Part shown: one piece after another, positions 1 to 34,745 of the stretch
Position numbering within the stretch: position 1 is the stretch's first letter
Layout: every line of letters starts with the position of its first letter
From: Nitrospirota bacterium
GTDB taxonomy: Bacteria > Nitrospirota > Thermodesulfovibrionia > Thermodesulfovibrionales > JdFR-88
Assembly (NCBI GenBank): GCA_014874185.1
Contig: JACWAF010000042.1
Coordinates: forward strand, 1-34,745
Reading direction: 5' to 3'
Length of the DNA stretch: 34,745 nt
Program-made: the position numbers and the translations under genes
The notes under the pieces: generated by a model
Databases searched by the model: none
Seen by the model: the letters and a program-made list of their open reading frames with translations, nothing else
Told to the model about the DNA's origin: nothing

Positions 1-422
1 CGCTGGAGTCTACCCCGTACCTGATACGGGGCGGGAATGACGAGACCTCAGCTGTTTTGGACAGCATTAGGGGGGGCCTGATTTCAGAATGGGTGGCCGA
101 GTCTGTCCAAAAAGCTGCTATTTCAATAAGTTGCTTCTCTTAAAAGAAGCCGTTTTTACTTATTTTGGACAGTAATGGTCCAGCGGATTTGACATTGCCC
201 GCATCTTCTACTATTCTGTCGAGGTAAGTAGAAGCCGTTTTCCATTTCCAATCTCCTGAATCATGTAATCCCAGAACCGTATCGGAGAGGCTATCCCTAT
301 GACGGTAAAACCTTTGAAATTCGAAGCGCACGCCAAATCATCCGCCAAATCATGGACATTCATAAAAAAGAGGCAAGATGCTTTCGATTTTCTTCTGTAA
401 GCGCCAAGAAAGGGGGTTAAAG
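1..422. other. Non-coding start of window with small inverted repeats
   Basis: I see no convincing gene here. Positions 13-31 form a short perfect hairpin (CCCCGTA, 5-nt loop, TACGGGG) followed by CGGGAATGACG, the look of a dispersed REP-type intergenic repeat. The word TTTTGGACAG or ATTTTGGACAG occurs twice, near 54 and 163. Short open frames on the minus strand (for example 140-331) have no recognisable family, no good ribosome binding site and unbiased composition, so I do not call them genes. Confidence 0.5.
133..157 (+). terminator. Possible intrinsic terminator
   Basis: A 6-bp stem GCTTCT/AGAAGC (133-138 with 145-150) with a 6-nt loop is followed by CG and five T. The stem is short and AT-rich, so it is a modest candidate. 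It would end a + strand transcript entering from outside the window. Confidence 0.35.
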
Positions 423-2042
423 ATGAAGAGAGGACTGTTTGCCTTTTCCCTTTCAGGTTTCCTGCTGATTATATCCATTTGGTTAGCCGCTTGCGGCGGC
501 GGAGGAAGCAGCAGTTCCAATTCGGCCTCAAACCAGAACGATGCGCTTCGCGTATCCTCCACCAATCCGCAGAGCAATTCCGTAATCGGGGTGAACAACT
601 CCATCACGGTCACATTCAACCAGCCGGTGCTCGCCTCAAGCGTCAATTCCAATACCTTTGTGGTAAAAGACAGCAATGGCGATCAGGTTATGGGCACAGT
701 CGCCCTCAGCAACCAGACGGCAATCTTCACCCCTCAAACTCCTCTGGCTTATTCCACCACCTATGTCGCCAGTATCACAACCGGCGTGCTGGACCAGAAA
801 GGCAACACGATGGCGGGCATGTACACATGGTCTTTTACGACCATCTCGCAGACCGACACCACGCCGTTGATGGTGGTGTCGACATGGCCGCTGGACGGGG
901 CCACGTACATGTGTCCTTATCACAGCATTAACGCAACATTCAACAAGCCGCTGCTGGCCTCGTCCATTAACTCTTCTACCTTCCTCGTAAAGGACAGCAG
1001 CGGGAATCCGGTGGAGGGATGGGTTACATACGACGGCACGACCGCAAGCTTCAACCATAACCGGCTCGATTTCAATACCAAATATTTCATCACGATAACT
1101 ACAGGTGTGAAGGATTCATCAGGCAACCCGATGGCAAGCCCTTATACCTGGTCTTACACTACCAAACCCAGCCTGTCCGCGCCCGATACCTGGTGGCCTG
1201 TCTCCGCAACCAGCGGAAGCCCCTCGGCAAGGTATTCGAACACGGCCGTGTGGACCGGAAACGACGTGATAGTGTGGGGCGGCTACTATTATAACGTCTT
1301 CAATGACGGCGGGGTGTACGACCCCGTTTATGACTCCTGGAGCGCGATGTCGCTGGTCAACGCCCCATCCGCCAGAACGGGTCATACCGCAGTATGGACT
1401 GGCTCTGAGATGATAGTCTGGGGCGGTACCGACGGCTCCAATGCCCTTAACACCGGGGGCAGGTATAATCCGGTAACGGACACATGGACACCGGTATCCA
1501 CGGTGGGCGCCCCCTCGGCAAGGACGGGGCATTCCGCCGTATGGACGGGAAAGAAGATGATCGTTTGGGGCGGCAGCTCCGGCGACAATACGGGTTTCAG
1601 CTATGATCCGGCAACCGATACATGGAGCCCCATCTCATCAACCGGGGCCCCGTCCGCAAGGACTTATCATACGGCGGTATGGACGGGCTCCGAGATGGTG
1701 GTCTGGGGAGGCATTACGAAGGACAACACGGCCACGAATACAGGCGGTATATATGACCCTGCGGCCGATTCCTGGACCGCTACGGACACGGGCAATGCCC
1801 CCGATGCCAGGTATCAGCATACGGCCGTATGGGCTGAGAACCAGATGATAGTATGGGGCGGGCTCGTGAACGGCGCGGTCACCAACACGGGCGGGAAGTA
1901 CAATCCCTGGACCGATAGCTGGAGCGCCACATCCATCATCAATGCCCCAAGCGCCAGGTCTCAGCACGCTGCGGTATGGACGGATGGCAGGATGGTGATC
2001 TGGGGAGGCGGCAATAACAAGGGCGGCAGTTACGCCCCGTAA
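423..2042 (+). CDS. Lipoprotein with two Ig-like (Big_5) domains and Kelch-type repeats
   Basis: This is a predicted secreted, lipid-anchored protein of 539 residues. The start at 423 is chosen because ATG follows a purine-rich AAGAAAGGGGGTTAAAG stretch and begins a clean signal peptide ending in the lipobox LAAC at about residue 21. A low-complexity Gly/Ser/Asn linker follows. Next come two SbsA-type Ig-like domains of about 100 residues each, with the motif pattern VSSTNPQ...TVTFNQPV and ending in YTWSFTT/YTWSYTT. The C-terminal half has at least five Kelch-like repeats of about 50 residues with the signature PSARTGHTAVWTG.EMIVWGG, which would form a beta-propeller. The role is probably surface adhesion or carbohydrate binding; no catalytic residues are evident. 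It is monocistronic and closed by a strong terminator. Confidence 0.85.
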   Translation: MKRGLFAFSLSGFLLIISIWLAACGGGGSSSSNSASNQNDALRVSSTNPQSNSVIGVNNSITVTFNQPVLASSVNSNTFVVKDSNGDQVMGTVALSNQTAIFTPQTPLAYSTTYVASITTGVLDQKGNTMAGMYTWSFTTISQTDTTPLMVVSTWPLDGATYMCPYHSINATFNKPLLASSINSSTFLVKDSSGNPVEGWVTYDGTTASFNHNRLDFNTKYFITITTGVKDSSGNPMASPYTWSYTTKPSLSAPDTWWPVSATSGSPSARYSNTAVWTGNDVIVWGGYYYNVFNDGGVYDPVYDSWSAMSLVNAPSARTGHTAVWTGSEMIVWGGTDGSNALNTGGRYNPVTDTWTPVSTVGAPSARTGHSAVWTGKKMIVWGGSSGDNTGFSYDPATDTWSPISSTGAPSARTYHTAVWTGSEMVVWGGITKDNTATNTGGIYDPAADSWTATDTGNAPDARYQHTAVWAENQMIVWGGLVNGAVTNTGGKYNPWTDSWSATSIINAPSARSQHAAVWTDGRMVIWGGGNNKGGSYAP

Positions 2043-2050
2043 TGAATCGG

Positions 2051-2089
2051 AAAATGGAAGGGGGCGGATTTTCAGCCCCCTTCCATTTT
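2051..2089. terminator. Perfect bidirectional terminator hairpin
   Basis: A 15-bp perfect inverted repeat (AAAATGGAAGGGGGC, 9-nt loop, GCCCCCTTCCATTTT) lies between two convergent genes, the Kelch lipoprotein on + and the Rrf2 regulator on -. The flanking A and T tracts make it work as an intrinsic terminator in both directions. Confidence 0.85.
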
Positions 2090-2139
2090 CAACCGGCTAT
2101 TACGGCAAATTGCGGTACTTTTTCCTGTTTGGATTCATA

Positions 2140-2580
2140 TCATTGTCCAGCTTCAATTTCCGAAACTGCTTGAATTATCCGTTGCGCCTTTATTATCTGA
2201 GCGAAGTTCCTTTTTGCAAGGACATTGCGGACCTGTTCCCTCACCTCAACCCACACCGGATGGATGGCACAGGCGCTACTCAGAGGACAGAGCCTTTCAC
2301 CAAGCGCACAGATATTCATTGCGACCGGACCCTGAATGGCCTCTATGATATCGAGAAAATTTATCAGAGCGGATTTTTTTGCAAGCTCAAACCCGCCTTT
2401 TACTCCCCTGTGGGATTTAACAATCCCAGCCTTGGCAAGCTTCTGAAGTATCTTGGCCAGAAAATTTTTCGGCACTCGGGTGCTCTTTGATATCTCGTCT
2501 ATTACGGCGATCTCCCCGGGCCTCTGCGCAAGACGGTATATGCATCTTATGGCATAATCGGTTTCCCTTGTTATCTGCAT
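2140..2580 (-). CDS. Rrf2-family transcriptional regulator, Fe-S cluster type
   Basis: This 146-residue DNA-binding regulator belongs to the Rrf2 family (IscR, NsrR and RsrR relatives). The N-terminal winged helix is typical: the segment RETDYAIRCIYRLAQ is followed by VPKNFLAKILQKLAKAGIVKS and the wing HRGVKGGFEL. Three cysteines at 91, 98 and 104 (C-x6-C-x5-C) match the [2Fe-2S] or [4Fe-4S] ligand loop of IscR and NsrR, so cluster-based sensing of oxygen, NO or iron status is likely. It lies 75 nt downstream of bacteriohemerythrin on the same strand and is probably co-transcribed, fitting an O2 or NO response pair. The start is ATG at 2580 with AGAGG just upstream. The exact signal cannot be told from sequence. 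Confidence 0.88.
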   Translation of the reverse strand: MQITRETDYAIRCIYRLAQRPGEIAVIDEISKSTRVPKNFLAKILQKLAKAGIVKSHRGVKGGFELAKKSALINFLDIIEAIQGPVAMNICALGERLCPLSSACAIHPVWVEVREQVRNVLAKRNFAQIIKAQRIIQAVSEIEAGQ

Positions 2581-2655
2581 CCTCTATCCGTATCGCGCTC
2601 CTGTTTTTAAATTCAATATGGACCTTTCCCTGCAAAATGGCTGCCATGCCTGCGG

Positions 2656-3060
2656 TTATATCTTTGTTTTTAGAAATGCACCTAATGCCTTGTCTAATTT
2701 GCGTATATGGTTCTGAAGCCATTCGACAACCATATAATTGGTATTCACAACCAGATGCACACCCGTCCCTTCTTTATCAAACTGGGCCTTCAACTCCGAG
2801 AAGTTTTGCATAAACTCCAGATGCTGCGCCTTGTGATTTTCATAACCTGAATAGTCATATTTTTTCATGAATTTTTCTTCGGCGGAAAAATGTGTTGTCA
2901 CATAATCATCCAGAAACAGAATCACCTTCATAACCTCGTCCCTGCCCTTTCCCCGCGTGCAGGCGTTGAGAAGATTATCAATACGCCTGAACAATTCCTT
3001 GTGCTGCTTGTCGATCTCGCCTACGCCTGTCGCCAGGTCATCAGTCCACTCAACTGGCAT
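2656..3060 (-). CDS. Bacteriohemerythrin
   Basis: This 134-residue, single-domain, four-helix-bundle protein carries a non-heme di-iron site that binds O2 reversibly. The ligand set is complete: H20, H57, E61, H76, H80, H118 and D123, in the order expected for the family (HFSAEEKFM, HKAQH, HIRKLD). The start is ATG 3060, not the GTG at 3066, because that GTG overlaps the excellent GGAGG at 3066-3070, which sits 5 nt before the ATG. Proposed roles in the family are oxygen storage, delivery or scavenging in microaerophiles and anaerobes. The downstream Rrf2 regulator suggests control by redox state. Confidence 0.93.
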   Translation of the reverse strand: MPVEWTDDLATGVGEIDKQHKELFRRIDNLLNACTRGKGRDEVMKVILFLDDYVTTHFSAEEKFMKKYDYSGYENHKAQHLEFMQNFSELKAQFDKEGTGVHLVVNTNYMVVEWLQNHIRKLDKALGAFLKTKI

Positions 3061-3109
3061 AAACACCTCCTTTTATGCCTAGGAGACATAGCACATTTCA
3101 ATGTTAGGC

Positions 3110-3121
3110 ATCAGTGCTGAT
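3110..3121. promoter_or_regulatory. Small inverted repeat upstream of bacteriohemerythrin
   Basis: ATCAG-TG-CTGAT, a 5-bp arm palindrome, lies about 50 bp upstream of the hemerythrin start. It could be an operator, for example for the neighbouring Rrf2 protein, but it is short and no convincing -35/-10 pair accompanies it. Confidence 0.25.
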
Positions 3122-3167
3122 ACCTGATCTTTAACACCTCACCGTCAATTTCTCTTCGTCACGGAGT

Positions 3168-5090
3168 TCATCGCCTGTGCTTACTGTCAAATTCCGGAGA
3201 TGGCTTGCCGATATGGTAGCCTTGGTCATAAACGATTCCAACCTGCCTTACCGCCTTCAGGATCTCTTCATTCTCCACGTATTCGGCTACTGTCTTGATG
3301 CCTAGTTCCTTGCACAGTACAATTATGGCCTTCACTATCGCCATATCCTTGGAATCAAAAATCATGTTCCTTATGAACTCCCCATCGATCTTCACATAGT
3401 CGATGGGGAAGCGCTTTATGTAGTGAAACGATGAAAAACCAGATCCAAAGTCGTCGATGGCGAAATTGAAACCCTCCGACTTGAGATCATGGATGAACTT
3501 CTCGAGAAGGGAGATATTCCTGACCGTGTCTCTTTCGGTAATCTCAAATACGATGGTGCCGTGGTCTATTTCGTGCTTCTTCGTCAGATTCAGCACGCCC
3601 GGAATGAATTCCTTGAGAATCAGAGACTTCGGCGACAGATTAATGAACAGAGAGCCGTCATACCCATCGGCTTGTACCTTTTCGAAGGCCTTCTCCATGA
3701 GCACGTAGTCGAGCTTGCTCACCACCCCGAGCCTCTCGGCGGCCTCGATGAACTCCCCAGCCGTCAGGATGCCCTTATCAGTCTTGATCCTGCTTAAGAC
3801 CTCGTGGCATTCGACCTTGCCGGTCTCCACGTTGATGATGGGTTGAAAGTAGGGGATGACGCTCTTCTCTTCTATGGCGTTCATGACAACTATGTTCACT
3901 TCTCCGGTTGACCTGAATACTTCCACAACGTCTTCTCCGGTAGGGATGACTATCGTATTCTTGCCCTCGTTTTTTGCCTTGTACATCATGTTGTCTGCAA
4001 ACATAAAGAGGTCCTTCGCGATCGAGGCATGGACAGGGTAAACGGCAAAACCGATGGAAGCGGTGGCTTTAACCTTTGCGCCGTCATTGGTGGCGATGGA
4101 GATCCTGCTGATATTCTCCCTTATTCTGTTTGCAACAAAAAAAGCCTGCTCTTCGTCGGCGTCCGGGAGGACAACTGCGAATTCGTCGCCGCCGTACCTG
4201 GAGAGGATATCGCCGTTTCGCAGGGCATTATGCACCACGGTGGCGATTTCTGACAGGAAACGGTCGCCGAAAACATGGCCATGCGAGTCGTTGATGTTCT
4301 TGAAGTTGTCAAGGTCGATGACGAGCACTGAGAATTTATATCCGTGCCGCTCCGCCCTCAGGATTTCATATTTGAGCAGTTCCCAGAACAGCCTTTGGTT
4401 GTAGAGATTGGTTAGCGGATCCCTTGTTGCGTAGTATTCGATGTCCCTGGTGTACTTGTAGATGGCTTTGATGGATCCGACCACATTCAAAAGGGTGGTT
4501 AAAACTCCGTCGATCACAAGCGAGCGGATGGGGTCTTTCGTCAACTTCGACTGTACCCCTATCCCCACCACTCCTCCTATCCTGGGATTCTGGAGGATGA
4601 GGGATTTGGTCTGTAACTCTATGTCCTCTTCTTTCAGGTCCAAAGGTGCGTGGAAATCGGGTGCTATGTTATGGTTGATATTAAGGGTGGCTGCGTTGCC
4701 GAGACCTTCGTTTATATTAGTGGCTTTCTGACGGATAATTTTTTCGACGGTCCCTTTTATCTCGGCGGACGGGATACCAGTCCAGAAGACCTCGAGATCG
4801 TACAGCTCATCGTCGATTTGGAAGATGGTGAAGAGGGTGTACGCTTCGATTATCCTGTTGATTTCGAGCAGCAAGCGATGGACGTGTTCCTTCCAGTCTT
4901 TCACTACTTCGGAAGTGATGATGAATTTCTCGAGCACTTGAAGCTCGAATTCGAGGATCTTCCTGTCCACTGCAACATCCCTGATCTTCTTTGCAAAGCT
5001 GCCAAGTTCCAGCAGGATGTTGTTGAATTCCGCAAAACCTATATCGGAACTCTCCATTTCGAGTTTGGTCAGGTCACTGATGCTGCTCAC
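3168..5090 (-). CDS. GGDEF-EAL c-di-GMP enzyme (C-terminal part of a frameshifted membrane protein)
   Basis: This segment carries the cytoplasmic half of a c-di-GMP turnover protein (640 residues from an internal GTG). Residues 1-220 form a helical, GAF-like linker. The GGDEF domain spans about 222-385, with an intact GGDEF at 300-304 and an RNGD inhibitory I-site at 291-294, five residues upstream as expected. The EAL domain spans about 408-636; its signature is EVL (430-432) rather than EAL, but ITERD, IDDFGSGFSSFHY, YVKIDGEF and AEYVENEE retain the acidic and lysine catalytic residues, so phosphodiesterase activity is plausible. The reading frame continues upstream of the GTG without a stop (LNARINSSTELFHKKIQDV), directly extending the membrane protein at 5141-5785. 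The GTG is therefore probably not the true start. Confidence 0.9.
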   Translation of the reverse strand: MSSISDLTKLEMESSDIGFAEFNNILLELGSFAKKIRDVAVDRKILEFELQVLEKFIITSEVVKDWKEHVHRLLLEINRIIEAYTLFTIFQIDDELYDLEVFWTGIPSAEIKGTVEKIIRQKATNINEGLGNAATLNINHNIAPDFHAPLDLKEEDIELQTKSLILQNPRIGGVVGIGVQSKLTKDPIRSLVIDGVLTTLLNVVGSIKAIYKYTRDIEYYATRDPLTNLYNQRLFWELLKYEILRAERHGYKFSVLVIDLDNFKNINDSHGHVFGDRFLSEIATVVHNALRNGDILSRYGGDEFAVVLPDADEEQAFFVANRIRENISRISIATNDGAKVKATASIGFAVYPVHASIAKDLFMFADNMMYKAKNEGKNTIVIPTGEDVVEVFRSTGEVNIVVMNAIEEKSVIPYFQPIINVETGKVECHEVLSRIKTDKGILTAGEFIEAAERLGVVSKLDYVLMEKAFEKVQADGYDGSLFINLSPKSLILKEFIPGVLNLTKKHEIDHGTIVFEITERDTVRNISLLEKFIHDLKSEGFNFAIDDFGSGFSSFHYIKRFPIDYVKIDGEFIRNMIFDSKDMAIVKAIIVLCKELGIKTVAEYVENEEILKAVRQVGIVYDQGYHIGKPSPEFDSKHRR

Positions 5091-5140
5091 ATCCTGTATT
5101 TTTTTGTGGAACAGTTCTGTGGAACTATTGATCCTCGCAT

Positions 5141-5785
5141 TCAGAAAGTTAGGATAAAGCCGGCCATGATGAAAGGGAGCGGAGACAGGACCAGGAAGAA
5201 GAAGGTGAATTTCTTTTTTATGTCATCGATTGCAGGCCCTATATCCTGCTGAACGCTTATCGCCCCCAGTATGTTTCCCTTCTGCTCTTTCAAGTGACAT
5301 TTCAGACAGCCCTTATTTGCCTTTACCGGATAGATGTTGGTCAGCAGAGAACCGTCCTTTGCGTTCATTATGCTCCCGCTGTTCAGAACGCCAGCGGCCC
5401 GCTCGCCAACTTCGCTCCCTCCCTTTCCGTACAACTTTACCCTGTATGCCGTTCCCCCGACAGCCCCCTCCAGGGATGCGATGTACTCTTCCATTTCCTT
5501 CTTCGTCCAACCTTTTTCCATAAGCTGAAACAGCATGGTGAATGTCTGCTGGGAGACAGAGCGCGATACGACGCGGGCTTGGTTCTCGACCATATCCTGA
5601 TTGATAGAATATGCGATCAGAAAGGCAAGATTAAAGCTGAGAAAGGAAACAACAAGGGTTGATACGCAGACAAAGGACTTCAGCCGATACTGCTTCCGTA
5701 AAATCGTCCGCACCAAAGGCACCCGGGCGCCTAAGCGTAACGTCTCTTTCTCCATTTTCCTGAAAACATCAAGGATTCGTTCCAC
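5141..5785 (-). CDS. Membrane heme-binding sensor (DUF3365-like), N-terminal part of the GGDEF-EAL protein
   Basis: These 214 residues look like the sensor half of the downstream GGDEF-EAL enzyme. A transmembrane helix spans about 37-60. A periplasmic domain of about 130 residues ends in a single CLKCH c-type heme motif (160-164), and a second transmembrane helix begins near 193. The layout matches Tll0287/DUF3365 heme-sensor domains. The frame stops at TGA 5141-5143 inside the second helix, while the -1 frame continues seamlessly into a cytoplasmic helix and the GGDEF-EAL region. A single-base indel around 5144-5152 (a CTTTC run) would join them. The start is GTG 5785; ATG 5755 is an alternative. 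The likely function is heme-based redox or gas sensing linked to c-di-GMP. Confidence 0.8.
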   Translation of the reverse strand: MERILDVFRKMEKETLRLGARVPLVRTILRKQYRLKSFVCVSTLVVSFLSFNLAFLIAYSINQDMVENQARVVSRSVSQQTFTMLFQLMEKGWTKKEMEEYIASLEGAVGGTAYRVKLYGKGGSEVGERAAGVLNSGSIMNAKDGSLLTNIYPVKANKGCLKCHLKEQKGNILGAISVQQDIGPAIDDIKKKFTFFFLVLSPLPFIMAGFILTF

Positions 5786-5806
5786 TCTGCGCCCCGTAAA
5801 AATTTA

Positions 5807-6202
5807 ATAAGCGTTGTGCTATTTAATCAGATTTATCGCTCTTCAGCCAGCTTTGACTTCAAGAAGGTTTTATCCTTTGGGTTCCCTTCAAGCCGAAATC
5901 CGCTTTCGCGCCGTGTGGGGATAATTTGCAATCCCTGCTTTGATTAAGCTGCCAGAGAATTGGCAAGGAAGCTCTAACCCAAGTTTGTTCACGTTTACAA
6001 GTTCCGTTTATACCTCCTTTTACAATACAGGACTCTTTTAATCCTGTTTAATAACATGCCTTAAAATGTTTGTCAAGGAATTTTCTCGTGAGCACTTTGA
6101 AAAGCAAATAAAACCCTCGATATTGATCCCCTGAGGACATCTCAGAGGTATAATTCCTATTTCGGAGTCAGGTCTTAGATATCCCTTATCGCTGGCTGTT
6201 GA
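5807..6202. other. Long intergenic leader region
   Basis: This stretch of about 400 bp holds no confident gene. On the minus strand it contains a candidate promoter (6048-6076), a hairpin just after the predicted start of transcription (ACAGGA/TCCTGT, about 6025-6046), and a strong AAAGGAGG near 6014-6021 not followed by a well-placed start codon. It also holds small hairpins (TGCCA/TGGCA and GGGAT/ATCCC). A 34-codon frame opens with GTG at 5992. The predicted transcript would carry a leader of about 250 nt before the heme/GGDEF-EAL gene. I recognise no known riboswitch. Confidence 0.4.
6048..6076 (-). promoter_or_regulatory. Candidate promoter for the heme/GGDEF-EAL gene
   Basis: Read on the minus strand, TTGACA (6071-6076) is followed after 17 nt by TATTAA (6048-6053). 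An AACAT-N8-ATGTT inverted repeat overlaps the spacer and could be an operator. The nearest downstream minus-strand gene starts at 5785. Confidence 0.5.
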
Positions 6203-6946
6203 TTAGCGCATTTTACATCCGCGGCGTTCGTATGCCTCCCAGGCGATTGCCTTTTCATACTCTTGGAAAAGTCTCTCCCGCCTTTTGAACTCTGCGGAGT
6301 GGATGGAGCGTCTGCCGTTTTTCTTGATGGTGCCAATATCTGCATGGAGCATTTCGTGGTAGACGACAAAGCGGATGTAATAAGACGGCACGCTCTTTCT
6401 GTCCAGAATCGGGTTTATCCTAATGAGGCCGGGGCCCCCGTTTCGCGATGGCGAATAGCTTCCGAGCGTGCGCTTTTTCACGGCGTATTCCCGCGGGCTT
6501 CTGCCCCATGTGATCCCGCAAATGAGCCGGCCGGAGAAATACTCTCTGTTGAGGGAGCCGTATGTACAGGAGAGGTCATGGAATTTCCCCTCCGTTTTCG
6601 GCAAAAACCTTCCTGCGCGCTCCGTGGTCCTTCCCAATTCTGCTTTTTCAATCTGCCTTCCGTTTGCCCTTATGTAGCGTCTCAAAATGGGAAAGCGCTC
6701 TCCTTTTTTTCTGTTTTTTATGAACCTCGCTATCTCTCGGATAACATCCGGGCCTGACTTGAGGAATATCCTGTGGAGCCGGAGCCGGGTCCTCTCTCCG
6801 TCCCGCGTCACAGATAAAACGCTTACGGAATTTGAAGTGATTGAAATGGAAAGAGGCCTGCCAGTCAGGGCCTCAAGCCGCTCCCCAAGGCTTTTTTCAT
6901 CCCACTCAATGGGCAGGCAGTACTGCAGGTCTTCTCCCGCTGCCAT
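6203..6946 (-). CDS. SprT-like zinc metallopeptidase-domain protein
   Basis: This is a 247-residue soluble protein. The C-terminal half carries the SprT/WLM-type zinc site HEMLH (H197, E198, H201) with a further histidine at 216 in HSAEFKRRE. It follows a segment (GSYSPSRNGGPGLIRINPIL) that resembles the beta-hairpin region before the helix in SprT-like proteins. The N-terminal 110 residues are unlike any family I know. There is no signal peptide, so it is probably cytoplasmic. ATG 6946 is preferred; an upstream in-frame TTG at 6973 is possible, and neither has a clear ribosome binding site. The substrate is unknown. SprT homologues include DNA-protein crosslink proteases, but that function cannot be assumed. 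Confidence 0.75.
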   Translation of the reverse strand: MAAGEDLQYCLPIEWDEKSLGERLEALTGRPLSISITSNSVSVLSVTRDGERTRLRLHRIFLKSGPDVIREIARFIKNRKKGERFPILRRYIRANGRQIEKAELGRTTERAGRFLPKTEGKFHDLSCTYGSLNREYFSGRLICGITWGRSPREYAVKKRTLGSYSPSRNGGPGLIRINPILDRKSVPSYYIRFVVYHEMLHADIGTIKKNGRRSIHSAEFKRRERLFQEYEKAIAWEAYERRGCKMR

Positions 6947-7220
6947 GCAGTAAATATAACCCAAACCGGGCAATCAGGTATATGGAAGCGAATCCGGGAC
7001 GCCTATCGGATTTCAAAAAGGGATTCCGGGGATAAAGATGAGCCTCTGGTGGCGGGGCGGAGAAGAGAGTCCGTGCATAAGTTACTTGTCGATGTGAATG
7101 TTGCGAAAAAGTTTTATCGGCACAGAGGGTTACGGGAGGGAAAGAGCAGCTTTTTCCTGCCGTTCCCGATGATTATGGAGGGTATGCTGCTGTTTTGTAT
7201 CACTGCGATGATCGCTTTCA

Positions 7221-8462
7221 TCAATGCCTCCGCGGTTCGTTTATCCAGCTGGCAGCAGAAACCGTAACCAGTCCGAGGCCCACTCCAACGGCCGACATCA
7301 CGGGCACGGCAACATAGCCCCAATGATCGGCCACGAAACCTCCCAATGCTGCTCCCATCACGCCGGAAAACGCGGTTACTGCATTGAAAATACCCATGGC
7401 GCCTCCCTCTTCTTTTCCGGATGGGGCCAGCTGCGCAGTAAGCGCTGTGCCGCTTACGCTTAGCAGTGACCATGAAAGCACAACAAGGGAGAAGCCTGCA
7501 AGGGCAAGCCAGCCTCTTTCTCCTGAGCGTGTCAGCCCAAGAAAGACAAGGCCGATAACGGCAAGCAGGCGCACTCCGAGAGCAGCTTTTAATACTTTGT
7601 CAGAGCCAAATCTGTCAGATAATTTCCCCGCCGGTATGTAAAGGGCGAGCCCGAGGCCAGCCGCCACGGCAAAACCCAGGGATGATAAAGATGGCGACAC
7701 GCCATACGCTTTCTGCATTAATACGGGATAAAGAGAGAAAACCGCCGCAGAACCTGTATAGCTTAACATCCAGGAAAGCAGAAAACGCGCAAAAGGCAAT
7801 CGCTCCGCTTTTTCAATCTTACGGATTGCACTAAGGTTTACGTAGTGATACAGACGCAGCGGCGAGTTGGAAGCGGGCCATTCGGCATGACGAACGGGCT
7901 GCGGCAAGGGAGGCCTGTGATGGAGTGGAACAGCCGGAGCATGTGTTGCAAACCAGCCGGGCAATATGCCAAGAAGGGTAAGCCCCGCAGCTAAAAACAT
8001 CCCGGCGGATAGGCCTGTCTGACTCAAACTGCTGGCAATGAACAACCCGATTACCTGCCCAAAGCCAAAAAAAGTCTGCAGCCAGCCTATGCGTCTATCC
8101 CATTCGTCCTTTGGGTGGGCTTCCACGACAAACAGGTTTGCAACTGTGGCTGCCCCAGCGGAACCCGTGCTTTGCATCAAGGCCAGCCAGAGCCATGCCG
8201 TCAAGGAAAGTGTAAATGGGAATATGCCAAGCCCCGCCGCAATAAGGAACAGTCCGCCTACTAATAGGACGCGGTGCAACCTGTAACGGTCGGCCAGAGC
8301 ACCCCAAACGGGAGCTGTCAGACCGCCAATGCTGAATGCAGCCATCACCAGTCCGACCTGTGTGGCGCTGCCTGAACGGCTTACAATCAGAGGCAATAAG
8401 ATAGGCGCCAAACCAGCCATAGTGGTTCCCATTAATGCGTATGCTAAATACCAGGTTTCCAT
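7221..8462 (-). CDS. Major facilitator superfamily transporter
   Basis: This 413-residue inner-membrane protein has about 12 hydrophobic helices arranged as two six-helix halves around a basic central loop (about residues 180-220). The MFS motif A appears as GALADRYRLHR after helix 2, and a related GKLSDRFGSD follows helix 8, typical of drug-efflux or sugar-type carriers. The substrate cannot be assigned. No adjacent metabolic gene helps; the arsenic operon lies upstream, separated by about 350 bp. A 13-bp palindrome of TetR-operator type lies about 40 bp before the start, suggesting ligand-controlled efflux. The start is ATG 8462; its ribosome binding site is weak. Confidence 0.88.
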   Translation of the reverse strand: METWYLAYALMGTTMAGLAPILLPLIVSRSGSATQVGLVMAAFSIGGLTAPVWGALADRYRLHRVLLVGGLFLIAAGLGIFPFTLSLTAWLWLALMQSTGSAGAATVANLFVVEAHPKDEWDRRIGWLQTFFGFGQVIGLFIASSLSQTGLSAGMFLAAGLTLLGILPGWFATHAPAVPLHHRPPLPQPVRHAEWPASNSPLRLYHYVNLSAIRKIEKAERLPFARFLLSWMLSYTGSAAVFSLYPVLMQKAYGVSPSLSSLGFAVAAGLGLALYIPAGKLSDRFGSDKVLKAALGVRLLAVIGLVFLGLTRSGERGWLALAGFSLVVLSWSLLSVSGTALTAQLAPSGKEEGGAMGIFNAVTAFSGVMGAALGGFVADHWGYVAVPVMSAVGVGLGLVTVSAASWINEPRRH

Positions 8463-8500
8463 AATGGGAGAAATGAAAAATCGCCTTTTCCAATAGTTAC

Positions 8501-8513
8501 TGACCGCCGGTCA
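8501..8513. promoter_or_regulatory. Perfect palindrome TGACCG-C-CGGTCA, candidate TetR-type operator
   Basis: This 13-bp perfect palindrome has the spacing and TGACC/GGTCA half-sites common for TetR-family operators. It lies 38-50 bp upstream of the MFS transporter start. No TetR gene is present in the window, so the regulator would be encoded elsewhere. Confidence 0.45.
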
Positions 8514-8818
8514 TCGGCAGCTTTTATTAAATTATAGGTTAAACATGGGGATTTAATTATTCAATACGTCAAACGGAAGATTACAGGGGGCGCCCACTAT
8601 GATAATTCATAAGCAAGAGACTTGCTGGATAAAAGGGGGGATAAAATAGCTGTCCCCCTTTAACCAGGTCCTCCCGGTATGGAATGCCGGCAGAGGGCAT
8701 GGCACTTAGACGGGATACCTTGCGGAGACACCCCCTTTTCCTTTCCTGGACAAAGGCAAGTTGAGGGCCTTTGCAAGGGGGGAGATTTTCCGAACGATTA
8801 CCGGAAGAGCCCCTTTTT
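8514..8818. other. Intergenic region with repeat fragments
   Basis: No gene is seen. The stretch holds the hairpin at 8632-8661 and, around 8731-8796, a C-rich stretch (CCCCCTTTTCC) opposed by CAAGGGGGGAGATTTT. The latter resembles the dispersed CCCCTTTG/CAAAGGGG repeats found elsewhere in this window. Confidence 0.4.
8632..8661 (-). terminator. Possible terminator of the arsenic operon
   Basis: An 8-bp perfect stem AAAGGGGG/CCCCCTTT with a 14-nt loop is followed, read on the minus strand, by a short T run. It lies about 160 bp beyond the acr3 stop codon, so it could end the nine-gene operon. It may equally be part of a dispersed repeat. Confidence 0.4.
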
Positions 8819-9892
8819 TTATACCGGTTCAGTGGTTTTTATCTTGCAGTACTCCTCGCGGAAATATTTTCTCTTGAAAAAGCCTGCGACATTCACAAGC
8901 CCTATCATGACGGGCACCTCCACAAGAGGGCCTATGACGGCGGCAAAGGCAGCGCCCGAATTGATCCCGAATACCGCTACGGCCACCGCTATCGCAAGCT
9001 CAAAATTGTTGCTTGCCGCGGTAAATGAGAGAGTCACCGTCTTTTCATAATCCGCCCCTATCTTCCTGCCAAGATAAAATGAGACCAGGAACATGACCAC
9101 AAAATAGATGAGGAGGGGAATAGCTACGCGCACAACATCAAATGGAAGCCGGACTATGTAACCACCCTTCAGCGAGAACATGACCACGATCGTAAAAAGC
9201 AGGAATATGAGGGCGAGGGGGCTTACCCTGGGTATGAATTCCCGCTGATACCACTCGCGGCTTTTGATCCTTATCAGGCTGAACCTGGTTATCATCCCCG
9301 CCAGAAACGGGATGCCCAGATAGAAGAGGACGCTCTTGGCGATCTGGCTTATCGTGACATCTACCACCGCGCCCTTAAGACCGAACCAGCCAGGAAGGAT
9401 TGTTATAAAAACGTATGCGTACACGGAAAAGAAAAGGACCTGGAATACGGAGTTGAACGCAACGAGTCCGGCCGCGTACTCAGGGTCTCCGCAGGCCAGG
9501 TCGTTCCAGACGATTACCATTGCTATGCACCGGGCAAGGCCAATCATGATGAGCCCGACCATATACTCCGGATAGCCGTGGAGGAAGATTATTGCCAGAA
9601 GGAACATCAGGACCGGGCCGATGACCCAGTTTTGCACCAGCGACAGGCCAAGCACCCTTCTGTTTCGGAAGACATCTCCCAGTTCCTCGTAATTCACCTT
9701 GGCAAGCGGCGGATACATCATAAGGACAAGCCCTATGGCAATCGGGATATTTGTAGTGCCCACCTGGAACTTATTGATGAGAACCGGCATCGATGGGAAA
9801 AAATATCCCATCAAAACGCCAAGCGCCATGGCAAGAAATATCCACAGGGTCAAGAACCTGTCAAGAAAAGATAGTTTTTTAGAGGCCGCCAT
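8819..9892 (-). CDS. acr3: ACR3-family arsenite efflux permease
   Basis: This 357-residue inner-membrane carrier expels arsenite using the proton gradient. About ten hydrophobic helices are visible. The family signature [19 protein letters not shown] is present, with the essential arsenite-binding cysteine at residue 122 (the equivalent of Cys129 in characterised ACR3). The gene overlaps the end of arsC by 14 nt; its own AAGGAG lies 8 nt before ATG 9892, inside arsC. It is the last gene of the arsenic operon. It works with ArsC, which reduces arsenate to the arsenite that ACR3 exports. Confidence 0.96.
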
Positions 9893-10307
9893 TCCGCAAC
9901 TCCTTTATTAAATTTTCCACTCGCATTCTGATTTCATCCCTTGCCTTTCTGAACTTTTCCATCACCTCTTCCTCCGTGCCCATTGCCTTCACCGGGTCTT
10001 CAATCGGCCAGTGTTCGCGTTTTATATGCGGCGGAGTGAACGGGCAGGTCTCTTCCGCATGGCCGCAAAGCGTTATAACCATGTCCATTTTCAAAAGAAG
10101 CTCCTGGTCTATCCCTTTTGACGCCTGTCCGGATATGTCGATGCCCGCCTCCTTCATGGCCGCTATCGCCTTCGGGTGAACGTAGCCAGCGGGGTCCACG
10201 CCCGCGCTGTGCGTATCCACTATTGCCTTACCGAGCGTTCTGGCGAAACCCTCGGCCATCTGGCTCCGGCAGGTGTTGCCGGTGCACAGGAACATTATCT
10301 TGAGCAT
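9879..10307 (-). CDS. arsC: Arsenate reductase, thioredoxin-coupled (LMW phosphatase fold)
   Basis: This 142-residue cytoplasmic enzyme reduces As(V) to As(III). The P-loop CTGNTCRS (C8-x5-R14) and the redox pair C81 and C88 ([11 protein letters not shown]) match the S. aureus pI258 type (Cys10, 82, 89), which relays electrons to thioredoxin. The thioredoxin-like genes upstream in the operon are therefore plausible reductants, though that is inference. The start is ATG 10307, 4 nt after the arsR stop codon; the 3' end overlaps acr3. Length and motifs are complete. Confidence 0.95.
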
Positions 10308-10311
10308 GAAC

Positions 10312-10695
10312 TTACCCCCCGCAGCATTGCGCCTTTTTTTCGGCTTTGATTTTCATTTCGTCTTTTATTCCGGCCTTTTTCCCCATGAACTCCTCCAGAC
10401 GCCTCCTGTCTTCCGCAACCGAGTCCGCCGGTGTCCTCTCTATCGCGGAATAAAGCAGGAGCCGCCTGAACATGTCTGCCTCGTTCAGCCTGTAGTGGGT
10501 CCATCTGCCCTCTTTTCTGTCCCTGATTAGGTCCGCATCCCTGAGTATGGCCAGGTGGAAAGAGATCTTTGGCTGGACCATATCGAGCGCCGCCACCAGG
10601 TCGCAGACGCAAAGCTCCCCGTGCTCCAGAAGCTTTATAATCCTCAGTCTCGTCTCATCGGAAAACGCCTTGAATATATTCAGCAGTTCATCCAT
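10312..10695 (-). CDS. arsR: ArsR-family arsenite-responsive repressor
   Basis: This 127-residue winged-helix regulator has the classical ArsR metal-binding motif ELCVCDL in the DNA-recognition helix (C29 and C31) and a C-terminal CCGG tail that may add thiolate ligands. As(III) binding to these thiols releases DNA in characterised ArsR proteins. Unusually, it sits seventh in the operon, 2 nt after the RND pump gene, rather than first. It probably represses the operon through the operator at 17824-17844. The start is ATG 10695. Confidence 0.93.
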   Translation of the reverse strand: MDELLNIFKAFSDETRLRIIKLLEHGELCVCDLVAALDMVQPKISFHLAILRDADLIRDRKEGRWTHYRLNEADMFRRLLLYSAIERTPADSVAEDRRRLEEFMGKKAGIKDEMKIKAEKKAQCCGG

Positions 10696-10697
10696 TC

Positions 10698-13600
10698 TTA
10701 TCTGTCCTCCAGTTTTATTGTTGATGCCCTTAGGGGCAAAATGCCCGCCACCTTTGCCTTAAGCCCGTCAAACAGGCTGTAGAGTATAGGGACGTATACC
10801 AGCGTAAGGAACGTTGATACCATCAGTCCACCGATCGCGACAATCGCAAGCGGCGAGAGCCTTTCCAGCCCTATCGCCCATTCAAGGGCAATCGGTATCA
10901 TGCCAACGCTTGTGCCCACGGCCGTCATCAGGATGGGCCTTGTCCTTATCCTGACGCTGCCAGTTATCGCGTCCGTGAGGCTTTCACCCCTCGCCCTGGC
11001 CTCCTCGATAAAATCTATAAGCAGGATGGAGTTTTTTACCACGATGCCCGCAAGCAGTATCATCCCCATCATCGAAGGCATGCACTGGTGCTTGCCAGTT
11101 ATGAGCATCGACCACAGGGCGCCTATCAGGGCAAGGGGAATTGCGGACATGATGGTCAGTGGATGGATCCACGACTTGAAAGCGGGCACCAGGGAGAAGT
11201 AAAGGAGTATCAACCCGATGGCAAGGGCGGCCATAAGCCTCCCGAATGATTCCTTCATCTGCTTCATATCCCCTTCCTGAGAGATGGCGTACCCCTGCGG
11301 AAGCCTCAAGCCTTTAAGCGCCATGTCTATATTGCTGTGGATATGGGATACTGCCGCGGTGCTCCTGTATCCGTAGATATCGAGGGTGGGCTGCAGGTAC
11401 TGCCTGGATATAGACGTCTGCGTCTTCATTACACTAAGCGACCCAAGCTCTTTCACGGGCACCGCCCCCTTTGGCGTCTGGATGAGCATGGATTCTATGG
11501 CGGGAATATCGTCCCTGTATTGCGGGGCGTACTGCACCCTTATGAAATAGCCGTCCTGGCCCGGCACCCTGAACACAGATGACGCGCCGCCCCTTACGGC
11601 GGCAGCTATCTGCCGCGATATGGTAACGGGGGACATGCCGTATATGGCGGCCTTCTGCATGTCCACCCTGAACGCCACCTCTTTTTTGTCGTTTGTCCAG
11701 CTCCTTGAGAAACTCGTAAGCCCCTTTACCTGCCTAAGCCTTTCCATAACGTCACTGCCGATTGAATCGAGGATCCTGGGGTCAGGGCCGCTTATCATTA
11801 TATCGACGGTCGATTTGATGGAGGACATTGCCGTTGCGCCGTAGTCGAAGACGTCAACGTACTTGAGGCCCGCGATCCTTCCGAATTCGCCTCTCAGGCC
11901 GTCCTCTATCTGCCAGATGGATTTTTTCCTGTGAAACCTGTCCACCAGGTGTATGGTAATAGTCCCCTGCTGGGGGATCCTGCCGCTTCCAAAGCTTATG
12001 ACGCCGGGTTCGGAGCCCACGGCTGTGGAGATCATCCGAACCCCGGGCGTTTTCTTGATGGCGCTCTCCATCTGGTCCAGTATATTCTCGGTCTCCTTAA
12101 GCGAGGTATTCGAGTCCGCCTCGAAGTTCACCTTTATTATGCCCGTGTCCATGGGCGGCATGAGGTCCCTTCCGACAAGTGGCATCTGTCTCATGCTGAA
12201 GACAAGGACAACCAGCGCCCCGATAATAAAGAGCGCCCGGTGCTTAAGCGCAATTCCCAAAATGCCCACGAAGAAATCCCTTACCGGGGAGATGACGTAC
12301 CTGTCAAAAAACTGCACCAGCTTTTCAAACCGGTTCTTCTTTGCCTCGGCCCTCAGTATTAAAGGCGCAAAGAGCGGGATAACGGTTACGGACACGATAT
12401 ACGATGCCGCAAGCGCGATGATGAGTGTCACCGACAGCGGCCTCAATATGGTCTGGACGAAGCCCCCTATGAAGACTATGGGGACGAGCACCATTATGGT
12501 CGCATAAGTGCCGGAGAATATGGCTAGCATCACCTCATCGGTGCCGCCGAATACCGCAGTCTTCAGGTCATCCTTGCCCTGATGGTATCTGCGCTCGATG
12601 TTCTCTATGACCACTATGGCGTCATCAAGCAGCATGCCCACGGCCAGTATGATGGCGGTGAGCGTCACCATGTTGAACTCGGCCCCTATCATGTACATGA
12701 CGGCAAACGTAAGCAGGTAGGTAAAAGGTATGGAAACGGCGGCTATGATCATTCCCCTGATATCGGCCAGGAAAAGGAATATCACGATGACCGTCATGAT
12801 TATCGCGTCCCGCAGGGCGTCGATCATGTTGCTCACGCTTCTTTCGATAAGCTCCTTCTGGGTATCGGCGATCTCGAAGTTCACCATCGGGTATTTGGCC
12901 TTGAGCGCGGGAAGGGCCTTCTCGACCGCGCTTATGGTGTCGATATCATGGCCCTCGTGGGAGCGGAGGATGCTTACGCCAATGGCGGGCTTGCCGTTTC
13001 CGTGATAAAGCGACTGCCTTTCCTGGTATGAAGGGATTATGTCCGCAACGTCCCTCAGGTGGACGTCCCCGTTTCCCAGATGGGCGACTACGATATTGCC
13101 GGCGTCCTCTTTTTTCGTAAGCTCGCCCTGGGTCTTTAGTATGTACTGGTCCTTGTCCTTTATTATGAGTCCGTCCGGGATGTTCAGGTTCTGGCCCGCT
13201 ATGGCCGTCATTATCTGCGCTATATTGATGCCGTAGCCGTTCAGGCGGCCGCTGTCTACCGCTATGGTAAGCTCCGGGTTATAGCCGCCGAATACCTCGA
13301 CATTGGCGACGTCCTTAATTCTTAAGAGGTCTTCCTTTATGTCGTTGTCCGCAAGCTGCCTTATCTTCGCAAGGTCATAGGGGGAGCCCGGTTTGGGGCT
13401 TAATGAAAGGACAAGGTCGGGCTGGGTGGCCTTGCTTATCTTGAATATCTGGGGCGGCCTTATATCGGGCGGCAGCTGCCCCTCGACCTTCTTTAACGCG
13501 GTCTGCACATCGGTCGCCGCGGCATCCAGTCCCTTTGTGTATTCGAACTCCGCCGTGATGGCCGTCATCTCGTCTTTCGTGGAGGAGGACACCTTCCTCA

Positions 13601-13829
13601 CCTGGTCTATGGTGTTAAGCTCCTCCTCTATGGGCCTAGTCACCTGGTCTTCAACGTCCTTTGCGGACGCGCCGGGATAAGCGACAAGGACCGCTATCTG
13701 GGGATAATCGCTGTCGGGGAAAAGATTGATGGGCAGCTTTTTGAACCCTATGAACCCGACCACGGCAAAAAGGAATATGACGGACGTTATCAGGTACGGC
13801 CTTTTAAGGTATTTCTCCGTAAATTTCAT
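10698..13829 (-). CDS. RND-family efflux pump, inner-membrane subunit (AcrB/Mdt-like)
   Basis: This 1043-residue proton-driven transporter has the full tripartite-pump layout: an N-terminal helix, a large periplasmic loop, helices 2-6, a second periplasmic loop, and helices 8-12. The proton-relay aspartates D402 and D403 are intact in VGMLLDDAIVVIENIE. It belongs to the ACR_tran superfamily; substrate class (drugs, organics or metal complexes) is not evident. It overlaps the adaptor gene by 4 nt (ATGA), and arsR follows after 2 nt. Its position within the arsenic operon suggests export of arsenic species or of compounds co-occurring with arsenic, which is inference. Together with the adaptor and TolC it spans the envelope. 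Confidence 0.93.
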   Translation of the reverse strand: MKFTEKYLKRPYLITSVIFLFAVVGFIGFKKLPINLFPDSDYPQIAVLVAYPGASAKDVEDQVTRPIEEELNTIDQVRKVSSSTKDEMTAITAEFEYTKGLDAAATDVQTALKKVEGQLPPDIRPPQIFKISKATQPDLVLSLSPKPGSPYDLAKIRQLADNDIKEDLLRIKDVANVEVFGGYNPELTIAVDSGRLNGYGINIAQIMTAIAGQNLNIPDGLIIKDKDQYILKTQGELTKKEDAGNIVVAHLGNGDVHLRDVADIIPSYQERQSLYHGNGKPAIGVSILRSHEGHDIDTISAVEKALPALKAKYPMVNFEIADTQKELIERSVSNMIDALRDAIIMTVIVIFLFLADIRGMIIAAVSIPFTYLLTFAVMYMIGAEFNMVTLTAIILAVGMLLDDAIVVIENIERRYHQGKDDLKTAVFGGTDEVMLAIFSGTYATIMVLVPIVFIGGFVQTILRPLSVTLIIALAASYIVSVTVIPLFAPLILRAEAKKNRFEKLVQFFDRYVISPVRDFFVGILGIALKHRALFIIGALVVLVFSMRQMPLVGRDLMPPMDTGIIKVNFEADSNTSLKETENILDQMESAIKKTPGVRMISTAVGSEPGVISFGSGRIPQQGTITIHLVDRFHRKKSIWQIEDGLRGEFGRIAGLKYVDVFDYGATAMSSIKSTVDIMISGPDPRILDSIGSDVMERLRQVKGLTSFSRSWTNDKKEVAFRVDMQKAAIYGMSPVTISRQIAAAVRGGASSVFRVPGQDGYFIRVQYAPQYRDDIPAIESMLIQTPKGAVPVKELGSLSVMKTQTSISRQYLQPTLDIYGYRSTAAVSHIHSNIDMALKGLRLPQGYAISQEGDMKQMKESFGRLMAALAIGLILLYFSLVPAFKSWIHPLTIMSAIPLALIGALWSMLITGKHQCMPSMMGMILLAGIVVKNSILLIDFIEEARARGESLTDAITGSVRIRTRPILMTAVGTSVGMIPIALEWAIGLERLSPLAIVAIGGLMVSTFLTLVYVPILYSLFDGLKAKVAGILPLRASTIKLEDR

Positions 13830-14992
13830 CTTCCCATTGCCTGCTTCCGGGGAACAACCGTCATTCCATCCGAGAGCCTGAGGAGCTTCCCCTCGTCTCC
13901 GGTCGCAACCATGTCCCCATTCTTCAGACCGCCTTTCACAGCGGCATATTCGCCGTTTCTCCCAACCACCTGGATCTTCAAAACCCTGACTTTCCCGCCT
14001 TCGATCCTGTACGCGAAACTGCCGCCCTGATTTTCAAGAAGGGCGCTCAGGGGGATGATCATGGCCTTGTCCGTCCTGCCCGTTATAACATCCACATCGA
14101 CGGTGCCGCCCGATGGCATGTCGAAAGGCCGCTTGGGGGTGTCTATCTCGATGGTGCCCAAAGTCCCAACATCTACCGCCGGATAAACTCTGCTGATACC
14201 GACCGCTATCTTCTCCTCGCTTCCATCTGCCAGCCTGACGTTCCCATCGGAAAGCATGACCCTGCCTCCCTTTTTCATAAGTGGCATCTCCGTCTCGGGT
14301 ATCTGGACCACCACCTTGAAGCCGTGAGTGCATTCAACCTTAAGTATCGGCTTCCCGGGAACCGCCAGATCTCCCGGCTCTTCGAGTCTTTTAGCCACAA
14401 TGCCGTCAATCGGCGAGCGGAGCATGGCATAGGACGTCTCAACAGATGCGGCCCTGTAGATATTCTTTAGCGCCTTTATCTTGTCCTCAAGGCTCTTTAC
14501 CTCCGCGTAGGCAGAATCCCGCTGGGCCTTCGACCTCTGGAGGGCCTCCAGCGATATGGCCCCCGCCTTGTAGAGCATATCATCCCTCTCATAGACAGCC
14601 TGCTGGGTCTCGTAAACGCTTTTGGCGCCTGAAAGCTGCGAGCGGGCCGCCGGTATTTCAAGGGCCTGCGCGGATTCCTTTTCCCTAAGCTGCCTGTCGT
14701 CAATGGTTACAAGCAGCTGCCCCTTGCGCACCCGGTCGCCCTCCCTCACGTTCACGGCAAGGATATTGCCCGTGATTCTCGGAGATATGTCTGCGTAATT
14801 GAGGGGCTCTATCGTCCCTATATAGTGCGAAGAAATATCGAGGCTGCCTTCCTTTGCAAGGGCGGCGTCAATGGGCAATGGATATGACGCCGCCACCGGA
14901 GTCCTGGCTATGGCCTCCTTCTTTTTCTTAATGACCACGACAGCCCCGGCAATTAAAACTATTGCTATAACGATTGCGATGACCTTTTTCAT
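13826..14992 (-). CDS. RND periplasmic adaptor (membrane fusion protein)
   Basis: This 388-residue adaptor has an N-terminal membrane anchor (about residues 3-21) and then the lipoyl half-motifs, with ISPRITGNILAVNVREGDRVRKGQ near 70-95. An alpha-helical hairpin covers about 105-175, a second lipoyl half carries AMLRSPIDGIVAKR, and beta-barrel and membrane-proximal domains follow. It connects the RND pump at 10698-13829 to the TolC channel at 14989-16293; its gene overlaps both neighbours by 4 nt. The start is ATG 14992. The domain content is complete for the HlyD/AcrA family. Confidence 0.92.
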   Translation of the reverse strand: MKKVIAIVIAIVLIAGAVVVIKKKKEAIARTPVAASYPLPIDAALAKEGSLDISSHYIGTIEPLNYADISPRITGNILAVNVREGDRVRKGQLLVTIDDRQLREKESAQALEIPAARSQLSGAKSVYETQQAVYERDDMLYKAGAISLEALQRSKAQRDSAYAEVKSLEDKIKALKNIYRAASVETSYAMLRSPIDGIVAKRLEEPGDLAVPGKPILKVECTHGFKVVVQIPETEMPLMKKGGRVMLSDGNVRLADGSEEKIAVGISRVYPAVDVGTLGTIEIDTPKRPFDMPSGGTVDVDVITGRTDKAMIIPLSALLENQGGSFAYRIEGGKVRVLKIQVVGRNGEYAAVKGGLKNGDMVATGDEGKLLRLSDGMTVVPRKQAMGR

Positions 14993-16293
14993 CTCTCCAC
15001 CTCTATTGTCCCGGTCGCCCTCTTGAATTCGGTGATGGCCGCGTTGTAATCGTAGAGCGCCTGGTAATAATTGGCCTGCGCAAGGCTCATGGCCGACTGA
15101 GAAAGGAGCACGTCCGTAATCGTTCCCGCCCCGGTCTTGTACTTAAGTTCCTCTATCCTCAAGGTCTCCTCAGACTGCGCCAGTGCCTTATCGGCAAGGT
15201 TAAACCTGTTTTCCGCCTCCCTTAGCAGGGACAATGCGTCACTTGCCTCAAGCCTGGCCCTTAACTCTAGAAGCCTCAGATCTGCTTTGGATTTGCTGTA
15301 AAGCGCCCTTTCCCGTGCTATCTCGGACGATATAATGCCCGCGTCGAAGATGTTTACCGAGACGACCGCCCCCGCCTCCCATACCTCTTCTCTGCCGCTT
15401 AACCCGGCGCCCGCGCGGTTGCCGTAATCGCTGACCAAAGCCAGGGACGGGTATCTTTTCCCGGATGCGATATCCACGCGCGCCTTTTCCTGCTCCACCT
15501 TCTTTCGAGTCGCAACCACATCCGGCCTGGATTTTATCAACTTATCGACATCTTCCGCGTTTACGCTCTCCTTCTTCGTCAGGCTTCCGGAGATAGCTTT
15601 CACCTGGCCTTCTTCAACCCCCATCAGAAAGGCAAGCGCGTCCCTTGTCCGGTTTATCGTCTCTTCCGTTTTCACGAGATTTTGCTTCTCGGCGGCAAGC
15701 TGGACTTCAACCCTTAAAAGTTCGACATTGGCCGCCCTTCCGGCCTTCACCAGGAGTTCGGCGTTTTCCCTCTGCCTCTCAAGCGCGTCGACGGAATAAA
15801 TATTCGCCTGTCTTAACTCCTTGAGCTGCAAAAGCTTGTTGAAGGTATTCATAACATTGGCGATCAGGTCCTGGACGGTGAAAGCCCTTTTTGAAGACTG
15901 TATCGCCTTTTCCAGCCCGGAGACCCTGACCTGCCCCGAGAGCCTCCCGCCTTCATAGACTGGCACGCTCAAAATCACGCTCCAGGAATAGACCTGGTCA
16001 CTGAACTTTGGCGGAATGGTCAGGCTCTGCGCCGGGATATAGGGGACGTCTCTGTTCTCCTTGAAGTAGGAGGCATTGAGGTCCAGCCGTGGGAACATCG
16101 CGCCCTTTGCGCCCCTCGCCGCCTGTTTGGACGCCTCTAGCTCGAAGTCGGAAGATTTTACCAGCGGGCTTTGCTTTAGTGCCGTGTCGATGCAGTCTTT
16201 AAGCGTAAGAGTTTTATCGCCTGCCGTGGAAACGCCTGACAGCAATGGAATGCAGAAAATCATCAGAACAGTAAGCCCGAAAAATCCTCTCAC
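14989..16293 (-). CDS. TolC-family outer-membrane efflux protein
   Basis: This 434-residue protein has a signal peptide (cleavage near GVSTAG, residue 24) and the duplicated helix-rich pattern of TolC channels, including LKDCIDTALKQSPLVKSSDFE at the N-terminus and YQALYDYNAAITEFKRATG at the C-terminus. It forms the outer-membrane exit duct of the RND pump encoded next. The start is GTG 16293, which overlaps the stop of the mini-thioredoxin (GTGA), showing translational coupling. Confidence 0.92.
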   Translation of the reverse strand: MRGFFGLTVLMIFCIPLLSGVSTAGDKTLTLKDCIDTALKQSPLVKSSDFELEASKQAARGAKGAMFPRLDLNASYFKENRDVPYIPAQSLTIPPKFSDQVYSWSVILSVPVYEGGRLSGQVRVSGLEKAIQSSKRAFTVQDLIANVMNTFNKLLQLKELRQANIYSVDALERQRENAELLVKAGRAANVELLRVEVQLAAEKQNLVKTEETINRTRDALAFLMGVEEGQVKAISGSLTKKESVNAEDVDKLIKSRPDVVATRKKVEQEKARVDIASGKRYPSLALVSDYGNRAGAGLSGREEVWEAGAVVSVNIFDAGIISSEIARERALYSKSKADLRLLELRARLEASDALSLLREAENRFNLADKALAQSEETLRIEELKYKTGAGTITDVLLSQSAMSLAQANYYQALYDYNAAITEFKRATGTIEVER

Positions 16294-16532
16294 CGCATCT
16301 CTTCCTTTATCAGCGCCTTTACCTTCTCAATTGAAGGGAGGGGCTTGCCGGAGTGCTTCAGCTTGCCGTTGACCACAAGCCCCGGAGTGCTCATCGTGTA
16401 CTTCATGATCTCCGCGATGTCCGAAACCTTTTCCAGCTTTGCGTCAACGCCGATCTCTTTTATGGCTTCCTTCGCAAGCTCTTCCATCTTTTTGCAATTG
16501 GGGCATCCCGGCCCAAGGACTTTGATCTCCAT
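16290..16532 (-). CDS. Small thioredoxin-fold CxxC protein
   Basis: This 80-residue mini-thioredoxin carries CPNC (C10 and C13) in LGPGCPNCKKMEELAKEA and a cis-proline loop STPGLVVNGK. It resembles the family annotated as redox-active disulfide or thioredoxin-like protein, often found next to permeases of the kind at 16849-17799. It probably carries out thiol-disulfide exchange in the cytoplasm and could serve as electron donor for ArsC or for the adjacent selenoprotein. Its ribosome binding site (AAAAAGGAG, 7 nt before ATG 16532) lies over the end of the selenoprotein gene, consistent with tight coupling. Confidence 0.88.
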   Translation of the reverse strand: MEIKVLGPGCPNCKKMEELAKEAIKEIGVDAKLEKVSDIAEIMKYTMSTPGLVVNGKLKHSGKPLPSIEKVKALIKEEMR

Positions 16533-16535
16533 GCG

Positions 16536-16838
16536 CTATCTCCTTTTTGATTTGAATATCCTTCTAAAAGTCTCGACAGAAGGCACGTTCACGAGCCTCC
16601 CGGACTCGTCCGCGAACATCCTTCAGTAAAACCCGGCAATATCTGCGGGCTGGACCTCTTCGCCGTCCACGAATACCGAGGGCGAGCCCCGAAGCCCCCT
16701 TTCAGCGGCTTCCACGTCGGTTACTCGGGAAAAACTCACTTCGGCCTCCAGTCCTTCAAACCCAAGGGCCTTTTTTATGTTCTCTTTCAAAGCGGCTTCG
16801 GAGCCGCACCTTTCGGACATGTAGCAATCTATTCTCAA
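16536..16838 (-). CDS. Thioredoxin-like selenoprotein (UGA at codon 72 read as selenocysteine)
   Basis: A conventional reading stops at TGA 16623-16625 after 71 residues. The same frame stays open for 28 more codons to TAG at 16536-16538. The extended 100-residue protein has a complete C-terminal segment: ADIAGFY-U-RMFADESG then NVPSVETFRRIF. This looks like the C-terminal redox and helix region of small thioredoxin-fold proteins in which a cysteine stands at this place. Other features are C5 and C11 near the N-terminus and a GSPSVFVDG cis-proline loop. The start is TTG 16838, preceded by GGAGG at 6 nt spacing. A SECIS-like hairpin follows the UGA. I recall small '(seleno)proteins' of this kind beside such permeases, but cannot verify that here. 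Confidence 0.8.
16579..16625 (-). promoter_or_regulatory. Candidate bacterial SECIS element
   Basis: Starting at the UGA codon, the minus strand can fold as nested stems: GAAGG/CCTTC, GTTC/GAAC, ACGAG/CTCGT and CC/GG, with a bulged U between the last two and a GGGA apical loop. The first loop G is 22 nt after the UGA. A bulged U below a small loop starting with GG is also a feature of the E. coli fdhF element. This fits the known spacing window for bacterial SECIS hairpins. Confidence 0.7.
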
Positions 16839-16848
16839 GTCCTTCCTC

Positions 16849-17799
16849 CTATAATATGGCGTTGAACAGGTAGCCCACGGCTATTATCGTAACAGTCATT
16901 ATAGCCACAAAGACCACAAGGAGCTGGACCTTCAGCACCTTTCTCAGGATGATCATCTCTGGCAGTGACAGCGCCGTCACAGACATCATGAAGGCAAGGA
17001 CGGTCCCCATGCTTAGTCCCTTCTCCATCAGGGCATAGACAATCGGGATGACCCCGGCCGCGTTAGAATAGAGGGGCACCCCTATCAAGACCGCCAGCGG
17101 AACGGCAAAAGGGTTGTGCGGCCCGGCGTAACGCACAAGGAAATCCTGCGGGGCATATCCGTGTATGAAACCGCCTATGCCTATGGCGATAAGGACAAAG
17201 AGCCACACCCTCTTGAGGATGTCCACCGTGTTCCATTTCGCATACTGAAGCCTCTCCCTGAACGATTGCTTCGAGGTTTCGAGGGTTTCCGTCATATGGA
17301 GCTTGTAGACGTATTCCTGCACCCATCTTTCAAGCCTCAGCCTGCCGATAATAAACCCTCCAAGCATCGCCACAAGGAGCCCCGCGCTTATGTAGATGGC
17401 CGCGACCCGCCAGCCGAAAAGCCCCCACAAAAGCACCACCGCCACCTCGTTTACCATAGGGGACGATATCAGAAACGAAAACGTGACCCCAAGGGGGACC
17501 CCCGCTTCCACAAACCCTATGAACAGGGGCACTGCGGAACAGGAACAAAAAGGCGTGACAATCCCCAGGAGGGAGGCCATTACATTACCAATAAATTCTT
17601 TTTTATGAGAAAGTATTTTTTTGGTGCGCTCCGGAGGGAAGTAGCTCCTTATAACGGAGACGGCGAATATTATCACGGACAGCAGCAGGAAAATCTTTAC
17701 CGTGTCATAGATAAAGAACTCAGCAGCATCCGCCAGATGCGAGCCGTGTGTGAGCCCCAGGACGTCATATGTTGCATATGACGCAATTTCCTTCAGCAT
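16849..17799 (-). CDS. ArsP/YraQ-type permease (DUF318 family)
   Basis: This inner-membrane permease has about eight helices. The family hallmark TPFCSCSAVPLFIGF is present, together with SSPMVNEVAVVLLWG in the first half and GVPLYSNAAGVIPIVYAL in the second. Family members include ArsP (efflux of trivalent organoarsenicals) and SO_0444-type permeases found with thioredoxin-like proteins. ATG 17799 is preferred because GGAGG lies 8 nt upstream of it; the ATG at 17805 would leave only 2 nt. It is the first gene of the arsenic operon, with a promoter directly upstream. The cysteines of FCSC could bind arsenic or another thiophile; this is inference. Confidence 0.9.
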   Translation of the reverse strand: MLKEIASYATYDVLGLTHGSHLADAAEFFIYDTVKIFLLLSVIIFAVSVIRSYFPPERTKKILSHKKEFIGNVMASLLGIVTPFCSCSAVPLFIGFVEAGVPLGVTFSFLISSPMVNEVAVVLLWGLFGWRVAAIYISAGLLVAMLGGFIIGRLRLERWVQEYVYKLHMTETLETSKQSFRERLQYAKWNTVDILKRVWLFVLIAIGIGGFIHGYAPQDFLVRYAGPHNPFAVPLAVLIGVPLYSNAAGVIPIVYALMEKGLSMGTVLAFMMSVTALSLPEMIILRKVLKVQLLVVFVAIMTVTIIAVGYLFNAIL

Positions 17800-17822
17800 T
17801 GCCATGACCTCCGCTTAAGAAC

Positions 17823-17852
17823 AATATATAAAAATATTTATATGAATGTCAA
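17823..17852 (-). promoter_or_regulatory. Promoter and ArsR-type operator of the arsenic operon
   Basis: On the minus strand, TTGACA (17847-17852) and TATATT (17823-17828) are separated by 18 nt. The intervening DNA holds an inverted repeat ATATAA-N6-TTATAT (17826-17843). As read on the + strand the full word is ATATATAA-N6-TTATATG (17824-17844). A repressor bound here would block RNA polymerase. The same arrangement recurs at 27858-27888. Confidence 0.75.
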
Positions 17853-18063
17853 GGAATATTTGGCAAGTTCCAGTTTTGAAGGCAATCCTCGTGTGGGTAG
17901 TCCCCCCTTTGAAAAAGGGGAGGGTGATAGGGGATTTTAAAAAATAAATGCCCCGCTGCGATAAAGTATATTATGGATTTTTCGAGGGTGGTTCTTTGGC
18001 CGTCCTCGCGGACACATCCGTTGGTGATACAATGTGATTACCACGAAACAGAAGGAGGCATTC
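17853..18063. other. Intergenic region between divergent operons
   Basis: It contains a dispersed repeat copy at 17902-17938 (CCCCCCTTTGAAAAAGGGG followed by AGGGTGATAGGGGATTTT). It also holds a possible extended -10 promoter for the phosphorylase leader at 18025-18033. No gene is seen. Confidence 0.5.
18025..18033 (+). promoter_or_regulatory. Possible extended -10 promoter for glgP
   Basis: TGATACAAT has the extended -10 form (TG-n-TACAAT). No good -35 hexamer is found 17 nt upstream. It would start transcription near 18040, about 25 nt before the leader peptide start. Confidence 0.35.
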
Positions 18064-18141
18064 ATGTCCGTACGCATTTCAGGAGCCGTCCGGCAAGGCG
18101 GCCTTTTTTTATCCCGGTTATTTGAGCGGGTCCAGAGATGA
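18064..18141 (+). CDS. Leader peptide upstream of glycogen phosphorylase
   Basis: This 25-codon frame begins at ATG 18064 behind an ideal AGGAGG with 5-nt spacing. It ends at TGA 18139-18141, which overlaps the glgP ATG at 18138 (ATGA). By contrast, glgP has a poor ribosome binding site of its own. The peptide is basic (MSVRISGAVRQGG at the start, FERVQR at the end) and matches nothing I know. The terminator-like hairpin at 18085-18110 lies inside the frame. Together these suggest translational coupling and possibly attenuation of glgP. Confidence 0.55.
   Translation: MSVRISGAVRQGGLFLSRLFERVQR
18085..18110 (+). terminator. Intrinsic terminator or attenuator inside the glgP leader
   Basis: The stem GCCGTC/GGCGGC (one G-U pair) with a 6-nt loop CGGCAA is followed by a run of seven T (18104-18110). 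It lies between the leader-peptide start and the glgP start, so ribosome movement over the leader could control read-through. Confidence 0.6.
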
Positions 18142-20687
18142 GCGGCTCAAAAAGGTTCAGCAGCCCCATATACAATTTTTTGCCCATCGAAGTGGAAGGG
18201 TTCGATGCCCTCGCGGAGCTTGCCCTGGACATGCGCTGGTCCTGGAACCATGCGGCCGATGAAATATGGGACCGGCTCGACCATGAGCTATGGGACCAGA
18301 CGCGAAATCCCTGGGTGGTGCTGCAGACCGCCTCGGAAGACAAGCTCCGGCGCGAACTGGGCGACCCCGGCTTCCGAAAACTGCTGGACGAGCTTGTGCA
18401 GGCAAGGCGCCAGGCGGCGGAATCATCAGCATGGTTTCAACAGGAGCATGCGGGGGCCCCTCTGACCTGTATAGCCTATTTCTGCATGGAATTCATGTTG
18501 AGCGAGGCGCTGCCGATCTATTCGGGCGGACTGGGCAACGTTGCAGGCGATTATCTGAAGACGGCGAGCGACCTTGGCGTGCCAGCCGTAGGGGTGGGAC
18601 TGCTCTATCAGCAGGGCTACTTCCGGCAGATTATAAGCCAGAGCGGGACCCAGCAGGCCCTTTTCCCGTACAATGACCCCGGCCAACTGCCGATCACGCC
18701 TTTGCGGGAGGAAAACGGCGAATGGCTGCGGTTGGTGCTCAGGTTCCCCGGTTACCCGATCTGGCTTCGCGCATGGCAGGTGCAGGTGGGAAGGTCGAGG
18801 CTATACCTGCTGGACAGCAACGACCCGGCGAATTTCGCCACCCTTAGAGGCATCACGAGCGAGCTCTACGGCGGCGGGCCAGAGCTTCGATTGATGCAGG
18901 AGATAGTGCTGGGGATCGGCGGATGGCGGCTGCTGGACAAGCTTGGCCTCAAGCCCGAAGTCTGCCACCTCAACGAAGGACACGCCGCGTTTGCCGTCCT
19001 GGAGCGCGCCAGGTCTTTCATGGAAGAGACGGGCCAGCCTTTCGAAGCGGCGCTGGCGGTGACCCGCGCGGGCAACCTGTTCACCACTCATACGCCGGTA
19101 GAGGCTGGTTTTGACCGGTTTTCCCCCTCGCTCATCCAGAAATACCTGGGTGTATATGCCAGTGACAGGCTCGGCATCTCTATTAACGAATTGCTGGCCC
19201 TGGGCCGTCAGGACCCGGGAAACCCCCTGGAAAACTTCAACATGGCTTATCTTGCGGTGCGGGGCAGCAAGGCGGTCAACGGTGTGAGCCGGCTGCACGG
19301 TGAAGTGAGCCGGCGCATTTTTCAGCCCCTCTTTCTCCGCTGGCCCCAGGCGGAGGTGCCGGTCGGATACGTCACGAACGGAGTGCACATGGCCTCGTGG
19401 GACTCGGCGGAGGCCGATGAACTCTGGACACAAAGCTGCGGAAAAGAGCGCTGGCTGGGCCCGATAGAGAGCCTGAAAGACAAGGTCCGCGGTCTTCCTG
19501 ATTCCAACATATGGGAGTGCCGGGCCTCCGTCCGGAACGCCCTCGTTGAGTTCGTGCGCCAACGGCTGTCGCGCCAGATGGGCGCAGCCGGCGCACCGCC
19601 CGAAGAGATCGAACAGGCCAAACACATCTTTGATGCGAATACGTTAACGCTCGGCTTCGCGCGCCGCTTTGCAACATACAAGCGGCCTAACCTGCTGCTG
19701 TACGACCCCGGCAGGCTGCTGCGCATACTCTGCAATCCGGGCCGCCCCGTGCAGCTCATCATAGCAGGCAAGGCCCACCCGGATGATGAACCGGGCAAAA
19801 GGATGATCCAGCAATGGATAGAGTTCATCCAGGGGGAGCCGGAGGCCCGGAAACACGTGGTCTTCCTCAGCGATTACGACATATTTTTGACCGAGCGCAT
19901 GGTCCAGGGCGTGGACGTGTGGATCAATACCCCGCGCCGGCCATGGGAGGCGTGCGGCACAAGCGGCATGAAAGTGCTTGTGAACGGAGGGCTCAACCTC
20001 TCGGAACTGGACGGCTGGTGGGCCGAGGCGTATTCACCCGAAGTCGGTTGGGCACTGGGCGACGGCAGGGAGCACGACGAGGACCCGGCATGGGACGCCG
20101 CCGAGGCCGAAGAGTTGTACTCTCTTCTTGAGCAAAAGGTCATTCCCGAATTCTATACGCGCGATGAAAGGGGCATACCCGTTTCCTGGGTTGCCCGCAT
20201 CCGCGAGAGCATGGCCAGCCTGACGCCGCTTTTTTCAGCCAACCGCATGGCCACTGAGTATATCCGGCAATACTATATCCCCGCCGCTTCCGCCTACCAC
20301 GGGCGTGCAGCGGATCGGGGCGCCGAGGGCGAAAGGCTGGTGGGCTGGCTCGGTTCCCTGAAACGCAAATGGGCCAACCTGCGGTTCGGAGAAGCTAAAA
20401 TCGAATCCGGACAGGAGACGCACTTTTTCACCGTTCAGGTCTATCTGAACGGGCTTGACCCGGACTCCGTGAAAGTGGAACTCTATGCCGATAGCGCGGA
20501 CGGCGCCGGCCCCGTGCGGCAGGAGATGGCGCGCGGCCAGCAGCTTATCGGGGCCGAAAACGGCTACGTCTACAGCGCACAGGTGCCGGCGACACGTCCC
20601 GCCGCGGACTACACGGCGCGTATAATACCTTGCCGGGCCGGCGTTGCCGTCCCCCTTGAATCGGGCCAGATATTATGGCAGCGCTAG
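18138..20687 (+). CDS. glgP: Alpha-glucan (glycogen/maltodextrin) phosphorylase
   Basis: This 849-residue cytoplasmic enzyme releases glucose-1-phosphate from alpha-1,4-glucans. The N-terminal DUF3417-type domain (YNFLPIEVEGFDALAELALD) is typical of the alternative, shorter phosphorylase subfamily. The PLP-binding lysine is K612 in ACGTSGMKVLVNGG. Other conserved blocks are CMEFMLSEALPIYSGGLG, HLNEGHAAF, FTTHTPVEAGFD and RRFATYKRPNLLL. The C-terminal 100 residues form an extra domain found in this subfamily. ATG 18138 is the only usable start, since an in-frame stop lies five codons upstream. It is not functionally tied to the flanking operons, and its expression may be tuned by the leader described at 18064-18141. 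Confidence 0.95.
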   Translation: MSGSKRFSSPIYNFLPIEVEGFDALAELALDMRWSWNHAADEIWDRLDHELWDQTRNPWVVLQTASEDKLRRELGDPGFRKLLDELVQARRQAAESSAWFQQEHAGAPLTCIAYFCMEFMLSEALPIYSGGLGNVAGDYLKTASDLGVPAVGVGLLYQQGYFRQIISQSGTQQALFPYNDPGQLPITPLREENGEWLRLVLRFPGYPIWLRAWQVQVGRSRLYLLDSNDPANFATLRGITSELYGGGPELRLMQEIVLGIGGWRLLDKLGLKPEVCHLNEGHAAFAVLERARSFMEETGQPFEAALAVTRAGNLFTTHTPVEAGFDRFSPSLIQKYLGVYASDRLGISINELLALGRQDPGNPLENFNMAYLAVRGSKAVNGVSRLHGEVSRRIFQPLFLRWPQAEVPVGYVTNGVHMASWDSAEADELWTQSCGKERWLGPIESLKDKVRGLPDSNIWECRASVRNALVEFVRQRLSRQMGAAGAPPEEIEQAKHIFDANTLTLGFARRFATYKRPNLLLYDPGRLLRILCNPGRPVQLIIAGKAHPDDEPGKRMIQQWIEFIQGEPEARKHVVFLSDYDIFLTERMVQGVDVWINTPRRPWEACGTSGMKVLVNGGLNLSELDGWWAEAYSPEVGWALGDGREHDEDPAWDAAEAEELYSLLEQKVIPEFYTRDERGIPVSWVARIRESMASLTPLFSANRMATEYIRQYYIPAASAYHGRAADRGAEGERLVGWLGSLKRKWANLRFGEAKIESGQETHFFTVQVYLNGLDPDSVKVELYADSADGAGPVRQEMARGQQLIGAENGYVYSAQVPATRPAADYTARIIPCRAGVAVPLESGQILWQR

Positions 20688-20788
20688 TTTCAGACAGGCG
20701 GTGAAGGGTATTCATCATGAACCCTCAAGGAGATGCGAAAAACATTAATTTAGTCAAAGCTGCCGGATTTTTTCGAGCAGGCTAAAAA

Positions 20789-22042
20789 TCAAAACTCGTA
20801 TCTCACCTGAACGTACATGTTATTATCCCGGGCCAGTTGACCGAACTGGCTTGACCTGTTTCCGCCCCCGAAGATGTTGCTCCCCAGGGCGGCCCAGATA
20901 TGGTCGGTGAAGTTGTACTTCACCTCCGGGTTCAGCATGTAATCGCTGACGGCAGGGCTGTAGAACATGAAAAAAGACAGCCTCAATGTCTGATGCCGCA
21001 ATAACTTGGTGAGTCTCAAACTGGTCAGGTCCTGGTATCTTTTTTCAGGTGAGAACCCCTGTGGCAGGCTTTCCAGATAATGCGAGTAGTTGTGCATGTA
21101 TTCGAAATAATATTGAACTCCCAGCGTGAAATCCTCCCATAACTGCCTCTGATAGCCAACGAGAAATCGCGTCTGGGAGTTCGGGATCAGCGGATTCGTC
21201 CCGCTCCTGTCCTGTCTCGAATCGTAATAGCCCGCCTCAAGGCTCAGTACTCCGCCAAGGGCCTGTCCCTGGGCGCTTGCTCCGTATTCAGATAGCTCTG
21301 GATAAAAGAGGGTGAGCCTGGTTGGCGTCTGAAAATTGTCGGGGAGTGGCGAGGGCTGCCTGAAAAACCCCCGGTAAAAATAGACCGAGGTGTCGAAGCC
21401 CGCAATCTGGCGGTATGCGCGCACCGCCAGCTCCGTATCTTTCAAACTCACCGGGGGTTCTTCTTTTTCCCTGGCTGTAACCTGCGGGAAAGGATCGAAT
21501 ATCCAGAACCTGTTTGGAGAAGGGTAGACGTTCGGCGTAAAGAAGGGGATGGCAACGACATCGAAGGAGGCAAAGCCCGGATAGAGGCCGAACTTCGCGG
21601 CATCCACGCCTTTTTTGAGATACTCAAGCGGCCTGCCCGAAAAAAACGCCTCGTAGTCCTTGGGGAATACATCGTTTATGAAGATGAGGTCTCCCACCCC
21701 CCAGGTGATTATCTGCCTGCCGATCTGCGCGTCCCATTTGTTGGCGGTATATTCGACAAAGCCCTCCCTTAGTTCCGCATTAAAATCCTGGTCTGTCCAG
21801 TCGTGGAAGCCGTCTGTCTTGATGAACACGCGGAACGGGCCCTTGTTCGCATCGAGTTTCAACTGGACGCGCTCTTCCGCCCATTTGAAGTTCCCGCCAT
21901 CGGGATTTCCCTGCGCGATGTCAAAGGAGTAATTCCCCTGCAAAAAGCCCCCGAGGCTTACGTCCCCGGCCAGGGCGTTCGCGCATAAACAGGATAATAT
22001 CAGAGCGGCCGCAAGCGCGATGGATTTCAATTTAAAACTCAT
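20789..22042 (-). CDS. Outer-membrane beta-barrel protein (DUF1302-like)
   Basis: This protein of about 417 residues has a clear signal peptide (KSIALAAALILSCLCANALA, cleaved before GDVSLGG). Alternating hydrophobic and aromatic strands follow, and the C-terminus ends in VRYEF, typical of outer-membrane barrels recognised by BamA. The region KWDAQIGRQIITWGVGD resembles DUF1302/porin-like proteins found beside MMPL-type RND transporters. ATG 22042 is preferred because it directly starts the signal peptide; ATG 22066 overlaps the preceding gene but has its GGAG touching the start codon. It is the last gene of the operon and probably forms the exit or uptake channel for the same substrate as the MMPL exporter. 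Confidence 0.8.
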   Translation of the reverse strand: MSFKLKSIALAAALILSCLCANALAGDVSLGGFLQGNYSFDIAQGNPDGGNFKWAEERVQLKLDANKGPFRVFIKTDGFHDWTDQDFNAELREGFVEYTANKWDAQIGRQIITWGVGDLIFINDVFPKDYEAFFSGRPLEYLKKGVDAAKFGLYPGFASFDVVAIPFFTPNVYPSPNRFWIFDPFPQVTAREKEEPPVSLKDTELAVRAYRQIAGFDTSVYFYRGFFRQPSPLPDNFQTPTRLTLFYPELSEYGASAQGQALGGVLSLEAGYYDSRQDRSGTNPLIPNSQTRFLVGYQRQLWEDFTLGVQYYFEYMHNYSHYLESLPQGFSPEKRYQDLTSLRLTKLLRHQTLRLSFFMFYSPAVSDYMLNPEVKYNFTDHIWAALGSNIFGGGNRSSQFGQLARDNNMYVQVRYEF

Positions 22043-22053
22043 TCGCTCCGCTG

Positions 22054-22842
22054 TTAATCTATCCATCTCCTTGGGGGCTGTTTCAGGAACCTCTCGGAAA
22101 AAATATTGTCCGGCAGGCCGATGTTGTAATCGGCCTTTGTGAAGGAGACCTCCGTCCTGTGGCCGCTCTGAATGTTCTTCATCGTCCTCTTCGTGATTGT
22201 GGGGAACCCCTTTACGTTCTTCACCTCGTCGGCGGTAAACACCTTATAGAGCTCGCCCCGCCTGTCGTAATACTCTTCCTTCATGGGCAGGAAGTCGGCC
22301 TTATCGACCCAGGAGAGTTTATAACTGTACTCCACGTCGCCTGCCTTTGGCGTGCTCTTTACCACATAGCAGTCCCTTGCGCCCAGTTTCTCCTCCCGGA
22401 CAAGGGAGTGCGTATCGTCGTTTACGTTCCTGCCCGAGACGTCCTCGTAAGAGAAGTCCGAACCCACGAAGCTAGACCGCTTGTCCTGGGCGGCGATCCG
22501 CCTCACCATATTGAGGGCCGGGATGAAGAGCCATCTGTCGCTGTCCCGGTCGGGGTACTTGTAGACCATGAAGGTCATGTCCTTCACGTCCGCGGGCTGG
22601 AAGAAATAAATGAAGTATTTCTGGTTGCCGCCGGGGGGGCCGTAGTTCTTCCGGAGCATGGTAAGCTCCCTCGTCCTCTCCTGCCCGCCCGCGCTTATGA
22701 GCTTCATGATCATCCTCGCCTTGAAGTCCCTGCCCTGATAGTAGAAGGCCGCCTCCGATTTCGCCATTATCTCCTTAGGGCTAATGGCGAAGACATTGGC
22801 CGGCAGAAGCATAAAAAGAAAAACAGCAGCTAAACGTCTCAC
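22054..22842 (-). CDS. LolA-like outer-membrane lipoprotein-sorting family protein
   Basis: This 262-residue periplasmic protein has a signal peptide (cleavage after ANVFA, about residue 19). The LolA/LolB-like fold family is recognisable from blocks such as YYQGRDFKARMIMKLISAGG, YFIYFFQPADVKDMTF, DRWLFIPALNMVRRI and SSFVGSDFSYEDVSGR. Members commonly sit next to MMPL/RND genes and are thought to carry hydrophobic molecules across the periplasm. It overlaps the exporter gene by 4 nt at a GTG start (GTGA) with a good AAAGGAGG upstream. The cargo is unknown. Confidence 0.88.
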   Translation of the reverse strand: MRRLAAVFLFMLLPANVFAISPKEIMAKSEAAFYYQGRDFKARMIMKLISAGGQERTRELTMLRKNYGPPGGNQKYFIYFFQPADVKDMTFMVYKYPDRDSDRWLFIPALNMVRRIAAQDKRSSFVGSDFSYEDVSGRNVNDDTHSLVREEKLGARDCYVVKSTPKAGDVEYSYKLSWVDKADFLPMKEEYYDRRGELYKVFTADEVKNVKGFPTITKRTMKNIQSGHRTEVSFTKADYNIGLPDNIFSERFLKQPPRRWID

Positions 22843-25172
22843 TTTGGTCCTCCTTTAAAGAGCCAGCCGCGCAAAAGCGTTATCAGCGCGGGCAGATAGA
22901 TTATGGTCAGGAGCGAACTGAGCATCATCATGCTCACGATGAAGGCCCCAACCGTGATATACGGCGTGAGGGGGGCAAACAGCATCACAGAGAACGCGGA
23001 GGCAAAGAGCACGGCATTTCGCATGATCCCCTTGCCGGGCCTGGCCGCGGTCCACAGGAGCGAATCCACTATCTGCTCCTTCTCCGGATTGCCCTCTCCG
23101 GCAACCTCCGCCAGCCGCCTCTTGAACCTGCTTACAAAATGGATGGCAAAGTCTATCGCCATGCCCAGGGAGAGCGTGGAAAGAACTGAAATAGGCATGT
23201 CGAAGTCCTTTTTCATAAAGCCCACCACGCCGTAGATGAGCAGTATGGTAAATAGGAGAGGCACATACCCGATAAGGGCCCACTTGAAAGAGCGGAAATT
23301 GAAGGCGAGTATGATAAAAACGATTACGAGGGCCGCTATGAACCCCTTCAGCATGTCCCACAGCACATCGTCGTTCCAGACGAGATTGAAATAGGCTATC
23401 CCGGCGGGTTTGAACTCCATGGCTATGGGGTGGGCTTTTTTGTATTCACCGGCCGCCCGGATCACATCCCTCATCGCCTGGGCATCCCATGTCTTCAACT
23501 GCACCCATATGTTGGCCCGCCTGAATGGGTAATCCACCATATTGTCCAGGTCGGAGGGCTTTGCGGACATGCTGAAAAGAAACAGGTACTGCCCTATGGT
23601 CTCCTTGGAGTCCGGGATGGTGTCGAACTTCGGGTCGTCATTGTGGAGTACGAGGTTTATCCTCTTCACGTAATCCGCGACCGATGTGGTCTTGCCCACC
23701 ACCGGAAGCCTTTCCAGGTATCTCTGAAGCCCCTCGATGTATCTCATGGCCTCGGGCGTCTTTATGAAATCGTCCTCGTTGGCTATGCCAACCATGTACC
23801 CCAGCGACGTGCCTCCCAGGGACCTGTTCAGCACCCTGTCCGCGGTCCTTATGCCGCTGTGGTACTTGAACCACTCTATGAGGTTGTTGTTGACCACAAT
23901 CCTTGATGTCCCGGCCACGGCGAACGCAAACAGTATAAGCCCAAAGGCGACAACCGCCTTGGGTTTCCTTGCACCCAGTCCCGCAAGCCCTCTCAGCAGC
24001 CTGCCCGTCCTGCCGGAGCCGGCATCCTCCCTCTCAGAAACACGCCGGAGCTTTTCCGTATTCACGAAGGTGAGAATCGCCGGCACCAGGGTGAAGCTCA
24101 TAAGCAGAAGGGCCAGCGTTCCAAAGCCCACCCCCAGCCCGAAGACCCTTACCGGTATGATGTTGGCCAGCATCAAGGAGCCAAACCCCACGGCGGTCGC
24201 CACATCGGTATAGATCAGCGGGACACCGACGGCCTTCATCGTATCAAGGATGGCCGCATTCTTATCTTGTCTTTCCCGGTACCTGAAATAGAACTCGTTG
24301 AATATATGTATGCTGTCCGTGGCTATCGCCATCAGGAAGACCGGGCTCATGGAACTCATTATGTGGATCGGGTATCCAAGCCCGATAATGAACCCCAGGC
24401 TCCAGATGATGATCACCATAGCCGGGACCATTATGGAGAAGGACAGGAATAGGCTTCGGAACATCAAAAAGGCCACAACCAGCATCACCATGCCCGCTAT
24501 GGGCGAGAACACACCCATCAGCTTGAACATCTCGGCCCCGAATGTGTCCCTTGCCACCGGGTCGCCCGCAATATAATATTTTTCGCCGCCGTCTTCTTTT
24601 TTTACGATCTCCCTGATGCGGTCGGCCACCTGCTTGCCGTTTGCGCCCTCTTCAAGCGGGACGTAGATGGCCGCTGTTTTGCCGTCTTTCGATATGATGC
24701 GGTTTATGAAAAGGGGGTTTGCGAAGAGGTCCCTCCTGAGAGCGCTCATCCCGGCATCCGTCTTGGGGACGTCCGTCATAAGCGGGCCCACTTTCAGCAT
24801 TCCGCCATCGACCGATACGTTGTCGATAGTGGTGAAACTGGATACATCCCGCGCGGCAACCCCCTTCATCCTTAGTATCGCATCGGTTATATTCCGTATC
24901 CTGCCCAGTGTGCCCGTGTTCAGTATGCCCCTGCCGTTCACGATGCCAAGGACGATGGTATCTTTGTAGAGGCCGAACGTCTTTTCCACCTTGTCATTCC
25001 ATACCCTGACATCCGAGGTGGCTGGGAGCATGTTCTTGGGGTCGGTGTCCGTCCTCATCTTCGGGAACTGGGTCATGAACCCGACGGTGATCAGCAGGAC
25101 AATGGCGATGACCAGTTTCGGGTGATTAACGGAAAAACCGGTCAGGGACTCTCTTATGGCGCCTTTCTTCAT
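22839..25172 (-). CDS. MMPL/HpnN-type RND transporter
   Basis: This 777-residue inner-membrane transporter consists of two repeated halves. Each has one helix, a periplasmic domain and a block of five helices. Both halves carry the RND helix-4 signature region (FLMAIATDSIHIFNEF and LGMAIDFAIHFVSRFKRR). The family exports lipids, hopanoids and other hydrophobic compounds. It is half the size of the AcrB class and needs no HlyD adaptor, which agrees with the LolA-like carrier and barrel that follow. The start is ATG 25172 with AGGGAG 6 nt upstream, 14 nt after the sqr stop. Its placement behind sqr and tus-like genes suggests a sulfur-related cargo, but this is inference. Confidence 0.9.
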   Translation of the reverse strand: MKKGAIRESLTGFSVNHPKLVIAIVLLITVGFMTQFPKMRTDTDPKNMLPATSDVRVWNDKVEKTFGLYKDTIVLGIVNGRGILNTGTLGRIRNITDAILRMKGVAARDVSSFTTIDNVSVDGGMLKVGPLMTDVPKTDAGMSALRRDLFANPLFINRIISKDGKTAAIYVPLEEGANGKQVADRIREIVKKEDGGEKYYIAGDPVARDTFGAEMFKLMGVFSPIAGMVMLVVAFLMFRSLFLSFSIMVPAMVIIIWSLGFIIGLGYPIHIMSSMSPVFLMAIATDSIHIFNEFYFRYRERQDKNAAILDTMKAVGVPLIYTDVATAVGFGSLMLANIIPVRVFGLGVGFGTLALLLMSFTLVPAILTFVNTEKLRRVSEREDAGSGRTGRLLRGLAGLGARKPKAVVAFGLILFAFAVAGTSRIVVNNNLIEWFKYHSGIRTADRVLNRSLGGTSLGYMVGIANEDDFIKTPEAMRYIEGLQRYLERLPVVGKTTSVADYVKRINLVLHNDDPKFDTIPDSKETIGQYLFLFSMSAKPSDLDNMVDYPFRRANIWVQLKTWDAQAMRDVIRAAGEYKKAHPIAMEFKPAGIAYFNLVWNDDVLWDMLKGFIAALVIVFIILAFNFRSFKWALIGYVPLLFTILLIYGVVGFMKKDFDMPISVLSTLSLGMAIDFAIHFVSRFKRRLAEVAGEGNPEKEQIVDSLLWTAARPGKGIMRNAVLFASAFSVMLFAPLTPYITVGAFIVSMMMLSSLLTIIYLPALITLLRGWLFKGGPK

Positions 25173-25186
25173 CCGGTCTCCCTGAT

Positions 25187-26374
25187 CTATGGCAGACGGC
25201 TCAGGCCGTGCTTCATCTTCCAGAGGAAGTATTTCTCGAAACCCATCTTCAGGTACCTGTACCGCAGGCCCATCTTCGTCACCGACTCCTGCCTTGGGGG
25301 CAGGACGGGCGAAGCCTTCATCAGTGCGGCGGTATTGCCCATGTCCATGAGGCAGACCACATCGAGTTCTTCCGGGCGCGGAGGCGTTTCGTTTTTGATC
25401 TCGGCCGCGATGGCGGCCGCGGCGGTCTTTGCCATCTTCACGGTCATGAAGCCTGTCTTCGGGACGCCGACCGGGACCGGCGTGGGTTCCGGAGGGGCTA
25501 TCGCCATGGCCACTCCCACAACGAAGATGTTTTTGTGTTTTGTGTGCCTGTAATTTTTGTCCACGGGGATGAACCCCCTCGGGTTGCCAAGCGCAGCCAC
25601 GGCGGGGACCCCCTTGAAGGGCGGGGCTATCATGGCGAACTTGAAGGGCAGTTTTGTGCCGTCCTTTAGCTTTATTTCGCCTGGGACAACCTCCTCCATG
25701 GCCCCGTTTACGATTGCCTTTATCTCCCTCTCCGCAAAGGCGTCCCCGAAGGATCTTTTGGAGTTCCCAAGCCCGCCCACACCCATATGGCCCAGGTAAG
25801 GCTCTGAGGTGAGATATATGATGGGGACCCTGTGCCTCATCTTGCGCCTCCTTAGCTCAGTGTCCATCTCATAAGCCAGTTCGTAAGACGGGCCGAAGCA
25901 GCTCACCCCCTGTGCGGACCCGACGACTACCGGCCCAGGGTCTTCGAGCAGCTTCTCCCAGGCCAGGTGTGTCTTTACCGCATGGTCAAGCGTGAAGGTG
26001 CAATTTGTATGGCCGCCCTCGGGGCCGAGGCCGGGGACTTCATCGAACGAGAGGAAAGGCCCGGTTGATATTACAAGGTAGTCGTAAGCTAATTCCCCAC
26101 TGGCCGTAAACACCTTGGAGGTTTCGGGCTCCACCCTGAGGGCCGCCTCGTGAACGAAATTTATTCCCTTAGGGCCAAGCATTCCGGCCACTTTTAATGT
26201 AATGTCCCCCGGCCTTCGGTGGCCCATGATGAGCCATGGCAGGGAGGGCAGGAAGACGAACCTGTCGTCATCGCTTATTACGGTGATTTCCGCGCTTTTG
26301 CCCAGGTGCCTTTTTAATTCAAAAGCCGCCGTGAGCCCGCCAAAAGAGCCCCCAAGAACAATAATCCTCTTCAT
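25187..26374 (-). CDS. Sulfide:quinone oxidoreductase-type flavoprotein
   Basis: This 395-residue FAD enzyme of the SQR/flavocytochrome c family oxidises sulfide to polysulfide and passes electrons to quinone. The FAD motif GGSFGGLTAAFEL is at the N-terminus. Three cysteines fit the catalytic set: C125, C159 (in GVSCFGPSYE) and C341 (in VVCLMDMG), comparable to Cys124, 156 and 347 of the Aquifex enzyme. A second flavin segment KNIFVVGVAMAI and a C-terminal amphipathic region (FEKYFLWKMK) for membrane attachment are present. It follows tusB-like by 52 nt in the same operon. Other members of the superfamily, such as NADH dehydrogenase 2, lack these cysteines. Confidence 0.88.
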   Translation of the reverse strand: MKRIIVLGGSFGGLTAAFELKRHLGKSAEITVISDDDRFVFLPSLPWLIMGHRRPGDITLKVAGMLGPKGINFVHEAALRVEPETSKVFTASGELAYDYLVISTGPFLSFDEVPGLGPEGGHTNCTFTLDHAVKTHLAWEKLLEDPGPVVVGSAQGVSCFGPSYELAYEMDTELRRRKMRHRVPIIYLTSEPYLGHMGVGGLGNSKRSFGDAFAEREIKAIVNGAMEEVVPGEIKLKDGTKLPFKFAMIAPPFKGVPAVAALGNPRGFIPVDKNYRHTKHKNIFVVGVAMAIAPPEPTPVPVGVPKTGFMTVKMAKTAAAAIAAEIKNETPPRPEELDVVCLMDMGNTAALMKASPVLPPRQESVTKMGLRYRYLKMGFEKYFLWKMKHGLSRLP

Positions 26375-26426
26375 CGCCTCATCTCTCCCTAAAAACCCCT
26401 TGCGATTCTTATAAGCTCAGGGCCTT

Positions 26427-26705
26427 TTAATATGCGCCCTGAACGGCTTCATCCCCGGTTAAAAGATCGATTAGTTCATCGTAGGTTATCCCTTTTATGC
26501 TGTTGGCCGTTTCGTGCGAGAGCCCCCTCATCCTGGTGTCTTCCTCAAGGAAATAGACCTTCCCCTTGAACGCCTTTATTTCTTTTTCCTGAAGAAGATA
26601 GACCGCGTTCTGGATCAGGACAAGATCGGCCTCCATATAACAGGCCAGCTTGAATGCCTTCCTGCTCTCCGGTGCATCGGGCGCGCTTTTTATCATCACC
26701 AGCAT
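26427..26705 (-). CDS. TusB/DsrH-like sulfur relay subunit
   Basis: This 92-residue cytoplasmic protein resembles DsrH/TusB, the smallest member of the DsrEFH/TusBCD sulfur-carrier complex. Supporting features are the length, the N-terminal MLVMIKSAPD, the segment ADLVLIQNAVYLL and the order of genes behind tusD- and tusC-like neighbours. The start is ATG 26705 with AAGGAGG 9 nt upstream. In the classical complexes this subunit's role is mainly structural; I see no conserved C-terminal cysteine here. Confidence 0.78.
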   Translation of the reverse strand: MLVMIKSAPDAPESRKAFKLACYMEADLVLIQNAVYLLQEKEIKAFKGKVYFLEEDTRMRGLSHETANSIKGITYDELIDLLTGDEAVQGAY

Positions 26706-26718
26706 CTCTCCGGCCTCC

Positions 26719-27072
26719 TTAAAAAACCATCGTTACATAGGAATTTTTTAAAATCTGCGCGACCTCCCTGCTGTCGGCTATCCTCGAGCCCTCCACCAGG
26801 TCCTGAAGCTTCAGGTTGCGGGCCTCCAGCGAATCCTTGTCGGCATAGACCGCCACACCCATATCCATGCAGTCCGAAAGCCCGGACTCTATGCTCGCGT
26901 ATTTGGTGCCGGATATGTCCTGCCCTTTTTTCAGGGCGCTCACCCCGCCGCCGATCAATATCAAATTTACCGGGATGTCCATTGTCGCGGCCCCCATTGC
27001 GTGCCGGATTGCCTCGGAGGCGTCCACGCAGCCGTATGGGGGCTTTCTGAGTATTACGCTTACGGTTTCCAT
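26719..27072 (-). CDS. TusC/DsrF-like sulfur relay subunit
   Basis: This 117-residue DsrE-fold protein has the pattern RKPPYGCVDASEAIRHAMG, then MDIPVNLILIGGGV and MDMGVAVYADKDSL, corresponding to TusC/DsrF. Cysteines at 15 and about 88 could carry persulfide, though catalytic transfer in the family rests mainly on the TusD/DsrE subunit. It starts at ATG 27072 with GGGGGAG upstream, 17 nt after the tusD-like stop. It probably forms a heterocomplex with the two neighbours. Confidence 0.8.
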   Translation of the reverse strand: METVSVILRKPPYGCVDASEAIRHAMGAATMDIPVNLILIGGGVSALKKGQDISGTKYASIESGLSDCMDMGVAVYADKDSLEARNLKLQDLVEGSRIADSREVAQILKNSYVTMVF

Positions 27073-27089
27073 ATCTTCTCCCCCTTTTT

Positions 27090-27434
27090 TTATGTCCCGA
27101 AATTTAAAAAGACGGGTTTGGTCCTGATCACGTCGAACAGCCCCTTCAAAGAGCTCATCTCGCCGCCCTCGATGGAGTCCTCAGCCGAAAGACCTCGGCC
27201 TTTCATGCACCCCGTTCAGATGTCAACCTTCAGCCCCCTGCCTACCAGGTCCTCCAGGGCCGACAATGCCTGCGGCACCTGGCCCTTAACGATGGAGAAT
27301 ACCCCGTCTCCGCTGGTTATAAGCCTTACTTTATGGCCCTTGTTTAGCGCTGCATCGGCTATTTTGATGATGGTATGGGTGTTCTCGTAAGTATAAGGAG
27401 TGGTCGTCAAGAACATTGCTATCTCTTTTTGCAT
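27090..27434 (-). CDS. TusD/DsrE-like selenoprotein (UGA at codon 73 read as selenocysteine)
   Basis: A conventional call ends at TGA 27216-27218 after 72 residues, a truncated DsrE domain. The same frame continues to TAA at 27090-27092 and gives 114 residues, the normal TusD/DsrE length. The continuation is VDI-U-TGC-MKGRGLS and then GGEMSSLKGLFDVI, matching the family's active site, where a cysteine (VxxCxxCxKxRG) takes up persulfide sulfur. The UGA therefore falls on the first residue of a U-x-x-C motif (U73, C76). A SECIS-like hairpin follows. The start is ATG 27434 with GAGGAGG upstream. DsrE-like selenoproteins have been reported in metagenomic selenoprotein surveys, as I recall. The likely role is sulfane-sulfur transfer with its two neighbours. 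Confidence 0.85.
27174..27218 (-). promoter_or_regulatory. Candidate bacterial SECIS element in the tusD-like gene
   Basis: Following the UGA, the minus strand folds as a lower stem GGGGU/ACUCC, an internal loop, and an upper stem GGCCGA/UCGGCU (27200-27195 with 27188-27183) closed by the loop GGUCUU. The first loop G is 22 nt after the UGA. A loop starting GGUC is also found in E. coli fdhF. Confidence 0.75.
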
Positions 27435-27489
27435 TCTGCCTCCTCTCTGGTTTTCAACCCCGCCTGCGGCGGGGCTGTGGCGGGGTAAA

Positions 27490-27831
27490 TCAATGTTTTC
27501 TGTTGCCTGGATATTTCCCTTTCTTGGTTACGGGACAGCACGCCGGTGCGGGCAAAGACCCTTCATGCTCTTTTTTAAGCGCTTCGATAACTTCGGGGAT
27601 CAGCGGGTCCACAAGGAAATAGCACCTGAGCCTTCCGTCCACGTAATAATCGATTATCTTGTGGGCCCTTAAAAGAGAAAGGTGCTGCGAGACATTGGGC
27701 TGGGCTATATCGAGGAATTCCTCGAAGTCGCTGACGCATTTGACCCCTTTTGTCAGCTCATCCAGTATCTTTATCCTTGTCGGGTGGGCTATGACCTTTA
27801 ATATTTCAATCTTTTTCTCAAAGGAGTCCAT
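27490..27831 (-). CDS. ArsR/SmtB-family repressor of the sulfur operon
   Basis: This 113-residue winged-helix regulator has the pattern KVIAHPTRIKILDEL, then GVKCVSDFEEFLDIAQPNVSQHLSLLRAHKII and DYYVDGRLRCYFL. It has one cysteine in the recognition-helix region (C32), one in the wing (C70), and a C-terminal pair C98-C99. It lacks the ArsR CVC motif. Thiol-based ArsR-family sensors of persulfide (SqrR, BigR) also control sqr genes, so sulfide sensing fits the context, although this is inference. ATG 27831 is chosen because AGAGG lies 6 nt upstream, overlapping an earlier GTG. It is the first gene of the operon, 55 nt before tusD-like. Confidence 0.85.
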   Translation of the reverse strand: MDSFEKKIEILKVIAHPTRIKILDELTKGVKCVSDFEEFLDIAQPNVSQHLSLLRAHKIIDYYVDGRLRCYFLVDPLIPEVIEALKKEHEGSLPAPACCPVTKKGKYPGNRKH

Positions 27832-27857
27832 AAACACCTCTATTCATTCAAGTATGG

Positions 27858-27888
27858 ATATATAATCATTCTTATATGTATTTGTCAA
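27858..27888 (-). promoter_or_regulatory. Promoter and operator of the sulfur operon
   Basis: On the minus strand, TTGACA (27883-27888) and TATATA (27859-27864) are separated by 18 nt. As read on the + strand, the overlapping operator ATATATAA-N6-TTATATG (27858-27878) is identical outside the N6 to that of the arsenic operon at 17824-17844. The transcript would begin about 20 nt before the repressor gene. Confidence 0.75.
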
Positions 27889-28099
27889 GAGAGGAACAAC
27901 AAATAAATCGGTAATCCCCTCTATCCCCCTCTTTTCTTCCTGGCCGGGCAGCACCTCGGCTATGACCGGTTTGTCCTTCTTTTTTCACCCCTTCTGGAAT
28001 TCGCCTTTTCCTGATAATATGGATGGGTATCCTGCTTGGATGAAGGAAGGCATGGGGAAAGGCCTCATCAATTAAAACCATAATCTGAGGAGGGAAGAA
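27889..28099. other. Intergenic region with a repeat fragment
   Basis: Positions about 27905-27936 carry an inverted copy of the dispersed repeat (read on minus: AAAAGAGGGGGATAGAGGGG then ATTACC). No gene or clear promoter is seen. A TAATAT word near 28016 could be a -10 for the small gene at 28100, without a matching -35. Confidence 0.4.
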
Positions 28100-28360
28100 A
28101 TGAAGATTGACAGCAGCGAATACCGGCAGAGATATCTGAAAGAAGTGGAAGAACGCATCATAGCAAAAAAAGAGAGTATCCCACACTTTAGTTCCCAGAA
28201 CCTGCACGAAGCCATTATGAGTGAGCTGAACAGGGCCGATGCGGAGACATGGCTCATCGAAATCCCTGATAACAGAGAACAGGCCCTGAAGGAGGCCGAG
28301 GAGCGCATTATCGAATCGATGAAAACAAACGTGGACCTCGGGGTCGGAAAAAGCTGGTAG
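28100..28360 (+). CDS. Small protein of unknown function with an internal repeat
   Basis: This 86-residue, charged, helix-rich protein has no signal peptide or membrane segment. I do not recognise the family. A short internal repeat is visible: LKEVEERIIAKK near residues 14-25 and LKEAEERIIESM near 63-74, suggesting two similar amphipathic helices. The ribosome binding site GAGGAGGG lies 6-7 nt before ATG 28100, and a strong terminator follows at 28445, so it looks like a real single-gene unit. It lacks cysteines. It sits between the sulfur operon and a decayed efflux gene. Confidence 0.7.
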   Translation: MKIDSSEYRQRYLKEVEERIIAKKESIPHFSSQNLHEAIMSELNRADAETWLIEIPDNREQALKEAEERIIESMKTNVDLGVGKSW

Positions 28361-28444
28361 GACTTCTGCGCCGGAAATACAAGCCGCCGTACTGAAGTGC
28401 GGGACGATTGCAGGATGTATCGGCCTCGAAAAGAGCTTAAAAAA

Positions 28445-28473
28445 GAGCGGGAGGCAGGCTGCGCCTCCCGCTC
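28445..28473 (+). terminator. Strong intrinsic terminator
   Basis: An 11-bp perfect GC-rich stem GAGCGGGAGGC/GCCTCCCGCTC with a 7-nt loop is preceded by an A-rich tract and followed by CCGTTT. It ends the small gene at 28100-28360. The T run is short. Confidence 0.75.
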
Positions 28474-28634
28474 CGTTTGGGCGGCCCCACAGCCTTTAGC
28501 ATTTGGAACTGCCGCCGCAGTGGATGCCCAAGCCTATTAAGAGGCGCTTTGAAAATCCCCCGTCCGGAGTTTACATGGGGAAAACCTGTCCAAAAGCCTG
28601 CATTATCATTTTTCTTAAACAGAGCCTTTTCGAA

Positions 28635-29036
28635 CTATTTTGGAGCCCCCGGCGGAAGCGGCTTGGGGGTAACGGCCATACCCGGTTTCACCTTCTGGAC
28701 TCCCTCCACTACGACACGCTCTCCGGGCTCGAGGCCCTGGTCTATTACCCAGAGGCTCTCGAAGCGCTCCCCTGGCTTGACGGTCCGTATTTCCAGGGTT
28801 GACCGTGGAAACAATTGTCAGCAGACCCTGGGCCGGACCGACCAGATTGCCCACCTGCGCCCTGGCGAGCCCGGCAATGCCGCTGATGGGCGAAGTGATC
28901 CTGGTAAAGCCGAGGTTGAGAGCGGCATTCTCTACGGCGGCTTTCGCCGCAATTACCGCCGCCTTCGAGGAGCGCTGTGCCAATTTGGCTTGGGACAGGT
29001 CAGGCCGCCTTCTGTCGCCTAAAAAGATACTATCAG
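28635..29036 (-). pseudogene. Remnant of an RND/HlyD-type adaptor gene
   Basis: The minus strand first encodes an adaptor fragment (AAVENAALNLGFTRITSPISG then LARAQVGNLVGPAQ and LLTIVSTVNPG), which corresponds to the helix end and second lipoyl half of AcrA-like proteins. After a frame change near 28805 it encodes the family's C-terminus (EIRTVKPGERFESLWVIDQG, EPGERVVVEGVQKVKPGM, ending at TAG 28635). About 100 residues of the middle domains are missing, and the frame upstream is closed by a stop near 29037, so the N-terminus is lost. It is unrelated in orientation to the intact exporter operon that follows. Confidence 0.8.
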
Positions 29037-29137
29037 ATTATGATTTCCCGGCAAATCGGGTAAATTCAGATTGACAGGAAAGACCTCTTGGGGTAATAGA
29101 AAAGAACGGGCTTTTCCGCCCTTGAGAGGACGACGCG

Positions 29138-30274
29138 GTGAAAGGGATCCTGAAAATAGCTTACAAGCTGCTGGTAAACGACAAGGGCAAGTTTGCCGCA
29201 TTGCTTATTGGCATAACCTTTGCGACCTTTTTGATGAATATGGTGACCTCCATGTTTGCGGGCATCCTGCTCAAATCATCATCCACGGTGATAAACATCG
29301 GGGCAAAGATCTGGGTGATGGACCCGGCGGTAAATACAGTCCAGAACAGCATCCCGATGCCGGATTACATATTGGACGCGGTGCGGAGCATAAACGGCGT
29401 CAGATTCGCCGTGCCTTTATACTCCGGGGCGGCACTTGTGAGGCTTCGAAACGGGGTTTATCAATCGGTGAGCATCCTGGGGCTGGACGATGCCAGCCTT
29501 TTTGGCAGGCCCGAACTTATGCAGGGGCATATCGAGGACATCTACTCGGACAACGCCTTCATCGTGGTCAAGGACGCGGAATTTCCCAAGCTGGGCAACC
29601 CGAAGATCGGCACGGGATTTGAGGTAAACGACCATACCGGGGTGATAGTCGGCATAGCCAGGGTCACCACGGGCGGCCTGTTCGGGGTCCCGACCCTTTA
29701 CACCACATATAGCAGGGCGGTCCAGTATCTGCCGTCCACAAGGTATACCATCTCGTATATCCTGGTGGAACCCAAAAGCACGGGCGATGTGCAGCATATC
29801 AAGGAGCAGGTGAAATCCATGGGCTATGTGGCGCTGACAAAGGATGAATTCATGCAAAAGATCGCCAATTTTTACAAATATCAGACGGGGGTCGGCACCA
29901 ACATCCTTTTGATGACGGCGATAAGCTTCATAGTGGGGCTGTCCATCTCGGGGCAGACTTTTTATACCTTCATACTGGAGAACCTCGAAAAATTCGGGGC
30001 CTTGAAGGCGATAGGGGCCAGGGGTTATGAACTGGTTTACATGATCCTGTTCCAGACGGCTTTTACGTCCTTCATAGGCTATGGTCTGGGCATAGGGCTG
30101 TCCACTCTTCTGATAACCATTGCCAAGCTCAGGCTGCCAAGCTACGCGGCCATCATAACCTATCGGAACCTGGGGATGGCTTTTATCATGGTCCTCGTAA
30201 TAGCGGGCATTTCAAGCTACATCGGCGTAAGAAAGGTGATCAGGATAGAGCCTTTCGACATCTTCAGGGGTTAA
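29138..30274 (+). CDS. ABC transporter permease, FtsX/DevC type
   Basis: This 378-residue inner-membrane permease has an N-terminal helix (about 20-40), a large periplasmic domain (about 45-250) and three C-terminal helices (about 255-280, 305-330 and 345-365), the layout of MacB/LolC/DevC-type permeases with a separate ATPase. It ends in the typical VRKVIRIEPFDIFRG. The start is GTG 29138 with GAGAGGA upstream. It is the first gene of a four-gene exporter with the ATPase, adaptor and outer-membrane channel. DevC of cyanobacterial DevBCA exports glycolipids; the substrate here is unknown. Confidence 0.9.
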   Translation: MKGILKIAYKLLVNDKGKFAALLIGITFATFLMNMVTSMFAGILLKSSSTVINIGAKIWVMDPAVNTVQNSIPMPDYILDAVRSINGVRFAVPLYSGAALVRLRNGVYQSVSILGLDDASLFGRPELMQGHIEDIYSDNAFIVVKDAEFPKLGNPKIGTGFEVNDHTGVIVGIARVTTGGLFGVPTLYTTYSRAVQYLPSTRYTISYILVEPKSTGDVQHIKEQVKSMGYVALTKDEFMQKIANFYKYQTGVGTNILLMTAISFIVGLSISGQTFYTFILENLEKFGALKAIGARGYELVYMILFQTAFTSFIGYGLGIGLSTLLITIAKLRLPSYAAIITYRNLGMAFIMVLVIAGISSYIGVRKVIRIEPFDIFRG

Positions 30275-30275
30275 G

Positions 30276-30971
30276 ATGGCCGGCATGGCGGTGCAGGCGA
30301 GGGAGCTTGTCAAATCGTTCGGAGAGGGGGAAGCCAAAACTTTCGCCGTGCGGGGCGTCAGTTTTGAAGCCCATTTCGGGGAAATGCTCTATATCGAAGG
30401 CCCGTCGGGAAGCGGCAAAACAACGCTCCTTAGCATGATCTCCGGAATCCTGAGGCCGGATTCCGGCACGGTGGTCGTCGAGGACAAGGACATCTGGAGT
30501 CTGACAAGCGACCAGCTGGCGGACTTCCGATTGAACACCGTGGGGTTCGTGTTCCAGGACTATCACCTCTTCCCGCGGCTGACCACCGTCGAAAACGTGG
30601 CCATCCCCCTGATCCTTAAAAAGCTCGAATGGAACGAATCCATGACCCAGGCAATGCGGTATCTGGAAATAGTGGGGCTCAGGGACCGTGCCCAGCTCCC
30701 CCCGGTAAAATTAAGCGGAGGAGAGCAGCAGCGGGTGGCGATCGCAAGGGCAATCGCCAGCCAGCCGGATATCCTGATATTCGACGAGCCCACGGCCTCC
30801 CTGGACGGGGATACGGGAAGAAAGATCGTGGACTTCGTAAAGAAAAACATACTGAACGAGAACCGCTGCATCCTGATCGTCACGCACGACAGCAGGATAT
30901 TTGAATACGCTGACAGGATAATGAGGATGGAAGACGGAGAGATCAAAGGAGTCGAAAAGGGGGGTCAGTGA
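30276..30971 (+). CDS. ABC transporter ATP-binding protein (LolD/DevA type)
   Basis: This 231-residue cytoplasmic ATPase has Walker A GPSGSGKTT (residues 42-50), a Q-loop in VGFVFQDYHLFPRLT, the signature LSGGEQQRVAIARAIA, Walker B ILIFDEPTASLD and the H-switch VTHDSR, all intact. It belongs to the MacB/LolD/DevA group that powers FtsX-type permeases. It starts at ATG 30276 immediately after the permease stop, and its stop overlaps the adaptor start (GTGA). Confidence 0.95.
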   Translation: MAGMAVQARELVKSFGEGEAKTFAVRGVSFEAHFGEMLYIEGPSGSGKTTLLSMISGILRPDSGTVVVEDKDIWSLTSDQLADFRLNTVGFVFQDYHLFPRLTTVENVAIPLILKKLEWNESMTQAMRYLEIVGLRDRAQLPPVKLSGGEQQRVAIARAIASQPDILIFDEPTASLDGDTGRKIVDFVKKNILNENRCILIVTHDSRIFEYADRIMRMEDGEIKGVEKGGQ

Positions 30972-32053
30972 GAAACAAGGTATTATTCTTTCTTTCAATT
31001 ATGGGCATTTTGGCCGGTCTGGTGAGCGCCTACATATACGGCATGCAGAAAAAGCCGATGCCCCCGGTCTTTACCCCGGCCTCCAATCCTTACGCAAAGG
31101 GCATCTACGCCAACGGCATAATCGAGAGCTATCAGAAAAACGGGGAGAATATAAACATATACCCGGAGGTGGCGGGGGCCGTCACGCAAATCCTGGTTGC
31201 AGACGGGGAGGCCGTACACCGGGGGGCCCCGCTTCTGAGGATCGATGATTCCGTCCAGAGGGCGGTCGTCCAGCAGCAGAGATCCCAGGCCGAGGCCGCG
31301 CTGGCCCTGCTGGAAGAACTAAGGGCCCAGCCCAGAAGAGAAAACCTGGAAATCGCAAAGGCCCAGGTGGACTTTGCGGGCGCCAGCCTCAAAAGCGCGC
31401 AGGACCAGTACGGCAAGCAATTGAAGTCCTATGAGCTTGACCCCAGGTCGGTGAGCAAAGACGCTTTGGACAGCGCGCGGGACGCCGTAAAAGTGGCTGA
31501 AGCGAGTCTTGAAGTCGCCCGGAGGCAGTACCGGCTCACCAGGGCCGGCGCCTGGATTTATGACATAAGAAACCAGGAACAGCAGTACAACGCGCTCAGT
31601 AAGGCCTACATGGCTTCAAAGTCCCTGTTGGACAAGTACACCATAAAAGCTCCGGTGGACGGAATGGTCCTGTCGATAAAGGCCGCGGTTGGCAGCTACA
31701 TATCCCCGCAGGGCGCTTACGGCACCTATACCGAGGGGTATAACCCCGTGCTCGTCATGGGGAGTCCCCCGGCCCGCCTCGCGGTCAGATGCTATATTGA
31801 CGAGATACTTGTGTCCAGACTGCCCCAGCCGAAGCAGATGAGCGCCCGGATGTTCATCCGGGGCACGAATATCAGCATCCCTCTGAAATATGTCCGGGTG
31901 CAGCCTTATGTGACGCCCAAAATCGAACTCTCTAACCAGAGGACCGAGCGGGTGGACGTTAGGGTATTGCCCGTGATATTCAGCTTCGAAAGACCCAAAA
32001 ATATCGACCTCTACCCCGGCCAACTGGCGGATGTCTACATCGAGGGGAAATGA
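30968..32053 (+). CDS. HlyD/DevB-type periplasmic adaptor
   Basis: This 361-residue membrane fusion protein has an N-terminal anchor (about residues 4-24) and a first lipoyl half-motif near 70-95 (EVAGAVTQILVADGEAVHRGAPLLRID). A long helical hairpin covers about 100-210, and a second half TIKAPVDGMVLSIKA is followed by a C-terminal barrel domain. It resembles DevB and MacA-type adaptors. The start is GTG 30968, overlapping the ATPase stop by 4 nt; the stop overlaps the outer-membrane gene start (ATGA). It bridges the ABC permease and the channel encoded next. Confidence 0.92.
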   Translation: MRNKVLFFLSIMGILAGLVSAYIYGMQKKPMPPVFTPASNPYAKGIYANGIIESYQKNGENINIYPEVAGAVTQILVADGEAVHRGAPLLRIDDSVQRAVVQQQRSQAEAALALLEELRAQPRRENLEIAKAQVDFAGASLKSAQDQYGKQLKSYELDPRSVSKDALDSARDAVKVAEASLEVARRQYRLTRAGAWIYDIRNQEQQYNALSKAYMASKSLLDKYTIKAPVDGMVLSIKAAVGSYISPQGAYGTYTEGYNPVLVMGSPPARLAVRCYIDEILVSRLPQPKQMSARMFIRGTNISIPLKYVRVQPYVTPKIELSNQRTERVDVRVLPVIFSFERPKNIDLYPGQLADVYIEGK

Positions 32054-33546
32054 GTCTGAAGAAATCTGCCCGCATGCAAATGGCGGCCCCGGCGCTTTCA
32101 GGCCTGTTCCTCATATTCTTTTTCTGCATGGCCGGCTGCGCCGTCGGCCCGGACTTTGTCCGGCCCAAACCGCCTGCGGTCAATAGATACACCAGCGGGC
32201 CGCAGCCTGCCTCCACAATGCCTGCGGACGGGCAGTCGCAGCGCTTTGAACCGGGGGCCAGGGTCGCCGTCGATTGGTGGCGGCTCTTCAACTCCGCCAA
32301 ACTGGATGCCGTGATAGAAGAGGCCATCGCCAACAGCCCCGGTCTGCAAGCCGCGCAGGCGGGCTTGCGCCAGAGCCAGGACATCCTCCGGGCAGGTTAC
32401 GGGGTTTTCTATCCCCAGCTTGACGCCGGTTTCGATGCCAGCCGTCAAAAATTCTCTCAGGCCCGCTTCGGACGCGGTGCGGCTAGCAGCACCTTCAACC
32501 TTTATACCCTTACGGCCACGGTAAGCTACGCCCTGGACGTGTTTGGCGGCGAACGCCGCACGGTAGAGGGCCTGGGGGCCCAGGTGGACTTCCAGCGCTA
32601 TCTGGCCGCGGGCACTTACCTTACCCTCTCTGGCAATATCGCAAGCACCATTATTGCGCAGGCGGCCTACCGCGAAGAGATCGACGCTGCCGGGCAGATC
32701 ATAAGTTTACAGAGGGAGCAGGTTGGCATCGCCCAAACGCAGGCGCAGGCGGGCACCGTCCCCTATGCGAACGTGCTGAGCCTTCAGAGCCAGCTTGCCT
32801 CCACCGAGGCAACGCTTCCGCCCCTGCGCCAAAAACTGGACCAGGCCGGGCACCTGCTTGCCATATTGACCGGCAGTGCGCCAGCCGGGTGGGTCCCGCC
32901 CAGGATCGATTTGGCTGACCTCAAGCTTCCGGCCGTGCTGCCCGTCTCGATGCCCTCTGACCTGGTGCGCCAGCGCCCGGATATCCTCGCGGCCGAGGCC
33001 CAGCTGCACAGCGCGAGCGCCGATATCGGGGTGGCTACGGCGGCCTTGTTCCCAAGCTTTTCTTTAAATGGCGACTACGCACTGGAGAGCACTTCCCTTA
33101 AACACCTTTTCAGTAAAAGCAGCATCTGGAGCCTGGGGGCGAACGTCACTGCTCCGCTCTTTCACGGCGGCGCCTTGCGCTCCAGGAGGCGGGCGGCCAT
33201 CGAGGCTTACAATCAATCACTGGCCAACTACCGCCAGACCGTCCTTGCCGCCTTCGCCCAGGTTGCAGACACCCTGCGGGCGCTGGAACACGACGCCGAG
33301 GCGCTGAACGCCCAGTCAAAGGCGCTGAGCGCGGCGGAGGAGGCCCTGCGGCTGGTAGAGATAAATTACAAGGCCGGCACTGTAAGCTATTTGCAAGTAC
33401 TTATCGCGGACAACTTGTATTATCAGGCGAAGATCGGCTGTCTGCAGGCGCAGGCCCAGCGGCTTCAAGACACAGCCGCGCTTTTCGTCGCCCTGGGCGG
33501 CGGCTGGTGGAATAACCCCCCAGGGGGACCTGCTCCCAAAAAATGA
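32050..33546 (+). CDS. NodT-type outer-membrane efflux lipoprotein
   Basis: This 498-residue outer-membrane factor has a lipoprotein signal peptide ending in the lipobox MAGC (about residue 34). The NodT/OprM family start is CAVGPDFVRPKPPAV, and family blocks include VDWWRLFNSAKLD, SYALDVFGGERR and VRQRPDILAAEAQLHSASADIG. The C-terminal EINYKAGTVSYLQVLIADNLYYQAK completes the channel repeat. It forms the outer-membrane exit of the ABC exporter. Its gene overlaps the adaptor by 4 nt. Confidence 0.93.
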   Translation: MSLKKSARMQMAAPALSGLFLIFFFCMAGCAVGPDFVRPKPPAVNRYTSGPQPASTMPADGQSQRFEPGARVAVDWWRLFNSAKLDAVIEEAIANSPGLQAAQAGLRQSQDILRAGYGVFYPQLDAGFDASRQKFSQARFGRGAASSTFNLYTLTATVSYALDVFGGERRTVEGLGAQVDFQRYLAAGTYLTLSGNIASTIIAQAAYREEIDAAGQIISLQREQVGIAQTQAQAGTVPYANVLSLQSQLASTEATLPPLRQKLDQAGHLLAILTGSAPAGWVPPRIDLADLKLPAVLPVSMPSDLVRQRPDILAAEAQLHSASADIGVATAALFPSFSLNGDYALESTSLKHLFSKSSIWSLGANVTAPLFHGGALRSRRRAAIEAYNQSLANYRQTVLAAFAQVADTLRALEHDAEALNAQSKALSAAEEALRLVEINYKAGTVSYLQVLIADNLYYQAKIGCLQAQAQRLQDTAALFVALGGGWWNNPPGGPAPKK

Positions 33547-33771
33547 GCCGTCCGTAAAGAGTTATTAACAGTCTCATAACAGGAGCACAGCAAATCCTCT
33601 TCACATCCCTTTGTCAAAGGGCCTTTGCCAAAGGGAGGAATTACCCCTCTTTGGAAAAGAGGGGCAAGGGGAGATTTTTCGTTAAATGTCAATTCAAATT
33701 TGAGACCTAATAACAGGGGGCCGGCTGGTGCCTGCCCCCTGTGTTTTGTGCGGCTTGGAAGATTTTTATGA
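33547..33771. repeat. Cluster of palindromic repeats
   Basis: Three adjacent perfect palindromes lie here: CCCTTTG-T-CAAAGGG (33607-33621), CCTTTG-C-CAAAGG (33622-33634) and CCCCTCTTT-GGA-AAAGAGGGG (33644-33664). The last is followed by CAAGGGGAGATTTTT. They match the repeat copies at 17902-17938, 27905-27936 and in part 8731-8796. They lie between convergent genes and may also end transcription. Confidence 0.6.
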
Positions 33772-34554
33772 CTAGTGGCTTGCGCTCCATAAGCCGGACT
33801 GCCCGTTGGTGCCAGTCCATGTGCCGGACATCGTTTTACCATCGCTGCTTACGGTTCCGGTTGAAAAGTAAACGGTCCCATCGCTAACTGTCCAGGGGAA
33901 AGCGATATTCAGGCCGCTAAGGACGCCCGTAATCGCCTGGCTTGATGGCGCTGTCCCCGCTGTCCCCGAAAAAACATCCATGGTGACGGTCGAGTTGGTG
34001 ATGCTGCTTGGCTGATTGAAGGTGAATGGGTTTGGTGTGTTCGCTAAGGCCGTACCGTCCGTTGTTTTATAAGACAGAGTCCAATTGCCAGTGATATTGG
34101 CCGCCGGGGCAGCCTTTGTCAGCGCAAACCATGAGCCGGACTGCCCGTTGGAGTTATACCATGTGCCGGACATGCTGGAATCGTCTGAGCTTATCGTGCC
34201 GGCATATGTATAAGTTGTTGCTGGTGTATCAGTGCCCGTAAAGGAGAATTTGATGGTAAGCCCGCTGATATTGCCCCATCCGATCCCCAGAGCAGCCTGA
34301 TTCGAGAGGCCGGGTGACGGAGCCCACGCGGTCCCTGTAAGGTCGTTATCCGATTGTGTGAAACTGAAAATACCGGGCCCTTGTACCTGTACGTCGGCTG
34401 TGGGCGTATTGGTTATTTGGTATACGAACCAATTACCCGTAATATTGAATATCGGGAAACTTCCAATCCCGCAGCCGCTAAGGAAAAGGGCCGGGATTGC
34501 GGCAAAGAAGAGCAAACAAGTCTTCAGTCGTTTGCTTCCAGTTGGTTTTCGCAC
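33772..34554 (-). CDS. Lipoprotein with two related beta-rich repeats
   Basis: This 260-residue secreted lipoprotein starts at GTG 34554 behind a G-rich tract. The signal peptide ends in LSGC (about residue 28). Two domains of about 110 residues follow, each beginning ITGNW and ending with MSGTW-(x)4-GQSG-(S/L)W, for example MSGTWYNSNGQSGSW and MSGTWTGTNGQSGLW. The composition is rich in Thr, Ser, Asn and Gly, typical of extracellular beta-sandwich proteins. I do not recognise a named family and propose no function. Confidence 0.75.
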   Translation of the reverse strand: MRKPTGSKRLKTCLLFFAAIPALFLSGCGIGSFPIFNITGNWFVYQITNTPTADVQVQGPGIFSFTQSDNDLTGTAWAPSPGLSNQAALGIGWGNISGLTIKFSFTGTDTPATTYTYAGTISSDDSSMSGTWYNSNGQSGSWFALTKAAPAANITGNWTLSYKTTDGTALANTPNPFTFNQPSSITNSTVTMDVFSGTAGTAPSSQAITGVLSGLNIAFPWTVSDGTVYFSTGTVSSDGKTMSGTWTGTNGQSGLWSASH

Positions 34555-34609
34555 AACACCCCCCCCGTTTTATGTACGACCTTGCAAAGAGATTATTAAC
34601 AATCTGGCT

Positions 34610-34745
34610 CTACTGGGTTTCCTGTGGGTACAGGTTGAGCTTCCCACAGAAAAACAGGATGGCTATCCTGTAATTTTCAAAGTTCCTGAATCCCCGAGCT
34701 GCTGACTTCACCTGCTGGACCCTGCTGTTTATTCCCTCTACCGCA
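34610..34745 (-). mobile_element. 3' end of an ISL3-type transposase gene (partial)
   Basis: The minus strand encodes 45 residues running in from beyond the window edge and ending at TAG 34610-34612: AVEGINSRVQQVKSAARGFR, then NFENYRIAILFFCGKLNLYP. This closely resembles the C-terminus of ISL3/IS204-type DDE transposases. The 5' part lies outside the window, so intactness cannot be judged. No terminal inverted repeat is identified between the stop codon and the lipoprotein gene. Confidence 0.75.

Follow-up and report, generated by a model that had tools for sequence, protein, structure and literature searches.

On the minus strand of the window (the whole 34,745-nucleotide stretch of Nitrospirota DNA analysed here), a reading frame that opens with an ATG at position 27434 runs, under table 11, for 72 codons to a UGA at 27218–27216. 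Beyond this UGA, the same frame continues for 41 sense codons to a TAA at 27092–27090. The locus raises two questions: whether the UGA is read as selenocysteine (Sec) rather than as a stop, and what a protein with Sec at this position might do. An earlier reading of the letters alone (hereafter, the sequence-only reading) had described the two-part frame, leaving its strand unstated, and had proposed a DsrE/TusD-like selenoprotein. The codon layout was confirmed, with the gene (27434–27090; here called Sec-DsrE) lying on the minus strand. The 114-residue read-through product, MQKEIAMFLTTTPYTYENTHTIIKIADAALNKGHKVRLITSGDGVFSIVKGQVPQALSALEDLVGRGLKVDI-U-TGCMKGRGLSAEDSIEGGEMSSLKGLFDVIRTKPVFLNFGT, has the normal length of a DsrE protein and carries Sec73 in a UTGC motif.

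Sec-DsrE and its in-frame UGA

The read-through product was searched against DsrE families, as the sequence-only reading had suggested. It matches Pfam DsrE (PF02635) at 2.6e-13 over residues 5–103, with a score of 50.6 bits against a gathering score of 22.7, and the match crosses the UGA. Sec-DsrE is a member of the DsrE/DsrF-like family PF02635. Among NCBIfam models, including the TusD equivalog, no match was found; the earlier assignment to the DsrE family therefore stands, whereas that to TusD proper does not, the NCBI TusD model not being reached. A structure predicted from the alignment of relatives (mean pLDDT of 93.9) has its best fold matches in the PDB to YchN, a Sulfolobus DsrE/DsrF-like protein, TusD and DsrE, with TM scores of 0.84–0.86. 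Residue 73 is placed at the end of a strand with a helix right after it, such that the UTGC motif opens the helix. PDB matches to designed pentatricopeptide repeats, which are sums of many weak repeats, were dropped. The sequence-only reading had also pointed to Cys at this site in homologues. When Sec and Cys relatives are aligned, every row has one of these two residues at position 73, without exception, and Sec73 falls on the first Cys of the CKTC motif in E. coli YchN.

The UGA is conserved across genomes. A search of 396 genomes of the phylum recovered about 30 clade-1 relatives at 69–84% identity, each with one UGA, and all 44 clade-1 loci (69–84% identical) share the codon position of the UGA. 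Fifteen Nitrospirota contigs also carry Sec-DsrE relatives with a UGA, and the closest named relatives are all from Nitrospirota; the plasmid records searched yielded no relative. Throughout clade 1 the motif is U-(T/S)-G-C, with the UGA as codon 73 in every sequence, and frames on contigs that are long enough terminate at, or close to, the end point of the window gene. Compared with its relatives, the window gene has a median pN/pS of 0.17 on the 3′ side of the UGA and 0.16 on the 5′ side, a similarity indicating that protein-level selection acts on the 3′ part.

These observations bear on the view that the UGA simply ends the gene, arose as a pseudogene lesion or a sequencing error, or is recoded throughout the genome. 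Under table 11, the 72-codon frame does end at the UGA. However, dozens of genomes assembled independently of one another have a UGA at codon 73, which rules out the sequencing error that the sequence-only reading had raised, and the pN/pS after the UGA argues against a stop or a lesion. Genome-wide recoding is excluded, given that 13 of the 29 window genes use UGA as their stop; moreover, homologues have Cys at this site rather than Trp or Gly. Taken as a whole, this explanation is extremely improbable.

Selenocysteine machinery was found in the source genome of the window (2.43 Mb in 42 contigs), as the sequence-only reading, which had suggested looking for selA, selB, selC and selD, would predict. 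A tRNA-Sec with a UCA anticodon is present, together with SelA (627 bits), SelB (360 bits, 628 aa) and SelD (348 bits), the gene for the last having a UGA of its own. In the genomes searched, selA occurs in 86 of the 92 with a UGA copy of Sec-DsrE versus 91 of the 304 others (Fisher p = 2e-29); the six UGA genomes that lack it are draft assemblies. Taken together, these sequence comparisons indicate that the gene at 27434–27090 almost certainly makes a selenoprotein.

A second Sec clade, about 45% identical, is present in about 60 genomes, nearly all with one UGA at the matching codon. The source genome has one Sec-DsrE copy from each clade. Its clade-2 copy, on contig 1 at 24786–25130 of the minus strand (L067:4790-5131), has the motif U-G-T-C. 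A double-Sec reading of this copy was rejected, its second UGA aligning with the normal end of the protein and being a stop. Four clade-2 relatives from one Nitrospirota family (L071, L075, L076 and L077) have Cys in a CGTC motif, and selA is present in three of the four genomes, which suggests that Sec is not indispensable. Two changes between Sec and Cys, either one gain and one loss or two gains, are needed in a tree of 90 proteins; the Cys of these four members could reflect a possible reversion from Sec or a Cys that was retained.

A SECIS-like hairpin after the UGA

Synonymous freezing, covariation and fold mark a SECIS-like hairpin, GGCCGA-GGUCUU-UCGGCU (27200–27183, minus strand), on the 3′ side of the UGA. 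Its 6-bp stem begins 16 nt after the UGA and its GGUCUU loop lies at nt 22; the sequence-only reading had located the loop correctly but had taken nt 22 for the start of the hairpin. Codons 79–84 are almost frozen at silent sites, and the adjoining codons vary. Gly81 is encoded by GGT in 33 of 34 genes, versus 54 of 379 for the other glycines of the same genes (p = 5e-24), and Leu82 by CTT in 30 of 34.

The covariation test proposed in the sequence-only reading was performed on the region after the UGA, and the pairs of the stem were found to covary. In the stem AGCCGC/GCGGCU (loop GGUCUU), compensatory changes occur at the second pair, as AGC...GCU, ACC...GGU and CUC...GAC. The covarying pairs are G-C/C-G/U-A at columns 20–35 and C-G/A-U/U-A at columns 24–31, the inner pair. 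The A-U version of the inner pair is that of the window itself, in which a change from GCG (Ala) to TCG (Ser) is matched by one from CGC to CGA. Across the alignment, 89% of stem cells are paired, versus at most 45% in slid versions of the stem, and 16 cells are changed on both sides, compared with 8.0 in shuffles, none of 500 shuffles reaching as high a count. A clade-2 hairpin, UUUCGC-CGUGCG-GCGAAG, is found in the same register, with weaker covariation. The clade-2 hairpin of the source genome has a CGGGC loop that lacks the usual GU, and its pairing may be shifted by one base.

Taken alone, the window hairpin has an unexceptional fold energy (z = −1.67, with 13 of 200 shuffles as good), and the SECIS assignment therefore rests on the comparison among relatives. 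A search of the region against Rfam gave no SECIS match. What the comparison provides is a conserved hairpin just 3′ of the UGA with a G in its apical loop, the features by which a SECIS is recognized. These features suggest that Sec is very probably inserted at residue 73 by SelB through the post-UGA hairpin.

The operon and a proposed sulfur relay

Sec-DsrE lies in a row of minus-strand genes. On its upstream side is an ArsR-family regulator (27490–27837), which adjoins Sec-DsrE in most relatives and whose cysteines 34, 72, 100 and 101 are invariant in 68 sequences. Downstream, 17 bp after the Sec-DsrE stop, is a gene for a TusC/DsrF-like protein of Pfam DsrE (26719–27072). It is followed by a TusB/DsrH-like protein (26427–26705) that matches Pfam DsrH at 1.7e-10 and keeps its position in relatives. 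The TusB/DsrH-like protein scores 42.1 bits against the TusB model, with a cut-off of 49.2, and the TusC-like partner is likewise under its NCBIfam cut-off. The last gene of the set encodes a sulfide:quinone reductase (SQR; 25187–26374) that matches the sulfide-quinone reductases 3hyv (1.1e-94) and 3sy4 (2e-90) of the PDB. Its Cys125, Cys159 and Cys341 are conserved in essentially all relatives (47 aligned sequences), and by sequence it is a true sulfide:quinone reductase. The possibility that SQR is a second selenoprotein (NF049943, SQR type III) was rejected: the score is 95.9 bits against a cut-off of 525, no in-frame UGA is present and Cys occupies all three conserved places.

The order ArsR, DsrE, TusC-like, TusB-like, SQR holds in most clade-1 and clade-2 loci on contigs that are long enough, so that this sulfide-oxidation operon is conserved across dozens of related species. 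The clade-2 Sec-DsrE of the source genome adjoins TusC-like and TusB-like genes of its own, and no SQR was found near it within the 10 kb fetched. Neither tusA nor yeeE/yedE was found in the Sec-DsrE operon. Downstream of SQR, on the same strand (20789–25172), are an MMPL/RND-type exporter, a LolA-like protein and an outer-membrane protein; the exporter also follows SQR in many relatives. At 28635–28928 (minus strand) lies an apparently broken remnant that resembles the C-terminal portion of a membrane-fusion protein of the RND type.

A second selenoprotein is apparent elsewhere in the window, at 16536–16838 of the minus strand, with its UGA at 16625–16623. The 100-residue product has U72 in the motif FYURMF and a TTG start after AGGAGG, and about 42 genomes of the order keep its UGA. 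The protein shows a relationship to NF049942, the 'DF family (seleno)protein' (42 bits, cut-off 70), and its gene has an ArsP-type permease on one side and an ArsE-type thioredoxin on the other.

Cysteine persulfides are regarded as the working intermediates of sulfur relays. The sequence-only reading had proposed a relay that uses Sec; the Sec gene and its operon support that proposal, and the chemistry is extrapolated from family and operon. From this context, it seems rather likely that Sec-DsrE serves as a sulfur relay, being a Sec version of the DsrEFH/TusBCD carrier that receives its sulfane sulfur from SQR. The DsrE fold, together with the conservation of three neighbouring genes, suggests that Sec-DsrE and its TusC/DsrF-like and TusB/DsrH-like partners would form a complex of the DsrEFH/TusBCD type. 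The SQR of the operon would oxidize sulfide to sulfane sulfur, and Sec73, at the active-Cys position of DsrE and TusD, would accept this sulfur as a seleno-sulfide (R-Se-SH). The sulfur could then pass to TusA or DsrC and on to DsrAB; alternatively, Cys76 could resolve the bond and so release it. Switching of the operon is probably the task of the Cys-rich ArsR regulator, in response to sulfane sulfur or a related thiophile. The source genome has eight TusA-domain matches, two DsrC-family genes, dsrA and another dsrA-like gene, probably dsrB, indicating that sulfur acceptors exist. A more specific version, in which the operon represents a selenocysteine-dependent third type of DsrEFH, fed by SQR, with no TusA in its own cluster and an R-Se-S intermediate, in Nitrospirota with dsrA and dsrC, is offered tentatively, at slightly less than even likelihood.

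A separate Cys-containing DsrE (CTCEAC) was observed on contig 30 of the source genome (~243450–244910; L160), beside DsrH-like and DsrF-like frames and tusA, an arrangement similar to the DsrEFH type II or YTD cluster. The presence of this set beside tusA in the same genome implies that the Sec set is not the sole relay and has a role of its own, which may be connected with SQR.

The main rival within the selenoprotein reading assigns the UxxC pair a redox role. Sec-DsrE would then work mainly in thiol or persulfide redox chemistry, as a UxxC reductase or persulfide reductase that guards the cell against sulfide, polysulfide or metalloids, rather than in delivery to DsrC and DsrAB. Sec commonly occurs in UxxC proteins of redox function (PMC13188914), and the UTGC motif opens a helix, as in thioredoxin-like redox sites. 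The ArsR-type regulator, the lack of TusA in the operon and the location of the Cys DsrE set beside tusA elsewhere are also consistent with such a role, as are the ArsP-like, LMW-phosphatase/arsenate-reductase-like and further ArsR genes elsewhere in the window. By contrast, the conservation of the TusC-like, TusB-like and SQR genes with Sec-DsrE points to a relay complex. Moreover, three distant Cys homologues keep Cys73 and lack Cys76, which argues that a disulfide pair is no family-wide need. We regard a mainly redox role as a credible but unlikely alternative.

The UGA might in addition act as a conditional stop, a reading compatible with either a relay or a redox function. At low selenium, the gene would yield either a product of 72 residues or nothing at all, and the genes after it would be translated less, placing a selenium gate on the operon. 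Sec genes are inherently selenium-dependent, the short gap of 17 bp between the stop and the next gene makes coupling possible, and the Cys set is a possible back-up. However, no regulatory sign is seen in the sequence and the spacing alone suggests the coupling; we consider such a gate improbable.

Returning to the sulfur relay, a conserved Sec at the transfer residue, in two paralogous clades and in an operon with SQR, raises the question of whether selenium speeds up or redirects sulfane-sulfur transfer. Sec-DsrE also links selenium supply with sulfide handling in the Nitrospirota that carry the operon.

Comparison with known systems

A 'DsrE-like protein, PF02635, UxxC' has been catalogued as a predicted selenoprotein family since about 2004–05, which qualifies the statement in the sequence-only reading that such a protein is rarely described: the family has long been listed, although only as a prediction (PMC1088965, PMC1794560, PMC9312934, PMC13188914). 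The catalogued members include a DsrE-like selenoprotein in Desulfovibrio vulgaris (PMC1794560) and the table entry WP_014524487.1 (PMC13188914). As compared by catalogue description, they resemble Sec-DsrE in belonging to PF02635 and in having a U-x-x-C motif, one Sec and a predicted SECIS directly after the UGA. They differ in being single-gene predictions, whereas the Nitrospirota gene belongs to an operon of DsrE-, DsrF- and DsrH-like genes with SQR. Among the papers open to search, none was found that assays any Sec-DsrE or that ties Sec to DsrEFH or TusBCD. The kind of protein is thus not new; what is new relative to the searchable papers is the complete Sec-DsrEFH–SQR operon across Nitrospirota, together with two paralogous Sec clades.

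DsrEFH type II of cable bacteria (PMC13293266) and type I of Allochromatium vinosum (PDB 2HY5) share with the present locus three DsrE/F/H-like genes in a row and the DsrE fold. The active residue lies at the equivalent place, being Cys67 in type II, Cys78 in type I and Sec73 here, and in type II this Cys is a proven sulfur-binding residue (PMC13293266). DsrEFH type II adjoins tusA and yeeE/yedE, whereas the Sec-DsrE operon has ArsR and SQR instead. In a 2026 survey of type II, Cys was found in 99.3% of sequences and the other 0.7% were ascribed to sequencing error; no word starting with 'selen' occurs in its text (PMC13293266). Because gene callers truncate DsrE at its UGA codon, recent DsrEFH counts could have missed a Nitrospirota class that contains this codon.

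TusBCD of E. coli (PDB 2D1P) likewise shares the fold and the three-subunit make-up, and TusD is among the best structural matches. It differs in that Sec-DsrE has no NCBI TusD match and that the TusC-like and TusB-like partners fall under their cut-offs. E. coli YchN (PDB 1JX7) is both the best true PDB sequence match, with its CxxC on the UxxC, and the best fold match, and it has Cys where Sec-DsrE has Sec.
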